Assembly (NCBI GenBank): GCA_017444825.1
Contig: JAFSVU010000027.1
Location: 1-64,000, forward strand
Source: Clostridia bacterium
GTDB lineage: Bacteria > Bacillota > Clostridia > UBA1212
DNA length: 64,000 nt
Direction of reading: 5' to 3'
The notes beneath the pieces are model-generated. The model was given only the letters and a program-made list of their open reading frames with translations, had not been told where the DNA came from and made no database searches. A program made the translations under genes and the position numbers. Of the stretch, positions 1 to 64,000 are shown in pieces; the first letter of the stretch is position 1, and every line of letters starts with the position of its first letter.

Positions 1-1
1 A

Positions 2-1327
2 AAGCTTTGTAAAACAGACGTCCGTTTTATGTGGCTTCTTCAAGATATGAAAGCGCAGAGCCATATGACAATTGATAACTTCATGAATGATTGTCTTTCT
101 GGCTCGATTGAGAGTATTCTCAGTGATATCAATGCATATATCTTTAATGCCGAAACTGTCGATTTGAATCACGTATATATAGATGGGACCAAAATCGTAG
201 CAAATGCAAATAAATATAGCTGGGTGTGGAAGAAAAGCAGTTTAAAGAACAGAGATAAAACTTTTGCAAAAGTTACATCTCTACTAAACTCAATCAATGA
301 AAGTCTTCTATGCTACACTGTTAAATTCGGCATCAGACAAGAATACACTATAGAGTATCTTGAAAAAATACGTACTGAGTATAAAGAACTGTTACATATC
401 GATACAGCTAAGTTTGTTAGAGGGTGTGGGAAGCGAAAATCAATTGAACAAAAGCAATATGAAGAACTGATTGAGCTGACCGAGAAACTCAAAAAGTATG
501 CAAATCATATAAAGATCTGCGGAGAAAACCGTAATAGTTATTCTAAAACCGATAATGATGCTACATTTATGCGGATGAAAAGAGACTACATGGGTAACGA
601 CCAATTGCTACCCGGGTACAATGTTCAGCTTGCTATCTGCGATGAATACATTGCTGCATATGACATACAACAGTTTGCCTCAGACATGGACTGCTTTCAA
701 CCTTTGATGAATAAGTTCAATACTACTTACGGGTTCTATCCTGAGTACCCGGTTGCCGACGCCGGATACGGCAGCTTTGACAATTACCTGTTTTGCGAGG
801 AGCATAACATGAAAAAATATATGAAGTTTACTCTGTTTGCCAAAGAAACCGAAAATCAACAATTTCACAACGATCCGTTTCGTGCAGTAAACTTTCCAAT
901 CAACGGTACAGGAAATCCGGTCTGTCCTAACAACAAAGAGTTTCATTTTTTGAAGAACCAGCCAATAAAGTGGAATCATTATGGCAGATCTGAAGAATTA
1001 TGGATGTGCGAAGATTGCTCAAATTGTTCTCATTCGGAAGTCTGCAAAAAAGCGGATGGGAATAGAATCATACGGCTTAATAGGGAACTGAGCGGATTCC
1101 ATAAAGAAGTGATAAACAACCTTGAAAGTGTCCATGGGGCGTTACTGAGGATGAACAGGAGTATACAGGCGGAAGGTGCCTTTGGAACAATCAAGTGGAA
1201 TAGATCGTATATGCGAGCAAGGAGACGTGGATTAAAACAGCTAAATTTGGAGATTGGCATGATTTCTTGTGGTTTTAATCTCCACAAATACCACTTAAAG
1301 AAAATGAACAGTGCAATTGTAGCTTAG
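2..1327 (+). CDS. IS1182-type transposase, 5'-truncated by window edge
   Basis: DDE transposase of an insertion sequence. The frame is open from base 2 (reading KLCKTDVRFMWLL before the first ATG at 29), so the true start lies outside the window. Candidate catalytic acids are visible: Asp in YIDGTKI, Asp in VADAGYGS, and Glu in IQAEGAFGTIKW near the C-terminus. A cysteine cluster (CEDCSNCSHSEVC) precedes the last acid, as in IS1182/DUF772-type transposases. The visible reading frame is uninterrupted and ends with TAG, so this may be an intact element. The left inverted repeat is not in the window, so element boundaries cannot be fixed. The AT-rich, ATA/AAA-rich codon use differs from the GC-richer neighbours, which fits transferred DNA. 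Confidence 0.88.
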   Translation, partial: KLCKTDVRFMWLLQDMKAQSHMTIDNFMNDCLSGSIESILSDINAYIFNAETVDLNHVYIDGTKIVANANKYSWVWKKSSLKNRDKTFAKVTSLLNSINESLLCYTVKFGIRQEYTIEYLEKIRTEYKELLHIDTAKFVRGCGKRKSIEQKQYEELIELTEKLKKYANHIKICGENRNSYSKTDNDATFMRMKRDYMGNDQLLPGYNVQLAICDEYIAAYDIQQFASDMDCFQPLMNKFNTTYGFYPEYPVADAGYGSFDNYLFCEEHNMKKYMKFTLFAKETENQQFHNDPFRAVNFPINGTGNPVCPNNKEFHFLKNQPIKWNHYGRSEELWMCEDCSNCSHSEVCKKADGNRIIRLNRELSGFHKEVINNLESVHGALLRMNRSIQAEGAFGTIKWNRSYMRARRRGLKQLNLEIGMISCGFNLHKYHLKKMNSAIVA

Positions 1328-1459
1328 ATTTCCTGAAAGGACAGAACAAAAACACAGAAACCCACAACTCGGTGTGTTGGTGGGTGCATGGTCATGCCCT
1401 AAAATTAGGTAATATTAATAATTTTCAGCTAAAATCAAACTTAACACAAAAGGAAAAAG

Positions 1460-1506
1460 AAAAAGCCAGTTGCTTCTCTAATTTAAAGTTGCAAACTGGC
1501 TTTTTT
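1460..1506 (+). terminator. Terminator-like hairpin at IS right end
   Basis: The arms AAAAAGCCAGTTGC (1460-1473) and GCAAACTGGCTTTTTT (1491-1506) pair with a single bulged A and end in a T run. The hairpin lies 130 bp after the transposase stop and could end its transcript or mark the right end of the element. A second T-rich stretch follows at about 1515-1521. Confidence 0.65.
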
Positions 1507-1565
1507 ACTGGGCTTTTTTTACAGCCCCTCTTCTTTTAACTGTGCCGTGCCCGGCACACCTAAAG

Positions 1566-1600
1566 AAAAACTGGACGACATATTCTGCCGTCCAGTTTTT
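1566..1600 (-). terminator. Terminator of tRNA-Thr (bidirectional hairpin)
   Basis: The perfect arms AAAAACTGGACG (1566-1577) and CGTCCAGTTTTT (1589-1600) flank an 11-nt loop. Read on the minus strand the hairpin begins 3 nt after the tRNA CCA end and finishes in a T run. The symmetric A and T runs mean it could stop transcription from either side, insulating the tRNA from the insertion sequence. Confidence 0.7.
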
Positions 1601-1602
1601 CT

Positions 1603-1677
1603 TGGAGCCAATGGTGGGAATCGGACCCACGACCTATTCATTACGAGTGAATTGCTCTACCCCTGAGCCACATTGGC
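1603..1677 (-). tRNA. tRNA-Thr (anticodon CGT)
   Basis: The minus strand folds as a complete cloverleaf: acceptor GCCAATG/CATTGGC, D arm GCTC/GAGC, anticodon stem ATTCA/TGAAT with loop CTCGTAA (anticodon CGT at 1643-1645), and T arm GTGGG/CCCAC with TTCGATT. The discriminator is T and the 3' CCA is encoded (1603-1605). It reads ACG threonine codons. It has its own promoter upstream and a hairpin terminator directly after the CCA. Confidence 0.95.
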
Positions 1678-1729
1678 GGAAGCAAGTCTCGAGAAGGCAA
1701 TAAAAGCAGCTTCCCGCGACCGCGAAGGG

Positions 1730-1758
1730 ATTGTATCATAACAAGAGGGTTAAATCAA
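1730..1758 (-). promoter_or_regulatory. Promoter of tRNA-Thr
   Basis: On the minus strand, TTGATT (-35, 1753-1758), a 17-bp spacer and TACAAT (-10, 1730-1735) form a good sigma-70/SigA-type promoter about 50 bp before the tRNA. Confidence 0.7.
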
Positions 1759-1832
1759 CCGTTTTTTGAGAGAAAACCGCCGGAAACCGCAGGAAAACCG
1801 TCAGCGGACCGTTACTGAAAACCGCCTTACTG

Positions 1833-2786
1833 TTACAGTGACTCCCCGGAGGAGAGGGCTCTGGCTGTCTCCGATGCCTTGGCGTAAAGCTCCTTCAGCT
1901 CTTCCGTGTACCTTTCACTGTCGTGATAAAATGAACCTCCGTGGCCTGCCTTGTCGACGATGAGCAGTTTTTTCCAGGGCGATGCGCACGCCTCGTAGTT
2001 TCTCAGCGTGAAGGATGACGGCACGAAGGTGTCGCCGGCGCCGTGGACGAAGAGGGCGGGGACGCTGAGCTTTTTTGCGAATTCTTCGGTGGAATATGCA
2101 TTCACGTCGAAATCCGCCTTTTTCTTTGTGACCTCGAACCCTGTTTCAAGAAACTTCTCCGGCGCGCGCTTTCCCTTGTAAACCGCCAGGTGCCTGAATT
2201 CCTCGGCGGGGGATGTAAATCCGCAGTCGGCAATGATGCCGCACAGGCATCCTTTAACAGAGGGCAGTCCGGAGGTGATCAAGGCTGTCGATGCGCCCAT
2301 GGATATGCCGTAGAGGATCACCTTGGTTTCGGGGTCGCGGGAGAGGAGCAGTTTGATCCATTCCTCCACGTCGTAGCGCTCCTTGGCGCCGAAGGTTATG
2401 TATTTCCCCTCGCTTTTTCTGTGGGCCCGCTGGTCTATCATAAGAATGTTTGCCCCCAGCGCCTTTAAAGCGTCAAACTGGAGTATGAAATTTCTGGCGC
2501 AGCCGCCTTTGTAGCCGTGAAGAAGCACGAAGGTGATATGACTGCAGGCAGCGGAAGCATAATAACGGCCATAGAGAGACAGCCCGTCGAATGACTTAAC
2601 TGTAAGCTCCTCCGATAATGCGGCGTCGAGAGTCTCCTCCGCGTGGAGAAAAGTCTCGGCCAGGGCATGTCTTCCGGTCTTCTCGAGATTCTCGATGAAT
2701 TTCCTGTTATGCTTTTTGACGCTTCCCGGGGACTGCCTTTTGAAAAGCTGATCCACCATGACCGAAGTGATCACCTTATATATCAT
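1833..2786 (-). CDS. Alpha/beta hydrolase (317 aa)
   Basis: Predicted serine hydrolase of the alpha/beta fold. The nucleophile elbow GISMGA places Ser162. Asp252 (HGAGDTFVP) and His282 (KAGHGG) complete the likely catalytic triad, and the oxyanion region is LLHGYKGG near residue 90. The first 50 residues may act as a membrane-associated or amphipathic helix but show no clear signal peptide. This looks like the BAAT/acyl-CoA-thioesterase or dienelactone-hydrolase-like group of peptidases and esterases; the substrate cannot be told. It follows the DUF5722-type gene by 33 bp on the same strand, so the two are probably co-transcribed, suggesting a role in handling acylated sugars (inference). Confidence 0.8.
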   Translation of the reverse strand: MIYKVITSVMVDQLFKRQSPGSVKKHNRKFIENLEKTGRHALAETFLHAEETLDAALSEELTVKSFDGLSLYGRYYASAACSHITFVLLHGYKGGCARNFILQFDALKALGANILMIDQRAHRKSEGKYITFGAKERYDVEEWIKLLLSRDPETKVILYGISMGASTALITSGLPSVKGCLCGIIADCGFTSPAEEFRHLAVYKGKRAPEKFLETGFEVTKKKADFDVNAYSTEEFAKKLSVPALFVHGAGDTFVPSSFTLRNYEACASPWKKLLIVDKAGHGGSFYHDSERYTEELKELYAKASETARALSSGESL

Positions 2787-2819
2787 CTTGCAACTTCTTT
2801 CGTGAATGAGTTTGGTTTG

Positions 2820-4262
2820 TCAGAATCTCTGCCACACAAAATGTCCCGTATCGTCCACTGTGTCGATGGCCTTCATCAGGTAGTAGATCGGCTTCGGACC
2901 GTCGATCTCGTTGGAATCCTGTTTCCTGCGCCACACGCCAAGGTTCAACCCGAATTCCTCCTTGTTGTCCCTGTGGGCGTGGAGAATGAAGGAGTCGATC
3001 TCCGGGATCTCCATGACCTTGCGGTATGCTCTGCCGTAAGCGGTGGCCTGAAGGATCTCTGACTCCGGCGTCCACTTGGAGTTGAAGCCCTGCTCCGAGA
3101 GTATGATGCGGCGGCGTTTTCCCTCGAAAAGGTTTTCATCCTTGTAAATAAAGCGGGCCAGGACCTCCAGATTCTTAAACGTGATGCGCATGGTGTCATC
3201 GTCATCCGTGGCTGTGGTGTCGTTCCAGAAATCCGGCATGGAAAGATCCTGGGGGTAGGGGTGGTGAGCGATATTGTAGTAAAAGTCGCCTTCCGCCTTT
3301 GCAAGCTTTCTGATCTCGGTGAGGAGCTCAAGGGCGCCGTAAAAACGTGTGGGCTTCGACGGATCCATGGGTTTTCCCCAGAAATGGTCAAGGGACGCAT
3401 ATATCCTGATGGCGGAGGAAACGCTTGAAGCTGTGATCCAGGCCATCCTCATGGCGGCGGTGTAGTGTTTCGCGAACTCGGAGCACGTCTTTTCGCCCGC
3501 ATTCCCCCAGATCCACTGGGACTGGACTTCATTGGATATGATCATGCCGTAGATCCTGCCGACTTTTGAGGCCGGGTCTCCGTACCTTCTCGCAAGGTAA
3601 GTCACAAATGCCTGATACCATCTGATGCCCTCGTCGGTGACCACGTTGAACGCAGAGAGGGTGCCTTCGTCATTGTAGTCGGGGTGGAGAAGGATGGGCT
3701 TCATCTCCTCGGGGACGTACTGGCGCCAATGCTTCCCGCACAGAAGGATCAGATTGACCAGTATCCCACGCTTCGTGAACTCGCTGAACCTCTCGTCATA
3801 GTACCCGATCTCGTCCATGTCGATGTAATATGTGTGCCCGTCAAACTCGAAGGGCTCCGTGTTTTCCGAAGGCGTTTTCTTCATCACGTCGGTGATGGCC
3901 ACGTTGATGGCCGTATGCTTCACGCCAAGGATCTCCGCATCCACAGGATCGCTTATCTGAAGACCCTTCTTGGAGAGTCCCTCAGGGTAGCCGTAGTCGA
4001 ATTCAGGCTCCACGTATGACGCGTAAACAGCGCCGCCAAGCTCTGTCTCATACCTTAAAAAAGCGCCGTCCCGCCCTGTGGCAAACCTGCCAAGAGAGAA
4101 CCTGTCGCCCTTTACCTCGATATCAAACCGCCCGAGAAGCAGTCTTTCACCAACTGCAGGAGAATAAGCGGACACGCCAATGCTTCCCTCATACACGCCG
4201 CTCAGCGTGATAACGATACTGTCCTTCATAGCGTCAATACGTTTTACAGTTACCTGACTCAT
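2820..4262 (-). CDS. DUF5722-type glycoside hydrolase-like protein (480 aa)
   Basis: Long protein with a beta-rich N-terminal region (about 1-110) followed by a TIM-barrel-like domain. An Asn-Glu pair in ISNEVQSQW (about residue 245) and a second Glu in ILSEQGF (about 390) are placed like the acid/base and nucleophile of clan GH-A glycosidases. The overall pattern matches the DUF5722 family (recalled, not searched). No signal peptide is seen, so it is probably cytoplasmic. An upstream in-frame ATG exists at 4286, but a GGAGG sits 7 nt before the ATG at 4262, which decides the start. It is transcribed divergently from the GH43-like lipoprotein, suggesting a shared carbohydrate role. Confidence 0.75.
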   Translation of the reverse strand: MSQVTVKRIDAMKDSIVITLSGVYEGSIGVSAYSPAVGERLLLGRFDIEVKGDRFSLGRFATGRDGAFLRYETELGGAVYASYVEPEFDYGYPEGLSKKGLQISDPVDAEILGVKHTAINVAITDVMKKTPSENTEPFEFDGHTYYIDMDEIGYYDERFSEFTKRGILVNLILLCGKHWRQYVPEEMKPILLHPDYNDEGTLSAFNVVTDEGIRWYQAFVTYLARRYGDPASKVGRIYGMIISNEVQSQWIWGNAGEKTCSEFAKHYTAAMRMAWITASSVSSAIRIYASLDHFWGKPMDPSKPTRFYGALELLTEIRKLAKAEGDFYYNIAHHPYPQDLSMPDFWNDTTATDDDDTMRITFKNLEVLARFIYKDENLFEGKRRRIILSEQGFNSKWTPESEILQATAYGRAYRKVMEIPEIDSFILHAHRDNKEEFGLNLGVWRRKQDSNEIDGPKPIYYLMKAIDTVDDTGHFVWQRF

Positions 4263-4307
4263 GATCAACCTCCGTGCCGAAAACAACGGCTTTTACGTAA
4301 TGTGGTA

Positions 4308-4353
4308 ATTATACAAAATCGGAAGAGACTTCTCCACCAAAATATTGTATAAT
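4308..4353. promoter_or_regulatory. Divergent -10 elements between glycosidase genes
   Basis: Two perfect TATAAT hexamers face opposite ways in this intergenic stretch: minus strand at 4308-4313 for the DUF5722 gene, and plus strand at 4348-4353 for the GH43-like gene. Neither has a good -35 at 16-18 bp, which would suit promoters needing an activator (inference). Confidence 0.45.
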
Positions 4354-4394
4354 ACTTACGAATTTTTAAGCGCTCTTAAAGGAGAGGATAAATA

Positions 4395-5546
4395 ATGAAA
4401 AAACGCAGCGCCGTTGTGAAAAAGGTCACTGCTATTCTTCTTGCGGGACTGGCACTTCTCTTTGCCTCATGTGCGGTCACGAGGCCCGTAAGGACCGATG
4501 ATCATGAAACGGAGGCGGAGTCTCCCGCGGCGGTAACGGAGTCTCCGGCGGAGGAGGGTCTGATGGAAGGACAGTTCAGAAATCCCATAAGCTACGACAG
4601 CAAGCCTGACCCGTGCATAGTATACCATGACGGTTATTACTACGCATTGGCGACGGAAGTGACCAGGGTGAGGCTCTATAGAAGCAGCACTCTGTCAGGT
4701 GTCTTTTACGGTGAATATAAGGACCTTATCAGCACGGGCGACGACATTGGTTCGGGTAAAACTCTCGGATGGAATGCCTGGGCCCCGGAGCTTCACTTTC
4801 TTGAGACCACCGGAAGATGGTACGTGTACTTCTGCGCCTGCACGGACGGCTTTGAATTTGGCTCCATGAGGATGCTGTGCCTTGAGTCGGAAACCGGCGA
4901 TCCATTCTCGAATTACACCTTCAAGGGGGCCGTTGACGAATCTCTCCAGGGCATAGATATGACGGTATTTTACGAAAAAGAAAGCGGTGAGCTCTACGCC
5001 TGCTACTCCCAGTTTTCGGATTACGGACAGATACTGAGACTTTCGCGGATGGAGAATCCCTGGACGCTGGACGTGAAGGCCAGAATGAGGATATCGGTAC
5101 CTACGCTCGAGTGGGAGACAAGGGGCACCGACGACGCCAATGACGGCCGTGTAAACGAGGGACCCGTGTTTATCGAGAACAAAGGAGAGCTTTACATAAT
5201 CTATTCCGCCAGCGGCTGCTGGAGCGAGTACTACTGTCTCGGCGCGCTTCACTACAAAGGAGAAGACAGGACCAAGTCGAACATTTTAAACCCCAAAAAC
5301 TGGGAAAAGCTTGAAAAGCCCATATTTGAATCCGGCAACGGCGTCTACGGTGTGGGGCATTGCAGCTTTTTCACATCCCCGGACGGCAATGAGACCTGGA
5401 TATCATACCACGGCATGGCTACGCCCGATGCGGGAGTGGAGGGGAGATATGCATACGTCCAGAAGATCGGTTTTGACGAAAACGGGCTTCCCGTCATAGG
5501 TGAACCGGTCTCGAGAGATACGGTGCTGGATGAGCCATCCCGTTAG
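4395..5546 (+). CDS. GH43-like secreted lipoprotein (383 aa)
   Basis: Predicted surface-exposed glycosidase. The N-terminus has a type II signal peptide with lipobox LFASC (lipidated Cys26), then a Glu/Ser/Pro-rich tether to about residue 58. The rest resembles the five-bladed beta-propeller of GH43: Asp72 in DPCIVYHDG (general base), the WAPELHF motif near 130, Asp188 in GIDMTVF (pKa modulator) and Glu255 in NEGPVF (general acid). Known GH43 members act on arabinan, xylan or related plant side chains; the precise substrate is unknown. A GGAGAGGA ribosome-binding site lies upstream. The stop is a TAG TAA tandem. Confidence 0.85.
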   Translation: MKKRSAVVKKVTAILLAGLALLFASCAVTRPVRTDDHETEAESPAAVTESPAEEGLMEGQFRNPISYDSKPDPCIVYHDGYYYALATEVTRVRLYRSSTLSGVFYGEYKDLISTGDDIGSGKTLGWNAWAPELHFLETTGRWYVYFCACTDGFEFGSMRMLCLESETGDPFSNYTFKGAVDESLQGIDMTVFYEKESGELYACYSQFSDYGQILRLSRMENPWTLDVKARMRISVPTLEWETRGTDDANDGRVNEGPVFIENKGELYIIYSASGCWSEYYCLGALHYKGEDRTKSNILNPKNWEKLEKPIFESGNGVYGVGHCSFFTSPDGNETWISYHGMATPDAGVEGRYAYVQKIGFDENGLPVIGEPVSRDTVLDEPSR

Positions 5547-5556
5547 TAAAAACCGA

Positions 5557-5585
5557 TTGACATTAAAGCGGTGTAATGCTAACAT
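5557..5585 (+). promoter_or_regulatory. Promoter of asd-dapA
   Basis: TTGACA (5557-5562), a 17-bp spacer and TAACAT (5580-5585). Transcription would start near 5592, giving an untranslated leader of about 110 nt before asd. I see no recognisable lysine riboswitch in it; it is too short for one. Confidence 0.7.
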
Positions 5586-5702
5586 AAACAGTTGGCTGCG
5601 CTTTTAGGAAAGGCTTTTCCCGGAGCGTTAAGCTGTATAAAATTGCGGCAGAAGCTGACTTTTATAATTGGTTTCGCGCTCTCCGAAAAGAGGTGCTTGG
5701 TA

Positions 5703-6779
5703 ATGAAAAAATACAATGTTGGCGTTATAGGTGCGACCGGAATGGTGGGGCAGAGATTTCTGGCTCTTCTTCAGGATCACCCCTGGTTTGATGTTAAGGT
5801 TCTCGCGGCCAGCGGAAGATCCGCCGGAAAGACCTACGGCGAAGCGGTTGAAGGAAGATGGAGGATATCCGTCCCGATGCCGGAGAAATTCAGAAACGTA
5901 GTTCTGAAGGACGCCACAGCCGATATAGATGAGATTGCGGGTTCGGTAGATTTTGTGTTCTGCGCAGTCGATATGAAGAAAGACGAGATAAGGGCTCTTG
6001 AAGAGGCTTACGCGAAACGTGAATGCCCTGTTATATCAAACAACAGCGCTAACAGATTGGTACCCGACGTGCCGATGATCGTTCCCGAGATCAATCCCGA
6101 GCATGCGGAGATAATTCCCTTCCAGAGAAAACGTCTTGGAACAAAAAGAGGTTTTATTGCGGTTAAATCAAACTGCTCGCTTCAGACTTACGTGCCGGCT
6201 CTCCAGCCTCTGCGCAAGTTCGGAATAGATAAAGTGCTGGTCTGCACATACCAGGCTATCTCGGGCGCGGGAAAGACTTTCGAATCCTGGCCGGAGATGA
6301 TCGATAACGTGATCCCTTACATTGGCGGTGAAGAGGAAAAATCCGAGGTTGAGCCGCTTAAGCTCTTCGGCAGGATCGAGAACGGCGTCATAGTTCCCGA
6401 TAACAGTATGTCCTTTACAGCACAGTGCATCAGGGTCCCCGTCACAGATGGACACATGGGAGCGGTTTTCGTGTCGTTCAAACAAAAACCGACTATTGAC
6501 GAAATCATTGATTTGTGGGACAATTATTCTAACGAAGCTACAGGTCTCGGACTCCCCTCGTCACCGGAGAAATTCCTCAGGTATTTCAGAGAGGATAACA
6601 GACCGCAGACCAGACTTGACAGAGACAATGACGGCGGAATGAGCGTCTCTCTCGGAAGACTGAGACCCGACACCCAGTACGATTACAAATTCGTCGGAAT
6701 GGCCCACAATACTTTGAGAGGTGCCGCGGGCGGTGCGGTGCTGATGGCGGAATATCTCTGCGCAAAAGGATGGATCTGA
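5703..6779 (+). CDS. asd: Aspartate-semialdehyde dehydrogenase
   Basis: Reduces aspartyl phosphate to aspartate semialdehyde, the branch point to lysine/diaminopimelate, threonine and methionine. The N-terminal NADP-binding motif is GATGMVGQRF. SNNSANR and the active-site cysteine in KSNCSLQTYVPAL (about residue 158) are clear. This is the shorter archaeal/fungal-type branch of the family, 358 aa. The frame is open for 37 codons further upstream, but AGAGG before the ATG at 5703 and the promoter at 5557-5585 put the start here. It is followed after 34 bp by dapA and is very likely co-transcribed with it. Confidence 0.95.
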   Translation: MKKYNVGVIGATGMVGQRFLALLQDHPWFDVKVLAASGRSAGKTYGEAVEGRWRISVPMPEKFRNVVLKDATADIDEIAGSVDFVFCAVDMKKDEIRALEEAYAKRECPVISNNSANRLVPDVPMIVPEINPEHAEIIPFQRKRLGTKRGFIAVKSNCSLQTYVPALQPLRKFGIDKVLVCTYQAISGAGKTFESWPEMIDNVIPYIGGEEEKSEVEPLKLFGRIENGVIVPDNSMSFTAQCIRVPVTDGHMGAVFVSFKQKPTIDEIIDLWDNYSNEATGLGLPSSPEKFLRYFREDNRPQTRLDRDNDGGMSVSLGRLRPDTQYDYKFVGMAHNTLRGAAGGAVLMAEYLCAKGWI

Positions 6780-6813
6780 TACATAAGATAAGTTTGTTGG
6801 AAGGTGGACAATT

Positions 6814-7704
6814 ATGAAGAAAGTGTTATTTGAAGGAGCCGGTGTTGCCCTCGTTACTCCTTTCAGAGGAGAATTTGCCGAGCAGGTTGATTATGATAAG
6901 CTCGATGAACTGATCGAATTTCAAATTAAAAACAGGGTGGACTGCATCGTTATATGCGCCACCACAGGTGAAGCGGCGACCATGCCCGACGAGGAGCATC
7001 TCGCGGTTGCGGAACATACGGTCAAAACCGTTCACGGAAGGGTGCCGGTCATCGTCGGCACGGGAAGCAACGACACCGTGCACGCCATAAAACTCAGCAG
7101 AAGAGCCGAGAAGATGGGTGCAGACGCCATATTGACGGTTACCCCGTACTACAACAAGACCACACAGGAAGGTCTTTACAGACATTTTTCGGCCATTGCC
7201 GAGAGCATCGACATACCGGTGCTGCTCTACAACGTGCCGAGCCGTACAAACCTAAACATCGACCCGAAGACCTATGAGCGCCTCTGCAGGATCCCGAACA
7301 TCAACGGGATGAAAGAGTGCAACATGGGCCAGCTTCTTGAGATCAAGAGGCGCTGCGGCGATGAGCTTAACATTTACACCGGAGACGACGATCAGGTATT
7401 CTATACCACAGTCTGCGGCGGCCATGGTGTTATTTCGGTCCTCGCAAACTTCGACCCGGGCTATGTTCACGACATGGTCATGGCTATCAAGAACGGCGAG
7501 ATCGAAAAAGGACTCAATATGCAGATAGGCTGCATAGAACTTATAAGGGCGCTCTTCTGCGAAGTCAACCCGATGCCTGTAAAAGAGGCTATGAACCTTG
7601 TGGGCATGAACATTGGCAAGTGCAGAATGCCTCTTTGCGACGTTTCAGATGAGCACAGAGGACTCATCAGGGAAGCGCTTGTGAAATTTGGCGCCATCAA
7701 ATAA
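6814..7704 (+). CDS. dapA: 4-hydroxy-tetrahydrodipicolinate synthase
   Basis: Condenses pyruvate with aspartate semialdehyde, the product of the upstream asd, in the first committed step to lysine and diaminopimelate for peptidoglycan. The family signatures are all present: GVALVTPF at the N-terminus, CATTGEAATM (pyruvate-binding Thr-Thr), TVTPYYNK (catalytic Tyr), NVPSRTN (Arg) and the Schiff-base lysine in GMKECN. Length 296 aa is typical. It has an AAGGTGG ribosome-binding site. A hairpin terminator follows the stop codon. Confidence 0.96.
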   Translation: MKKVLFEGAGVALVTPFRGEFAEQVDYDKLDELIEFQIKNRVDCIVICATTGEAATMPDEEHLAVAEHTVKTVHGRVPVIVGTGSNDTVHAIKLSRRAEKMGADAILTVTPYYNKTTQEGLYRHFSAIAESIDIPVLLYNVPSRTNLNIDPKTYERLCRIPNINGMKECNMGQLLEIKRRCGDELNIYTGDDDQVFYTTVCGGHGVISVLANFDPGYVHDMVMAIKNGEIEKGLNMQIGCIELIRALFCEVNPMPVKEAMNLVGMNIGKCRMPLCDVSDEHRGLIREALVKFGAIK

Positions 7705-7715
7705 TTCTCCTTGAA

Positions 7716-7760
7716 AAACACCCTTCGACTGCCCTTGAAAAGCTGCCGGAGGGTTTTTTA
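7716..7760 (+). terminator. Terminator after dapA
   Basis: ACCCTTCG (from about 7720) pairs imperfectly with CGGAGGGT, which ends at about 7754, and is followed by a T6 run, 12 bp after the dapA stop. Confidence 0.7.
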
Positions 7761-7786
7761 TAACAAAAACAGTTGCGGAGGACTTT

Positions 7787-9142
7787 ATGAAAATCACCAA
7801 TGACATCTATCATATTGGCGTAAACGACATGCAGATCGACCTTTTCGAGGGCCATTACACCGTCCCCGAGGGCATGGCGTACAACTCTTATGCGATCATT
7901 GACACAAAGATCGCCATCATGGACACCGTGGACAAAAAATTCACCCATGAGTGGCTGGATAACATCGCGGGGGTCATTGGCGCGAGAAAGCCGGACTATC
8001 TCGTCGTTCAGCACATGGAGCCCGATCATTCCGCAAACATTGTTCAGTTTATGAACGCATATCCGGGAGCGACGATCGTATCCTCCGCAAAAGCCTTCGT
8101 TATGATGAAGAATTTCTTCGGAAAGGAATACGAGGACAGACGCATTGTTATCAATGAGGGCTCGGAGCTTTCCCTCGGAAACCACACACTGAAATTCGTC
8201 GCAGCGCCAATGGTCCACTGGCCGGAGGTCATGATGACTTATGATGCTTACGAAAAGGTGTTTTTCTCTGCTGACGGCTTCGGCAAGTTCGGCGCAGTAA
8301 ACCTCGAAAACGTGTTCGAGGAAGAGGACTGGGATTGCGAGGCAAGACGCTATTATTTCGGTATCGTAGGCAAATACGGCGCACAGGTGCAGGCGATACT
8401 GAAGAAGGCCGCCACCCTTGAGATCGATATGATCTGCCCGCTCCACGGCCCTGTGCTGAAGGATGACCTTGGCCATTATATCAAGCAGTACGACACCTGG
8501 TCCTCCTACCGGGCGGAGACTGACGGCATACTCATCGCCTACACGTCCGTGTACGGGAATACGGAAAAAGCGGTCCTCAAGCTGGAGCAGAAACTGAAAG
8601 CCAACGGCTGTCCGAAGGTCTCGGTGGTTGACCTGGCAAGGTCCGACATTGCAGAGGCTGTGGAGGATGCATTCCGCTACACAAAGACTGTCTTTGCGAC
8701 CACCACTTTCAACACGGGCATATTCCCCTACATGCGTGAATTCATCGAGAGCCTCACCGAGAGAAACTACCAAAGCAGGACCGTCGCTTTCATTGAGAAC
8801 GGCTCATGGGCGCCCCTTGCCACCAAGGTGATGAAGGGAATGCTGGAAAACTCCAAGAATCTCGTATACTGCGAGAACAACGTTAAGATCCTCTCCGCAC
8901 TTAACGAGGAGTCCGAAAAGCAGCTGGACGCCCTTGCCGAGGAGCTTTGCCGTGAGTACATCGCAAGGAAGAGCGACTACGCCGACAAGAACGATATGAA
9001 GGCGCTGTTTAAGATAGGCTACGGCCTTTACGCTGTCACCTGCAACGACGGCACAAGGGACAATGCGCTCATCGTGAACACCGTCAGTCAGATCACCAGT
9101 TCGCCGAACCGCATTGCCGTATGCATCAACAAGCAGAACTAG
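7787..9142 (+). CDS. Flavodiiron protein, amber-truncated fusion (N-terminal part)
   Basis: A-type flavoprotein that reduces O2 to water and/or NO to N2O in anaerobes. Residues 1-240 are the metallo-beta-lactamase-like domain with diiron ligands in HMEPDH (76-81), His144, Asp163 and His220. Residues 246-390 are the flavodoxin domain with the FMN loop TSVYGNTEKA. From about 400 a flavin-reductase domain begins (IGYGLYAVTC, VSQITSSPNRIAV), but the frame meets TAG at 9140-9142 just after NKQN. The same frame continues after the stop with the rest of the flavin-reductase domain and a rubredoxin, so this is most likely the front of a 601-codon fusion broken by one amber codon. The core O2-reducing part would still be made. 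Confidence 0.9.
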   Translation: MKITNDIYHIGVNDMQIDLFEGHYTVPEGMAYNSYAIIDTKIAIMDTVDKKFTHEWLDNIAGVIGARKPDYLVVQHMEPDHSANIVQFMNAYPGATIVSSAKAFVMMKNFFGKEYEDRRIVINEGSELSLGNHTLKFVAAPMVHWPEVMMTYDAYEKVFFSADGFGKFGAVNLENVFEEEDWDCEARRYYFGIVGKYGAQVQAILKKAATLEIDMICPLHGPVLKDDLGHYIKQYDTWSSYRAETDGILIAYTSVYGNTEKAVLKLEQKLKANGCPKVSVVDLARSDIAEAVEDAFRYTKTVFATTTFNTGIFPYMREFIESLTERNYQSRTVAFIENGSWAPLATKVMKGMLENSKNLVYCENNVKILSALNEESEKQLDALAEELCREYIARKSDYADKNDMKALFKIGYGLYAVTCNDGTRDNALIVNTVSQITSSPNRIAVCINKQN

Positions 9143-9172
9143 TCGCACCACGTAATCACGCGCACCGGTGTC

Positions 9173-9592
9173 ATGAATCTCTGCTGCCTGTCCGTGGACA
9201 CACCGTTTGACGTGTTCAAATCCTTTGGTTTCAGAAGCGGACGCAACGAGGACAAGTTTGAGGGCATGGACGAACCAAGGTCCGAAAACGGTCTCATATT
9301 CCTCTCCCGCTACATTAATGCGTTCATGTCTCTCAAAGTGGAGCAGTACGTCGATTTCGACACCCACGGAATGTTCATCTGCACCGTGACGGAGGCGAGG
9401 GTGATATCGAACCGGGAGACGATGACTTATTCTTACTACTTCGACCACGTCAAGCCGAAGCCGGAGACAGAGGGCAAGAAGGGCTTTGTCTGCAAGATCT
9501 GCGGATACGTTTACGAGGGCGACGAGCTGCCGGAGGATTTTGTATGCCCGCTGTGCAAGCACGGGGCCGCGGATTTCGAACCTGTTAAGTAA
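9173..9592 (+). CDS. Downstream half of the flavodiiron fusion: flavin-reductase end plus rubredoxin
   Basis: In the same frame as the flavodiiron gene. Coding homology starts right after the TAG at 9140-9142, reading SHHVITRTGVMNL, so the ATG at 9173 is an internal Met rather than a real start; it has no Shine-Dalgarno sequence. Residues 1-95 complete the flavin-reductase-like fold (LSVDTPFDVFKSFGF and so on). Residues 100-139 are a rubredoxin with both CxxC pairs (CKICGY and CPLCKH), which would relay electrons from NAD(P)H to the FMN/diiron core. Both halves are well preserved, pointing to a very recent nonsense change, a sequencing error or amber readthrough. Confidence 0.75.
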   Translation: MNLCCLSVDTPFDVFKSFGFRSGRNEDKFEGMDEPRSENGLIFLSRYINAFMSLKVEQYVDFDTHGMFICTVTEARVISNRETMTYSYYFDHVKPKPETEGKKGFVCKICGYVYEGDELPEDFVCPLCKHGAADFEPVK

Positions 9593-9733
9593 GAGCGGTG
9601 CCGGACAAGGTAATAGGTAATAGGTAAAAGGTAAGAAGTGGCTACGCCAAGGGGGTGCCGCATTGAGTTCAAGGGGTGCCGCCCAAAGTAATAAGTAAAA
9701 GGTAAAAAGTATTAGGTACATCGGGGGGCCCCC

Positions 9734-9805
9734 GTCGACCACATTTCATCGAGGAGCGATTCTTCACGAAGTGAAGCCAAGTGACGAGATGCAAGGTGCG
9801 AGACG
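9734..9805 (+). repeat. 72-bp hairpin block, copy 1
   Basis: Runs from GTCGACCACATTTCATC to GGTGCGAGACG. It contains the inverted repeat CTTCAC-GAA-GTGAAG. It is identical to the block at 9890-9961 and differs at two visible positions from the block at 33479-33550. A G/C palindrome (GGGGGGCCCCC) lies immediately upstream. Confidence 0.9.
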
Positions 9806-9889
9806 CAAGGGGGTGCCGCATTGAGTTCAAGGGGTGCCGCTCAAAGTAATAAGTAAAAGGTAAAAAGTATTAGGTACATCGGGGCCCCC

Positions 9890-9961
9890 GTCGACCACAT
9901 TTCATCGAGGAGCGATTCTTCACGAAGTGAAGCCAAGTGACGAGATGCAAGGTGCGAGACG
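9890..9961 (+). repeat. 72-bp hairpin block, copy 2
   Basis: Identical to copy 1, as part of the second tandem unit. The G/C palindrome before it is two bases shorter than in copy 1. Confidence 0.9.
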
Positions 9962-10083
9962 CAAGGGAGTGCCGCCCTAAGTAATAAGTAACAGGTAATA
10001 GGTAAAAGGTAAGAAATAAAAAGTAAGGTACAAGGTAACAAGTAAAAGGTGCGCTAATTTTAAAGAAAGAAGACATTACACTA

Positions 10084-10923
10084 ATGAAAAAGTATTTTTT
10101 AGTTGATTATGAAAACGTGGAAAGCTCGGGCCTTGAGGGGTTCGACAAGCTCTCCAAAGAAGACGTTGTGGAGGTGTTCTACACGGAAAAAGCAAACCGT
10201 GTGAGCATCGAGTTTTTGGAACTGTATCTGGCCCTTAAGGACAATGCTCCCAGGCTTATACTCACAAAAGTCGCCAAGGGCAACCAGGCTCTTGACATGC
10301 AGCTTTCAAGCTACCTCGGGAGCCTTGTGGCGGCCCAACAGAATGATGACTGCGCTTTTGTGATCGTCAGCAAGGACAAGGGCTACGGGGTCCTCCAGCA
10401 GTTCTGGAAAAAGAAAAGGCCGGACATATCGATCACTCAGCAAAGCGACCTGAAGTCCGCACAGGAGCCGAAATCTTCTGCTCAGGAGCCAAAGGAACCT
10501 GCAAAGGCCGACGAGGCATTGAATCCCGCTGAAACTGCGGAGAAAAAAGAAACTTCCGGGCAGAGAAACCCGTCCCGGAGGAAAAACAATCCGAAGACCA
10601 AGCCTTTGCCTGAGCAAAAGGACCAGCCGAAGCAGTCAAAGGAACTGCCTCCGCAGGACGGCGCTGATGCTTCCGAACCTGCGGCGAAGCCTGAGGCCCC
10701 CCAGAGTCCCTCAGAGGCCCGCACCCAGCTGAACAACCAGGTCATCACCATACTCAGCAAGGCAAAATGCGAGTCAAAGGAGATGGGAATCGTTGCATCT
10801 CTCGTGGTGAACAGCGTACCCGAGGCAAATCCGAAGACCGCAGTATACCGGGGACTGGTCAGCAAATTCGGTCAGAAAAAAGGGCTGGAGTTCTACAGAC
10901 TCATAAAGAGCTGCCTCCCGTAA
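10084..10923 (+). CDS. PIN-like domain protein with basic/acidic linker (279 aa)
   Basis: Residues 1-120 look like a PIN/NYN-type nuclease domain: FLVDYENVESSGL at the start carries the first acidic cluster, and FVIVSKDKGYGVL carries the later Asp of the metal site. Residues 121-218 are a low-complexity Pro/Lys/Glu/Ala linker, clearly disordered. Residues 219-279 form a small helical domain of unknown type (from QLNNQVITIL to the end). A function in RNA cleavage or binding is an inference from the fold only. The next gene starts 6 bp later, so the two are probably an operon. Its promoter is not obvious in the repeat-filled upstream region. Confidence 0.65.
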   Translation: MKKYFLVDYENVESSGLEGFDKLSKEDVVEVFYTEKANRVSIEFLELYLALKDNAPRLILTKVAKGNQALDMQLSSYLGSLVAAQQNDDCAFVIVSKDKGYGVLQQFWKKKRPDISITQQSDLKSAQEPKSSAQEPKEPAKADEALNPAETAEKKETSGQRNPSRRKNNPKTKPLPEQKDQPKQSKELPPQDGADASEPAAKPEAPQSPSEARTQLNNQVITILSKAKCESKEMGIVASLVVNSVPEANPKTAVYRGLVSKFGQKKGLEFYRLIKSCLP

Positions 10924-10929
10924 AAAGCA

Positions 10930-12201
10930 ATGGGACTTGTAAACAAAAAGAAGGATATGACCCCTTTTGACATGAAGAGGAGACCGGTAAAACAGTCGCC
11001 TCTTCTTATGCCTCTGTATCACGCAGCAGCTCTTTTCAGTACAAGGGGCATGAAAATGAGAAAGATACGCATGAAAGGGTTGAAACCACCTTTTCTTGTG
11101 TATTCTACCCATCAGGGATTCCTTGATTATTTCATTGTCCCGAGAATGCTTTTCCCACATAGGGCAAATTACGTATCGGATATGGAGGGCTTTGCGGCTT
11201 ATGGCATTGGCCCCTACCGTGCAGGAGGATGCATTGGAAAAAGGCGTTACACGGCGGATACTGCGGTGATTTCAAACGTTAAATATGCATTGAACGTGCT
11301 GAAGCAACCCGTCGTGATCTTTCCCGAGTCCAGACATTGCGATGCGGGTATTACTTCAAGTCTTCCCAATAATCTCGGAAGGCTGGCTAAAATGCTCGGT
11401 GTGCCGCTGGTTATTATTTCCAGCCACGGCGCTTACCTTGCAAATCCGTTCTGGGATGAGGAACACAGCCGGAAGGTGCGGATCGAAAGCACGGCGGAGC
11501 TTGTCTACACTGCGGAGGAGATCAAAGCCGCGGAACCGGATGAGATACAGCGCACCGTGGAAGAAAAGCTTTCATATGACGAATATGCGTGGCAAAAGAA
11601 AACCGGCATCAGAATCGGCGGAGAAAAACGGGCGGAAGGACTGCATATGCCTCTTTACAGGTGCGTTTGTTGCAGATCCAAGGGGTATATGACGAGCTCA
11701 GGGAAGACGATCCGGTGCGGAATATGCGGAGCACATTGGTTATTGACTGAAGAGGGCGACCTTAAGGATGAGACGTCCGGTGAGCTCATAAGTGTTCCCG
11801 AATGGTACATGGACGAGAGAAAAGAGGTATTCGAGGCTGTCAAGAACGGAACATATGCGGGTATAGATGTGCCGGTTTACGTGGAAGCTCTCCCCAATGA
11901 AAAGGGTTTTGTGCCACTCGGAACTGGCAGGATGACCCACAACAAAGATGGGTTTACGTTGACGCTTGACCAAGATGAAGGGATCACAAGGGATGCGTTT
12001 CCGCTGAACATCACGAACAGACGGCTGGAATCGGTACAGACGGAATACGATTACAAAAAACGTGGAAAGTGCATTGTACTATCCACCGGAAACTGTTGCT
12101 ACTATGTCTACTCGAAAGACAGATCGTTTATTGTTACGGAGCTGGAGTTTGCGGTAGAGGCTTATGCGAAACTGAGGGATAAAACGAACAAAAAATGGTA
12201 A
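10930..12201 (+). CDS. PlsC-like acyltransferase with zinc ribbon and unknown C-terminal domain (423 aa)
   Basis: Residues 40-200 match 1-acylglycerol-3-phosphate acyltransferases: the HX4D motif is HQGFLD (61-66), and FPES (131-134) stands at the usual FPEG site. After that comes a four-cysteine zinc ribbon, Cys245/Cys248 and Cys263/Cys266, then about 150 residues with no recognised domain. PlsC enzymes normally end near 200-250 residues, so the ribbon and tail are extra. The substrate may be a lipid or a cell-surface molecule; this is not determinable. The start is uncertain: the ATG at 10930 has no ribosome-binding site, while the ATG at 10957 follows AAGAAGG closely. Confidence 0.7.
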   Translation: MGLVNKKKDMTPFDMKRRPVKQSPLLMPLYHAAALFSTRGMKMRKIRMKGLKPPFLVYSTHQGFLDYFIVPRMLFPHRANYVSDMEGFAAYGIGPYRAGGCIGKRRYTADTAVISNVKYALNVLKQPVVIFPESRHCDAGITSSLPNNLGRLAKMLGVPLVIISSHGAYLANPFWDEEHSRKVRIESTAELVYTAEEIKAAEPDEIQRTVEEKLSYDEYAWQKKTGIRIGGEKRAEGLHMPLYRCVCCRSKGYMTSSGKTIRCGICGAHWLLTEEGDLKDETSGELISVPEWYMDERKEVFEAVKNGTYAGIDVPVYVEALPNEKGFVPLGTGRMTHNKDGFTLTLDQDEGITRDAFPLNITNRRLESVQTEYDYKKRGKCIVLSTGNCCYYVYSKDRSFIVTELEFAVEAYAKLRDKTNKKW

Positions 12202-12264
12202 GGCATTCCATGCCGCTCAAACCTACGGCTTTTGACTATCGGTGAAAAATGACAAAATTTTCTC

Positions 12265-12293
12265 TTGACTTGCACGCTTCACCGTGGTAAACT
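12265..12293 (+). promoter_or_regulatory. Promoter of the aromatic amino acid operon
   Basis: TTGACT (12265-12270), a 17-bp spacer and TAAACT (12288-12293), with the GTGG extended -10 seen at several promoters in this window. Transcription should start near 12300, producing a leader of about 240 nt before aroF. Confidence 0.8.
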
Positions 12294-12375
12294 ACGCACG
12301 TTAAACGAAATTGCCCTTAAAACAGGCGTTTCGGAACGGCTACGATCTGAAAGATCGCGGCCGGAAAGGATTCTC

Positions 12376-12429
12376 ATGAACAATAAGTTTTACTTCGCAG
12401 AATATTACTGGTGGTTTAGCCTTAAGTAA
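12376..12429 (+). CDS. Aromatic leader peptide of the aro operon (17 aa)
   Basis: A small reading frame, MNNKFYFAEYYWWFSLK, starts at ATG 12376 after AAAGGA with 5-nt spacing and ends with TAA. Eight of its 17 residues are Phe, Tyr or Trp, with the run Tyr-Tyr-Trp-Trp-Phe at 12403-12417. This is the hallmark of a ribosome-mediated attenuation leader. The stalling run lies just upstream of the antiterminator arm (12433-12442). A ribosome waiting there for charged tRNA-Tyr, -Trp or -Phe would leave that arm free, while a ribosome at the stop codon would cover it. Confidence 0.9.
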   Translation: MNNKFYFAEYYWWFSLK

Positions 12430-12432
12430 GGT

Positions 12433-12519
12433 TTTTTCTGTGATGCAAAAATTTATGAGAATAGTTACTTGAAATCATAAAACGGTGCCGCACAGAAAAA
12501 CAATGTGCGGCATTTTTTT
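12433..12519 (+). promoter_or_regulatory. Attenuator: antiterminator and terminator helices before aroF
   Basis: Terminator: TGCCGCACA (12486-12494) pairs perfectly with TGTGCGGCA (12504-12512), followed by T7 (12513-12519). Antiterminator: TTTTTCTGTG (12433-12442) pairs perfectly over 10 bp with CACAGAAAAA (12491-12500). That uses the end of the terminator 5' arm and its loop, so the two helices exclude each other. With the aromatic leader peptide this predicts operon expression when Phe, Tyr or Trp is scarce. Confidence 0.9.
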
Positions 12520-12540
12520 GAACTACACGGAGGCATTGAA

Positions 12541-13542
12541 ATGATTGTTGCTTTAAAACGCGGCGCATCGCCGGAAAAAGAATCTCAGCTGATCGACTGG
12601 CTGAAGGGAATGGGCCTTGGCGTACACATCTCCAGGGGTGAATTTCAGACGGTTCTCGGTCTCATTGGCGATACAGGCAGGGTCGATATGGACCTTGTGG
12701 CGAGCCTTGATATTGTTGACACGGTCAGCAGAGTCACGGAGACGTTTAAGTGCTGCAACAGAAAATTCCATCCGGACGATACGGTCGTCGAGGTGGGAGA
12801 CGTTAAGATCGGCGGCGGAAACTTCGCACTTATCGCGGGTCCCTGTTCGGTGGAATCCGAGGAACAGATCGTTCTGGTCGCAAAAGCGGTGAAGGCCGCG
12901 GGCGCAAACCTTTTAAGAGGCGGCGCTTTCAAACCGAGAACGTCACCCTACGACTTCCAGGGCCTTAAGGCGACAGGTCTTGAATATCTCAAGGTCGCAA
13001 GGCAGGAGACCGGGCTTCCCATCGTTTCCGAGATAATGAGCCGCGCGGATCTGGACCTTTTTGAGGACGTGGACGTGCTTCAGGTGGGCGCGAGAAACAT
13101 GCAGAACTTCGATCTTTTGAGGGAACTGGGACACCTGAACAAGCCCATCCTTCTCAAGAGGGGCCTCGCCAATACACTGAAGGAGCTCCTCATGAGCGCC
13201 GAATACATCATGGCCAGCGGCAATGAAAACGTGATCCTCTGCGAGAGAGGCATCAGAACGTTTTCCGACTACTTCAGAAACACCCTGGATCTTTCGGCTG
13301 TGCCCATGCTCCACGAGCTCTCCCATCTTCCGGTGATAGTCGACCCGAGCCACGCAACAGGTATCGCAAGGATGGTGCCGCCAATGGCCCTTGCCGCGAC
13401 AGCCGCCGGGTGCGACGGACTGATTATCGAGGTCCACAACGACCCGCAGAACGCTCTCTGCGACGGCGCCCAGTCTCTCAAGCCTGAGGATTACGCAAGC
13501 CTCGTGACAAAGGTTCTGGCGGTCAGGGAGGCAGTGAAATGA
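12541..13542 (+). CDS. aroF: 3-deoxy-D-arabino-heptulosonate 7-phosphate synthase
   Basis: Joins phosphoenolpyruvate and erythrose 4-phosphate, the entry step of the shikimate pathway. Residues 1-70 form the N-terminal ferredoxin-like regulatory domain typical of the type I-beta branch. The barrel follows with IAGPCSVES, RGGAFKPRTSPY, GARNMQNF, KRGLANT and DPSHATG. GGAGG precedes the ATG at 12541 by 7 nt; the frame is open 12 codons upstream, but that part lies inside the attenuator hairpin. First gene of an eight-gene operon with overlapping stops and starts, controlled by the aromatic attenuator. Confidence 0.96.
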   Translation: MIVALKRGASPEKESQLIDWLKGMGLGVHISRGEFQTVLGLIGDTGRVDMDLVASLDIVDTVSRVTETFKCCNRKFHPDDTVVEVGDVKIGGGNFALIAGPCSVESEEQIVLVAKAVKAAGANLLRGGAFKPRTSPYDFQGLKATGLEYLKVARQETGLPIVSEIMSRADLDLFEDVDVLQVGARNMQNFDLLRELGHLNKPILLKRGLANTLKELLMSAEYIMASGNENVILCERGIRTFSDYFRNTLDLSAVPMLHELSHLPVIVDPSHATGIARMVPPMALAATAAGCDGLIIEVHNDPQNALCDGAQSLKPEDYASLVTKVLAVREAVK

Positions 13543-14369
13543 CTGTAGGAGTTGTGGGACTCGGCCTCATTGGCGGGTCATTCGCAAAAGCATACAGCGC
13601 TGCGGGCCACAAGGTGCTGGCGGCGAACAGAAGCGAGTCGACACTCCAGTTTGCTCTCATGTCGGGAGCGGCCCGGGGAAGACTCACGGACGAAAACATT
13701 AAAGACTGCGATCTGGTGCTCCTCTGCACGTACCCCGGCGCCGCGATCAGGTTTATGAAGGAAAAGGGCCCGTTTATAGGGATGAAACCTTTTGTGATCG
13801 ACACCTGCGGAACCAAGCGCGACATAGTAAACGAGGGCATGAAACTCGCCAATGAGTTCGGCTTCAGATTCGTGGGCGGCCACCCGATGGCGGGGACCCA
13901 GTACTCAGGGTTCAAGTACTCGAAGGAGACGATGTTCAAGGGTGCGCCGATGATCATAGTTCCGCCGAGATTTGACGATATAGTGCTTCTCGAGGAGATA
14001 AAGGACTGCCTGAAGCCCGCAGGATTCGGCCGGATCACGGTGACGACAGCCGAAAAGCATGACGAGATGATCGCATTCACGTCCCAGCTTGCCCACGTGG
14101 TGTCAAACGCCTACATCAAGAGCCCGACGGCCCTTGAAAGGAAAGGGTTCTCAGCCGGAAGCTATAAGGACATGACCAGAGTCGCCTGGCTGAACCCGGA
14201 GATGTGGACGGAGCTGTTCATCGACAATAAAGACAACCTGGTGAAGGAGATAGACATATTGGTGTCGAGTCTCAAAGAATACCGGGATGCGATAGCAAAC
14301 GAGGATTCCGAAACGCTTACAAAACTTCTCGCAGAGGGTAAGAAGCGCAAGGAGGAGGTTGACGGTTAA
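13539..14369 (+). CDS. tyrA: Prephenate dehydrogenase
   Basis: Oxidatively decarboxylates prephenate to 4-hydroxyphenylpyruvate for tyrosine. The dinucleotide-binding loop GLGLIGGSF is at residues 7-15, and the family motif GGHPMAGTQYSG carries the conserved His. The helical C-terminal half contains TSQLAHVVSNAY. Length 276 aa, with no ACT domain or fused chorismate mutase, so end-product control may rest on transcription. Its ATG overlaps the aroF stop as ATGA, indicating translational coupling. Confidence 0.94.
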   Translation: MTVGVVGLGLIGGSFAKAYSAAGHKVLAANRSESTLQFALMSGAARGRLTDENIKDCDLVLLCTYPGAAIRFMKEKGPFIGMKPFVIDTCGTKRDIVNEGMKLANEFGFRFVGGHPMAGTQYSGFKYSKETMFKGAPMIIVPPRFDDIVLLEEIKDCLKPAGFGRITVTTAEKHDEMIAFTSQLAHVVSNAYIKSPTALERKGFSAGSYKDMTRVAWLNPEMWTELFIDNKDNLVKEIDILVSSLKEYRDAIANEDSETLTKLLAEGKKRKEEVDG

Positions 14370-15427
14370 TGGAAAAGATCAGAGTAAACGCCTCAAAAGA
14401 ATATGACGTTCTGATGGGCGAGGGCCTTCTTGAAAACGCCGGTGCTATGATAAAGAGCGTGTGCGGAGCAAGCAGGGCTTTCGTGGTGTCCGACACCAAT
14501 GTCTTCCCTCTCTACGGAAAGACTCTTAGAGCTTCGCTTGAAAGCGCGGGGCTTGAGGTGTTCGAGTTCGTCTTTGAAGCGGGAGAGGGATCGAAAAACA
14601 TTTCCGTTTACTCTGATATCGTTGAAAATATGTGCGTCGCGGGCCTTACCCGCAGCGACGTGGCTGTGGCTCTTGGCGGCGGCGTAGTGGGAGATATCAC
14701 GGGGTTTGCTGCCGCGACTTACAGGCGGGGCATAGCTTTTGTGCAGGTCCCCACGTCTCTTCTTGCGGACGTCGATTCGTCGGTGGGAGGAAAGACGGCC
14801 ATCGATCTTGCAAACGGTAAGAACCAGCTTGGCGCATTTTTGCAGCCGTCATTGGTCATTTGCGACACCGTCACTCTTAAAACCCTTCCCGAGGAGGAGT
14901 ACCAAAACGGCTGTGCGGAGATAATAAAGTACGGGATGTACGGCGACAGAGAGCTTTTTGAGAAGGTGGAGGCCGCCCCCGTGAAGGAAAACTACGGATC
15001 TGTGATCGCAAGGTGCGTAGACATGAAGCGGGAGGTCGTTGAGGCCGACGAGTTTGAAAAAGGCCCCAGAATGGTGCTGAACCTGGGCCACACCTTCGGA
15101 CATGCCATTGAAAAGCTCAGCGGGTATAAGGTGCCCCACGGCAAGGCTGTCGCGATAGGAATGAATATCATAACGACTGCTGCGGTGAAGCTGGGCTTTG
15201 CCCCTGAGGGGACGGACGAGAGGCTTCGCAACGTGCTGAAAAAATACTCTCTCCCCGTTGAGACTTCATTCAACGCCAATGAGATGGCGGCCGCGGCCGC
15301 AGGCGACAAGAAAACCTACGGAGGAACGATCACATTGGTCATTCCCACGGGTATAGGAAGCTCGGAGCTCGTAAAAGTACCGGTTTCGGAGCTCACTAAA
15401 TTTGCTTTGGCAGGAGGCCTCAGATAA
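14369..15427 (+). CDS. aroB: 3-dehydroquinate synthase
   Basis: Converts DAHP to 3-dehydroquinate with catalytic NAD+ and a divalent metal. Visible signatures: GGGVVGDITGFAAATYRRG, PTSLLADVDSSVGGKTAID, the metal-ligand Glu region ending in CAEIIKYG, and HTFGHAIE with the His ligands. Length 352 aa is normal. The start overlaps the tyrA stop by one base (TAATG), continuing the coupled operon. Confidence 0.97.
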   Translation: MEKIRVNASKEYDVLMGEGLLENAGAMIKSVCGASRAFVVSDTNVFPLYGKTLRASLESAGLEVFEFVFEAGEGSKNISVYSDIVENMCVAGLTRSDVAVALGGGVVGDITGFAAATYRRGIAFVQVPTSLLADVDSSVGGKTAIDLANGKNQLGAFLQPSLVICDTVTLKTLPEEEYQNGCAEIIKYGMYGDRELFEKVEAAPVKENYGSVIARCVDMKREVVEADEFEKGPRMVLNLGHTFGHAIEKLSGYKVPHGKAVAIGMNIITTAAVKLGFAPEGTDERLRNVLKKYSLPVETSFNANEMAAAAAGDKKTYGGTITLVIPTGIGSSELVKVPVSELTKFALAGGLR

Positions 15428-16686
15428 TGACCGTAACTCTTTCGGCAGGTCCGCGCCGGGGCATAACCAAGGCGCCGCCTTCAAAATCATACGCCCACAG
15501 GCTGCTGATAGCGGCGGCTTTGTCAGACAGGGAATGCATTGTCGAAAACATAGGCATGTCTGACGACATCGAGGCGACGATAGCGTGCCTTGAGGGCCTG
15601 GGTGCGAGGATCAGAAGGCTGAAGGACGGTTCAGCAAGTGTGACGCCGGTCGATAAGAGATCAGGGTCCTCCGGTTCCGGAAATACGTTACTTCGCTGCC
15701 GGGAGAGCGGATCGACGCTCAGATTTTTAATACCGGTGGCGGGAGCCCTCGGAAGAGAGGTCACATTTAAAATGGAGGGGAGACTTCCCGTAAGACCCCT
15801 TGGCGATTACGTCAGAGCCCTTGAAAAGGGCGGCATGAAGATCGAAAAAGAGGGCGATTTCCTGAAGTGCTCGGGAAAACTCAGATCAGGAGTCTTCGAA
15901 ATACCCGGCAACGTATCCTCCCAGTTCATATCAGGCCTCCTTTTCGCATTGCCCATTGCGGGAGGCGGAAACGTTAAGCTAACAGGAGCTGCGGAGTCGA
16001 AGGGCTATGCGGATATGACCGCGGACGTGCTGGCGCTTTTCTCGGCGGATGTCGAAAAAAACGGCGACGGCTACAAGGTCTCCGGCGGTGCTTACAAAAC
16101 GCCGGAGAGCGGAAGAGTCGTCACGGAGGGCGACTGGTCGGGAGCGGCATTCCTTCTTGCGGCGGGTGCGTTCTCGGATGAAGGCGTCACCGTAGAGGGT
16201 CTCAAAAATGATTCTCTACAGGGAGACCGGAAGGTTGCGGATATACTCAGGGCCTTCGGTGCAACAGTCGACGTGACGCGGGATTCGGTCACCGTAAAGA
16301 AAGGTGATCTTAGGGGAACAGTGATCGACGCAAGAGAGATACCGGACCTGGTGCCGGTGCTGGCGGTGGTCGCAAGCGCCGCGGTGGGTGAAACGGTCAT
16401 CAAAAATGCCGCAAGACTAAGATTCAAGGAGACCGACAGGCTGAAGACCACGGCGGCGCTCATAAACAGTCTCGGAGGCCGGGCCGAAGAGACGGAGGAC
16501 GGGCTCATCATCAAGGGCACGGGCCTTAAGGGCGGAACCTGCGAAAGCTTTTCCGACCACAGAATAGCGATGTCGGCGGCGGTCGCGGCCTGCTTCGCAA
16601 AAGAAACGGTAATAATAAAAGACGCTGAATGCGTTAAAAAATCTTTCCCTGACTTCTTCGAGGTGTTCGGGGCGCTGAAAAAGTAA
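15427..16686 (+). CDS. aroA: 3-phosphoshikimate 1-carboxyvinyltransferase (EPSP synthase)
   Basis: Transfers enolpyruvate from PEP to shikimate 3-phosphate. Motifs: KSYAHRLLIAAAL near the N-terminus (PEP/S3P-binding Lys and Arg), the SGSTLRF loop, RFKETDRL and SDHRIAMSAAVA. The SGSTLRFL loop replaces the usual NAGTA/T-R motif of class I enzymes, so it belongs with the divergent Gram-positive-type sequences; glyphosate sensitivity cannot be judged. 419 aa. The start overlaps the aroB stop by one base (TAATG). Confidence 0.95.
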   Translation: MTVTLSAGPRRGITKAPPSKSYAHRLLIAAALSDRECIVENIGMSDDIEATIACLEGLGARIRRLKDGSASVTPVDKRSGSSGSGNTLLRCRESGSTLRFLIPVAGALGREVTFKMEGRLPVRPLGDYVRALEKGGMKIEKEGDFLKCSGKLRSGVFEIPGNVSSQFISGLLFALPIAGGGNVKLTGAAESKGYADMTADVLALFSADVEKNGDGYKVSGGAYKTPESGRVVTEGDWSGAAFLLAAGAFSDEGVTVEGLKNDSLQGDRKVADILRAFGATVDVTRDSVTVKKGDLRGTVIDAREIPDLVPVLAVVASAAVGETVIKNAARLRFKETDRLKTTAALINSLGGRAEETEDGLIIKGTGLKGGTCESFSDHRIAMSAAVAACFAKETVIIKDAECVKKSFPDFFEVFGALKK

Positions 16687-16704
16687 AACCAATGGAGGCA
16701 GGAC

Positions 16705-17769
16705 ATGAATTCCTTCGGTGAAAACATAAAAGTTACGATATTCGGACAGTCCCACGCCCCCGCCATCGGAATGACCCTGGAGGGGCTCCCGGCGGGACTC
16801 AAGGTGGACTTCGACGAGCTTCAGCGCTTTATGGACAGGCGTGCGCCGGGAAAGTCGTATTCCACCCAAAGAAAAGAGCCCGACGCACCGGAATTCGTGA
16901 GCGGCCTCGTGGGCAATGAGACCTGCGGAGCGCCCGTGACCGCCATCATAAGAAACAAAGACACCAGACCCGCGGATTACGGTAACCTGGCGGACGTTCC
17001 GAGACCGGGACATGCGGACTACACCGCGGCGGTCAAATTCGGCGATGCCCGGGATAAGACCGGCGGCGGACAGTTCTCCGGAAGGCTCACGGCACCCTTA
17101 TGCATCGCCGGAGGCATGATCATACAGTTCCTCAGAGAAAGGGGAATCGAGGTCAAGGCGAGGGCCGCAAGCATCGGAACCGTCAAAGACGATGGCGCTT
17201 TTCCGGAAAATGACATTGGCGAAGATTTTCCCGCCGTAAGCGAAAGCTCGAGAGCGGAAATGCTCGGAGAGATCGAAAAGGCGAGGGCGGAGGGCGACTC
17301 GGTGGGCGGCATTGTGGAATGTGTCGTGACGGGGGTGCCTGAGGGCATTGGCGAGCCTATGTTCGGAGGACTTGAAAACAGGATAGCCTCGGCGGTCTTC
17401 GGGATCCCGGCGGTGAAGGGCATCGAGTTCGGAAGAGGCTTTGAGAGCGCGCGTATTAAAGGGAGCGAGATGAACGACCCGTTTTTCTTCGACGGCGACG
17501 GCAGGGTCAGGACAAAAACCAACAACGCGGGCGGCATACTCGGGGGCATCTCGGATGGCATGCCGATAACCTTCAGGGTCGCGATAAAGCCCACCCCCTC
17601 GATCGCAAAACCTCAGGAGAGCGTAGATCTTAAGACCAAAGAAAACGTGACGATGACAGTAAACGGAAGGCATGACCCCTGCATAGTTCCAAGGGCGGTG
17701 CCGGTGGTGGAGGCGGTTGCGGCAATAGTGATATACGACGCGCTTCTTTCGGCAGAAAAGGAAAACTGA
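16705..17769 (+). CDS. aroC: Chorismate synthase
   Basis: Forms chorismate from EPSP using reduced FMN. Signatures are plain: GQSHAPAIGMTLEGLPAG at the N-terminus, RPGHADYTAAVKFG, and RVAIKPTPSIAKPQ toward the C-terminus. Length 354 aa is usual. It has GGAGG in an 18-bp gap after aroA and is followed 2 bp later by pheA. It supplies chorismate to the adjacent pheA and tyrA products. Confidence 0.97.
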   Translation: MNSFGENIKVTIFGQSHAPAIGMTLEGLPAGLKVDFDELQRFMDRRAPGKSYSTQRKEPDAPEFVSGLVGNETCGAPVTAIIRNKDTRPADYGNLADVPRPGHADYTAAVKFGDARDKTGGGQFSGRLTAPLCIAGGMIIQFLRERGIEVKARAASIGTVKDDGAFPENDIGEDFPAVSESSRAEMLGEIEKARAEGDSVGGIVECVVTGVPEGIGEPMFGGLENRIASAVFGIPAVKGIEFGRGFESARIKGSEMNDPFFFDGDGRVRTKTNNAGGILGGISDGMPITFRVAIKPTPSIAKPQESVDLKTKENVTMTVNGRHDPCIVPRAVPVVEAVAAIVIYDALLSAEKEN

Positions 17770-17771
17770 TC

Positions 17772-18914
17772 ATGGATATTAAAGATCTGAGAAAAAATAT
17801 TGATGAAATAGACAAAAAGCTGACAGACCTCTTTGCGGAGCGCATGGCTGTTTCGGCTGATATTGCGGAGTACAAGAGGGAGAAGGGACTTCCCGTGCTC
17901 GATCCGGTGAGGGAGCGTGAAAAGCTTTCCGAGATAGCCGAAATGACTCCCGAGGGGCTTCGTGACTACTCCGAACTTCTGTACTCTCTCATTTTTGAGC
18001 TGAGCCGCGATTATCAGACAAAGACCCTTGGCGCCGGTTCCGAACTCACTTCGAAGATCGAGGACGCTGTCGAAAACACGCCAAAGCTTTTCCCCGAGCA
18101 GGCCTTCGTCGCCTGTCAGGGCGTGGCGGGCTCCAACTCTCAATTTGCATGTGACAGGCTCTTCAGAAGAGCTTCCATAATGTATTTTTCATCCTTCGAG
18201 GCGGTTTTCAAGGCCATTGAGAAGGGGCTCTGCAAGTACGGCGTCATCCCGGTCGAGAACAGCACGGCGGGCTCCGTTAACAGCGTCTACGACCTTATGA
18301 TGAGCCACAAGTTCAGCATCGTTAGAAGCCTCAGAATGAAGATCGAGCACTGTCTCCTGGCAAACCCCGGCACGAAGCTTGAGGACGTTAAAGAGATTTA
18401 TTCTCACGAGCAGGCCATTAACCAATGCTCCGTCTTCCTCAGCGAGCTCACAGGCGTAAAAGTCATACCCTGCGAGAACACCGCAATAGCCGCAAAAATG
18501 GTGGCGGAGTCAGGCCGGAAGGATATCGCGGCCCTTGCCTCAAAGCAGTGCATGAGTTTTTACGGACTTGCAAGCCTCAAAGACTCTGTCCAGAATACCC
18601 AAAACAACTACACCAGATTCATTTGCATATCAAAAGACCTCGAGATCTATCCCGGCGCGGACAGGACCAGCGTGATGCTGACGTTGCCCCACGTCCCGGG
18701 CTCTCTTTACAAGCTGCTTGCCAGGTTCTACGCTGTGGGCGTGAATATAAACAAGCTTGAGAGCCGTCCTCTCCCGGGAAAAGAATTCGAGTTCATGTTT
18801 TATTTCGACTTTGACACGCCTGTCTACTCTCCGAGGCTGCTGAGACTTCTCGGGGATCTCCCGGGCCTCTGCGAACAGTTCAGCTACCTCGGCAGCTACA
18901 GTGAGGTGATATGA
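17772..18914 (+). CDS. pheA: Bifunctional chorismate mutase / prephenate dehydratase
   Basis: Makes prephenate and then phenylpyruvate for phenylalanine. Residues 1-88 are an AroQ-type helical chorismate mutase (LRKNIDEIDKKL, KREKGLPVLDPVRE). About 110-285 is prephenate dehydratase, with PVENSTAGSV (160-169) and the TRF motif (281-283). About 298-375 is a regulatory ACT domain with ESRP (330-333), the site that binds phenylalanine in known enzymes, so feedback inhibition is likely. 380 aa, typical of P-proteins. Two bp separate it from aroC, and its stop overlaps the next ATG. Confidence 0.96.
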   Translation: MDIKDLRKNIDEIDKKLTDLFAERMAVSADIAEYKREKGLPVLDPVREREKLSEIAEMTPEGLRDYSELLYSLIFELSRDYQTKTLGAGSELTSKIEDAVENTPKLFPEQAFVACQGVAGSNSQFACDRLFRRASIMYFSSFEAVFKAIEKGLCKYGVIPVENSTAGSVNSVYDLMMSHKFSIVRSLRMKIEHCLLANPGTKLEDVKEIYSHEQAINQCSVFLSELTGVKVIPCENTAIAAKMVAESGRKDIAALASKQCMSFYGLASLKDSVQNTQNNYTRFICISKDLEIYPGADRTSVMLTLPHVPGSLYKLLARFYAVGVNINKLESRPLPGKEFEFMFYFDFDTPVYSPRLLRLLGDLPGLCEQFSYLGSYSEVI

Positions 18915-20155
18915 TGGCATCCTGCGGTCTTCTCGGAGCTAAACTAATACACAGCTACTCTCCGGAGATCCACAGCTATCTGGGCAACTATCCCTATGAG
19001 CTGTTCGAGAAGAGCGCGGATGAGGTGGAGGATTTCATCAAAAACGGTGCTTTTACAGGCATCAACGTGACCATCCCCTACAAAAAGACTGTCCTGCCTT
19101 TTATGACGGAGCTTTCGGAGACGGCAAGGCGCACGGGCAGCGTCAACACTGTGATAAGGCTGGAAAACGGCGGCCTTTACGGCGACAATACGGACGTTTA
19201 CGGCTTCACGGAAATGGTGAAGAGATCCGGTATCTCCGTTGAGGGCAAAAAAACGCTCGTCCTCGGAAGCGGAGGAGCTTCGGTATCCGTTATATATGCA
19301 CTCGAAAGCCTTGGCGCGGGACCGGTCATCACAATAAGCAGGAAGGGCGAGGACAACTACGCCAATATCGAAAAGCACGCGGACGCAAAGATCATCGTCA
19401 ATGCGACGCCCGTGGGGATGTTCCCTGAGAACGGACCGTCACCTGTGGACCTTGGCGTGTTCAAGGAGTGCGAGGGTGTTTTCGACCTGATATACAACCC
19501 TGCGAGGACGGGACTCCTGCTTCAGGCGGAAAAACTCGGCATCCCCGGCATGAACGGCCTCTATATGCTCGTGGCCCAGGCGGTGAGGAGCTCGGAACTT
19601 TTCACCGGTAAAAACCCTGACGACGGCATCACCGAGAAAGTGGTGAAGGAACTGGACCGCTCAATGAAAAACATAGTGCTCATAGGCATGCCCGGGAGCG
19701 GAAAGAGCCTCATTGCAAAAAAAATAAGTGCGTTTTCAGGAAGACCGGTCTTCGACTGCGACGACGAAATAACCAATGCTACAGGGAAGACGCCTTCCGA
19801 GATAATCGAAGAGCAGGGCGAGGAGGCCTTCAGAAAGACCGAGACAGAGGTCTTAAAAAAGCTCTGCGCAAGATCGGGCCTCGTGATATCTACCGGTGGC
19901 GGCGTTGTGACAAGGCCGGAGAATTATCCGCTGCTCCACCAAAATTCCACTATAGTACTGATCGAGAGGCCGCTCGAGCAGCTGTCCTCAAAGGGCAGGC
20001 CCCTCAGCAGATCAAAGGGCATCAAGGCGCTCTACGAGGAACGATGGCGCCTCTACGAAGAATTTGCGGACATCAAGGTGCCCAACAACGGCTACAGGGC
20101 AGGCGCGGTGGCGGCGGAGATACTGAGAAAGCTGAAGGAGGAGACAAATGATTAA
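18911..20155 (+). CDS. aroE-aroK: Fused shikimate dehydrogenase - shikimate kinase
   Basis: One 414-aa protein for two consecutive steps. Residues 1-248 are AroE: LIHSYSPEIHSYLG, the catalytic Lys in NVTIPYKKT (58-59), the catalytic Asp in GDNTDVYGF (95), the NADP loop GSGGAS (119-124) and NATPVGM. Residues 252-414 are AroK: P-loop GMPGSGKS (259-266), FDCDDEI, FRKTETE, STGGGVV and the lid Arg in GRPLS. There is no linker of note. ATG 18911 overlaps the pheA stop; a second ATG at 18914 is equally possible. Separate genes are the more common arrangement. Confidence 0.95.
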   Translation: MMASCGLLGAKLIHSYSPEIHSYLGNYPYELFEKSADEVEDFIKNGAFTGINVTIPYKKTVLPFMTELSETARRTGSVNTVIRLENGGLYGDNTDVYGFTEMVKRSGISVEGKKTLVLGSGGASVSVIYALESLGAGPVITISRKGEDNYANIEKHADAKIIVNATPVGMFPENGPSPVDLGVFKECEGVFDLIYNPARTGLLLQAEKLGIPGMNGLYMLVAQAVRSSELFTGKNPDDGITEKVVKELDRSMKNIVLIGMPGSGKSLIAKKISAFSGRPVFDCDDEITNATGKTPSEIIEEQGEEAFRKTETEVLKKLCARSGLVISTGGGVVTRPENYPLLHQNSTIVLIERPLEQLSSKGRPLSRSKGIKALYEERWRLYEEFADIKVPNNGYRAGAVAAEILRKLKEETND

Positions 20156-20585
20156 AATACTCGTGATAAACGGACCGAATATCAACCTTCTCGGCGTGCG
20201 CGAACCCGATATATACGGGCGAAAGACCTACGGCGACCTGATAAAATGCATCAAAGAATGGTCGGAAGGCCTCGGAACAGAGACCGAGTGCTTCCAGTCA
20301 AACCACGAGGGTGACATTGTGGACAAGATCCAGGAGGCGTACGGACGCTTCGACGGAATAGTGATCAATCCCGCGGCATACACCCACACCAGTGTGGCGA
20401 TACTTGACGCACTGAAGGCGGTGGGTATCCCTGCGGTGGAGGTCCACATATCGGATCCGATGACACGCGAACCCTTCAGGCACGTCTCATACGCCGGCAT
20501 GGCCTGCGTTAAATCGGTAAGAGGAAAAGGCTTCGAAGGGTATAAAGAGGCACTTGAATTCCTCGCGATGACAGTTAAAAAATAA
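20148..20585 (+). CDS. aroQ: Type II 3-dehydroquinate dehydratase
   Basis: Dehydrates 3-dehydroquinate to 3-dehydroshikimate. The small type II enzyme is clear from INGPNINLLGVREPDIYG (with the active-site Tyr), QSNHEGDIVD, INPAAYTHTSVAI, EVHISDP and REPFRH. 145 aa is normal. It overlaps the aroE-aroK fusion by 8 bp. With it the operon holds every enzyme from DAHP synthase to chorismate plus the Phe and Tyr branch enzymes. Confidence 0.97.
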   Translation: MIKILVINGPNINLLGVREPDIYGRKTYGDLIKCIKEWSEGLGTETECFQSNHEGDIVDKIQEAYGRFDGIVINPAAYTHTSVAILDALKAVGIPAVEVHISDPMTREPFRHVSYAGMACVKSVRGKGFEGYKEALEFLAMTVKK

Positions 20586-20655
20586 AACCTAACAGATACG
20601 CGCAAAAATATGGCTGCGCAAAACAATTTTACCGACAGGAAAGGCGGCGATTACA

Positions 20656-22026
20656 ATGACAAAGATTCCTTACAAGATTTACTTAACAGAAGAAGAGATG
20701 CCTAAGAGCTGGTATAACCTCAGGGCCGACATGAAAAACAAGCCCGCACCGCTCCTCAATCCCGGCACGCTCCAGCCTGTGACCGAGGCAGACCTGGCAC
20801 CCGTATTCTGCGAAGAGCTGATCAAACAGGAACTTGACGACAGGACAGCTTACGTTAAGATCCCCGACGAGATATATAACTTCTATAAGATGTTCAGGCC
20901 TTCTCCCCTCGTAAGAGCTTACTGCCTCGAGAAGACTCTCGACACCCCCGCAGAGATATACTACAAGTTCGAAGGAAACAACACCAGCGGCTCCCATAAG
21001 CTCAACTCCGCAATTGCCCAGGCATATTACGCAAAGAAGCAGGGCCTGAAGGGCGTTACCACTGAAACGGGTGCCGGCCAATGGGGTACGGCGCTCTCCA
21101 TGGCGTGTGCATATTTCGGTCTCGACTGCAAGGTGTTCATGGTCAAGGTATCCTACGAGCAGAAGCCCTTCAGACGCGAGGTCATGAGGACCTACGGCGC
21201 AGACGTCACACCTTCACCGTCAATGGAGACACAGATCGGCCAGAAGATACTTGCCGAGTTCCCCGGAACCACCGGAAGCCTCGGATGCGCTATTTCGGAA
21301 GCTGTTGAAAAGGCAGTCACAAGCCAGGGCTACCGCTACGTTCTCGGCAGCGTTCTCAACCAGGTGCTTCTCCACCAGAGCGTCATCGGTCTTGAGACCG
21401 AGGCTGCCCTAAAGAAGTACGGCATCGAGCCCGACATGATCATCGGCTGCGCAGGCGGCGGATCAAACCTCGGCGGTCTCATCGCTCCGTTTATGAGAGA
21501 CAAGATCCAGGGCAAGAAAGACCTTCGAATCATCGCCGTTGAACCTGCGTCCTGCCCCAGCTTCACAAGAGGCAAGTTCGCATATGACTTTGCGGACACC
21601 GGAAAGGTATGTCCTCTCGCAAAGATGTACACCCTGGGCAGCGGCTTCATCCCGGCTCCGAACCATGCAGGCGGTCTCCGCTACCACGGCATGAGCACAG
21701 TTCTCTCCCAGCTTTATCATGACGGTCTTATGGAGGCTGTTTCCGTTCCTCAGAGGGAAGTGTTCGACGCGGCCACGAAGTTCGCAAGAACAGAAGGCAT
21801 TCTTCCCGCGCCGGAGAGCGCACATGCCATCAAAGTGGCTATGGACGAGGCAATCAAGTGCCGCGAGACCGGAGAGAAGAAGGTCATCGTATTCGGTCTC
21901 ACCGGAACAGGTTATTTCGACCTTGTCGCCTACAAGAAATTCAACGACGGCGAGCTGGACGACTACATCCCCACCGACGAGGACCTTGCAAAGGGATTTG
22001 CGGGACTTCCGAAGCTCGATCTCTGA
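20656..22026 (+). CDS. trpB: Tryptophan synthase beta chain, TrpB2 type
   Basis: PLP enzyme that makes tryptophan from serine and indole. The Schiff-base lysine is in GSHKLNSA, the phosphate loop is CAGGGSNLGG, and GAGQWG is conserved. The 456-aa length and N-terminal extension (ending RPSPLVRA) mark the TrpB2 group, which often works without a TrpA partner. No trpA or other trp gene is in the window, so an indole-salvage role is possible (inference). It sits 70 bp after aroQ with its own AGGAAAGGCGG ribosome-binding site, so it may be read through from the aromatic operon. Confidence 0.93.
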   Translation: MTKIPYKIYLTEEEMPKSWYNLRADMKNKPAPLLNPGTLQPVTEADLAPVFCEELIKQELDDRTAYVKIPDEIYNFYKMFRPSPLVRAYCLEKTLDTPAEIYYKFEGNNTSGSHKLNSAIAQAYYAKKQGLKGVTTETGAGQWGTALSMACAYFGLDCKVFMVKVSYEQKPFRREVMRTYGADVTPSPSMETQIGQKILAEFPGTTGSLGCAISEAVEKAVTSQGYRYVLGSVLNQVLLHQSVIGLETEAALKKYGIEPDMIIGCAGGGSNLGGLIAPFMRDKIQGKKDLRIIAVEPASCPSFTRGKFAYDFADTGKVCPLAKMYTLGSGFIPAPNHAGGLRYHGMSTVLSQLYHDGLMEAVSVPQREVFDAATKFARTEGILPAPESAHAIKVAMDEAIKCRETGEKKVIVFGLTGTGYFDLVAYKKFNDGELDDYIPTDEDLAKGFAGLPKLDL

Positions 22027-22069
22027 TAGTCGATCTCTAATAAAAGAGACAAAGTTATACTAGAACGGG

Positions 22070-22107
22070 ACAGCCCCGGTTTCCGAAGCGACGGAAGCCG
22101 GGGCTGT
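22070..22107 (+). terminator. Strong GC-rich hairpin after trpB, no T run
   Basis: A stem of about 16 bp pairs ACAGCCCCGG and following bases (from 22070) with CCGGGGCTGT (22098-22107). It is not followed by a T run; the next bases, TTGACG, could instead be a -35 with a weak TACCAT -10 at 22130. It may end the aromatic transcript inefficiently or act as a barrier to decay. Confidence 0.5.
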
Positions 22108-22196
22108 TGACGGAGAAGGGCTTTTATGCTACCATCGGTACAGATGAAATTCCAAGAAAAACGGGGCCTTTATCCGGGCTCCGGAAAGGAAAGTAT

Positions 22197-23492
22197 ATGA
22201 TCAGGATCGATTTTCCCGGGATCACTCAGGAACAGTTTGATGACGCTTTCAGCGTGCTTGAAGAGTGCAAGGCGGTCCCTTGCCTTGGTTTTGTGAATCC
22301 TTTCATGGGTCCCGGCGGCCAGTACGGCAACTGCTGGTGGGAGCGGGATTCCTCCCTCACATTAAACGGTTACTGCTGGGGAAGCTCCGAAAACAATGAA
22401 TTCGCAAAAGCGGCCCTTTACAACTTCGTAAACGTTCAAAAGAAAAACGGCAGGATCCCTCTTTGGGGCAACGACAGAGTGGGCGATTTCGACGAGGAAC
22501 TCAGCGCGATCCCCGTCATATTCGACACGGCCTTAAAGATCTGCAGAAGGACCTCCGACAAAGCTTACGTAAAAGATATTTACTCCATGCTGAAAAAGTA
22601 TTTTGCATGGTGGCTCTCGCCTGCGAAAAGGGACGAAAGGACCGGCCTTATTTGCGGCATTTTCGAGGAATCGGATCCCTCGGACTACAAGGAGCAGCTG
22701 ACATACGCCCCGGTGGATCTCAACGTCCAGGTGTGCTGCGGCGCAAAGGTTTTGGCGGAGCTTGCGGATTACCTTGGTTATGAGGACGAAGTCACGGCAT
22801 ACAGAAAACATTTTGCGGAGCTCAAAACGGTCATCAACCTGTACCTCTGGGATGAAAGCGACGGCTTCTACTACACCCTGAACGTTAAGGAAAACAGGCT
22901 TATGAAGCACCGCCCATATAACTCCGCCTTCGACACCTTCAAGGCAGGGATCGTCCCGGAGGAGAGGAGAGCACGGCTCCTTTCGGTGCTCAAGAACAAT
23001 TCAAAATACGGATATTACAACAAATACGGTATCACGACGGCGCCTTTTGATTCTGCGGAATTCTGCGAGACGACGGGCGTTTACAAGGGCTGGACCAGCT
23101 GGAGCGGAAATATCTGGACCTTAAGAAACGAGATCATAGCGCAGGGCCTGAAGGACTGCGGACTCAGGGAAGAGGCGGCGCATCTGGCATATCAGACCGT
23201 TATGACTTTTAACGGAAATTATGCGGAATTCGTGAACCCGTCCACGGGCATGGGCCAGGGCGTTGAAAGATACGGCTGGAGCGCGTCGGAATACATCGAG
23301 CTTATCATCGAGGTGATCTTCGGCATCGATTACTGCGCCTGGAACGACAGGTTTTCGGTAAGCCCCTGCATCCCGGAGGAACTGTTTGGGAAGACGATCT
23401 CGATATCCGGACTTGCCCTTGGAAGCGGCGGAACCGCGGACGTCACAGTAAAGTGCGGCAAAAAGCCGACAGTCGAATGCAGGATATACTGA
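22197..23492 (+). CDS. Six-hairpin glycosidase, trehalase / MGH1-like (431 aa)
   Basis: Predicted alpha-helical barrel glycoside hydrolase without a signal peptide. Recognisable parts are CWWERDSSLTLNGYCW early on, PLWGNDRVGDFDEE, EESDPSDYKEQ (candidate catalytic acids), and TSWSGNIWTLRNE near residue 310, arranged as in the GH37/GH63/amylo-glucosidase superfamily. The substrate is unknown, probably an intracellular alpha-linked disaccharide or oligosaccharide. The frame extends 30 codons upstream, but that part runs into the trpB hairpin, and GGAAAGGA precedes the ATG at 22197, so this start is chosen. A lipoprotein gene follows after 13 bp. Confidence 0.7.
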   Translation: MIRIDFPGITQEQFDDAFSVLEECKAVPCLGFVNPFMGPGGQYGNCWWERDSSLTLNGYCWGSSENNEFAKAALYNFVNVQKKNGRIPLWGNDRVGDFDEELSAIPVIFDTALKICRRTSDKAYVKDIYSMLKKYFAWWLSPAKRDERTGLICGIFEESDPSDYKEQLTYAPVDLNVQVCCGAKVLAELADYLGYEDEVTAYRKHFAELKTVINLYLWDESDGFYYTLNVKENRLMKHRPYNSAFDTFKAGIVPEERRARLLSVLKNNSKYGYYNKYGITTAPFDSAEFCETTGVYKGWTSWSGNIWTLRNEIIAQGLKDCGLREEAAHLAYQTVMTFNGNYAEFVNPSTGMGQGVERYGWSASEYIELIIEVIFGIDYCAWNDRFSVSPCIPEELFGKTISISGLALGSGGTADVTVKCGKKPTVECRIY

Positions 23493-23505
23493 AAGGAGCA
23501 TCTTT

Positions 23506-24762
23506 ATGAATGACCTGAACCTGTTAGCCGTGCTGCTCGCGGCAATGGCATTTGTTATAGGACTGGTTCCGGTCCTCTGCGCGTGCACTGCGGGAGTGCC
23601 GGCTGATGACAGAAATATTGCCGTTGGAACCGGTGAAAACGAGACTGTGGAGCCCCTGTCGACGCCTGTGAACGGGCCTTCTTCCGCAAACGGAAAAGTG
23701 GAGGTCTACCAGCTTGCACCTGAAAAAAACAGCCTGATGATGAGCTACGTCATTAAGACCAAGGAGGGGAAAATCATCGTTATCGACGGAGGCATCGACG
23801 GTGAAGGCCTTGACGCATCCCCCTATCTTCCTGCGGCAATACGTGCCATCCTGGGCCTCGGACAGAACGACCGGTTCGAGATCGACGCCTGGTTCCTGAC
23901 CCATCATCACAAGGACCATTTCTGGGAACTGGCCAAGATGCTCAAGGACTACAAAGAGTCGGACAATTACGTGATCAACAACTTTTACTTCGCATTCCCG
24001 GAGATAGGTGTGGAATGGAAATCATCCGCAGGCGACAAGGATCACGACCTTGAACACGCCAAGGTCCTCTACGCGGCCTTCGACCACTACTACAGCGTCG
24101 TGCCCTTCAAAGGAATTGAAGGCGCCGATATACCCGAGAGCGATTGGAAAAAGCCTGAGGGCTCCGAAAACTATTACTACAACATCATAAACGGCTGTGT
24201 GATAAACGACGAAAACCTGGCAAAAGAGGGGGGGCTTGCCCTTGAGATAGACGGCCTCAGGTTTGAAATACTGCAAAAATGGGAGAAAAAATGCCAGAAC
24301 GTCAATTCGACGTCCACGGTCATCAAAATGTCGTACGGCGGCGCTCACGGTTTTCTTTTCCTTGGCGATTCTTATACCGACAATGCCACCAGGCTCATGA
24401 AAAAATATGCGGAAGATCCGGAGGTGCTTTCGGGGTGCGAGTACATTCAGATGGGGCACCACGGTCAGAACGGTCCCGACAAGAAGTTTTACAAGACTGT
24501 TCAGGCTGAAAACATGATCAGGCTCTGGCCTATCCCCGCATGGGTGTGGAACGTGGACAAGAGCGGCCCGTACAACACGTACCAGACGAGAAAATGGGTG
24601 GGTCTTCCCGAGGACTACAGGGAATTTGAAGCGGAAGGACTCGACAAGACCGGAAGGGACTTCGTGACCGGCCTCTACACGGCTTTCCCGGCGGATCCGA
24701 CGTCGGTGGAGTCCTGGAATGAAGACGTGCTGAACGCCCAGAGGGTGACCTCCTTTGAGTAG
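23506..24762 (+). CDS. Metallo-beta-lactamase-fold lipoprotein (418 aa)
   Basis: An N-terminal hydrophobic segment (residues 5-24) followed by a Cys in VLCAC suggests export, probably as a lipoprotein, although the N-terminus has few basic residues. A tether rich in Thr/Glu/Pro leads to a metallo-beta-lactamase fold: THHHKDHF carries the HxHxDH zinc site, FLFLGDS the bridging Asp and MGHHGQNG the last His. It may be a hydrolase for a surface or envelope ester or phosphodiester, similar to ComEC/Rec2-like lactamase modules; the substrate is unknown. It lies 13 bp after the glycosidase and probably shares its transcript. The TAG stop is followed by an in-frame TGA two codons later. Confidence 0.72.
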   Translation: MNDLNLLAVLLAAMAFVIGLVPVLCACTAGVPADDRNIAVGTGENETVEPLSTPVNGPSSANGKVEVYQLAPEKNSLMMSYVIKTKEGKIIVIDGGIDGEGLDASPYLPAAIRAILGLGQNDRFEIDAWFLTHHHKDHFWELAKMLKDYKESDNYVINNFYFAFPEIGVEWKSSAGDKDHDLEHAKVLYAAFDHYYSVVPFKGIEGADIPESDWKKPEGSENYYYNIINGCVINDENLAKEGGLALEIDGLRFEILQKWEKKCQNVNSTSTVIKMSYGGAHGFLFLGDSYTDNATRLMKKYAEDPEVLSGCEYIQMGHHGQNGPDKKFYKTVQAENMIRLWPIPAWVWNVDKSGPYNTYQTRKWVGLPEDYREFEAEGLDKTGRDFVTGLYTAFPADPTSVESWNEDVLNAQRVTSFE

Positions 24763-24849
24763 CTTTGAGCGCGCCGGGAGACGATCTTTCCGAATCTTAA
24801 AAGAACATTAAACGGCGGGGTCCGTGCGACGCCAATATCAAAAATATTC

Positions 24850-24878
24850 TTTATTTCACAGGGCCGATGTGGTAGAAT
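24850..24878 (+). promoter_or_regulatory. Extended -10 promoter of rhaA
   Basis: TAGAAT (24873-24878) is preceded directly by GTGG, the extended -10 pattern repeated in this window; the -35 position (TTTATT) is poor. It lies about 95 bp before rhaA. Confidence 0.45.
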
Positions 24879-24976
24879 AAGCCGAAAACAACGAACGCGA
24901 ACCGGAGGTGTCTGCCTTGCGGCTTCGTCCGAAGTAAAACATCAAAAAGTTTCAGTACTTTCAGAAGGAGATTTTT

Positions 24977-26230
24977 ATGAACAAAATGTATGAATTAGCG
25001 AAGGCTAAGTACGCTGCATTCGGTGTTGACACCGAAGAGGCTATCAAAAAGCTTGACAGTGTGGCTATCTCTCTGCATTGCTGGCAGGGCGACGACGTTA
25101 CCGGTTTCGACCATGACGGACCTCTCACGGGCGGCATCCAGACCACCGGAAACTACCCCGGAAAAGCAAGAACTCCCGAAGAACTGATGGCTGATATCGA
25201 TAAGGTCATTTCACTGGTTCCCGGAAAGATCAAACTGAACCTCCACGCCTGCTATGCCGTTTTCGAGCCCGGCGAGTACGTCGACAGAGATAAACTTGAG
25301 CCCAAGCACTTCTCAAAGTGGGTGAAATTTGCAAAAGAGAGAAAGCTCGGCATCGATTTCAACCCCACGTACTTCTCCCACCCGATGGTAAAAGACGGCC
25401 TGACCCTCACGAGCCCCGATGAGAAGGTTAGAAAATTCTGGATAGAGCACGGCAAGGCCTGCATCAGGATCTCCGAGTATTTCGCAAAAGAGACGGGCAT
25501 ACCCACCATTATGAACATCTGGATCCCCGACGGCTTTAAAGACGTTCCGGCCGACAGAATGGGCCCCAGAATGCGTTACAAGGATTCGCTGGATCAGATC
25601 CTCTCCGAGCCTTTTGACAAGAACCTTGTTAAACCTACAGTCGAGTCCAAAGTATTCGGAATTGGCGTTGAATCCTACACCGCCGGCTCCGCAGAGTTCA
25701 CTCTCTCCTATGCCGCCACACACGACGGAGTTCTTCCTCTCATGGATAACGGTCACTACCATCCTACAGAGGTCGTCTCCGATAAGATCCCGGCTCTCCT
25801 TTGCTACTATCCCGAGATCGCTCTCCACATCACACGTGGTGTGCGCTGGGATTCGGACCACGTTCTGATCTTCGATGACGAGACCAAGGAAATGGCAAAA
25901 GAGATAGTCCGTTGCGACGCTCTTAACAGAGTTTACATGGCGCTCGACTACTTTGACGCAAGCATTAACCGTATCTCCGCATGGACTGTCGGTGTACGCA
26001 GCTGGCAGAAGGCTCTTCTGAACGCACTCTGCACACCCAATGAGACTCTGAAGAAGCTTCAGGACGAGGCGAACTTCACGAAGCTCATGGTAATGTTCGA
26101 GGAAGTAAAAACTCTTCCCTTCGGCGAGATCTGGGCTGAGTACCTGAGACGTCACGGCCTTGCGGACGACATCTCCTGGTTCGACGAGATCGAAAAGTAT
26201 GAAAAAGAAGTTCTGGCAAAGAGAGTCTGA
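24977..26230 (+). CDS. rhaA: L-rhamnose isomerase
   Basis: Interconverts L-rhamnose and L-rhamnulose. Strong family features: SLHCWQGDDVTGF near the N-terminus, TTGNYPGKART, GKIKLNLHACYA, GIGVESYTAGSAEF, and the metal-site region LMDNGHYHPTE with ITRGVRWDSDHV. 417 aa matches the family. A clear AGAAGGAG ribosome-binding site is present. No rhamnulokinase, aldolase or transporter is adjacent, so the rest of the rhamnose pathway must be elsewhere. Its own promoter and terminator make it monocistronic. Confidence 0.96.
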   Translation: MNKMYELAKAKYAAFGVDTEEAIKKLDSVAISLHCWQGDDVTGFDHDGPLTGGIQTTGNYPGKARTPEELMADIDKVISLVPGKIKLNLHACYAVFEPGEYVDRDKLEPKHFSKWVKFAKERKLGIDFNPTYFSHPMVKDGLTLTSPDEKVRKFWIEHGKACIRISEYFAKETGIPTIMNIWIPDGFKDVPADRMGPRMRYKDSLDQILSEPFDKNLVKPTVESKVFGIGVESYTAGSAEFTLSYAATHDGVLPLMDNGHYHPTEVVSDKIPALLCYYPEIALHITRGVRWDSDHVLIFDDETKEMAKEIVRCDALNRVYMALDYFDASINRISAWTVGVRSWQKALLNALCTPNETLKKLQDEANFTKLMVMFEEVKTLPFGEIWAEYLRRHGLADDISWFDEIEKYEKEVLAKRV

Positions 26231-26274
26231 TAAAGCAGAGACCTGAGCTCCCTGACGGGGGCGTCGGAACAGTC

Positions 26275-26317
26275 AAAAGGGCGGCTTTCCCCGGCGGAAG
26301 GCCGTCTTTGCTGTTTT
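26275..26317 (+). terminator. Terminator after rhaA
   Basis: AAAAGGGCGGC (26275-26285) pairs with GCCGTCTTT (26301-26309) with an inner CTTTCC/GGAAG helix, and is followed by a T-rich stretch. Confidence 0.65.
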
Positions 26318-26366
26318 CGGGGGCTTTTCGAACTGTTTTACAGGAATATTTGGCGCAAAAAAGAAA

Positions 26367-26395
26367 TTGATTTAAACGATCCGGTCTGATATAAT
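26367..26395 (+). promoter_or_regulatory. Promoter of surface protein A
   Basis: TTGATT (26367-26372), 17-bp spacer, perfect TATAAT (26390-26395). The leader to the ATG is about 80 nt. Confidence 0.8.
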
Positions 26396-26480
26396 AAGTA
26401 CATATTTGGTTCTCAATATGATTGCATGAGGAACAGACATGCCATTTTTTGATGATCTTTAGATCAAACAGGAGGATTTT

Positions 26481-27581
26481 ATGAAAAAAGTATTGACCAT
26501 AGTATTGGCGACTGCCTTACTCTTTACTCTTGTCGCAGTACTGCCCGCTTTTGCGGAGACCGAGCAGCTGTGGGTAGACTTTGTGCGCGTTCTTGACTCT
26601 ACGGGTGCTCAGACAGGCGGCGACCTGGTGGCGGGCTTCGGAGCTCAGAATTTCAGTGACACACCGTTCTCTTCCGTGGGAGATATGTCGAAGATCAACG
26701 ACGCAACGTATCTCTTCATTGCAGGCTGGTATGCTCCGCTCAAAGAGATGGCTGATATCGGCTACAGAGTTGACGGCGGCGACGTGGTGTACGGTGATTT
26801 CTCATCATTCAGTCAGGAGACCCGTAACATAATTGCAGGCTGGCCGAATTTTGAAAATGCGGATTTTTACAAGAGCTTCGCAGTACCCGCGCCCCTGCAG
26901 GCAAATTACCATGAAATTGAACTTGTGGCTAAATTCACGGACGGCACAACAAAAGCCATTTATAAGGTTTCCTACAATTCACAGGTTTACAAAAACTACG
27001 AAGGCATACCTCACAACGCTCCTGACGCAACTGCCTGCTGGATAGGAAACCTGAATACAAACGGCCTTGAGTTCACGTTTTCATTCAAAACAGACGTTTC
27101 CTTCTACGCTATAGGCTTTAACACATTCTGGGGCTACCCCAATGCTCCTCTCAAGCTGGTCTTCGAGAGTGACGGACAGGTGGTTAAAGAGGTAGAGTTC
27201 ACAGCTTCAGCTGCAGGCGACGGCGCTCTTTACATTGATTTGGGCGGAATACTTCCCGCAGGTCAGTATGACGTGACCGCTTCCATCACCAGCGACAGAG
27301 TATGGCAGCCCGGTGACGCCGGATATCAGGATGCGCTGAGCGGATGCTACTACTACCATGCAGTGTTCGCCGGAGTTGACAAAGGTATAGCTCTTGACGC
27401 CGATTACTTCACATGCACAAAGGCTCCGATCGCTGTCGATCTTTACTCAACCGCTGTCGGCAGAGGCTTTGTCACGTTCGACACAACGCTCTCTCCTCAA
27501 ACTGCGGATGCTTCGATGATCATTTTCATCGTAGCGGCTGCCGCGATCGCACTTGTGATCCTCAAGAAAAAAGTTTTTTGA
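26481..27581 (+). CDS. Surface protein A: secreted, C-terminally anchored, unknown modules (366 aa)
   Basis: Function not recognised. Signal peptide 1-25 ends in AFA. Residues 29-170 form what I call the GWY module (AGWYAPLKEMADIGYRVDGG at 81-100, then ELVAKFTDGTTKAIYKV). Residues 176-337 form a second module with FKTDVSF, FWGYP and AGDGAL. Both recur in protein B, and GWY also recurs in protein C. The C-terminus is SPQTADAS (338-345), a hydrophobic helix (346-361) and KKK, resembling an LPXTG-like sorting signal. GGAGG lies 6-7 nt before the ATG. Possibly a beta-sandwich adhesin or glycan-binding protein (inference). Confidence 0.75.
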   Translation: MKKVLTIVLATALLFTLVAVLPAFAETEQLWVDFVRVLDSTGAQTGGDLVAGFGAQNFSDTPFSSVGDMSKINDATYLFIAGWYAPLKEMADIGYRVDGGDVVYGDFSSFSQETRNIIAGWPNFENADFYKSFAVPAPLQANYHEIELVAKFTDGTTKAIYKVSYNSQVYKNYEGIPHNAPDATACWIGNLNTNGLEFTFSFKTDVSFYAIGFNTFWGYPNAPLKLVFESDGQVVKEVEFTASAAGDGALYIDLGGILPAGQYDVTASITSDRVWQPGDAGYQDALSGCYYYHAVFAGVDKGIALDADYFTCTKAPIAVDLYSTAVGRGFVTFDTTLSPQTADASMIIFIVAAAAIALVILKKKVF

Positions 27582-27611
27582 TCGGATCGTAAATAACTGT
27601 TGATACGTTAA

Positions 27612-27638
27612 CGGGCGGGGGATTTCTCCCGCCTTTTT
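27612..27638 (+). terminator. Terminator after surface protein A
   Basis: GGCGGG and CCCGCC arms around a short loop, followed by T5. The surrounding 3' region resembles that after protein B. Confidence 0.8.
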
Positions 27639-27717
27639 CATTTTTTTGAACGACCCGTTATTTCGGCATATTTTCGGCAAATTGCCGGATCTTTTCGGGA
27701 AGGGCGGCAAATTATGC

Positions 27718-27747
27718 TTGCTTTGGCGGGTCCCGTTATGCTAAACT
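27718..27747 (+). promoter_or_regulatory. Probable promoter of surface protein B
   Basis: TTGCTT (27718-27723), 18-bp spacer, TAAACT (27742-27747). Confidence 0.5.
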
Positions 27748-27821
27748 AAAACAAATCTTTAGTCTTTCGCGGGATAGTGCCCGGTCTGAGGGATGAATAT
27801 TGAGATCACACAGGAGGAGTT

Positions 27822-29891
27822 ATGAAAAAACTGTTTGGAATGATCATAGTGGTCGCCGCATTGGTTATGCTTGTCACTATACTTCCTGCATTTGCGTCCA
27901 ATGAGATTATTAACGTGGATTGGGTCAAATGCACGAATGCGGAAGGCGGCGACGTAGCGGTTCTTGCACCGGCAAATGCTGTGCCGGACTTCGGAACGCT
28001 GCCACCCGGTGCGATCCTCGGAAACCTTCGTGATGAGGTCGCTGCAGGTGCTACAGATTTCAACATTGTTGCATGGTATATGCCCTGGAAGCCTATGGCT
28101 GACATCGGTCTTCGTATCGACGGCGGAGCTATCAGTTACGACGGCTACGGGTTTTTTAACCAGGATCTGGCTGACGCGATAGTAAGCCTTGCTATGGCTG
28201 ATGCCACTCAGGCGGGATACACTTTCAGGATCGATTTCAGCACTCCGATCCTTGAAGGCAACCACCTGATGGAACTGATCGCAAAATTTACCGACGGTGA
28301 AGAAAAGATAATATACCAGATGTATTACAGCAATTCCGTTGACGTGGCTCTCGGAAAACCTGTATCCGCTACCATCAGGGCTGTCCCGACAGGCGGCGCT
28401 CTCGTTTCCGATAACGTTTTCTGGAATCCGGCTTTTGCCGTAGACGGCTCGGCGATCGTTTTTGACGGAGCCACACAGGGACCTTTGGGACTTTATCTCT
28501 CCACGACTACAGCTGACGTTGACGGCTACCTGACTGTCGACCTCATGGGCACATACAAGCTCAGCTCTGTCGTTGTCGAGGCCATGGGCTTTAACAACAT
28601 CGCTTTCCCGAACACATACAAGGTTCAGGTCTCCAAGGACGGTGCCACCTGGAAGGATATCGGCGGCGAGACGGGCGTACAGCTCAACACCTTCGGCAAG
28701 TACAAAACCATCAACACCACCGAAGAAGCAAGATTCGTGAGAGTAAAGTTTGAAAAGTTCAATCTTCTCCAGGATGGTAATGGTATTTACTATGGTGGGA
28801 TCGGCGAACTGGAAGTTTTCGGAACTCTGATCTCTGCACCGGCGAGCAGATCTATCCTGACGCCTTACACAAACTACACTGCGGGAACGGCGGCTACCGG
28901 CGATACAGGCGGAAATTCCGCATGGTTCGGTTTCTCGACAGGTGACCTTGATTATGCCTTTACATTCAAGACAGACGTTTCGTTCACATCCATCGGTTTA
29001 CCCGGATTCTGGTCGGCTCCCGGAACTCCTCTCACCATTGAGTTCATAAGCAACGGACAGACCGTGCACACCATGAATTACACGACGGCAGGTGACGGAG
29101 CTATCATCCTTGAGCTTGGCAAAGCTCTCCCCAGAGGTCTCTACGACGTCATATTTACCATCAACGACGAAACCATCGACCAGGGCACCGGATATTACAC
29201 CAAGTACACTGTCCTCGGATATGCTACCGACGGTACTCTTAACAACAGTGACTATTTCTATTTCGAGCGCGGAAACGTGGCTCTGGATCTCTACTCTGCG
29301 GATGAAGGGCTCGGATTCGTTCCTCTTGACTACCATTATCCCGAGCGCCGCGATTTCAGCAGCGACGCAGGAGACAGTCTCTCCTACGACCAGATCATTG
29401 TGGACGGCCAGATAGTTGCTGAGGGCAATGACGTCGTGATCGAAACCAAGAAGGCAGGTATTGACGGACGTGACGGAAGCGTTTCCAAGATAGCTCTTTA
29501 CGGCTGGTACGGAAACTCAAATCAGACCACCGCTCAGCTGGGCTACCAGATCAACGGCGGCAGGATCGTCTGGGGCGACTTCTTCATCGACACAGAATCC
29601 GCTGTAACCTCTCTCGGAGCCAACAACCGCAGATTCAAGATTGAATTTGACGTGTCCAATCTGAAGGGCGATAACAACGTCATCTGGGTATGGGCTAAGC
29701 TGGAAAACGGCGACGAGGTCAAACTCAACAGATATGACCGCACCGCGTCAGGCGACAAGGACAGAGAGATCTACGTTACATACAACGGAGTTCCAGGCGT
29801 GAATGCTCCTACGGCAGATGCATCGATGGTCATATTCATCGTTGCCGCTGCGGCTGTGGCACTCGCTGTTCTTAAGAAAAAAGTTTTTTGA
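27822..29891 (+). CDS. Surface protein B: secreted, discoidin domain plus GWY modules (689 aa)
   Basis: Paralogue of the preceding gene with extra domains. Signal peptide 1-25. GWY module 28-170 (VAWYMPWKPMADIGLRIDGG). An F5/8 type C (discoidin) carbohydrate-binding domain lies at 174-335 (VALGKPVSAT, AFAVDG, YKVQVSKDGATWKDIG, RFVRVKF). The FKTDVSF module is at 343-505, and a second GWY copy at 520-656 (YGWYGNSNQTTAQLGYQINGG). The C-terminus is NAPTADAS (661-668), a hydrophobic helix and KKK, almost identical to protein A. The discoidin domain supports binding of polysaccharide or host glycan at the cell surface; the rest is unrecognised. The two genes have separate terminators, so they arose by duplication but are transcribed apart. 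Confidence 0.78.
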   Translation: MKKLFGMIIVVAALVMLVTILPAFASNEIINVDWVKCTNAEGGDVAVLAPANAVPDFGTLPPGAILGNLRDEVAAGATDFNIVAWYMPWKPMADIGLRIDGGAISYDGYGFFNQDLADAIVSLAMADATQAGYTFRIDFSTPILEGNHLMELIAKFTDGEEKIIYQMYYSNSVDVALGKPVSATIRAVPTGGALVSDNVFWNPAFAVDGSAIVFDGATQGPLGLYLSTTTADVDGYLTVDLMGTYKLSSVVVEAMGFNNIAFPNTYKVQVSKDGATWKDIGGETGVQLNTFGKYKTINTTEEARFVRVKFEKFNLLQDGNGIYYGGIGELEVFGTLISAPASRSILTPYTNYTAGTAATGDTGGNSAWFGFSTGDLDYAFTFKTDVSFTSIGLPGFWSAPGTPLTIEFISNGQTVHTMNYTTAGDGAIILELGKALPRGLYDVIFTINDETIDQGTGYYTKYTVLGYATDGTLNNSDYFYFERGNVALDLYSADEGLGFVPLDYHYPERRDFSSDAGDSLSYDQIIVDGQIVAEGNDVVIETKKAGIDGRDGSVSKIALYGWYGNSNQTTAQLGYQINGGRIVWGDFFIDTESAVTSLGANNRRFKIEFDVSNLKGDNNVIWVWAKLENGDEVKLNRYDRTASGDKDREIYVTYNGVPGVNAPTADASMVIFIVAAAAVALAVLKKKVF

Positions 29892-29923
29892 AAGGTCGGC
29901 TGAATAACAGTTGATCGACTGTC

Positions 29924-29952
29924 GGGCGGGAGCTTCTCCCGCCCGTTTTTTG
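29924..29952 (+). terminator. Terminator after surface protein B
   Basis: Perfect 10-bp arms, CGGGCGGGAG (29924-29933) and CTCCCGCCCG (29937-29946), with a 3-nt loop, followed by T6. Confidence 0.92.
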
Positions 29953-29974
29953 GTGTTTCAGGCGGTTTTTCGGG

Positions 29975-30002
29975 TTGCACTCCAGGATTCCCGGGCTAAT
30001 AT
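29975..30002 (+). promoter_or_regulatory. Promoter region of rpsO
   Basis: TTGCAC (29975-29980) lies 16 bp before TAATAT (29997-30002); an overlapping TATAAT at 30002-30007 would need a 21-bp spacer. The leader to rpsO is about 125 nt. Confidence 0.5.
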
Positions 30003-30062
30003 ATAATAAAAATAATACTTGCCTTGGATGCTTATTCGTGATAAAATTCGCTCTAACCGTGC

Positions 30063-30097
30063 CTTTGCCAAGGGAGAATCCTTTGACCCTCGCAAAG
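30063..30097 (+). promoter_or_regulatory. Possible structured leader of rpsO
   Basis: CTTTGC and GCAAAG (ending at 30097) enclose an inner AAGG/CCTT helix shortly before the ribosome-binding site. S15 of many bacteria represses its own mRNA through a leader fold, but I cannot confirm a known S15-binding motif here. Confidence 0.3.
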
Positions 30098-30134
30098 CCA
30101 TTGGCGATTTTAATCCATAAAGGAGATCAAAAAA

Positions 30135-30398
30135 ATGACAAAGGAAAGAAAACAGGAAATCATTAAAACTTTCGGCCGCAAGGAAGGCGATACCGGATCG
30201 CCCGAGGTTCAGGTAGCTATTCTCACAGAGAGAATAAACGACCTTAACGAGCATCTCAAGACTCACAAGAACGACCATCACTCAAGAAGAGGACTTCTTC
30301 TGATGGTTGGTCAGAGACGCGGACTTCTCAACTATCTCACAAAGATCGACGTTCAGAGATACCGTGATCTCATTGAGAAGCTGAATCTCAGAAAGTAA
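30135..30398 (+). CDS. rpsO: 30S ribosomal protein S15
   Basis: Primary 16S rRNA-binding protein of the small subunit platform. The 87-aa sequence matches the family throughout: [34 protein letters not shown] and [10 protein letters not shown]. It has an AAGGAG ribosome-binding site. The rpsO-pnp order is widely conserved; here a hairpin terminator separates the two, so pnp is either partly uncoupled or transcribed by readthrough. Confidence 0.98.
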
Positions 30399-30407
30399 TT
30401 CCGTTTT

Positions 30408-30447
30408 GCGGGTGCATATCTCTTTCCTGAGGTAGGCATCCGCTTTT
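30408..30447 (+). terminator. Terminator between rpsO and pnp
   Basis: GCGGGTGC (30408-30415) pairs with GCATCCGC (30436-30443) and is followed by TTTT. The short T run suggests partial termination. A further 7-bp hairpin (AACAGCT/AGCTGTT) lies at about 30487-30517 in the pnp leader. Confidence 0.6.
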
Positions 30448-30594
30448 GACGTCTTATCGGAGCCCATTGGTTTTGAAAGGACGGCTAAAACAGCTCATCA
30501 GGCAGCGAAAGCTGTTAATATACAAGATTGGAGGAACTTATCCGGTGGTGGGCCGTAGCGGTTGCTGCGGAAGATCGGGTAAGCAAAAGAGAAA

Positions 30595-32676
30595 ATGTTT
30601 AAAACTTTCACAACAGAGCTTGCGGGCAGAAGACTTACGATAGAGACAGGTAAGATGGCCCAGCTGGCAAACGGCGCGGTTTTGGTAAGGTACGGAGATA
30701 CGGTGGTTATTTCCACAGTTACCGCGTCAAAGACCCCGAGAGACGGCGTGGATTTCTTTCCCCTCAGCGTTGATTACGAGGAGAAGCTCTACTCCGTCGG
30801 AAAGATCCCGGGCGGATTCCTTAAGAGAGAGGGCAAACCTTCCGAGAAGGCCATACTCACGTCGAGAGTTATCGACAGACCTATCAGGCCTCTTTTCCCG
30901 AAGGACCTCAGAAACGACGTCGCAGTCATCAATACCGTTCTTTCGGTGGAGCAGGACAATTCTCCTGAGATCGCCGCTATGATCGGAACCTCCTGCGCTA
31001 TCTCCATCTCCGATATTCCTTTCAACGGACCTATCGGCGGTGTTGTGCTGGGACTGGTTGACGGCGAAGTGGTCATTAACCCCACGTCGAAGCAACGCGA
31101 AAAGAGCGATATGTACGTCACCCTCGCAGGAACCAAGGAAAAGATCACCATGGTGGAAGCAGGCGCCAATGAAGTCCCCGAGAACGTGATGCTGAACGCC
31201 ATCATCAAGGGACACGGCACCATCAAGAAGATCTGCGAATTCATCGAAGGCATCGTGGCGGAAGTCGGAAAACCGAAGTTCTCCTACACATCCTGCGAAG
31301 TGCCCCACGACCTCTTTGAGGATGTGGAAGCCATCGCCCTTGACACAATGAAACAGGCAGTCCTTGCAGTCGATAAGACTGTGCGAGATAACGCCATTGA
31401 CGCTCTCACGGCAGACGTTCAGAGCAAGCTGGCTGAAAAGTATCCCGACAGCAAGTCCGTGATCAACGAAGCTATCTACAAGCTCGAGAAGAAAGTCGTC
31501 AGGAACTACCTCCTCAAGGAGCACAAGAGAGTTGACGGCAGAGCCCTTGACGAGATCAGACCTCTTTCGGCAGAGATCGACATTCTTCCGAGAGTACACG
31601 GCTCAGGTCTTTTCACAAGAGGCCAGACACAAGTCCTCACTATCTGCACCCTTGGTCAGATATCCGAGTACCAGATCCTCGACGGCATCGATGAGGAAGA
31701 CAAGAAGCGCTACATCCATCAGTACAACTTCCCGGGCTACAGCGTAGGCGAAGCCAAGTCCATCAAATCTCCCGGCAGACGTGAGATAGGCCACGGCGCC
31801 CTCGCAGAGAGAGCTCTCGTTCCGGTAATTCCTTCCGAGGAAGAGTTCCCTTATACGTTAAGGCTCGTTTCCGAAGTTCTTTCGTCCAACGGTTCCACAT
31901 CCCAGGGCAGTGTATGCGGCTCCACCCTTGCGCTTATGGCAGCAGGCGTTCCGATCAAGGCTCCCGTTGCAGGTATCTCCTGCGGTCTCGTAACCAATCC
32001 CGATGACGAGAACGACTTCATCACGTTCATGGACATCCAGGGCATCGAGGACTTCTTTGGCGATATGGACTTTAAGGTCGCAGGTACCGAAAAAGGCATC
32101 ACCGCCATCCAGGTGGACATCAAAGTTCAGGGTCTCTCCTACGAAGTCATCCGCCAGGCATTTGAGCTCACCCGCAAGGGTCGTATGAAGATCCTCAACG
32201 AAATCATTCTCCCCTGCATCCCTGAGCCCAGAAAACAGGTATCCAAGTACGCTCCGAAGATATTCCAGATGCAGATCCCCGTTGACAAGATCCGCGACGT
32301 GATCGGCTCCGGCGGAAAGACCATCAACAAGATCATCGAAGCAACAGGCGTAAAGATCGATATCGAAGAGGACGGCAGAATTTTCATCGCCACACCCGAA
32401 GAGGAACTGGCTGAAAAGACAATGAAGATCATCAACGGCATCATCGGAAACCTCGAGGTCGGCGAAGTGTTTGAAGGCCGCGTAACAAGGCTCATGAACT
32501 TCGGTGCATTCGTCGAGTTCCTGCCCGGCGTTGAAGGACTTGTACACATCTCCAAACTCGCCAAGTACCGCGTTGAGCGCGTAGAGGACGTGGTTGCGGA
32601 AGGCGACACCGTCAAAGTCAAGTTCATTGGTTACGACAAGATGGGCAGAGTTGATCTTTCGATCAAGGATGTTTGA
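30595..32676 (+). CDS. pnp: Polyribonucleotide nucleotidyltransferase (PNPase)
   Basis: Phosphorolytic 3'-5' exoribonuclease of mRNA decay. Two RNase PH-like halves are present: the first carries FFPLSVDYEEKLYSVGKIPGG and ILTSRVIDRPIRPLFP, the second carries GQTQVL, YNFPGYSVGE, GRREIGHGALAERAL and SNGSTSQGSVCG. A KH domain (VIGSGGKTINKI, about 560-610) and an S1 domain (RVTRLMNFGAFVEFLPGVEGL, about 622-690) follow. 693 aa, full length. The ribosome-binding site is weak (AGAG just before the ATG), and the leader contains hairpins, as in other pnp genes that control themselves. Confidence 0.97.
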   Translation: MFKTFTTELAGRRLTIETGKMAQLANGAVLVRYGDTVVISTVTASKTPRDGVDFFPLSVDYEEKLYSVGKIPGGFLKREGKPSEKAILTSRVIDRPIRPLFPKDLRNDVAVINTVLSVEQDNSPEIAAMIGTSCAISISDIPFNGPIGGVVLGLVDGEVVINPTSKQREKSDMYVTLAGTKEKITMVEAGANEVPENVMLNAIIKGHGTIKKICEFIEGIVAEVGKPKFSYTSCEVPHDLFEDVEAIALDTMKQAVLAVDKTVRDNAIDALTADVQSKLAEKYPDSKSVINEAIYKLEKKVVRNYLLKEHKRVDGRALDEIRPLSAEIDILPRVHGSGLFTRGQTQVLTICTLGQISEYQILDGIDEEDKKRYIHQYNFPGYSVGEAKSIKSPGRREIGHGALAERALVPVIPSEEEFPYTLRLVSEVLSSNGSTSQGSVCGSTLALMAAGVPIKAPVAGISCGLVTNPDDENDFITFMDIQGIEDFFGDMDFKVAGTEKGITAIQVDIKVQGLSYEVIRQAFELTRKGRMKILNEIILPCIPEPRKQVSKYAPKIFQMQIPVDKIRDVIGSGGKTINKIIEATGVKIDIEEDGRIFIATPEEELAEKTMKIINGIIGNLEVGEVFEGRVTRLMNFGAFVEFLPGVEGLVHISKLAKYRVERVEDVVAEGDTVKVKFIGYDKMGRVDLSIKDV

Positions 32677-32691
32677 CAGGCAACTGCCGTT

Positions 32692-32790
32692 AAGGGGTAC
32701 CGCTTGGGCAGAAGGGAGTGCCGCCCAAAGTAATAAGTGCTAAGTAATAGGTGCTAAAGCGCTAAGTAAAAAAGGTGCTGAGTGCCGGGG
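32692..32790 (+). repeat. Dispersed repeat: GTGCCGC box with 7-bp and GTGCTAA tracts
   Basis: After pnp, GGGGTACCGC and GGGAGTGCCGCCCAAAGTAATAAG are followed by variants of the periodic unit in which GTGCTAA and AGTAATA alternate. It belongs to the family seen at 9.6-10.05 kb, without the 72-bp hairpin block. Confidence 0.75.
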
Positions 32791-32799
32791 AAAAGGGGG

Positions 32800-32830
32800 A
32801 AAGCGTTCGTGGAAATGATGAACGCTTTTT
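32800..32830 (+). terminator. Terminator between pnp and mnmM
   Basis: AAAGCGTTC (32800-32808) pairs with GAACGCTTT (32820-32828) and runs into a T run. Confidence 0.75.
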
Positions 32831-32854
32831 CTCTTAAACAAGGGGTATTTACCG

Positions 32855-33406
32855 ATGATAGATCTGCTTTCGCTCCATAAACAGTTTATAAAAGATCACC
32901 TGAGGGAGGGCGACGTCTGTGCGGACTTTACAATGGGCAACGGCTACGACACCGTATTCCTCTCGCAAATCGTGGGAGAAAAAGGACACGTCTATGCCTT
33001 CGACGTTCAGCAGCAGGCCCTGGACAACACGAAAAAAAGACTCGAGGACACAGGCTGCCCGGACAACGTGACACTGATACTCGATTCACATTCAAATGCC
33101 GCAAGCTACATTAAAACGAAGATCAAAGCGGGCATGTTCAACCTGGGCTGGCTCCCGGGGAGTGACAGGAAGGTTACAACTATGAGGGCGACGACGCTCC
33201 CCGCGGTGGAGACCGCCATCAGTCTTCTTGACAAAGACTCGGTCCTTACGATAGCGATATATCCGGGCCACGAGGAGGGGGATGCGGAGGGAAAGATGCT
33301 TGAAGAGTATTTTTCGACACTGTCCCGGTTCGAGATATGCGCGACAAAGGTCAGGATCGTAAATTCCGGGGCCGCGCCTTATTTCTTTGTTTTGGAAACC
33401 AAGTGA
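32855..33406 (+). CDS. mnmM: MnmM (YtqB)-like tRNA wobble-uridine methyltransferase
   Basis: Class I SAM-dependent methyltransferase, 183 aa. The SAM motif is ADFTMGNGYDTVFL and the acidic residue of strand 2 is in VYAFDVQQQAL. FNLGWLPGSDRKVTT and AIYPGHEEGDAEGKML are characteristic of the YtqB/MnmM group, which methylates 5-aminomethyl-2-thiouridine at tRNA position 34 (recalled family knowledge). The last codons and the TGA stop (33404-33406) lie inside a partial copy of the dispersed hairpin block, so the native C-terminus may have been replaced or trimmed when the repeat arrived. Confidence 0.85.
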   Translation: MIDLLSLHKQFIKDHLREGDVCADFTMGNGYDTVFLSQIVGEKGHVYAFDVQQQALDNTKKRLEDTGCPDNVTLILDSHSNAASYIKTKIKAGMFNLGWLPGSDRKVTTMRATTLPAVETAISLLDKDSVLTIAIYPGHEEGDAEGKMLEEYFSTLSRFEICATKVRIVNSGAAPYFFVLETK

Positions 33407-33550
33407 CGAGATGCAATGTGCGAGACGTAAGGGGTGCCGCTCAGGTAATAAGTAACAGGTAAAAGGTAAGAGGTGGCCGTCGACCACATTTCATCGAGGA
33501 ACGATTCTTCACGAAGTGAAGCCAAGTGACGAGATGCAATGTGCGAGACG
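33399..33550 (+). repeat. Dispersed repeat: partial plus full hairpin block with 7-bp tract
   Basis: 33399-33427 is a 29-bp partial copy of the hairpin block (its 3' end, CCAAGTGACGAGATGCAATG onward). A GGGGTGCCGCTCA box and a tract of RGTAAWA units follow. 33479-33550 is a full 72-bp block that differs from the 9.7-9.96 kb copies by GAACG for GAGCG and CAATGT for CAAGGT. The promoter of surface protein C starts 10 bp further on. Confidence 0.9.
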
Positions 33551-33559
33551 GGGCCGCCC

Positions 33560-33588
33560 TTGACATTGCGGGGCTTAAGATATAAAAT
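33560..33588 (+). promoter_or_regulatory. Promoter of surface protein C
   Basis: Perfect TTGACA (33560-33565), 17-bp spacer, TAAAAT (33583-33588), beginning 10 bp after the end of the 72-bp repeat block. Confidence 0.85.
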
Positions 33589-33670
33589 GCTTGATAGTTA
33601 ATCGCTTTGTCAGCTTTGACCACCCAAAGGTTTTTCGATGGGCGGCACATAATAATACGGAGGTAAATTT

Positions 33671-35122
33671 ATGAAAAAGATAATTGCTCTTGCAATTGCT
33701 CTTGCATTGGTTGTTTCGACCTTTTCTATGCTTATCATAACTAATGCGTCAGGCGGAATGACCTGCATCGACTTTATTCATCTTTACAATGCGGATATGG
33801 AACAGGTCGGTGACTTTGGCGCAGGCGCACGCAAGCTTGGAAATATCAGTAATACAGTCAGCGCAAAAGGCGGAAAATACATTCACATCCAGGGATGGTA
33901 TTCGGAAGACACTCCGATAGCAGATTTTGGTTATTCCATCAATGAAGAGGACGTTGTATGGGGCTTCTCTAAATATGACGCGAACCTTGTGGCAAACAAG
34001 GCTGCAACTCAGCACGAGTACCCGCTCCGTTTCTACATTGACGCTCCGCTGGTTGCGGGCGAGGATGTGACTCTCGACATCTGGTACAAGCTGGAAGACG
34101 GTGAAGAGGATATCTGCGGATCCGGCTTATACAGGCTTACGTATACTCTGGCTGAGGCATCCACCAGGATCATTGACTGCAACTACACGTCAGGAAAGAT
34201 CGTTAACGGCGATATAATGCCTGCCGATGCACAGTTTAAGATCATTGACGCCGAGAACAAAGGCAAGGACTGGATCGGTGTGTTTGAGATCGAATCACTT
34301 GAGGATCTTGAATATTTTGATCCCGACGAGGACAGCTTTACCGGCTGGAGAACTTATGCAAACGCCGAGACCATTCCTTTTAATGCTGCGACATTTAAGC
34401 AGGAAGGCGCCAAGGACCTCGAGGCCGGATATTACGCTATTTGCCTCCTTGAGGAAGATACCTACACTCTTCTGTCCGCAGTTCCGTTCACCATTGAGTA
34501 CGAGAACGGCGACACGATGCATTTCGACGGTGTGGGAGTTGTTGACGGCACACAGTTTGAGGCTTCGACAGATCGCGACCTTGGCGATCTCACAGAAGAC
34601 TTCAATGCAGGTCATGAGAATATTCGCATTTTCGGCTGGATCGCTTCTGACACGGAGATAGCGGAAGTCGGATACGTGTTCGCCGACGGCGAAGAGTTCT
34701 TTGAAGCAGGAAAGAGCCGTGCGGACGCCGCTGCTGCTTCGAAGACACTGTACGGAATGAACATCGACTTCAATATTCCGATCAAAGCGGGCCTTGACGT
34801 CGAATTCTCCATTATGGTCAAATATGCAGACGGATCCAGAACTGAGTTCGATAAGTTCACGTATTCCTGCGATCCCAACGGTGAGTTTACGCCCAAGCCC
34901 ACTCCCGAGCCGACTCCGACTCCCGAGCCCACGCCCGAGCCCACCGCCACACCTGAAGTGACGACAGCTCCCGAAACTGACGCGCCTGAGGCCACCGATG
35001 CACCGGAAGCCACCGAAGAGGCCAAAACCAATGACAAAGGCTGCGGCGGCGTTATCGGCGGAATGACAGCGGCTCTCGCCGTTGCTTTTGCGGCAGTTCT
35101 GGTAGTAAGAAAAAAGCATTGA
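33671..35122 (+). CDS. Surface protein C: two GWY modules, KDW module, Pro/Thr/Glu stalk, GCGG-type anchor (483 aa)
   Basis: Function not recognised. Signal peptide about 1-26. GWY module 1 is at 28-160 (IQGWYSEDTPIADFGYSINEEDVVWG). A different module at 165-278 carries GKDWIGVFEI and YYAICLLEEDTYTLL and is shared with protein D. GWY module 2 is at 283-400 (FGWIASDTEIAEVGYVF). Residues 407-452 are a Pro-Thr-Glu/Ala stalk of PEPTP-like repeats, suited to spanning the cell wall. The C-terminus is DKGCGG (455-460), a hydrophobic helix and RKKH. A ligand-binding surface protein is the simplest reading (inference). The ribosome-binding site is GGAGG. Confidence 0.75.
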   Translation: MKKIIALAIALALVVSTFSMLIITNASGGMTCIDFIHLYNADMEQVGDFGAGARKLGNISNTVSAKGGKYIHIQGWYSEDTPIADFGYSINEEDVVWGFSKYDANLVANKAATQHEYPLRFYIDAPLVAGEDVTLDIWYKLEDGEEDICGSGLYRLTYTLAEASTRIIDCNYTSGKIVNGDIMPADAQFKIIDAENKGKDWIGVFEIESLEDLEYFDPDEDSFTGWRTYANAETIPFNAATFKQEGAKDLEAGYYAICLLEEDTYTLLSAVPFTIEYENGDTMHFDGVGVVDGTQFEASTDRDLGDLTEDFNAGHENIRIFGWIASDTEIAEVGYVFADGEEFFEAGKSRADAAAASKTLYGMNIDFNIPIKAGLDVEFSIMVKYADGSRTEFDKFTYSCDPNGEFTPKPTPEPTPTPEPTPEPTATPEVTTAPETDAPEATDAPEATEEAKTNDKGCGGVIGGMTAALAVAFAAVLVVRKKH

Positions 35123-35151
35123 CGTTAAGTCCTTAAAAGACTTGTGACATA

Positions 35152-35192
35152 CCGCGCTTTCCGTAAAACAAGACGGAGAGCGCGGCCTTTTT
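35152..35192 (+). terminator. Terminator after surface protein C
   Basis: CCGCGCTTTCCGT (35152-35164) pairs with ACGGAGAGCGCGG (35173-35185), with one mismatch, followed by a T5 run. Confidence 0.88.
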
Positions 35193-35239
35193 GTATGCGG
35201 GCGTCACACGTCACATAACGTATGAGGCCAAGAAAAAAG

Positions 35240-35268
35240 TTGCAAAGGAAACTGCCAGAGAGTATAAT
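35240..35268 (+). promoter_or_regulatory. Promoter of the FAD dehydrogenase gene
   Basis: TTGCAA (35240-35245), 17-bp spacer, perfect TATAAT (35263-35268). The 140-nt leader has a GTAACT/AGTTAC hairpin at about 35274-35295 and a small GGCG/CGCC hairpin followed by T7 near 35345. The latter could attenuate transcription, but no known riboswitch is recognised. Confidence 0.75.
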
Positions 35269-35416
35269 TATTTGTAACTTCTTTAAGGCAGTTACGAATC
35301 AAGATCAGGACACGCGGCGGGGGCATTGCGCCTTTTTTTGCCGCTTGAACTGTTGCCGTGAGAGTAAAATTAGAGAAAACACGGGGCAGGCCTGAAGTTA
35401 GGAGAGGATATATCCT

Positions 35417-36811
35417 ATGAGTAACTACGACGTAGCTGTTATCGGCGCGGGAACTGCCGGTATATATGCGGCATATGAATTATCCAGGCTTTGCCCTGAC
35501 AAAAAGATAGTGATAGTCGAAAGAGGCCGGTCTATCTTCCACAGAACCTGCCCCATAGTGGCCGGAAAAGTCGACAAGTGTGTCTTTTGCGATCCTTGCG
35601 CGATAATGAACGGCTTTGGCGGCGCGGGCGCTTTTTCCGACGGTAAGTTCAATTTTACCACGGAGTTCGGCGGCTGGCTGAACGACTATATATCCGACGA
35701 TGAGGTCATGGACCTTATTGAGTACGTTGATTCGGTGAACGTGCATTTCGGCGCCACAGAGGAGAGGTTCAGCACCTATTCCGATAAAGCCAAGGCGCTT
35801 ATGAAAAAGGCCCTTGAAAACGACATGCATCTTCTCGGAGCATCGGTGAAGCATCTGGGCACCGAAAAAAATCTGGAAATATTGAAGCAGATATACCTGT
35901 ACATGGAAAAGCGGGTGGAGATCCGCTGCGAGACCGCGGTACAGGAGATAAAACCCACTGACAGCGGATATGAACTCGTGCTTTCAAAGGGCGAACCCAT
36001 AACGTGCAAGTATCTCATTGCCGGACCGGGGCGCTCCGGAGCGGAGTGGTTCTCGACGCAGTGCAAGGCTCTAGGCATTGAGCTCATCAACAACCAGGTG
36101 GACATTGGCGTGAGAGTGGAGCTTCCCGCAGCTGTTTTTGAGGCGGTGACGGACGCCGTTTACGAGGCAAAGCTTGTGTACAGAACGAAGCTGTACGGCG
36201 ATAAGGTGAGGACCTTCTGCATGAACCCTTACGGCTACGTGGTCACTGAAAACGTGGACGGGTGTGCAACGGTAAACGGCCACAGCTATGCGGATCCGGC
36301 TCTTCGCTCAAACAACACAAATTTCGCGCTTCTTGTAAGCAACAAATTTACGGAGCCATTCAGCGAGCCATACCGCTACGGAAAGAGCATTGCATCATTC
36401 TCGAATATGCTTGGCGGCGGCGTCATCGTGCAGCGCTTTGGCGATCTTGTTAAAGGCGTCAGGACAAACGATCACCGTCTTAAACAGAGCTTTACGAGGC
36501 CCACATTGAACGCGACCCCGGGTGATCTCAGCCTGGTGCTTCCCAAGAGGCATCTTGACAACATCATCGAGATGATCTACGCTCTGGACAAGGTGGTTCC
36601 CGGGACCGCAAACTACGACACGCTGCTCTACGGAGTGGAAGTCAAATTTTACAGTGCACGCCTGAACCTTTCGGCGGAGCTTGAGACCACATTGACCAAT
36701 ATGTTCGCCTGCGGCGACGGAGCCGGCGTAACGAGGGGACTTTCCCAGGCGGCGGCCAGCGGTGTACACGTGGCAAGAGTGATAGCGGCGAGGGAAAAAA
36801 CTGAGATCTGA
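35417..36811 (+). CDS. FAD-dependent dehydrogenase (464 aa)
   Basis: Rossmann-type flavoprotein. The FAD motif GAGTAGIYAAYEL (11-23) is followed by the acidic end of strand 2 in IVIVERG. A cysteine-rich stretch (CPIVAGKVDKCVFCDPC, about residues 48-64) and GFGGAGAFSDGKFNF follow, and FACGDGAGVTRGLSQAAASG closes the FAD site near the C-terminus. This pattern belongs to the uncharacterised FAD-utilising dehydrogenase group (COG2509-like, from memory). Substrate unknown. A strong AGGAGAGGA ribosome-binding site lies upstream. cysE follows after 29 bp and is probably in the same transcript. Confidence 0.85.
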   Translation: MSNYDVAVIGAGTAGIYAAYELSRLCPDKKIVIVERGRSIFHRTCPIVAGKVDKCVFCDPCAIMNGFGGAGAFSDGKFNFTTEFGGWLNDYISDDEVMDLIEYVDSVNVHFGATEERFSTYSDKAKALMKKALENDMHLLGASVKHLGTEKNLEILKQIYLYMEKRVEIRCETAVQEIKPTDSGYELVLSKGEPITCKYLIAGPGRSGAEWFSTQCKALGIELINNQVDIGVRVELPAAVFEAVTDAVYEAKLVYRTKLYGDKVRTFCMNPYGYVVTENVDGCATVNGHSYADPALRSNNTNFALLVSNKFTEPFSEPYRYGKSIASFSNMLGGGVIVQRFGDLVKGVRTNDHRLKQSFTRPTLNATPGDLSLVLPKRHLDNIIEMIYALDKVVPGTANYDTLLYGVEVKFYSARLNLSAELETTLTNMFACGDGAGVTRGLSQAAASGVHVARVIAAREKTEI

Positions 36812-36840
36812 GTGTTTGGAAGGATTAAAGGACAAGTTTT

Positions 36841-37503
36841 ATGGGACTTTTAAGTGATGCAAGATCAATAGCCGAGAGGGACCCCGCGGCACGAAACGTG
36901 CTGGAGGTTATCCTTCTTTATCCGGGCTTCAGAGCGCTTTTTGACCATAAAATAGCGTCTTTCTTTTTGCGCCACAAAATGCCCTTTATAGCCCGCTGGA
37001 TATCCCAGTGCTCCAGCCGGAGGACCGGTATCGAGATACATCCGGGTGCGAAAATCGGGAATGGTCTTTTTATCGACCACGGCCACGGCATCGTGATAGG
37101 AGAGACAGCCGAGATAGGCGACTTCTGCACGATATACCATCAGGTGACTCTCGGCGGTACGGGCGTGAAGCGCCATGAAAAAAGGCACCCCACCATCGGA
37201 AACAACGTGCTGATAGGCGCGGGAGCTAAAATACTTGGGCCGATAACTGTGGGCGATAACTCCATGATAGGCTCCGGGTCCATCGTACTCTCCGACGTTC
37301 CTGCAAATTCCACGGTGGCGGGCCTCAAGGCCCGTGTCATCAAGACCGACGGCGAGAGGGTGGCGCCATCCATGTCTCTTGAGCATGCAAAGATCATAGA
37401 TCCTATTGCCCAGGACATCGCGTCTCTGAGAGAGCAGATCAAGGCACTCTCCGAAAAAGTGGCGGAGCTGGAAAAGGAAAAGCCCGGGAGCAATAACCAA
37501 TGA
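36841..37503 (+). CDS. cysE: Serine O-acetyltransferase
   Basis: Acetylates serine with acetyl-CoA, the first step of cysteine synthesis. The N-terminal helical segment (RDPAARNVLEVILLYPGF) and left-handed beta-helix are typical: IHPGAKIGNGLFIDHGHGIVIGE, IYHQVTLGGTG, HPTIGNNVLIGAGAKILGPI. 220 aa. The C-terminus is a short coiled coil (ASLREQIKALSEKVAELEKE). A 7-bp hairpin (TGCGGCT/AGCCGCA, 37512-37528) after the stop may be a weak terminator. No cysK is adjacent. Confidence 0.95.
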   Translation: MGLLSDARSIAERDPAARNVLEVILLYPGFRALFDHKIASFFLRHKMPFIARWISQCSSRRTGIEIHPGAKIGNGLFIDHGHGIVIGETAEIGDFCTIYHQVTLGGTGVKRHEKRHPTIGNNVLIGAGAKILGPITVGDNSMIGSGSIVLSDVPANSTVAGLKARVIKTDGERVAPSMSLEHAKIIDPIAQDIASLREQIKALSEKVAELEKEKPGSNNQ

Positions 37504-37566
37504 CAATATCCTGCGGCTCCAAGCCGCATATAACTAAATAGATCAATTGTTTGGGGGTAAAAGTTT

Positions 37567-38772
37567 ATGGCAACAAATGAACGCAGAGTCGGAACGGTAT
37601 CAAGGGGAATCAGATGCCCGATCATAAGAGAGGGCGACGACCTTGGTTCTATTGTGACTGACAGTGTGCTTAAGGCTTCGGAATCAGAGGGATTTCCTAT
37701 TCGGGACAGGGACGTCATTGCCGTGACGGAATCCATTGTCGCAAGAAGCCAGGGCAACTACTGCACCGTGAGCGACATTGCGGCCGACGTGAAGGCTAAG
37801 GCCGGGAGCGACACCGTTGGCGTGATATTCCCTATTCTTTCGAGAAACCGCTTTGCGATCTGCCTTAGGGGAATTGCCCTTGGTGTGAAGAAGATCGTGC
37901 TTATGCTGAGCTATCCCTCCGATGAGGTGGGCAACGAGCTGGTTTCGATAGATAAACTCGACGAGATGGGTGTGAATCCCTACAGCGACGTGCTTTCACT
38001 TGCGAAGTACAGAGAACTGTTCGGCGAGAACAAGCATTCTTTCACCGGCGTTGACTACGTGGCGTACTACAGAGACCTGATCGAGCAGTGCGACTGCGAG
38101 GCTGAGATCATTTTCGCCAACAGGCCGAGAGCCATCCTTGACTACACCGACGTGGTCATAAACTGCGACATCCACACAAGAAAGAGAACCAAGAGGCTCC
38201 TCATGGAAGCTGGGGCTAAGAAGGTGATCAGCCTTGACGATATTATGAATGCGCCGGTAAACGGCAGCGGCTGGAATGCCACCTACGGACTTCTGGGCTC
38301 AAACAAGGCCACAGAGGAAAAGGTCAAGCTCTTCCCGAGAGAGGAGTGCAAAGAGCTGGTGCTTGATATTCAGGCGAGAATGCTCAAGGCAACGGGTAAG
38401 CACGTGGAGGTAATGGTCTACGGCGACGGCGCTTTCAAGGATCCCCAGGGAAAGATCTGGGAGCTTGCGGACCCGGTGGTTTCGCCTGCCTTTACGGACG
38501 GCCTCATCGGAACCCCCAACGAGCTCAAGCTCAAATACCTTGCCGACAACGACTTCAGTTCACTTTCGGGTGAGGCGCTTAAAGAAGCTATTTCCGAAAA
38601 AATACGCCAAAAAGACGGTTCAAGCCTTGTGGGGCACATGGTCTCTGAGGGCACTACCCCGAGGCAGCTTACGGACCTTATCGGTTCACTTTGCGACCTG
38701 ACTTCAGGATCCGGGGACAAGGGTACTCCTGTGGTCCTCGTTCAGGGATATTTCGACAACTACACAAATTGA
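37567..38772 (+). CDS. CofE-like (F420-0:gamma-glutamyl ligase family) protein, extended (401 aa)
   Basis: The N-terminal part matches the F420 ligase fold: RGIRCPIIREGDDLGSIV, RDRDVIAVTESIVARSQG, ILSRNRFAICLRGIALGVKK. CofE adds glutamate to F420-0 in methanogens and actinobacteria; clostridial homologues of about 400 residues are common and of unknown function (recalled). Residues beyond about 250 (ending GTPVVLVQGYFDNYTN) are an extension absent from classic CofE. No other F420 gene is in the window, so the true substrate may be another gamma-glutamyl or amide acceptor (inference). GMP synthase begins 15 bp later, so the two are almost certainly co-transcribed. Confidence 0.8.
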   Translation: MATNERRVGTVSRGIRCPIIREGDDLGSIVTDSVLKASESEGFPIRDRDVIAVTESIVARSQGNYCTVSDIAADVKAKAGSDTVGVIFPILSRNRFAICLRGIALGVKKIVLMLSYPSDEVGNELVSIDKLDEMGVNPYSDVLSLAKYRELFGENKHSFTGVDYVAYYRDLIEQCDCEAEIIFANRPRAILDYTDVVINCDIHTRKRTKRLLMEAGAKKVISLDDIMNAPVNGSGWNATYGLLGSNKATEEKVKLFPREECKELVLDIQARMLKATGKHVEVMVYGDGAFKDPQGKIWELADPVVSPAFTDGLIGTPNELKLKYLADNDFSSLSGEALKEAISEKIRQKDGSSLVGHMVSEGTTPRQLTDLIGSLCDLTSGSGDKGTPVVLVQGYFDNYTN

Positions 38773-38787
38773 AAAGGGGGAAACAAA

Positions 38788-39771
38788 ATGTCAGGATATG
38801 TTTATGAGACACGCCCGGAGACACTTCTCAGAATAACCAATGCCACCGGCGCTCAGGCTTTCATCGATGACCAGGTCAAGGCGCTTAAGGAGCAGATTGG
38901 CGACCGTAAGGTACTGCTGGCACTCTCAGGCGGCGTTGACAGCTCTGTTGTGGCGGCGCTTCTTATCAAAGCCATCGGCAAGCAGCTCACCTGCGTACAC
39001 GTTAACCACGGTCTTCTGAGGAAGGGCGAGTCGGAGCAGGTCATAAAGGTCTTCCGCGAGGAGCTTGGCGCGAACCTGATCTACGTGGACGCTGTGGACC
39101 GTTTTCTCGACGCATTGGCAGGCGTCAGCGACCCCGAGCAGAAGAGAAAGATAATCGGAAGTCTCTTTATCGACATTTTCGCCGAAGAGGCTGAGAAGCT
39201 TTCTGACGTGGAGTTCCTTGGACAGGGCACGATCTACCCGGATATCTTAGAGAGCAAGGGCGTAAAAGCCCATCACAACGTCGGCGGCCTTCCGGACAAG
39301 TTTAAATTCGAGCTCGTAGAGCCTGTGAAGTTCCTCTACAAGGACGAGGTCCGCGTAGTCGGTAAAACACTGGGCCTCCCCGACAATATGGTATACCGCC
39401 AGCCTTTCCCGGGCCCGGGCCTTGGTGTAAGGTGCGTTGGCGCTATAACAAGAGACAGACTTGAGACCCTCCGAGAAGCTGATGCCATTGTCCGCGAGGA
39501 GATCGACAAGCTTCAGTTCAAGCCCTGGCAGTATTTCTGCGTGATACCCGACATGCAGTCGACAGGCATCAAGGACGGAAAGAGATACATGGGCTGGGCA
39601 GTCGTGATCCGCGCCGTGAACACCACGGACGCAGTTACAGCGACGGTTCCCGCGCTCCCGTTCCCCACACTCTGCACTATCCGCGACAGGATAATCAAGA
39701 CTGTTCCGGGCGTTAACCGTGTGCTCTGGGATATATCGGACAAACCGGTGGCCACGATCGAGTGGGAATGA
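38788..39771 (+). CDS. guaA: GMP synthase, ATP pyrophosphatase subunit only
   Basis: Converts XMP to GMP. The ATP-PPase P-loop LSGGVDSS lies at 46-53. LGQGTIYPDILES and the C-terminal dimerisation domain (FPGPGLGVR, ending PVATIEWE) are intact. The protein is 327 aa against 510-525 in most bacteria because the N-terminal class I glutamine amidotransferase domain (Cys-His-Glu triad) is absent. Nothing upstream looks like it: the preceding gene is CofE-like. Either a separate amidotransferase subunit is encoded elsewhere, as in archaea, or the enzyme uses free ammonia. A strong AAAGGGGG ribosome-binding site precedes this ATG, so it is a real start. Confidence 0.94.
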   Translation: MSGYVYETRPETLLRITNATGAQAFIDDQVKALKEQIGDRKVLLALSGGVDSSVVAALLIKAIGKQLTCVHVNHGLLRKGESEQVIKVFREELGANLIYVDAVDRFLDALAGVSDPEQKRKIIGSLFIDIFAEEAEKLSDVEFLGQGTIYPDILESKGVKAHHNVGGLPDKFKFELVEPVKFLYKDEVRVVGKTLGLPDNMVYRQPFPGPGLGVRCVGAITRDRLETLREADAIVREEIDKLQFKPWQYFCVIPDMQSTGIKDGKRYMGWAVVIRAVNTTDAVTATVPALPFPTLCTIRDRIIKTVPGVNRVLWDISDKPVATIEWE

Positions 39772-39804
39772 CAGGCATCATATAAAAAGAGAAAAGACTA
39801 AAAC

Positions 39805-39846
39805 AAAGCGCCCCGCAAGGCATCTAAAGCCAGACGGGGCGTTTTG
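39805..39846. terminator. Bidirectional terminator between guaA and the EEP lipoprotein
   Basis: CGCCCCG (39809-39815) pairs with CGGGGCG (39835-39841), with an A-rich run before and TTTT after. It lies between convergent genes and can serve both. Confidence 0.8.
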
Positions 39847-39868
39847 CAGTTAACTATTCAAATCATTA

Positions 39869-41419
39869 TTATCCGTTGATTACCTTGAACGTGGTGAACA
39901 CCGCCAGGTGGTCCGAGGCCTGGTAGCTGCCTTCCGCAAGAAGGAATGTCTCGTAGGTCAGCGGCTCGAACAGGCCCTCAGTGTAGAACACGTAGTCAAT
40001 GGGCTCTCTTGTGGGCTCATACTTTGAGTAGGACTTGTCGTAGTATTTCGCAAGCGTGGCCGTGTGGTTTTTGTCCACGGTGACGGGGGCGTTAAGGCGG
40101 GTGTCCTTCAGAGTCAGCCTGCATTCATTGCCGTCAGAATCGGTGGTTGAGAGAGTGCCCTCGACCAGCTGAATGGCATCGTGAGTGCCGTCCTTTGACT
40201 TGGTGCGGAGGGTGTTGAAGTCGCCGCCCACGAATATGGCCTTGCCCGAAAACTGCTGTGCATGGCGGACGATGATTGCCATCTGTTCAGCACGGAGAGC
40301 GTTGCCCTCGGCTTTCTCCTTGTCGCCGTTTATATCGAGATGGGTGTTATAGTAAACATATTCGGTGCCCGTGACCTTGTCTTTGAAGAGGCCCCAGGAG
40401 CAGATCCTTACGTAGGAAGAGTTGGAAAAACGCGAGCCGGCCATGTCCGGTGTGGGGGAGAGCCAGAAGGTGCCGGAATCGAGAAGGTCGAATTTGTCCT
40501 TGCGGTAGTAGATGGTATTGGCTTCGCTGCCCTCCGTCCGCTCCGCTCCGAAGCTGTCGTAGGAGTCGTTGAAAACGAATGAATTCAGCCATTTCCGCCA
40601 CTGGGCAGTGACTTCCTGAAGCCCTGCGATATCCGGAATGTGTTCCTCGATGAAGCTGCGGAAAAGGGCCGCCCTGATTGCAAAAGGAGCGTTGTTGCCC
40701 GCCTCTGTCTGGATGTTGAACGTTAAAATGTTCAGTATATCGTTGCCCGCCGTGCGTTCGAAGACCTCGTAAACGTCCGGCACCTCATAATCTGCCGCTT
40801 TATCCACAGTCACAAACCTCATCTCGCTTATCAGGAGCGTCTCACCGTTCTTAACGGCGATCTGCTCAAAATTCAGCCTGAACACCTGATACATGTCCTG
40901 GTTGATGTCGTCCGAGAGATCGAACACCAGATACGTCCAGCCCTCATTCGCTATCTTTGCGGTACGTTCAGCCCCTTTGATGGAGTAGTCGTCCGTGGTG
41001 TTGGAGCCTGTGAGAGACACCAGCTTGTCGTGGGAACTTACGTATTTTACCTTCAAAACCACCACCGGATTCTGCTCGATGCTCACCGGCGCCACGCCAA
41101 GTTCCTTGCAGAATTCCCTGTATTCAAACAAGACCTCGGGTCTGTCCGAATTGCCTTTTTTCACGCCCTTTGACGTGATCTTAAGAACGTTTCCGTACTC
41201 CTGATCCTTCTCATAACCAACGTCGCACAGTTTTCTGTGGGTGAAATAATCAAGAACCTTCCTTGAGAGCGCCGCATTAAAGTCGATGGCTCCCGTGTCA
41301 ACTGTTACATTGGGGTCGTACTTCGGACCGCCGCAGCCTGACGCCAATACCGCCAGCGCAGCCACCATAACAAAAGCGATAACCAAAGAAATTTCGGATA
41401 CGTGTCTTGTCTGATTCAT
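39869..41419 (-). CDS. Endonuclease/exonuclease/phosphatase-fold lipoprotein (516 aa)
   Basis: A type II signal peptide with lipobox LASGC (Cys29) anchors it outside the membrane. Residues 30-230 are an uncharacterised beta-rich region. From about 230 the EEP fold is clear: ILTFNIQ, GLQEVT (catalytic Glu), YYNTHLD, GGDFNTL and SDHLAVF with the terminal Asp-His pair. The family includes DNases, sphingomyelinases and phosphoinositide phosphatases; a secreted phosphodiesterase or phosphatase is likely, substrate unknown. AAGGAG precedes the ATG. It is divergent from surface protein D. Confidence 0.85.
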   Translation of the reverse strand: MNQTRHVSEISLVIAFVMVAALAVLASGCGGPKYDPNVTVDTGAIDFNAALSRKVLDYFTHRKLCDVGYEKDQEYGNVLKITSKGVKKGNSDRPEVLFEYREFCKELGVAPVSIEQNPVVVLKVKYVSSHDKLVSLTGSNTTDDYSIKGAERTAKIANEGWTYLVFDLSDDINQDMYQVFRLNFEQIAVKNGETLLISEMRFVTVDKAADYEVPDVYEVFERTAGNDILNILTFNIQTEAGNNAPFAIRAALFRSFIEEHIPDIAGLQEVTAQWRKWLNSFVFNDSYDSFGAERTEGSEANTIYYRKDKFDLLDSGTFWLSPTPDMAGSRFSNSSYVRICSWGLFKDKVTGTEYVYYNTHLDINGDKEKAEGNALRAEQMAIIVRHAQQFSGKAIFVGGDFNTLRTKSKDGTHDAIQLVEGTLSTTDSDGNECRLTLKDTRLNAPVTVDKNHTATLAKYYDKSYSKYEPTREPIDYVFYTEGLFEPLTYETFLLAEGSYQASDHLAVFTTFKVING

Positions 41420-41450
41420 ATGCAGGTCTCCTTCTTATTGGATCGAGACG

Positions 41451-41479
41451 ATTATTGCAAAAAACGCCCCGTTTTTCAA
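41451..41479 (-). promoter_or_regulatory. Promoter of the EEP lipoprotein
   Basis: On the minus strand TTGAAA (41474-41479), 17-bp spacer and AATAAT (41451-41456) with a TG at the extended -10 position. Confidence 0.65.
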
Positions 41480-41506
41480 ACTTTTTTCAAACTGGATCCG
41501 GACGGG

Positions 41507-41535
41507 TTGAAGTGCGTCCATCTAAATTGTATAAT
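41507..41535 (+). promoter_or_regulatory. Promoter of surface protein D
   Basis: TTGAAG (41507-41512), 17-bp spacer, perfect TATAAT (41530-41535), 53 bp before the ATG. It is back to back with the EEP promoter, so the pair could be jointly controlled. Confidence 0.82.
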
Positions 41536-41588
41536 TATTTTAGAAGATCCGGCGCGGAAAGCGCACATCACACACGGAGGTTGTTAAA

Positions 41589-42818
41589 ATGAGAAAGATA
41601 ATGGCATTGGTTATTGTTGTTTCCATAGTGATCGGTATGCTCGGCTTGGCTGTGTTTGCCGATGAGGCAGATCCGTCAAATCCGGGGCTGACCGTTACAA
41701 GCGAGCCGGGAAGGCTGAAGATCGTTCTTGAGGGAGAATTCGGCGAAAAGGACTGGGTAGGCGTTTACAAGAACGGAGAGACCACGGATCCGGACAACGG
41801 CGGCATTGCATCGTTAGTATGGTGGTATGCCGGAACGGCGGGTTCGACCGTTGAGCTCCCGGCTGAAAGTGAAAATGTGATCTATAACCGGCCCGATGAG
41901 TTTATCATTGACGGCGTCATAGTACCAGGCGACTACGCTGTGATGGTTCTTGCGGACGACGGATACGTTCTGAAGGAAGGCTACACCCCCTACTATATCA
42001 CCGTCGAGAGCACCGTGGTGGAGGGCGAGGACACCGACAAGACTCCTTCGGAGCTTCTTTTCTTCAGCGATGACACCTACGGGGACCTGTTCATCGGCAC
42101 CAACGACATCGATGACTTTGACTACGATGACGAGAAAAAGTGCTTTGTGGCCGACGTCAGGGAGTCCAATGACCCGTACATTGAGCTTGGTCTCTCGCCA
42201 ATGATGGCAACCGGAGGCATGGCACAGCTTACCGCTGCGGACGCACAGGTGATCTCGATAGGAGTGAGATTCGACCCCACTGCGGCAAACGAACTTGAGT
42301 TCTACTACCAGACAGAGGACTTCCCGGGACTTGCCGAGGCCCAGAAGGTAATGGCAGACTATTCAAATACAGACGGCTATCAGTTTGTGAACATCGATCT
42401 CAGACAGGCTCCCAACTGGTCCGGCACGCCTCTGAACTGCCGCTATGACGTTTTCAGAAGCTCTAAAAAGGCCTGTAGCCTTGAGATATATTACATAGGC
42501 TTCTTCAAATCCATGGCAGGCGCCAATGAGTTCGGCGAGGCATGGTTGGCAAAAGGCGGCGGGGCGAACGATCCCTCCGTGACGGAAGCTCCGGAAACGA
42601 CGGACGCGCCTGAAGTTACAGCCTCCCCTGATGACCCGACCGCTCCTCCCGAAGAAGAGCCCACCGAGGAAATCCCGGTGGCTACTCCCGATACTCCCGA
42701 TACTCCCGAAGAGACCGGGTCTCCCGCGAAGAAAGGCTGCGGCGGTGTCGTACCCGGCATCAGTATGCTCCCGGCTATCATTGGAGCGGCACTTTTGATC
42801 CGCAGAAAAAAGAAATGA
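41589..42818 (+). CDS. Surface protein D: KDW module, stalk, GCGG-type anchor (409 aa)
   Basis: Function not recognised. Signal peptide 1-24 (ending VFA). Residues 33-140 form the KDW module shared with protein C (EKDWVGVYKNGE, GDYAVMVLADDGYVL). Residues 152-310 are a separate all-beta-looking domain with no recognised family (FVADVRESNDPYIELGL, ISIGVRFD, YQFVNIDLRQ). This region resembles a carbohydrate-binding jelly roll in texture, but that is only an impression. A Pro/Glu/Thr stalk (328-379) leads to KKGCGG (381-386), a hydrophobic helix and RRKKK. GGAGG lies 10 nt before the ATG. Confidence 0.72.
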   Translation: MRKIMALVIVVSIVIGMLGLAVFADEADPSNPGLTVTSEPGRLKIVLEGEFGEKDWVGVYKNGETTDPDNGGIASLVWWYAGTAGSTVELPAESENVIYNRPDEFIIDGVIVPGDYAVMVLADDGYVLKEGYTPYYITVESTVVEGEDTDKTPSELLFFSDDTYGDLFIGTNDIDDFDYDDEKKCFVADVRESNDPYIELGLSPMMATGGMAQLTAADAQVISIGVRFDPTAANELEFYYQTEDFPGLAEAQKVMADYSNTDGYQFVNIDLRQAPNWSGTPLNCRYDVFRSSKKACSLEIYYIGFFKSMAGANEFGEAWLAKGGGANDPSVTEAPETTDAPEVTASPDDPTAPPEEEPTEEIPVATPDTPDTPEETGSPAKKGCGGVVPGISMLPAIIGAALLIRRKKK

Positions 42819-42843
42819 TACCGGATAATTAAATGTGAAGACC

Positions 42844-42888
42844 GCCCCGCGGGAGCTTTTTCGGCCCTTGCGGGGCCGCGTTATTATT
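42844..42888 (+). terminator. Possible terminator after surface protein D
   Basis: GCCCCGC (42844-42850) pairs with GCGGGGC (42870-42876); only an interrupted T-rich stretch follows. Confidence 0.4.
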
Positions 42889-42915
42889 GAAAACCGCAGT
42901 ACTTTGTGGTATATT
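42887..42915 (+). promoter_or_regulatory. Promoter of the DUF368 gene
   Basis: TTGAAA (42887-42892), 17-bp spacer ending in GTGG, TATATT (42910-42915). Its position rules out the in-frame GTG at 42906 as the translation start, since that codon would lie upstream of the mRNA start. Confidence 0.75.
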
Positions 42916-42986
42916 GGTTAAAATTCCTGCGGTGTGTCTGCCGCGGGATAATTCAACCTTCTGCGGCGGGGTTTTTTACGGTTCAC

Positions 42987-43988
42987 ATGCGTGGATCAGG
43001 GCCCGTTCCGCAGGGAAAGCTGGTTTCTTTTATGCTGATTACTGCTTTGCATGGTCTTGCAATGGCAATTGCCGATGCGGTCCCCGGCGTTTCCGGCGGC
43101 ACGATCGGTTTTATCCTTGGTTTTTACGATAAATTCATAACTTCTCTTCACAATCTTCTGTCCCGTGACAAAAAGGAAAGAGTGGACGCGGTCAAATACC
43201 TTCTCAAGCTGGGAATCGGCTGGGTCATTGGCTTTGTACTTTCGATGCTTCTTCTCAAGAATCTTTTTGAGCAGCACGTTTATATAATGTGCTCCGCATT
43301 CATCGGGCTTACGGTGGCGGCCATCCCGTTTATCATCATTGCCGAGAAGGACAACCTCAAAGGAAAGTATTACAACATTGTGTGGACGGTGGTGGGAGCC
43401 GGCCTTGTGGTCGGTATCACCATGCTGAGATATGTGGAGGGGCTGAATCTTAACGTCAGCTTCGTGGACGGCATTCAGGGCTGGCAGTATCTTTACGTGT
43501 TCGTGGTGGGCTTTGTGGCTATATCTGCGATGATGCTTCCGGGCCTTTCGGGCTCGTCCGTGATGCTGATATTTGGCGTTTATTATCCCGCCATTGCCGC
43601 GGCTCACGAGATACTGCATTTCAACGGCAATCTGGGCAGGACCATACTCGGAATGCTTCCCATGGGCGTCGGACTTATCGTTGGCATCCTGGTGTCGGTA
43701 AAGGGCGTGAAGATCGCTTTTGAAAAGCACAGAAGCGCCGCCGTTTACTGCGTTCTCGGAATGACTGCGGCGTCCGTTTTCCCGATCTGCGTTGCGCCGG
43801 GGAGCATCCTTCATCAGATATCAGCAGACGAAGCAGCTTATTATTCGCCGATGACATTGGTGCCTTTTAAAGAGAACTCGATAAACGTGGTCGCGTTTAT
43901 CGTTGGCGCTGCTGTGATAGTAGGGCTTGAAATTCTCAGGCTTAAGCTCGGCAAAAAGGCCGAAGGGGACAAAGCAGGTGAGAACTGA
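42987..43988 (+). CDS. DUF368 polytopic membrane protein
   Basis: Predicted integral membrane protein with about eight hydrophobic helices. The family signature ADAVPGVSGGTIGFILGFYDKF is near the N-terminus, and a second related motif, GLSGSSVMLIFGVYYP, is in the middle, pointing to an inverted internal repeat. DUF368 proteins (PopT-like) have been linked to export or flipping of undecaprenyl phosphate (recalled); here that would fit a cell-envelope role. The start is uncertain: ATG 42987 is used, ATG 43032 is possible, and neither has a good ribosome-binding site. Its 3' end overlaps trmK by 11 bp. Confidence 0.82.
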   Translation: MRGSGPVPQGKLVSFMLITALHGLAMAIADAVPGVSGGTIGFILGFYDKFITSLHNLLSRDKKERVDAVKYLLKLGIGWVIGFVLSMLLLKNLFEQHVYIMCSAFIGLTVAAIPFIIIAEKDNLKGKYYNIVWTVVGAGLVVGITMLRYVEGLNLNVSFVDGIQGWQYLYVFVVGFVAISAMMLPGLSGSSVMLIFGVYYPAIAAAHEILHFNGNLGRTILGMLPMGVGLIVGILVSVKGVKIAFEKHRSAAVYCVLGMTAASVFPICVAPGSILHQISADEAAYYSPMTLVPFKENSINVVAFIVGAAVIVGLEILRLKLGKKAEGDKAGEN

Positions 43989-44724
43989 CAGGGGACCGGC
44001 ACTTTCGAAAAGACTTGAGACCGTAAAGAACGTGATCGGAGAGTGCGGCACGTTTGCGGACATTGGTTCCGATCATGCGCTGCTGCCCGTAAGAATGGTC
44101 ATGGACGGACAGGCCGGGAAGGCGATCGTCACGGATCTGAGAAAAGGGCCTCTTGAGACTGCGGCGGGAAATATAGACAGGTACTGCCCGGGACTTAAGG
44201 ACAGATTCAGCCTTAGGCAGGGCAGCGGACTTTCGGTCCTCAAAAAGGGCGAGGCGGAGGTCAAGGCCATATGCGGCATGGGCGGGCTCCTGATAGAGGA
44301 GATCATTGAGGATGATTTCGATATCGCTTCAGAGGGGAGGCTCGTGCTTCAGCCAAATACGAGTCTGCCGGAACTGAGAGTTTTTCTGCTGTCGAAGGGC
44401 TTTGAAATAAAAAACGAGACCGGTATCTGCGATGCGGGCCACAGCTATGCGGTGATCGACTGTGTTTACACGGGTGTTAAAAGAACGATAAGCGCAGACA
44501 GTATCGAGGCTGTAGCCGGGGAGTTCATCGGAAGAGACAGGGACCCGGAGGGCGTGAAATACCTGAAGGCCCTGAGGAGAAGGTACGAGATACCTCTTGC
44601 AAAAATAAACGAGAGAGACGGCGCTGAAGGCCCGGCCCGGGATTTTGCGAAAAAAAACAAAAGACAGGCTGAGCTTGAAAGCGTGATCTTAAAGATCGAT
44701 GCGATTTTAGGAGACAATAAATGA
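43978..44724 (+). CDS. trmK: tRNA (adenine(22)-N1)-methyltransferase, TrmK family
   Basis: SAM-dependent methyltransferase that modifies A22 in the D arm of tRNA. LSKRLETVKNVI, FADIGSDHALLPV (SAM loop), VTDLRKGPLETA and ICGMGGLLIEEII are the usual TrmK blocks; the C-terminal half is helical. The frame opens at ATG 43927, deep inside the DUF368 gene. The GTG at 43978 has AAGGGGA 8 nt upstream and gives an N-terminus that aligns with the family, so it is taken as the start. 248 aa. Its stop overlaps the next start (ATGA), so it is coupled to nif3. Confidence 0.9.
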   Translation: MRTDRGPALSKRLETVKNVIGECGTFADIGSDHALLPVRMVMDGQAGKAIVTDLRKGPLETAAGNIDRYCPGLKDRFSLRQGSGLSVLKKGEAEVKAICGMGGLLIEEIIEDDFDIASEGRLVLQPNTSLPELRVFLLSKGFEIKNETGICDAGHSYAVIDCVYTGVKRTISADSIEAVAGEFIGRDRDPEGVKYLKALRRRYEIPLAKINERDGAEGPARDFAKKNKRQAELESVILKIDAILGDNK

Positions 44725-45527
44725 TTCATAATGATTTGATCCAGTGGATAGATTATTTTGCGCCAAGGGAATTGGCGTGTGAGTGGGACAACGTGGGCCT
44801 CATGACAGGAGATCTCAGCGATGAGACGAAGAACGTGCTGTTCTGCCTTGACCTGACGTTGGCGGATATAGGCCTTGCGAAAAAGACGGGCATTAACCTC
44901 ATCATCACCCACCATCCGCTGATCTTCGATAAAGAGGCGCCGATAGAAGAGGGCAGTCTCTTGCAACAGAAGCTGGACGCACTTGAGGAAGCCGGTATCA
45001 CCGTTTATTCTGCGCACACAAACCTTGACTTTGCGTCAGGCGGCGTGAACGACGTGCTTTTCAGAAAGCTGCGGCTGGCAGATCCGAAGAAGGTCGATGG
45101 CGACACCCATCTTTACGGAACTCTCCCGGAGGCTGAGGAGCTTGGCGCGTTTTACGAGAGGATCACGGCTGATTTTGAAAGCTTTAACGCCAAGATAGTG
45201 AAGCCGAAGGATATGGAGCTTGACGACAATGTCGTAAAAGTGGCTGTGTGCTGCGGCGCTTTTGACGGTGAGACCCGTTGGCTCGTCGAGAACAACGTCG
45301 ACGTGGTGGTGACGGGCGAAATGAAGCACAGCAGGGCTCTGGAGCTTATGGAGCTGGGCATTGCCGCGATAGAGCTGGGACACTACGAGACCGAGATAGG
45401 CGGCATCAAATCCCTGGCGACACACATAAAAAAGAGCCTGCAGGGGCAACTGGAGCAGGACGGTGCGGCTGTGAGGCTCTCGCCGAAAACAAATCCCTAC
45501 TACGATATCATAGGTTTTTCGGAGTGA
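44721..45527 (+). CDS. Nif3-like dinuclear metal-centre protein
   Basis: Member of the Nif3/YqfO family, conserved but without an agreed function (GTP cyclohydrolase-like claims exist for some). Metal ligands show in ITHHPLIF (His-His), the AHTNLD region, and GHYETE near the C-terminus. 268 aa without the PII-like insertion found in longer homologues. The trmK-nif3 pairing with a 4-bp overlap is common in Firmicutes. tsaD follows 3 bp later. Confidence 0.92.
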   Translation: MIHNDLIQWIDYFAPRELACEWDNVGLMTGDLSDETKNVLFCLDLTLADIGLAKKTGINLIITHHPLIFDKEAPIEEGSLLQQKLDALEEAGITVYSAHTNLDFASGGVNDVLFRKLRLADPKKVDGDTHLYGTLPEAEELGAFYERITADFESFNAKIVKPKDMELDDNVVKVAVCCGAFDGETRWLVENNVDVVVTGEMKHSRALELMELGIAAIELGHYETEIGGIKSLATHIKKSLQGQLEQDGAAVRLSPKTNPYYDIIGFSE

Positions 45528-45530
45528 CCA

Positions 45531-46547
45531 ATGGCTGACTTTTTAACGCTTGGAATAGAAAGCAGCTGTGACGAGACTTCGGCTGCGGTGGTCGCAAACG
45601 GACGGAAACTGCTCTCGAACGTCATCTCATCCTCTCTTGAGCTCCACAAGGCTTACGGCGGGGTGGTCCCGGAGATCGCCTCAAGAAAGCATCTGGAGTT
45701 CATAGTGCCCGTCATCGACAGCGCGCTCAAGGAGGCCGGAACGTCCCTTGAACGGATCAATGCCATTGGCGTCACGTTCGGCCCCGGACTTGTGGGAGGA
45801 CTTCTGGTGGGTCTCATGGCGGCCAAGGGCCTTGCGTATGCGGCGGGAAAACCGCTGGTGGGCGTCCATCACCTCGAAGGCCACATTTCCGCCAATTTCC
45901 TGGAAAGCCCCGATCTTGAACCTCCGTTTATGACCCTTGTGGCGTCGGGCGGACACAGCCATATAGTGCTGGTGGAGGACTACGGGAAGTATAAGATACT
46001 GGGGAGGACCAGAGACGACGCGGCGGGGGAGGCTTACGATAAGGTCTCGAGAGCCCTCGGCCTCGGCTACCCGGGAGGCCCCGCCATCGACAAGGCCGCA
46101 AAGTCCGGCGATCCGGGATACATCGCATTTCCCAGGACGAGGTTTAAGGATTCATACGATTTCAGCTTTTCGGGCATCAAGACTGCGGTGCTGAACCACC
46201 TTAACAGCCTGAAAATGGCCGAAAAAGACATCCCGGTGAACGATATCTGCGCTTCCTTCCAGGAGGCGGTCTGCGGTGTGCTCTGCGACAATACCTTCAG
46301 AGCCGCAAGGGACACCGGCATGAAGACGGTGGTGCTGGCAGGCGGAGTCGCCGCAAATTCCAAACTCAGGGAGCTTTTTGAGCAGACCGCTTCAAAGAGG
46401 GGAATGAGGCTGGAAAAACCTTCAAGAATACTGTGCACCGACAACGGGGCGATGATCGCAGCCGCCGCGTATTATGCTTACAAAAAGGGCAGGATCTCGG
46501 ATATGACACTGAATGCCGAGGCCACGTATTCCCTGGATGATATGTAA
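45531..46547 (+). CDS. tsaD: tRNA N6-threonylcarbamoyltransferase TsaD
   Basis: Transfers the threonylcarbamoyl group to A37 of ANN-decoding tRNAs. Signatures are [30 protein letters not shown], the metal-ligand His pair in [22 protein letters not shown] and [10 protein letters not shown]. 338 aa is standard. Partner genes tsaB, tsaC and tsaE are not in the window. It forms part of the trmK-nif3-tsaD run of tRNA-linked genes. Confidence 0.97.
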
Positions 46548-46593
46548 AAAACAACAAACAGAAAGGCCGGCAAGAAGCCGCGGAGGAATCCTT

Positions 46594-47439
46594 TTGATCC
46601 ACATCTTTATCGATCTCGAATTTTGCACATGCTTCAGAAAAAGCTCGCCTCTAAGGACCGAGACTATTGAGATCGGAGCTGTCAAGGTTGACGAGAATAA
46701 CAGAATAACGGGAGAGTTCGACAGTCTGGTTAGACCGGATTTCGCGAACTCCATTCCCTCCGCCGAGAGAAACCTCACGGGCATCACATGGCAGATGGTG
46801 GAGAATGAGAGAACCTTCTGCGACGTAATGGAAGAGTTTGTCGGGTGGATAGGCACCGACGACTACATGATCTATTCCTGGTCGAATAACGACCCGCTTC
46901 AGGTGCTGAGAGAGGCCAGAGTAAAGGGCTTCCCCGCAACCGAGATGGGCATGTTTAAGAAGTGGATCGATTTTCAGCAGGTGTTCATGGCTTCCGTGGG
47001 CATGAAAAATCAGGTATCCCTGGAGCATGCAATAGAGCTTGCCGACATGTATTTTGTCGGCGAGGCACACAGAGCCGTTGTGGATTCGTTTAACACAGCC
47101 AGGCTGTTTATCTACTGCAACACTCTTGACACCGTTGAACTGAAGCTCCGGACCATTGACGAGAACGGAACCTTCGGAGCGAACCTGATGCCGGGCAGCA
47201 GGAGGAAGACCGGAAACGGCCACGGCGGAAGGAACGGCAGAAGGAATATAGGTTCTTCGGGAGCCGTTAAACGGGACCGGGAGGATACCGCATATCTGGC
47301 CGCGGGTTCAAAGCCAAAGGCGGCGGCTGCGGGAGCCGGGGATGAGGATGGAACATCCGAAAAAAAGCAGTCAAAACCTTCCCGAAAGAGGTCCGGAAGG
47401 GCTCATAGGGGTGGAAGGAAAAAGAAAACTGTGGTATAA
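46594..47439 (+). CDS. DEDDh 3'-5' exonuclease with basic tail (281 aa)
   Basis: Exonuclease of the RNase T / DNA pol III epsilon superfamily. The Asp-x-Glu of motif I is in FIDLEFCT, motif II includes WSNNDPLQVL, and motif III is EAHRAVVDSFNTARL with the His and Asp. Residues 190-281 are a Gly/Arg/Lys-rich disordered tail (GNGHGGRNGRRN, KRSGRAHRGGRKKK), likely to bind nucleic acid. The frame is open from 46513 inside tsaD, but GGAGG at 46582-46586 lies 7 nt before an in-frame TTG at 46594, giving MIHIFIDLEF, so a TTG start is chosen. Its last codons contain the -10 of the next gene. Confidence 0.8.
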   Translation: MIHIFIDLEFCTCFRKSSPLRTETIEIGAVKVDENNRITGEFDSLVRPDFANSIPSAERNLTGITWQMVENERTFCDVMEEFVGWIGTDDYMIYSWSNNDPLQVLREARVKGFPATEMGMFKKWIDFQQVFMASVGMKNQVSLEHAIELADMYFVGEAHRAVVDSFNTARLFIYCNTLDTVELKLRTIDENGTFGANLMPGSRRKTGNGHGGRNGRRNIGSSGAVKRDREDTAYLAAGSKPKAAAAGAGDEDGTSEKKQSKPSRKRSGRAHRGGRKKKTVV

Positions 47440-47440
47440 T
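47412..47440 (+). promoter_or_regulatory. Extended -10 promoter inside the exonuclease 3' end
   Basis: GTGG plus a perfect TATAAT (47435-47440) overlaps the last Val codons and the TAA stop of the exonuclease gene; the -35 (TGGAAG) is poor. It would drive the zinc-ribbon membrane protein gene. Confidence 0.55.
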
Positions 47441-47539
47441 TTGACTGCCGCGGGACGAGTCGGCAGGGATGCCGGACCGGTACGTTGGTTATGCAGTTAA
47501 CAAACGTCATTGAGACGGGATCAGTCGGGAGTAACTTTT

Positions 47540-48838
47540 ATGGCTACTATTGAGTACAAATGTCCGAATTGTGCCGCGCCGCTCGTATTTGACGCGACCA
47601 AAAAGCTCATCAAATGTGATTTCTGCGACAGTGAATTTGCGCCACGGCTGATAGAAGATGAAAGTGTCGCAAAACCGTCGAAACACGTTAACTCAAGAAT
47701 AGATGACCAGTACATCGAGGGCGAAAAGGCGGAAGTCTACTGGATGAAACTGGACGCGAAGACCGCGGGCTACAGCTGTCCCTCCTGCGGCGGCGCCATT
47801 ATATGCACCGAGAATTCTGCCGCTCTGTTCTGCCCTTATTGCGGAAATCCCGCCATTATCGAGAGCGCTCTTGAGGGAGAATTCAGGCCGGATTACATAA
47901 TTCCTTTTTCAAAAACCAAGGACCAGGCCAAGTCGGCATACAAGCAGTTCGTCACAAAATACAAATATCTTCCGAAGGAGTTCAAAGAGAGCCACGCGCC
48001 GGAAAAGATCACCGGGATATACGTTCCCTACCATCTTATGTCCTGCCGCATATCCGCCAGCGCAGTGTATTCGGGAGAGACTTCGGAATCCTGGACGGTA
48101 GGAAATATCAGATACACAAAAACCAAGTATTATGAGCATAAAAGGGCCGGGTCCATGAGCTTTTACAACGTGCCTTCAGACGCCTCTGCGTCCATTGACG
48201 ACGCCTACATGGAGTCCATAGAGCCCTTTGACTATAACAAAATAGAGCCCTTTAAGGCCGTATATCTTTCGGGATATCTTGCGGACAGATATGATCAGAC
48301 GGCGGATCAGTGCGCGGGGAAAATAGACGAAAGAGTGAAGGGAACCATAACAAAACAGCTGAAGAAATCCGTCACGGACCTTGGTTACGAGAACGTGAAC
48401 GTTAAATCTCATGGCGAGAATATCACGAACAGGACGTTTTCATACGCTCTTTTCCCGCTTTGGCTCCTTAGAACAAAGTACAAGGATCAGTTTTACTATT
48501 TTGCCATGAACGGTCAGACCGGTAAAGTCGCGGGAAAGCTTCCCGTTGACAAAGCAAAGATCAATCTTACCGCACTTGCTTTATCTCTTCTCGGCATACT
48601 GATCGGCCTGGGATTTTATCTTCTTGACGACCATAACCTGATTGGAGGCATCATAGCCTTTATAATCTCAGCCCTTGTTATATTCTTCGTTTCGAGAGGC
48701 TCGATGATCAGAAAGGCCAGCAACGTTTCTCCGAAGTACGAGGCGGACTATTACCAGGATGCCCCCGCAAAGATATCTGTCAATACGGACACATATCTGA
48801 GCTCAAAGACGACTTCGGTCAGGATCAGAGACGACTGA
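47540..48838 (+). CDS. Zinc-ribbon membrane protein (432 aa)
   Basis: Two four-cysteine ribbons at the N-terminus (Cys8/11/26/29 and Cys80/83/98/101), the first TFIIB-like. A large soluble region without a recognised domain follows, then two hydrophobic helices near 341-362 and 370-387 and a polar tail. It probably sits at the inner face of the membrane. The family is common in Clostridia without a known function. The upstream in-frame ATG at 47510 is rejected in favour of 47540, which follows CGGGAG and gives MATIEYKCPNC, the usual beginning for such ribbons. Confidence 0.75.
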   Translation: MATIEYKCPNCAAPLVFDATKKLIKCDFCDSEFAPRLIEDESVAKPSKHVNSRIDDQYIEGEKAEVYWMKLDAKTAGYSCPSCGGAIICTENSAALFCPYCGNPAIIESALEGEFRPDYIIPFSKTKDQAKSAYKQFVTKYKYLPKEFKESHAPEKITGIYVPYHLMSCRISASAVYSGETSESWTVGNIRYTKTKYYEHKRAGSMSFYNVPSDASASIDDAYMESIEPFDYNKIEPFKAVYLSGYLADRYDQTADQCAGKIDERVKGTITKQLKKSVTDLGYENVNVKSHGENITNRTFSYALFPLWLLRTKYKDQFYYFAMNGQTGKVAGKLPVDKAKINLTALALSLLGILIGLGFYLLDDHNLIGGIIAFIISALVIFFVSRGSMIRKASNVSPKYEADYYQDAPAKISVNTDTYLSSKTTSVRIRDD

Positions 48839-48921
48839 GTACGGTACCATGAATTAGAGATCTAACCGGAAGCGGCCTCCGGAGGTTGACCGGCCGATGA
48901 TGAAAGATTGGAGATGAATTT

Positions 48922-50070
48922 ATGGCAAAGAAGAACATGATTGCGCTTATACTTGCCGGCGGGCAGGGAAGCAGACTGAGCCCTATGACTAAGGTGATGG
49001 CAAAGCCTGCTGTTCATTTCGGAGGGAAGTACAGGATCATAGATTTTGCCCTCAGTAACTGCTCCAACTCGGGTATAGACACAGTCGGAATACTGACACA
49101 GTTCAAGCCCCAGGCGCTGAACGCCCACATAGGTATCGGCACACCGTGGGACCTTGACCGTGTGCACGGCGGTGTTGCTATGTTGCCCCCGTATATGAGC
49201 GAGCAGGGCGGCGACTGGTATAAAGGCACTGCCAATGCGGTGTTCCAGAATCTTTCCTTCTGCGACCAGTACGACCCGGAGTATCTGCTGATACTCTCGG
49301 GTGACCATATATACAAGATGGACTACAGGGAGATGCTCAAGCAGCACGTGGCCAATGACGCGGCAGCCACCATTGCAGTCATAAACGTTCCCCTCGAGGA
49401 GGCCTCCAGATTCGGTATAATGAATACAGACGGAAACGGCCATATACTCGAGTTCGAGGAAAAACCCGCTCATCCGAAGAGCACTCTCGCGTCCATGGGC
49501 ATCTATATTTTCACGTATAAGAAGCTCAAAGAGTATCTCATCAAGGACGCCGAGGACCCGGATTCAAGCTATGATTTCGGTAAGAATATAATCCCCGCCA
49601 TGCTTGCGAACAACGAGACCATGGTGGCTCACGAGTTCAAAGGCTACTGGAAGGACGTGGGAACCATCCAGAGCTTCTGGGAAGCAAATATGGACCTTCT
49701 CAGCACCGACAATGAAGTCAAGCTTTTCGACACCAGCTGGAAGCTTTTCACCCAGGTCAAGATCAGACCTTCCCAGTATATCGGGACCAATGCGGTCATA
49801 TCCGACAGCATCATAACGGAGGGCTGTATCGTGGACGGCGAGGTGCGCCACTCCATACTGTTTCCCGGCTGCCGGGTGGATAAAAACGCCAGGATCGTGG
49901 ACTCAATTATAATGGAGGACTGCGTGATAGAGGGCAACGTCATTGTCAACAAGGCCATCATACTTGAGGGCAGCGTTGTCAAGGCGAGCAATGTGATAGG
50001 CAACGGCGAAAAGATCGCGGTTATCGAGGCCGGCACGGTCCTCGAACCGAATTTCAGCGGAAAGATCTGA
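48922..50070 (+). CDS. glgC: Glucose-1-phosphate adenylyltransferase
   Basis: Makes ADP-glucose for glycogen synthesis. The nucleotide-binding [19 protein letters not shown] is complete. [28 protein letters not shown] and the [19 protein letters not shown] block are present, and a left-handed beta-helix (residues 290-382) ends the protein. 382 aa. It is the catalytic partner for GlgD, whose gene follows 12 bp later; in Bacillus-type bacteria the two form a GlgCD heterotetramer. First gene of the glycogen cluster. Confidence 0.96.
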
Positions 50071-50082
50071 GGAGGGACGAAC

Positions 50083-51201
50083 ATGAGCAAGGAATACATG
50101 GCAATATTCAACCTCGACGAGGATGAGAGCGATATCAAGGCGCTGACCGCGAAAAGAACCATTGCATCCATACCGATAGGAAGCAGATTCAGAGTCATTG
50201 ACTTCATGCTTTCAAACGTCGTCAACGCAGGCGTGACCAATGTAGGCATCTTTACGGAGACCAACTCCCGCTCCCTTGTGGACCATGTGGGAGACGGTAA
50301 AGCCTGGGACCTCAACCGTAAGAACGACGGACTGTTCCTGTTCACCCACAGGCTCCTCGACATAGCGAATTTCGAGTCGAAGATGCTCCAGAACAACATG
50401 GAATACCTGTTCAGAAGCCGCAGCGAGTTCGTCATTCTGACATCGTCCTATTTCGTATGCAACCTTGACGTGAGAGAAGTGATGAAATCCCACGAGGCAT
50501 CCGGCGCAGACGTCACAGTGGTCTACACACACACCGACAGGGCCGACAGGGACTTCATTAACTGCTTTACTCTCGAGGTGGACACCGAGCACATGAACGT
50601 GACCGGGGTGGGTAAAAACATTGGTTTCATTCCGAAGGCTGACATATGCATGGAATTCTTCATATTGAAGAAGAGCCTGCTCATCAGCCTCATCCAGGAG
50701 AACGCGAGAAACCGCAGATACAACGATTTTTACGAGCTCGTTTTCGGAAAGCTGAATGCACTCAACTTCAACGCTTTCAAATTCGACGGGTACGTGGCCT
50801 GCATAAACAGCAAGTCATCCTACTTCAAAGCCAATATGGACATGCTCTCCATGGACGTCTCCAATGAGCTTTTCAGATCCCAGAGACCCGTTTACACAAA
50901 GATCAAGGACGAGCCGCCGACGATCTACGTTGACGGATGCGAGGTGTCAAATTCACTGGTGGCCGACGGAAACATCATCCGCGGAAAGGTGAAAAACAGT
51001 ATAATCGGCCGTTTCGTTGTGGTCGAAGAGGGCGCGGTGGTGGAGAACAGCATCATTCTCCAGAACGTGAGAATATCTGCCGGTGCCCACCTTTACGGAG
51101 CGATCATCGATAAAAACGTTGTGATCTCGGAGAATGCCGAGTATAAAGGCGACGAATATTTCCCGACCGTTGTGGAAAAGAGAAATATGTATCTGCCTTG
51201 A
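50083..51201 (+). CDS. glgD: GlgD, regulatory/non-catalytic ADP-glucose pyrophosphorylase subunit
   Basis: Homologous to GlgC over its length (GSRFRVIDFMLSNVVNAG, a nucleotidyltransferase fold and a C-terminal beta-helix with IIGRFVVVEEGAVVENSI), but the catalytic loop is missing: there is no GGxGxRL...KPA motif, and the N-terminus reads MAIFNLDEDES. That matches the known inactive GlgD subunit, which activates GlgC. 372 aa. GAGGAGGGA ribosome-binding site, 12 bp after glgC. Confidence 0.95.
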   Translation: MSKEYMAIFNLDEDESDIKALTAKRTIASIPIGSRFRVIDFMLSNVVNAGVTNVGIFTETNSRSLVDHVGDGKAWDLNRKNDGLFLFTHRLLDIANFESKMLQNNMEYLFRSRSEFVILTSSYFVCNLDVREVMKSHEASGADVTVVYTHTDRADRDFINCFTLEVDTEHMNVTGVGKNIGFIPKADICMEFFILKKSLLISLIQENARNRRYNDFYELVFGKLNALNFNAFKFDGYVACINSKSSYFKANMDMLSMDVSNELFRSQRPVYTKIKDEPPTIYVDGCEVSNSLVADGNIIRGKVKNSIIGRFVVVEEGAVVENSIILQNVRISAGAHLYGAIIDKNVVISENAEYKGDEYFPTVVEKRNMYLP

Positions 51202-51208
51202 TTTCCGG

Positions 51209-51252
51209 AGCCCTTGCCTGCCGCCGTGCGCCAAGGGCTTTGAGTATTATTA
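51209..51252 (+). terminator. Hairpin between glgD and glgA
   Basis: AGCCCTTG (51209-51216) pairs perfectly with CAAGGGCT (51232-51239), then a T-rich TTGAGTATTATT. It may reduce readthrough into glgA. Confidence 0.5.
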
Positions 51253-51313
51253 AAAGCTGCGCAGAAGGTTCGGACCCGGACCCGCGCAATGACCTGAAAG
51301 AAAGGAACACGTT

Positions 51314-52753
51314 ATGAAAGTATTGTTTGTCTCTGCTGAAGCCGAACCGTTCGCGAAGACAGGCGGCCTTGCCGACGTCGCGTATGCGCTGCCCAAAGCG
51401 CTGAAGGCGAAGGGAATAGATGTGAGAGTTATCATGCCGAAGTACGGCACCATTGCTCCGAATTTCACTACCAAGATGAGCCAGTTGGCGAGCTTTGGCG
51501 TGTCTGTGGGCTGGAGAAACCAGTATTGCGGCCTTGAATACTTAAACTATGAAGGCATACCGTTCTATTTCATTGACAATGAGTACTACTTCAAGAGACC
51601 GGGCTGCTACGGGTATTTTGACGACGGTGAGAGATTCTCCTTCTTCTGCAGAGCCGTAATGGAATCCGTGAAGCACATGGGCGATTTCGAACCCGACGTT
51701 ATCCACTGCAACGACTGGCACACCGGCATCATCCCGGTATATCTGAGAGACGTTTACTACAACGCTCCGGAGTTTGCTAACTCTCACGTGGTCTTCACCA
51801 TCCATAACCTGAAATTCCAGGGCATCTATTCTCCGGCCATTCTGGAGGAGCTCCTTGGCCTCAACATGGGTTACTACTCGGAGGAGAAGATGAAGTTCGG
51901 CGACTGCGTGTCGTTCATCAAGGCGGCCATCGTTTACGCGGACAGAGTGACCACCGTTTCCGAAACATATGCCGAGGAGATCCAGGGACCTCTCGCAGGG
52001 GAGGGACTTGACGGGCTGCTCCGTGAAAAATCATTCAAGCTCTCGGGCATCGTCAACGGCATCGACAGCGACAGATACAATCCAAGGACCGACAAGTACA
52101 TCGCGGAGAATTACGGCACCAAAAACTACCTGGTGGGCAAGGCCTTCAACAAAGCGGCTCTCCAGAGAGAACTGGGACTTCCCGAGGAGCCTGAAAAACC
52201 GGTCATTGCCATCGTTACAAGGCTTACGAGACAGAAGGGCATAGATCTCATCACCTGTGTGATGGAGCAGATACTTAACCTTGACGTGCAGTTCGTGCTG
52301 CTGGGCTCCGGAGACTCCGACTATCAGGATTTCTTTGAATACTATGCGTCAGCATACCCCGGCAAGGTTGGTGTGAAGATCGGCTTCAGTGACCAATTGG
52401 CGTCGCTCATATATGCAGGCGCCGACATATTCCTGATGCCTTCACAGTTCGAGCCTTGCGGCATATCCCAGATGATCTCCATGAAGTACGGAACCCTTCC
52501 TCTGGTAAGGGAGACCGGCGGACTCAAGGATACCGTGGTGCCTTATAACAAATACACCGGTGAGGGCAACGGCTTCTCCTTCAAGAACTACAACGCCCAC
52601 GAAATGCTGGAGATCATACGGTTCGCGGTGGAGACTTACAAGGACGGCAAGGCATGGCACAAGCTTATGAGAAACGCGATGGCGACAGACAATTCCTGGG
52701 ACCAGAGCGCTGAAAGATACATAGGCCTCTACAATGAAATGTGCGAAAAATAG
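51314..52753 (+). CDS. glgA: Glycogen synthase (ADP-glucose)
   Basis: GT5 enzyme that extends alpha-1,4-glucan from ADP-glucose. KTGGLADVAYALP binds ADP-glucose near the N-terminus. CNDWHTGIIPVYL, TIHNLKFQG and the C-terminal PSQFEPCGISQMISMKYGTLPLVRETGGL block, with the catalytic Glu, are all present. 479 aa. AAGAAAGGAA ribosome-binding site. It uses the product of the adjacent glgC-glgD. Confidence 0.97.
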   Translation: MKVLFVSAEAEPFAKTGGLADVAYALPKALKAKGIDVRVIMPKYGTIAPNFTTKMSQLASFGVSVGWRNQYCGLEYLNYEGIPFYFIDNEYYFKRPGCYGYFDDGERFSFFCRAVMESVKHMGDFEPDVIHCNDWHTGIIPVYLRDVYYNAPEFANSHVVFTIHNLKFQGIYSPAILEELLGLNMGYYSEEKMKFGDCVSFIKAAIVYADRVTTVSETYAEEIQGPLAGEGLDGLLREKSFKLSGIVNGIDSDRYNPRTDKYIAENYGTKNYLVGKAFNKAALQRELGLPEEPEKPVIAIVTRLTRQKGIDLITCVMEQILNLDVQFVLLGSGDSDYQDFFEYYASAYPGKVGVKIGFSDQLASLIYAGADIFLMPSQFEPCGISQMISMKYGTLPLVRETGGLKDTVVPYNKYTGEGNGFSFKNYNAHEMLEIIRFAVETYKDGKAWHKLMRNAMATDNSWDQSAERYIGLYNEMCEK

Positions 52754-52768
52754 GTAAATAACCAATTC

Positions 52769-52818
52769 GCGGAGACACTTTGGCGGAGACCGCGGAATGC
52801 GTGTTCTCCGCTTTGATT
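52769..52818 (+). terminator. Hairpin between glgA and glgP
   Basis: GCGGAGACAC (52769-52778) pairs with GTGTTCTCCGC (52801-52811) with one bulge, followed by TTTGATTT. It may attenuate glgP relative to glgA. Confidence 0.5.
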
Positions 52819-52837
52819 TAGGGATTACAAACAAGAA

Positions 52838-55261
52838 ATGTATATTGATAAAGAAAAATTCAAGAACGATTTCAGGGCAAAGCTCATGCAGCTTTACAGA
52901 ACGGACGTTTCGGGCAGCTCCGACACGGAGAGATACATTGCCCTGGGAACGCTTATAAAAGAGTACATGGCACTGGACTGGTATGAGACGGAAAACCGCA
53001 ATTTCCAGGAAAAAAGGAAGCACGTATACTATTTCTCCATGGAGTTTCTCATCGGAAGGCTCCTTGACTCCGTAATGATAAACCTGGGCATCAAGGACAC
53101 CGTCTGGGAGGGCCTTGCGGAGCTTGGCGTCGATCTTCCGAATCTTGAGGACGTGGAACCTGACGCGGGACTCGGCAACGGCGGTCTCGGCAGGCTTGCG
53201 GCATGCTTCATCGATTCCATGGCATCTCTCGGCATCGCAGGAATGGGAATCGGCATCAGATACAGGTACGGTCTTTTTAAGCAGGAGATAGTCCACGGAA
53301 ACCAGATCGAGACCCCTGACAACTGGCTCAAGATCCAGAACGTTTGGGAGTCAAGGCGTGACGACAAGGCCTGCATCATAAAGTTCGGCGGCAGATGCGA
53401 CCTTCGCTGGGACGAAAACGGTAAGATGTTTGCGGAGCACAAGGACTACGAACCTATCCTTGCCGTGCCTTATGACATGCCTGTTCCGGGCTATGACAAC
53501 GGCACCGTAAACACATTGAGACTCTGGAGCGCCGAAACAGACGGATCCGCATTTGATTTTTCCACGTTCAGCAAGGGCGATTACGAAAGGGCCCAGGCAG
53601 CCCAGTATGCCGTGTCCTCCATCACCAGCGTCCTTTACCCCGACGATTCCACGGAGAGGGGAAAGCTTCTAAGGCTCAAGCAGGAGTATTTCTTCACCAG
53701 CGCCGGCATCCAGACCATTGTGCGGGACATGAAGAAGAACGGTGTCTCTCTCGACAAACTGGATGAATACGTGGCGATCCACGTTAACGACACCCACCCG
53801 GCTCTTGCGGTGGCTGAGCTTATGCGCATACTCGTTGACGAGGAGGGCCTTGAGTGGGACGACGCGTTCAGAGTCACCGTTAACACCATCGCCTACACAA
53901 ACCACACCATCCTTGCGGAGGCCCTTGAAAAGTGGCGTGTGCCCATGTTCAGATCGCTTCTCCCGAGAATATATATGATCGTAGAGGAGATAAACAGGCG
54001 TTTCTGCGCCGAAGTTTCAAAGCGTTACAGCGGCGACTGGGGCAAGCTCAGCTCCATGTCCATAATCCAGGACGACATGGTGAAAATGGCTCACCTCGCG
54101 ATCGTGGGAAGCCACAGCGTGAACGGCGTCGCGGCTCTCCACACAGAGATTCTGAAAAACCAGGAACTTCGCGATTTCAACGAGTTTTACCCCGGTAAGT
54201 TCAACAACAAAACCAATGGCATCACCCACAGACGCTGGCTCATGCAGGCAAATCCGAAGCTGGCAAATCTCATCGACGAGACCATTGGCGAGGGCTGGAA
54301 AAAAGATCCTCTGCTCATATCCGAGCTGAAACCTCACTGCAGCGACAAGGAATTCGTGGGCAAGGTCCGCGACATCAAGCGCTCGAACAAGGAACGGCTT
54401 GGCAAATACATACTTGACAGCTACGGCGTGGCAGTGGACCCCGATTCGATATTCGACATCCAGGTGAAGCGTCTCCACATGTACAAGAGGCAGATACTGA
54501 ACGTGCTCCACATCATCGATCTTTACAACAGGATCTGCGACGACCCGAACCTTGACGTGACGCCAAGGACGTTTATTTTCGGCGCCAAGGCATTCCCGGG
54601 CTACACCATCGCAAAGAACGTCATAAAGCTTATAAACTCGGTGGCGGACACCGTAAACAACGACAAGCGCTGCGAAGGAAAGCTCAAGGTGGTGTTTATG
54701 CCCAACTACGGCGTAAGCCTTGCCCAGATCATGATCCCCGCAGGCGACATAAGCGAGCAGATATCCACCGCGTCCAAAGAGGCTTCGGGCACCGGAAACA
54801 TGAAATTCATGATGAACGGAGCGGTGACAGTGGCCACCATGGACGGCGCAAACGTTGAGATCCACGGGGAAGTGGGCGACGATAACATAATCATATTCGG
54901 TCTCTCCTCCGAGGAAGTCATAAACTACCAGAAATACGGCGGTTACAGCGCCATGGAGACCATTGCCGGAGATCCGAGACTTTCGAGGATCATCGAAATG
55001 ATAGACGGCGGCTTCGGTGCGGGCCCCGGCGAGTTTGAACTCATTAAACGCCATCTCACGGTGGACAACGACCCCTATTTCACGCTCCGGGACTTCGCCT
55101 CTTATGCGGATGCCCAGGCAAAGGCTGACCGCCTCTACAGGGATAAGGACGTGTGGGGCAAAATGGCGGCTATTAACATCGCCTGCTCGGGTGTGTTCTC
55201 AAGCGACAATACCATAAGAAGATACGCTTCCGAGATCTGGAACGCCGACGCAAGGTACTGA
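52838..55261 (+). CDS. glgP: Glycogen/starch phosphorylase
   Basis: Releases glucose 1-phosphate from alpha-1,4-glucan with PLP. The family blocks are FSMEFLIGRLL, LGNGGLGRLAACF, GIRYRYGLFKQ, NDTHPALAVAELMR, NGITHRRWL, and the PLP-lysine region EASGTGNMKFMMNGAVTVATMDGAN. 807 aa is normal. It begins 84 bp after glgA and is followed 19 bp later by a GH13 enzyme, so degradation genes lie downstream of synthesis genes in the same cluster. Confidence 0.97.
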   Translation: MYIDKEKFKNDFRAKLMQLYRTDVSGSSDTERYIALGTLIKEYMALDWYETENRNFQEKRKHVYYFSMEFLIGRLLDSVMINLGIKDTVWEGLAELGVDLPNLEDVEPDAGLGNGGLGRLAACFIDSMASLGIAGMGIGIRYRYGLFKQEIVHGNQIETPDNWLKIQNVWESRRDDKACIIKFGGRCDLRWDENGKMFAEHKDYEPILAVPYDMPVPGYDNGTVNTLRLWSAETDGSAFDFSTFSKGDYERAQAAQYAVSSITSVLYPDDSTERGKLLRLKQEYFFTSAGIQTIVRDMKKNGVSLDKLDEYVAIHVNDTHPALAVAELMRILVDEEGLEWDDAFRVTVNTIAYTNHTILAEALEKWRVPMFRSLLPRIYMIVEEINRRFCAEVSKRYSGDWGKLSSMSIIQDDMVKMAHLAIVGSHSVNGVAALHTEILKNQELRDFNEFYPGKFNNKTNGITHRRWLMQANPKLANLIDETIGEGWKKDPLLISELKPHCSDKEFVGKVRDIKRSNKERLGKYILDSYGVAVDPDSIFDIQVKRLHMYKRQILNVLHIIDLYNRICDDPNLDVTPRTFIFGAKAFPGYTIAKNVIKLINSVADTVNNDKRCEGKLKVVFMPNYGVSLAQIMIPAGDISEQISTASKEASGTGNMKFMMNGAVTVATMDGANVEIHGEVGDDNIIIFGLSSEEVINYQKYGGYSAMETIAGDPRLSRIIEMIDGGFGAGPGEFELIKRHLTVDNDPYFTLRDFASYADAQAKADRLYRDKDVWGKMAAINIACSGVFSSDNTIRRYASEIWNADARY

Positions 55262-55280
55262 CCGGTAGGGAAATTTGTAG

Positions 55281-57236
55281 ATGCTGACTTTTTTACACGA
55301 TTCACGGCTTGAGACCTTCAGAACACCCTTCGGTGCGGTGCAGGCCGGCCAAAAAGTTACACTTAAGATCGAATGTCTGGAGGATGATATTGGCGATCCC
55401 GCCGAGGTCACCAAGGCAGAGCTCTTTGTGCGCTTCTTTTCCTCCAAGGACGAGACCGAGACAGACGATTTTTCACCCGAAATATCCTCGATACCCTTAA
55501 AGGCGTCACCGATGACGCTCACCGAAACAAAATACGGGAAAAGATACAAGGCGGTATACGAGTGCTGCGTCTCCGCCGATGTGCCCGGCGTCATTTTCTA
55601 CGGCTTCAGGTTCACGGTCAAGGAAAAAGGAAGAGAGATACCGCTGTTTTACGGAAACAACGAAGATCTTACAGGCGGGGAGGGCTCCTGCAGAGAGGGC
55701 ACGGACGGCCCATGCTATTCGATCACGTGCTACAGAAAGGGCCTTAAGACTCCCGACTGGTACAAAAAGTCTGTCATATATCAGATATTCCCGGACAGAT
55801 TTGCCAAGGGCTACGATGCCCTGGCTCAGAACAAGCCGAATTCATTCATGTACGGCACCTGGGACGACCTTCCCATGTACGTGAAGGACGCTGACAACAA
55901 CATCCTGCGCTGGGATTTCCACGGAGGTAATCTCGCGGGAATATCGGAAAAGCTCCCGTATATCGAGGACCTCGGTGCCAATGCCATCTACCTGAACCCC
56001 ATATTCAGATCCCAGAGCAACCACCGTTACGACACGGAGGACTATATGCACGTGGACGGCCTTCTCGGGGGCGATCCCGCCTTTGACCTGCTTCTCTACG
56101 TGTGCTCAAAAAACAATATCCGCATCATTCTGGACGGCGTGTTCAGCCACACCGGCGCGGACAGCATCTATTTTGACAAGAACGGACGCTTCGGAGGAGG
56201 CGCCTACAAGAACCCCTCGTCAAAGTACAGAAACTGGTACAGATTCTCGGAAGAGACCGACGATAAATACGACTGCTGGTGGGGCGTTGACGTGCTTCCG
56301 AACGTAAACGAGCTGGCCCCGGGATATATGGATTTTATCGCAAAAGACGACGATTCCGTGATCCGTCACTGGCTGAGAAAGGGCGTTTCAGGCTTCAGAC
56401 TTGACGTGGCCGACGAGCTGCCCGACAAGTTCATCAAGGAGCTGGCATCAGCCTGCGTTGAGACGTCCGAAGAGACGGGTGATCAGCCTGTGATCCTGGG
56501 CGAGGTCTGGGAGGACGCGTCCACCAAGGTCAGCTACGGAAAGCTCCGCTCCTATTTCACTGAGCGTGAGCTCCACACCGTCACCGACTACCCATTCAGG
56601 AATATCCTTCTTTCGTTCTTTAAAGGCGAGGAGAGCGGGAAAAAATCGAGCGCCAGGTTCCTTTCCCTGAAGGAAAACTACCCCCGGGAGAACTTTTACG
56701 CGCTGACCAATATGACCGGCAGCCACGACGTGCCCCGCCTCATGACCGAGATGCTGAAGGCCGCAGGCGGCCGCAGGACCCTCGCCAGGAGATTCGTGAC
56801 CCTTTACGCCACCGTGATGTTCACGTACCCCGGCGTGCCTATGATATACTACGGCGATGAGACCTGCCTTGAGGGCGGTGAGGATCCCGACAACCGCCGC
56901 ACGTACCCCTGGGGACGGGAGGACAAGAACATGATCTCCGTCTTCAAGAAACTTGCGGCCATGAGAAAAGAGAACAAATGCCTCACCCTGGGCGAGCTGG
57001 AGTTTATCGATGCCGGGGAAGACGCAATCTGCTATGTAAGATCTCTCGGTGATGAAAAGATCGCGGTCATAGTGTCCCGTGATTCCGAGCCCGTATCAGA
57101 GATCGAGATCCGGCTTGAAACCGGAACCTACAGGCGCATTTCGGGAGGTCCCGAGGACGATATCATCGAAAGCACCCCCGGAAGCCGAACGGCGGTGACG
57201 CTTTACAACGGCTGTGCCGTTCTCAAAAAGGATTAA
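55281..57236 (+). CDS. GH13 alpha-glucan hydrolase, cyclomaltodextrinase/neopullulanase-like (651 aa)
   Basis: N-terminal beta-sandwich domain (about 1-150, CBM34-like) followed by the GH13 barrel. Conserved regions: DGVFSHTG (region I), GFRLDVADE (nucleophile Asp, region II), ILGEVWED (acid/base Glu, region III) and TGSHDVPR (region IV, with the usual Asn-His-Asp read as Ser-His-Asp). No signal peptide, so it acts inside the cell, probably on maltodextrins from glycogen. Debranching alpha-1,6 activity is possible but not readable. AGGGAA ribosome-binding site. Confidence 0.88.
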   Translation: MLTFLHDSRLETFRTPFGAVQAGQKVTLKIECLEDDIGDPAEVTKAELFVRFFSSKDETETDDFSPEISSIPLKASPMTLTETKYGKRYKAVYECCVSADVPGVIFYGFRFTVKEKGREIPLFYGNNEDLTGGEGSCREGTDGPCYSITCYRKGLKTPDWYKKSVIYQIFPDRFAKGYDALAQNKPNSFMYGTWDDLPMYVKDADNNILRWDFHGGNLAGISEKLPYIEDLGANAIYLNPIFRSQSNHRYDTEDYMHVDGLLGGDPAFDLLLYVCSKNNIRIILDGVFSHTGADSIYFDKNGRFGGGAYKNPSSKYRNWYRFSEETDDKYDCWWGVDVLPNVNELAPGYMDFIAKDDDSVIRHWLRKGVSGFRLDVADELPDKFIKELASACVETSEETGDQPVILGEVWEDASTKVSYGKLRSYFTERELHTVTDYPFRNILLSFFKGEESGKKSSARFLSLKENYPRENFYALTNMTGSHDVPRLMTEMLKAAGGRRTLARRFVTLYATVMFTYPGVPMIYYGDETCLEGGEDPDNRRTYPWGREDKNMISVFKKLAAMRKENKCLTLGELEFIDAGEDAICYVRSLGDEKIAVIVSRDSEPVSEIEIRLETGTYRRISGGPEDDIIESTPGSRTAVTLYNGCAVLKKD

Positions 57237-57237
57237 C

Positions 57238-58053
57238 ATGATCATTGATTTTCACACCCATTGTTACCCCGATAAAATAGCCGAAAAAGCGGTGGCGGGC
57301 CTCTCCGGCACAGGCGGGATAAGACCTTATACCAACGGCACCCTGGCAGGCCTTCTTGACCTTGAAAGATCCCAGGGTGTCTCCGCGTTCATCGTCAATA
57401 ACATCGCCACCGACGGGAGGCGCATGCACAACGTGAACGACTTTGCGATCTCGATAAACAGCGCCAACGTCATTGCCTTTGGGTCTGTCGCACCCTTTGA
57501 GGAGAGCTCCTTTGAAGAGCTTGAACGGCTCCGCGACAATGGCATCATCGGCGTCAAATTTCACCCCTATTTTCAGAATTTCTACGTGGACGACCCCAGG
57601 GTGATCCCCCTTTACGAGAAGATCCGGGAGCTTGGCCTGATCACTCTTTTTCACGCCGGCTCCGACATTTCATTTGACGACGTTGAAAGAGCGGAGCCGA
57701 AGAGACTGAAGGAGGCGGCTCTTGCCCTTGGCGCCGACAAAGGCTCGGACGTGATATTTGCCCATTGGGGCGCTTCCATGCAGTCGCAAAAGGTGCTTGA
57801 CGAGCTCTGCGGCATGCCTGTGTATTTCGACACCGCCTTCGGCCTCGGCTACATAACGGAAGCAGAAGCAAAAGCCATAATCAATGCCCACGGCGCAGAC
57901 AGGATACTTTTCGGCAGCGACTGCCCCTGGAGCACGCCGGAAAGGGAGCTTGGCTTTATCCGGAGCCTGGGCCTTACCGATGAAGAATTTGCCGGAATAA
58001 CCTATAAAAACGCCAAGGCGCTGCTTGGCAGGCATGAAGTCGACATCCGATAA
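57238..58053 (+). CDS. Amidohydrolase-family metal hydrolase (271 aa)
   Basis: TIM-barrel metal-dependent hydrolase of the amidohydrolase-2 type. DFHTHCYP carries the HxH motif near the N-terminus, GVKFHPYFQNFYVDDP and LFHAGSD follow, FAHWGAS carries another His, and LFGSDCPWSTPE carries the final Asp. The substrate is unknown; relatives hydrolyse or decarboxylate small carboxylated molecules. The ORF opens at 57214 inside the GH13 gene, but the ATG at 57238, two bases after the GH13 stop and preceded by AAAAGGA, gives MIIDFHTHC, so it is chosen. End of the glycogen cluster transcript. Confidence 0.85.
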   Translation: MIIDFHTHCYPDKIAEKAVAGLSGTGGIRPYTNGTLAGLLDLERSQGVSAFIVNNIATDGRRMHNVNDFAISINSANVIAFGSVAPFEESSFEELERLRDNGIIGVKFHPYFQNFYVDDPRVIPLYEKIRELGLITLFHAGSDISFDDVERAEPKRLKEAALALGADKGSDVIFAHWGASMQSQKVLDELCGMPVYFDTAFGLGYITEAEAKAIINAHGADRILFGSDCPWSTPERELGFIRSLGLTDEEFAGITYKNAKALLGRHEVDIR

Positions 58054-58064
58054 CCTTGTTGCCT

Positions 58065-58190
58065 GATGCTTATTACCTCTTACCTTTTACTTATTACTTG
58101 AGCGGAACTCCTTGCATTTCACCAATTACCTCTTACCTAATACCTATTACCTTGAGCGGCACCCCCTTTTACCCAAGGCGGCCCACCCTT
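58065..58190 (-). repeat. Dispersed repeat, inverted orientation
   Basis: Read on the minus strand it contains GGGGGTGCCGCTCAAGGTAATAGG, a long RGTAAWA-type 7-bp tract, and a second GTTCCGCTCAAGTAATAAG box. It lacks the 72-bp block, although a short GAAATGCAAGG remnant lies in the middle. It fills the gap between the amidohydrolase and the frr promoter. Confidence 0.85.
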
Positions 58191-58204
58191 TAACCTTAAG
58201 CGTC

Positions 58205-58233
58205 TTTACATTTCCCCACTTTTGTGGTATATT
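58205..58233 (+). promoter_or_regulatory. Promoter of the frr operon
   Basis: TTTACA (58205-58210), 17-bp spacer ending in GTGG, TATATT (58228-58233), immediately after the repeat. Confidence 0.75.
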
Positions 58234-58286
58234 CAGTGAGAAAAAACTGAGCGCACGGCTCGAATACATACAGGGGGAATGACAGC

Positions 58287-58847
58287 ATGATCGATAAAAA
58301 AGAATATGACGTATATACATCAAAAATGGATAAGACCATCAGCCTTCTCACAGAGGAACTGGCGGAGATCAGAGCGGGAAGAGCCAACCCCGCGGTGCTT
58401 AACAAGATCACGGTCGATTACTACGGAACAGAGACTCCCATTCCTCAGGTTGGAAACGTAAGCGTGCCTGAAGCGAGACTGCTCGTCTTCACGCCCTGGG
58501 AAGCCAAGATGCTCAAAGAAGTGGAGAGGGCTATCCTCAAATCCGATCTCGGTATCAATCCTTCCAACGACGGAAAATCCATAAAGCTGATATTCCCGGC
58601 CCTCACCGAAGAGAGACGTCTTGATCTGGCGAAACAGGTCAGAAAGATGGGTGAGGATGCGAAGGTTGCCATCCGTTCCATAAGACGTGATGCTGTGGAA
58701 TACTTCAAGAACCAGAAAAAGAAGAGCGTCATCACCGAAGACGATCAGAAGCAGTCGGAAAAGGACATCCAGCAGTTTACCGATAAGCATATCGAGGAGA
58801 TCGATAAGATCGTATCCCGCAAGGACAAGGAACTCATGGAACTGTGA
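58287..58847 (+). CDS. frr: Ribosome recycling factor
   Basis: Splits the post-termination ribosome with EF-G. The 186-aa sequence is typical throughout: the helix TISLLTEELAEIRAGRANPAVL, VDYYGTETPIPQVGNVSVPE, the INPSNDGKSIKLIFPALTEERR block and the C-terminal helix ending KDKELMEL. First gene of the frr-uppS-cdsA-dxr-rseP-ispG run, an order found across Firmicutes; pyrH, its usual upstream neighbour, is not here. Confidence 0.98.
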   Translation: MIDKKEYDVYTSKMDKTISLLTEELAEIRAGRANPAVLNKITVDYYGTETPIPQVGNVSVPEARLLVFTPWEAKMLKEVERAILKSDLGINPSNDGKSIKLIFPALTEERRLDLAKQVRKMGEDAKVAIRSIRRDAVEYFKNQKKKSVITEDDQKQSEKDIQQFTDKHIEEIDKIVSRKDKELMEL

Positions 58848-58926
58848 TCCGGAAGGACTGCGGAGCTTTGGTGTATTATCACCCGTGAGGCAGGGTTGGA
58901 ACAACGTGCGACGGGTAAAACCAATA

Positions 58927-58985
58927 CGAAATGACAAGCTGTATGCGGTTCCGTGACCTGCTCAGCCTGTCATTTTCGTTTTGTA
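58927..58985 (+). terminator. Hairpin between frr and uppS
   Basis: CGAAATGACA (58927-58936) pairs with TGTCATTTTCG (about 58968-58978), one bulge, followed by TTTTGT. A partial terminator within the operon is likely. Confidence 0.5.
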
Positions 58986-59001
58986 TAAAGGATAGGTCAA
59001 A

Positions 59002-59754
59002 ATGGCTTCAAACAAAAAAATGAAGAAGGCTGCGGACATTGGCGACGACTTGAGCCGCGGTGTCGTTTCTCTTGCGATAATCCCGGACGGAAACCGCCGG
59101 TGGGCGAAAAAAAGGCTGCTGCCGGCGATATCGGGCCATGCGGAAGGCGCCGAGAACTTCAAACGGACGATAAGAGCCTGCTCGGACAGGGGCATCAGGT
59201 ACCTTACGTTTTATGCTTTTTCTACGGAAAACTGGAAGAGAAGCGAGCAGGAAGTCACTGGGCTCATGAAGCTCTTTTCGGACTATATGGAGAATTTCAT
59301 AAACGACCCGGATGACGGCGGAAGAGACCTCAGGCTGAGAGTCATTGGCGACAGAGAGGGGCTCTCTGAGAGGATACTCAGCGACATAAAAAAGATAGAG
59401 CAGCTGACCGCGGATAAAAAAGGTTTGACGGTTAACATCTGCATCAGCTACGGCTCGAGAGACGAGATCACAAGATCCGTCAGGGACCTTTGCAGAAAAG
59501 CTGCGGAGGGGAGCCTCGACCCGGAGAAGGTGGACGAGGAGATGATAGGTAAGGGGCTTTACGCGCCGGATACGCCGGATCCCGACCTTATCATAAGGAC
59601 CTCCGGGGAGCTTAGGCTCAGCAATTTCCTCCTCTGGCAGGCGGCCTATTCAGAGTTCTATTTTGCGGACTGCTTCTGGCCTGATTTCAGCGAAGCGGAG
59701 CTTGATAAAGCCCTTGACGAATTCGGCAGGCGAAAGAGAAGGTACGGCGCCTGA
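59002..59754 (+). CDS. uppS: Isoprenyl (undecaprenyl) diphosphate synthase
   Basis: Cis-prenyltransferase that makes the C55 lipid carrier for cell-wall synthesis. SLAIIPDGNRRWAKKR carries the catalytic Asp, and FYAFSTENWKRS, INICISYGSRDEI and PDLIIRTSGELRLSNFLLWQAAYSEFYF are standard. 250 aa. Note FADCFWPDF near the end. It lies downstream of frr and upstream of cdsA. Confidence 0.97.
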   Translation: MASNKKMKKAADIGDDLSRGVVSLAIIPDGNRRWAKKRLLPAISGHAEGAENFKRTIRACSDRGIRYLTFYAFSTENWKRSEQEVTGLMKLFSDYMENFINDPDDGGRDLRLRVIGDREGLSERILSDIKKIEQLTADKKGLTVNICISYGSRDEITRSVRDLCRKAAEGSLDPEKVDEEMIGKGLYAPDTPDPDLIIRTSGELRLSNFLLWQAAYSEFYFADCFWPDFSEAELDKALDEFGRRKRRYGA

Positions 59755-59766
59755 TCTTTGGATTTT

Positions 59767-59789
59767 AAGGCGGTTTTTAGCACCGCCTT
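59767..59789 (+). terminator. Hairpin after uppS
   Basis: AAGGCGGT (59767-59774) pairs perfectly with ACCGCCTT (59782-59789). The downstream 70 bp is strongly AT-rich but has no immediate T run, so termination is uncertain; the AT-rich part may hold a cdsA promoter that I cannot define. Confidence 0.4.
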
Positions 59790-59888
59790 GGCGCTAAATT
59801 ATATTTAAATATATTTTAATGTTTTTGTGATAAATACATTGCGGCATATTGGTTCATATAAGAACTTGGCTATGGGATCGGAGACATT

Positions 59889-60728
59889 ATGAAAGCAAGA
59901 ATTATTACTGGTGTCATTGTCGGATCTGCGGCTCTGGCGGCAATAATCCTTGGCGGATACTTCTTTGGCGGGCTTATTATTGCGGCGGCCGGCATTGGCG
60001 TCTTTGAATTTGTCAGAGCGCTCAAAAACGGAGGGAAGAATCCCGCGATCTCGCCTGCAGTGATGATATTCCTGGCGCTTCCCGCATATTTGTTCTCAAA
60101 GGTTAAGGGACCGTTCAACCTGGTGTTTACGGACAGCGGGAAGAATCTGTTTCCGGCGGTTCTTTGTCTGGCTCTCATTGTTGCGGCGGCTGTGTTTGTC
60201 TTCGACCATAAGAAAAGGACTCTTGAGGATTCCACGAGTCCGGTGTTCGGCGCTGTCTACATCGTGGGCATGCTCTGGTGCGGAATGGCTCTCCGTGAGC
60301 TTCCCGAAGGAATGCATCTCATCATAATGACGCTGATCGGATCGGTCATGTCCGACACCTGTGCTTTCGCGATAGGCAGTCTGCTTGGCAAGAAGAAGCT
60401 CTGCCCCGACATCAGCCCCAAGAAGACCGTTGAAGGCATGTGGGGAGGCTTCGTGGGCGGCGCCCTGGGTCTGGTGATATACGGATTGGTTTTGTTCCTT
60501 CTTCACATCGACACCGGGATACCGTTCTGGTTCTGCCCCATACTTGGCGCATTGGTTTCGTTTGTGAGCCAGGCCGGGGACCTCTTTATGTCGGCTGTGA
60601 AAAGACAGTGCGGCATCAAGGATTTCGGAAAGATACTTCCGGGACACGGCGGCGTACTCGACAGGATCGACTCATATCTCCCCTCGTTTGCGGTGACTTA
60701 TTTCATCGTCACGCTGATCTTCGGCTAA
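59889..60728 (+). CDS. cdsA: Phosphatidate cytidylyltransferase
   Basis: Makes CDP-diacylglycerol for phospholipids. Multi-pass membrane protein with about eight hydrophobic segments. The catalytic core is SDTCAFAIGSLLGKKKL, then SPKKTVEGMWGGFVGG, and the signature GHGGVLDRIDSYLPSF near the C-terminus. 279 aa. Four bp separate it from dxr, so the two are co-transcribed. Confidence 0.96.
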   Translation: MKARIITGVIVGSAALAAIILGGYFFGGLIIAAAGIGVFEFVRALKNGGKNPAISPAVMIFLALPAYLFSKVKGPFNLVFTDSGKNLFPAVLCLALIVAAAVFVFDHKKRTLEDSTSPVFGAVYIVGMLWCGMALRELPEGMHLIIMTLIGSVMSDTCAFAIGSLLGKKKLCPDISPKKTVEGMWGGFVGGALGLVIYGLVLFLLHIDTGIPFWFCPILGALVSFVSQAGDLFMSAVKRQCGIKDFGKILPGHGGVLDRIDSYLPSFAVTYFIVTLIFG

Positions 60729-60732
60729 AAAC

Positions 60733-61881
60733 ATGAAAAATATCGGTATTATAGGGTCCACGGGATCCATTGGAACACAGTCTCTTGAGGTGATCCGGGA
60801 GCTAAACGGTTTGGTGCCGGGCAGCTTCCGTATTTCGGCTTTAGCCTGTGGCAAAAGGATAGAGGCGGCGGCTTCACAGGCCAGGGAATTCGGCGTCAGG
60901 CTTCTTTGCACCGCGGAAAAAGAGGATGCCGAAAAGCTGAAGGAGCTCCTTTGGGACATGAAGCCCGAGGTGCTCTGGGGAAGGGAAGGCCTAAACGAGA
61001 TAGCGGGCAGCGATATGGATATGCTGGTCACGGCTATAGTGGGTATGGCCGGGATCGAGCCGACCCTTAAGGCTATCGAACGGGGCACCGACATCGCCCT
61101 TGCAAACAAAGAGACACTGGTGGCGGCGGGAGAAATAGTCATGCGGGAGGCGGGAAAGAAGGGCGTTTCGATCCTTCCCGTGGACAGCGAGCATTCCGCG
61201 GTGTTCCAGTGCATGCAGGGCATAAAGAGGGAAGAGCTTGAAAAGATCATACTCACCTGCTCCGGCGGACCATTCAGAACATACCCCAAGGAAAAGCTCT
61301 CCGGAGTGACGCCAAAGATGGCTCTCGGCCATCCCACCTGGAACATGGGCGGGAAAATAACAGTGGATTCCGCCACTTTGATGAACAAGGGGCTGGAGGT
61401 GATCGAGGCCGCCAGACTTTACAACATCGGTCTCAAGGACATTGAGGTGACGGTTCATCCCCAGAGCATCGTTCATTCCATGATAAAGACGAGGGACGGC
61501 GCCGTGCTGGCACAGCTTGGTTTCCCGTCCATGAAGCTCCCCATACAGTATGCTCTGACCTACCCGGAGAGGCTTCCCTGCAACGTGCCGGTCCTTGATT
61601 TCGAAAAAGGGCTATCCCTCACTTTCGAAAAACCGGACTGTGAAAAATTCCCCTGCCTCGGGCTTGCGATCGCAGCAGGCGAGGAGGGCGGGACCATGCC
61701 TGCGTGCATGAATGCGGCCAATGAAAAAGCGGTCAGAATGTTCCTGGGTGGCGCGGCAAAGTTTACAGATATCCCGATGATCGTGGAAAAGGCGATGAAT
61801 GCTCACCGCACCATAAAAGATCCCACGGCGGAGGACGTTCTCAACGTGAGCGCCGAAACCTACGCCGCCGCAGGGCTTTGA
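60733..61881 (+). CDS. dxr: 1-deoxy-D-xylulose 5-phosphate reductoisomerase
   Basis: Second enzyme of the MEP isoprenoid pathway. The NADPH loop GSTGSIGTQSLEVI is at the N-terminus. ANKETLVAAGEIV, LPVDSEHSAVFQC (metal-binding Asp and Glu) and MGGKITVDSATLMNKGLEVIEA are diagnostic. 382 aa. With the partial ispG at the window end and uppS it links MEP-derived prenyl units to cell-wall carrier synthesis. Confidence 0.97.
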   Translation: MKNIGIIGSTGSIGTQSLEVIRELNGLVPGSFRISALACGKRIEAAASQAREFGVRLLCTAEKEDAEKLKELLWDMKPEVLWGREGLNEIAGSDMDMLVTAIVGMAGIEPTLKAIERGTDIALANKETLVAAGEIVMREAGKKGVSILPVDSEHSAVFQCMQGIKREELEKIILTCSGGPFRTYPKEKLSGVTPKMALGHPTWNMGGKITVDSATLMNKGLEVIEAARLYNIGLKDIEVTVHPQSIVHSMIKTRDGAVLAQLGFPSMKLPIQYALTYPERLPCNVPVLDFEKGLSLTFEKPDCEKFPCLGLAIAAGEEGGTMPACMNAANEKAVRMFLGGAAKFTDIPMIVEKAMNAHRTIKDPTAEDVLNVSAETYAAAGL

Positions 61882-61913
61882 AAGATTGAAAGCAATAACA
61901 AAACGGAGCGATT

Positions 61914-63224
61914 ATGTCAGTATTTCTCAGTATTTTAATTATGATCCTGATGCTCAGCGTGCTCACAATAGTGCACGAGTGGGGCCATTATATATGCGCG
62001 CGCATTTTCAAAGTCAAAGTCACGGAATTCTCCATTTTTATGGGGCCGAAGATATTCCAGAGGACCGGAAAGAAGACCGGGACAAAGTTCACCATAAGGG
62101 CGATACCCCTTGGCGGATACTGCGCGTTCGAGGATGACAATGGCGACACCAGCTCCCCGGATTCTCTTTACGTTCAGAAATGGTGGAAGAGAGCCATCAT
62201 ATTCGCCGGCGGTGTGACGATGAATTTCATCCTTGCCTGGGTATTGGCGACGCTTATAGTGGGCAGCGGCTTTTTCACAGACACCACCCTTGACCGCGTG
62301 AGTGAAGACTCCATCGCATATTTTGCGGGCATAAGAGAGGGCGACAGCCTTACAAAGTTTGACAGTCTTGACACCCTTACGGGCACTGATATCAACCTCG
62401 CATCCTACGGCATTAAGGACATGGATCCCTCCGACGAGGTGATGAGCTCCCATTACACATTGGTTTATGACAGAAAAGGGACAAAGGCCACGTACGACAT
62501 TTCCAAGAATATCAACTACGTAAAGGTCACCGGGGAAGTGGACGGTAAAGAGACCGAAGGACTGACTGTGGGCGACTACAGCTACAGGATACTCCGCACA
62601 GAGGGTGGAAAGACCACCGAATACTACTGCTTTGTAAAGGTCAACGGGATCTCGGACGAGGGCGACAAGGCCTTCTGCACCGTAACCAAGAAAATCGACG
62701 GCGAAAGTGTTTCGGAGGCCGACGAGGAGATCACAGCCGAGAACTACTGCGCTCTCGGGAACAGCAGCTACCACGTGATAAACACAATGAATCCTTTCGT
62801 GCTTCTCGGAAGGGGCTTCCTTGAGATGATATCCATGATCAAATCGGTGTACGTATCCCTCTGGTGGATAATAACCGGGAAGGTCGGCCTTGACGGGCTT
62901 GCGGGTCCCATTGGACTCACCGGCGTGGTCTCTGACGTGGTCAGCGCAAGCGCGGGCGTATCCATAAAGGTCATCACACTGGTCAATATGGCTGCTCTTA
63001 TCAGCGCAAACCTTGGCGTCATCAATGCGCTCCCCATCCCGGGACTTGACGGAAGCCACCTGCTTTTCATCGTTATCGAGCTCATAAGGGGCGGAAAAAA
63101 GATACCGCCGAAATACCAGAACATCATTTCTTACGTCGGGCTTGCCCTTATGATACTGCTGGCGGTGATCGTGGCCGGAAGCGACATAATCAAGCTCATA
63201 CAGGGGGGCGGAGGCATTGGTTAA
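61914..63224 (+). CDS. rseP: Site-2 intramembrane metalloprotease, RseP/RasP family
   Basis: M50 protease that cleaves within membrane segments of anti-sigma factors or remnant signal peptides. The zinc motif HEWGH (21-25) lies in the first transmembrane segment; the second metal-binding motif, [14 protein letters not shown], is near residue 380. Between them GGYCAFEDD, a PDZ-like region (about 120-200) and a long low-similarity stretch (about 190-290) extend the extracytoplasmic part. 436 aa is at the long side for Firmicutes. The ispG start overlaps its 3' end by 8 bp. Confidence 0.93.
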
Positions 63225-64000
63225 GAGAACCGGAACAAGAGCCGTAAACTGCGGCGGCGTCATCATAGGCGGCGGCGCTCCCGTGAGCGTCCAGTCAATG
63301 ACCAATACCAATACCCGCGACGTCTCAGCCACGGTGAGGCAGATCCTTGAGCTTGAGAAGGCCGGATGCGAGATCGTCAGGGTTGCGGTACCCGACGTGG
63401 CGGCGGCTGAGGCGGTCCGCGAGATCAAAAGGAAGATATACATACCTCTCGTATGCGACATTCATTTTGATTACAGGCTGGCTATAGCCTGCGTGGAGGG
63501 CGGCGCCGACAAGATAAGGATAAATCCCGGAAACATTGGCTCCGCGGAAAAGACTTTGGCGGTCACCGAAAAATGCAAGGCCGCGGGAGTTCCCATAAGG
63601 ATAGGCGTAAACAGCGGGTCTGTGGAGCCGAAGCTCCTTGAAAAGTACGGCGGGCCCACGGCTCAGGCACTTTTTGAGAGCGCTGCGGGGCATGTCAGGC
63701 TCCTTGAAGAGGCGGATTTCCGGGATATAGTCATCTCGATAAAAGCCTCGGAGGTTATGACAGCCCTTGAAGCGTACAGGCTTGCCGCGGAGACCTTCGA
63801 TTACCCCCTCCACGTGGGGATAACGGAGGCCGGAACGGTAAGGGGCGGAACTGTCAAGTCATGCGTGGGCCTCGGGGCGATCCTTTCCCTTGGAATAGGC
63901 GATACGGTGAGAGTGTCTCTTACGGGAGACCCGGTGGAGGAAGTCAGGGTTGCAAGAGAGGCCCTGAGAGCTCTGGGACTGGGCAAGGGAAAGATGGTGG
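63217..64000 (+). CDS. ispG: 4-hydroxy-3-methylbut-2-en-1-yl diphosphate synthase, 3'-truncated by window edge
   Basis: Iron-sulfur enzyme of the MEP pathway (GcpE). The visible 261 codons read as the N-terminal barrel: [61 protein letters not shown] and LHVGITEAG. The start is a TTG at 63217 inside the end of rseP, with GGAGG very close and a G6 run 8 nt upstream; no ATG gives a full N-terminus. The cluster-binding C-terminal part lies outside the window. Confidence 0.94.

Follow-up and report, generated by a model that had tools for sequence, protein, structure and literature searches.

Stop-codon-anchored mosaic repeat arrays with 7-bp tracts in one Clostridia species

The gap behind a rubredoxin-type gene was found to contain two nearly identical neighbouring repeat units, and the locus raises the question of what kind of repeat they represent. 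They were found to belong to a family that has spread to about a hundred places in this one Clostridia species of gut type. The family is a known kind of bacterial repeat and its stop-codon rule is the unusual part; anchoring at stop codons in the sense orientation is its most regular feature, which was overlooked in the sequence-only reading of the locus.

In the window (the whole analysed stretch of 64,000 nucleotides), the 3′ part of the upstream gene (9173-9592, forward strand, from the ORF list) encoded a rubredoxin-type C-terminus equal in length to that of the congener ortholog, and its TAA stop (9590-9592) was the anchor of the array. Module 1 (9595-9640, forward; sequence, repeat family D1) contained the box GCGGTGCCGGAC 3 bp past the stop followed by a heptad tract, and two tandem units of 156-158 bp, about 97% identical to each other, came next. 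Each unit was found to contain GTGCCGC boxes, an RGTAANA heptad tract and an imperfect palindrome of about 70 bp, the core. Unit 1 (9648-9805, forward) contained boxes at 9652-9661 and 9673-9682, followed by the tract at about 9683-9719 and the core at about 9734-9804. Unit 2 (9806-9961, forward), a tandem duplicate of unit 1, contained boxes at 9810-9819 and 9831-9840, followed by the tract at about 9841-9876 and the core at about 9890-9960. Module 3 (9965-10050, forward) contained a box at 9966-9976 followed by a long heptad tract and stopped about 34 bp short of the following gene (10084). Tandem Repeats Finder described 9648-9975 as 2.1 copies of period 156 with 97% matches, and the tract flanking the two units was present at 9607-9640 and 9980-10050. 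The boxes, the 7-bp tract, the flanking tract and the near-identical units noticed at first were all recovered, the unit limits lying about 3 bp to the left of those first given (9651-9808 and 9809-9964).

The pattern of box and tract occurred five times in the window against none expected from shuffles. The second array (32694-32788, forward) had no core and followed a gene ending near 32672. The third array (33395-33554, forward) contained a partial core followed by a box, a tract and a full core, and the CAAGTGA of the partial core provided the TGA stop of the upstream gene. The fourth array (58069-58165, reverse) contained a box and a tract. Two listed ORFs (9841-10041 and 9870-10076, both reverse) were antisense readings of the first array (LLFISYLLPITCYLLL and similar) and would probably enter annotations as spurious proteins. 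Upstream of that array an in-frame TAG (9140-9142, forward) separated a flavoprotein (7787-9139) from the C-terminal part that continues it (9173-9592). The closest named relatives by this flavoprotein were the MAGs Mageeibacillus sp. UBA1243 and Clostridia RGIG10266 (yak rumen), both of which contained a tyrosine codon (TAC, TAT) at the TAG site; the TAG is a nonsense mutation, a sequencing error or a recoding.

The G/C palindrome noticed at first was present in both window units (GGGGCCCC), although it was only a local variant, other copies containing GGGCCCACG or GGGCCAACG. The 72-bp block that had been called a hairpin folded no better than its shuffles (z -0.54), which leaves a strong RNA hairpin in the core unsupported. 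In an alignment of 22 copies a 20-pair stem was kept and only one pair covaried (T-A to G-C). No match was found in Rfam (cmscan of 9400-10200, E<=1), nor in the plasmids and phages searched with the core.

The genome that contains the window is a 2.45-Mb draft of 56 contigs, and it was found to contain 103 matches of the unit at E<=0.001 and about 38 near-complete cores, 90-100% identical and set in many contexts. For the exact pattern GTGCCG-N(2-8)-RGTAAYARGTAA there were 325 matches, of which 151 were forward and 174 reverse, against none for the reversed control. The 74 arrays examined with their flanks, perhaps half of all, were 50-450 bp long (median 182 bp), the longest, of 448 bp, being that of the two window units. 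The arrays were mosaic, and the modules inside any one array all faced the same way. Box spacings formed a 7-bp ladder (20, 27, 34, 41, 48, 55 and 62), which indirectly supports the slippage of tracts proposed at first. Composite units of 33-34 and about 156-165 bp were tandemly duplicated at several loci.

The family is, by sequence comparison, lineage-specific and restricted to one species among the genomes compared. The unit was found in none of 38 relatives, and the pattern of box and tract was absent from the order's 30 other genomes, of which five are congeners. In congener G003 (1.49 Mb covered), detailed alignment of four orthologous gene junctions showed no array at any of them, and past the rubredoxin gene the alignment to both named relatives ended by window base 9591. 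A search of IMG/VR gave one scattered pattern match in each of 37 contigs, which were taken as chance. Mapping across the genome showed that the units are neither confined to the first locus nor a single-copy feature, and with the cores, the modules, the array-free congener sites and the tandem duplications the word amplifying in the sequence-only reading is supported. Its proposal of a small non-autonomous mobile or amplifying element is supported in that part; mobility is no more than a candidate property, array ends being variable and Y1_Tnp/RAYT absent.

The position of the arrays was followed with gene calls from a simple hexamer-scored script. A co-oriented gene lay on the 5′ side in 63 of the 70 sampled arrays and an opposite-strand upstream call was made in seven. 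The stop codon of that upstream gene lay inside the array or within 25 bp of its start in 56/70, against 10% for random placement in the same gaps; a gene that runs into a sense tract ends there by definition, since sense tracts contain stops, and the count is inflated in this way where an array begins ahead of the stop. About 40 arrays started after an intact stop, and the gene downstream lay on either strand at widely varying distance. Convergent gaps are the cleanest test of position because both neighbouring genes end there, and in these the array started at the sense stop in 20/22 whereas the far end lay near the opposing stop in only 3/22.

Many junctions read ...GTT TGA GGGGTGCCGC or ...GTT TAA GGGG and were identical to the internal links of the arrays. 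The last codon before the stop was xTT, as in the GTT-TGA link, in 15/59 array genes against 16/192 other genes (p=0.001). Stops were carried by the box links (GTTTGAGGGG and GTTAAAGGGG) as well as by the tracts, in which TAA recurs every 7 bp and therefore falls in all three frames. All 73 arrays scored closed all three frames in the sense direction, at a median of 29 nt, and 47/73 left at least one frame open in the antisense direction. Most of the 36 proteins that could be compared with congener orthologs ended within about 3 residues of the ortholog's end; several carried a short array-encoded tail (for example ...GSAAQVISNR*), and in some the array supplied the stop. The arrays alter a few protein C-termini, and they produce spurious antisense ORFs in annotation.

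Plain RGTAANA tracts were found in 8/391 genomes of a class sample and 7/398 genomes of a phylum sample, this genome included in both. The motif as such is not special, the reversed motif being present in about ten genomes of the class sample. Outside this genome a sense-ORF stop (ORFs of at least 100 aa) lay near the tract start in 23/39 tracts, against 3/39 in the mirror-image antisense test. The richest genome after this one was G043, with 30 overlapping matches; its loci L366-L380 and L330 contained many plain RGTRANA tracts starting at stop codons, some of them face to face at convergent gene ends. A second widespread heptad family, AATGGAC/AATGAAT, was observed in G204 (L411-L427) and G503 (L428-L430), often 10-50 bp past a sense stop. 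Among the control AATGRAN tracts, AATGGAC tracts, which contain no stop on either strand, lay at stops in 7/17 sense against 0/17 antisense tests, and stop-containing AATGAA tracts in 8/18 against 2/18. The sense lean towards gene 3′ ends is therefore wider than the stop-containing heptads, and the suggestion that stops alone explain position was weakened by it; a purine-rich coding strand or the direction of transcription may influence position besides stop codons. The AATGRAN tracts mostly lay at larger distances from stops than RGTAANA, and close abutment to stops is strongest for RGTAANA and for the mosaic family.

The reading preferred here, with a probability of about 0.55, is a species-specific mosaic family at gene 3′ ends, similar to STAR, BOX and STRR, which would have grown by heptad slippage and tandem duplication and been dispersed by a copying step. 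The analysis has demonstrated dispersal, lineage restriction, one-way modules, anchoring, between-locus variation in heptad steps and local tandem duplication. As to mechanism, arrays would be tolerated, and perhaps founded, at stop codons, probably since a copy in the sense orientation either preserves the existing stop or brings a new one, so that the protein hardly changes. Arrays would then lengthen by slippage of whole heptads, and unequal recombination would yield the tandem copies of 33-34 and about 156-165 bp units. New stop codons may be reached by copying between short matches (AGTAA, GTTTGA and AAGTGA) or through a putative enzyme. A host function would not be needed, and effects on mRNA 3′ ends or on rearrangement would be secondary.

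A bolder proposal, which we regard as rather unlikely, is that heptad repeats in Clostridia both originate and land at stop codons, RG-TAA-NA at a gene end duplicating or receiving copies in register and in the sense orientation, and that in this species the process became a genome-wide copying system carrying the G-rich box and the palindrome from stop to stop. If true, it would represent transposon-free spreading with gene 3′ ends as the target. A search of the accessible literature for heptads placed behind clostridial stop codons gave no match, which is a weak negative. How short intergenic repeats spread without a known transposase is an old open question in the STAR, TAACTGA and CGTC-REP papers, and this family, with its hundreds of modules in a single species, its absence from the congeners and its sharp rule of position, offers a concrete place to study it.

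Among the known systems, STAR elements of Staphylococcus are described as interspersed intergenic direct repeats with a short GC-rich motif and longer recurring spacers, a copy number that differs from locus to locus, sites peculiar to the species, a 'start signature' at one of their ends, and an origin and spreading mechanism that are unknown (PMC3532100). The present family likewise was found to contain GC-rich direct repeats, recurring spacers, variable number and species-specific loci. However, the 14-bp STAR motif TDTGTTGKGGCCCM gave one two-mismatch match in the window against 3.06 expected, outside the array, and the consulted text of the STAR paper contains no description of a heptad tract or palindromic core and no mention of stop-codon anchoring (PMC3532100). 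The TAACTGA heptamers of Beggiatoaceae, cyanobacteria and Bacteroidetes are abundant intergenic 7-bp direct repeats with sense stops, an open reverse frame, patchy distribution and 7-bp length differences (PMC4679880). All of these traits are common to both families, but no TAACTGA direct repeats were matched; in the Guaymas Beggiatoa they lie mostly just upstream of start codons, in contrast to the position just after stops seen here, and boxes or a core are not described for them (PMC4679880).

BOX elements of Streptococcus pneumoniae are intergenic, consist of terminal modules with a varying number of internal ones and are over-represented between convergent genes (PMC3049150). They resemble the present family, by description and not by sequence, as a modular intergenic mosaic, and differ in their defined boxA/boxC ends, the order boxA-(boxB)n-boxC and MITE features (PMC3049150). 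REP/BIME are short palindromic repeats of high copy in mosaic clusters, with RAYT transposases (PMC3733652). Short palindromes, high copy and mosaic clusters were also found here, but without a RAYT gene and with the core placed inside arrays of other modules in a single orientation. Since its sequence agreed with neither STAR nor TAACTGA and the RAYT enzyme of the REP system was absent, the family was filed under none of these. The STRR/LTRR of heterocystous cyanobacteria are 7-bp tandem repeats and longer repeats in intergenic DNA; their sequences and phylum are other than those of the present family, and they serve as a lead only. Integron-like attC arrays, an analogy only, were set aside, the arrays following scattered chromosomal genes, many of them in conserved order.

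Of the rival explanations, the strongest, though we consider it doubtful, is a transposable element of the non-autonomous kind (MITE- or REP-like) that a transposase would move in trans, recognising the palindromic core as an end and preferring targets that include stop codons. The many cores of high identity in differing contexts, the conserved palindrome, the array-free orthologous sites in the congener and the box-tract-core stretches shared by distant loci at 94-97% identity are consistent with it. However, array ends were variable across loci, most box and tract modules had no core, only the single pair covaried, and in unrelated genomes plain tracts with neither core nor boxes show the same lean. 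No target duplications were seen, the intergenic DNA of G003, L074 and L075 having diverged too far for them to be read. A Y1_Tnp/RAYT gene (PF01797, IS200/IS605-like Y1 transposase) gave no match in this genome and was detected in 5/14 control genomes, which excludes the REP mechanism alone; a trans-acting transposase of another family is possible.

An improbable alternative is a host-maintained 3′-UTR element, the sense RNA of which would act on termination, mRNA decay or ribosome release (through the three-frame stops) or bind a protein. The arrays are probably co-transcribed, because they are sense-oriented at gene ends, they close all frames, and terminator-like hairpins followed 12/72 arrays against 14/400 random stretches. 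But the same genes in congeners had no arrays, module order and length varied, the upstream genes were functionally unrelated, and neither Rfam nor the fold of the core spoke for a structured RNA.

It is very improbable that the arrays act mainly as hot spots of recombination and owe their value or origin to rearrangement of the genome. Synteny with G003 was lost at 8/20 gaps with arrays and at 5/44 control gaps (p=0.016), but this is suggestive only, because the controls include operons, which keep order, and contigs end unusually often at cores (16% of cores within 700 bp of an end against 2% expected), so that false joins are possible; a segment flanked by two arrays was also found on C49. 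An assembly or binning artefact, to which the draft state and these contig ends could point, is hardly credible, since the modules, in their hundreds, are spread over many contigs and border on differing unique sequence and orthologous neighbours.

Around the two clear reverse-transcriptase genes, the types of which were assigned by reading translations, no box and tract sequence was found up to a distance of 1.5 kb. One (L313, contig C29 at about 20.6 kb) was a reverse transcriptase of group II intron type, and the other (L314, contig C36 at about 49.4 kb) adjoined a protein ending SSYGVRLCYRPLSA and resembles a diversity-generating retroelement together with its variable protein. In the window, two gene ends (27496-27581 and 29806-29891, both forward) were found to be 78% identical and to encode a C-terminal membrane tail of the ...ADASMIIFIVAAAAIALVILKKKVF type, which from its sequence appears to resemble a surface-protein sorting signal.
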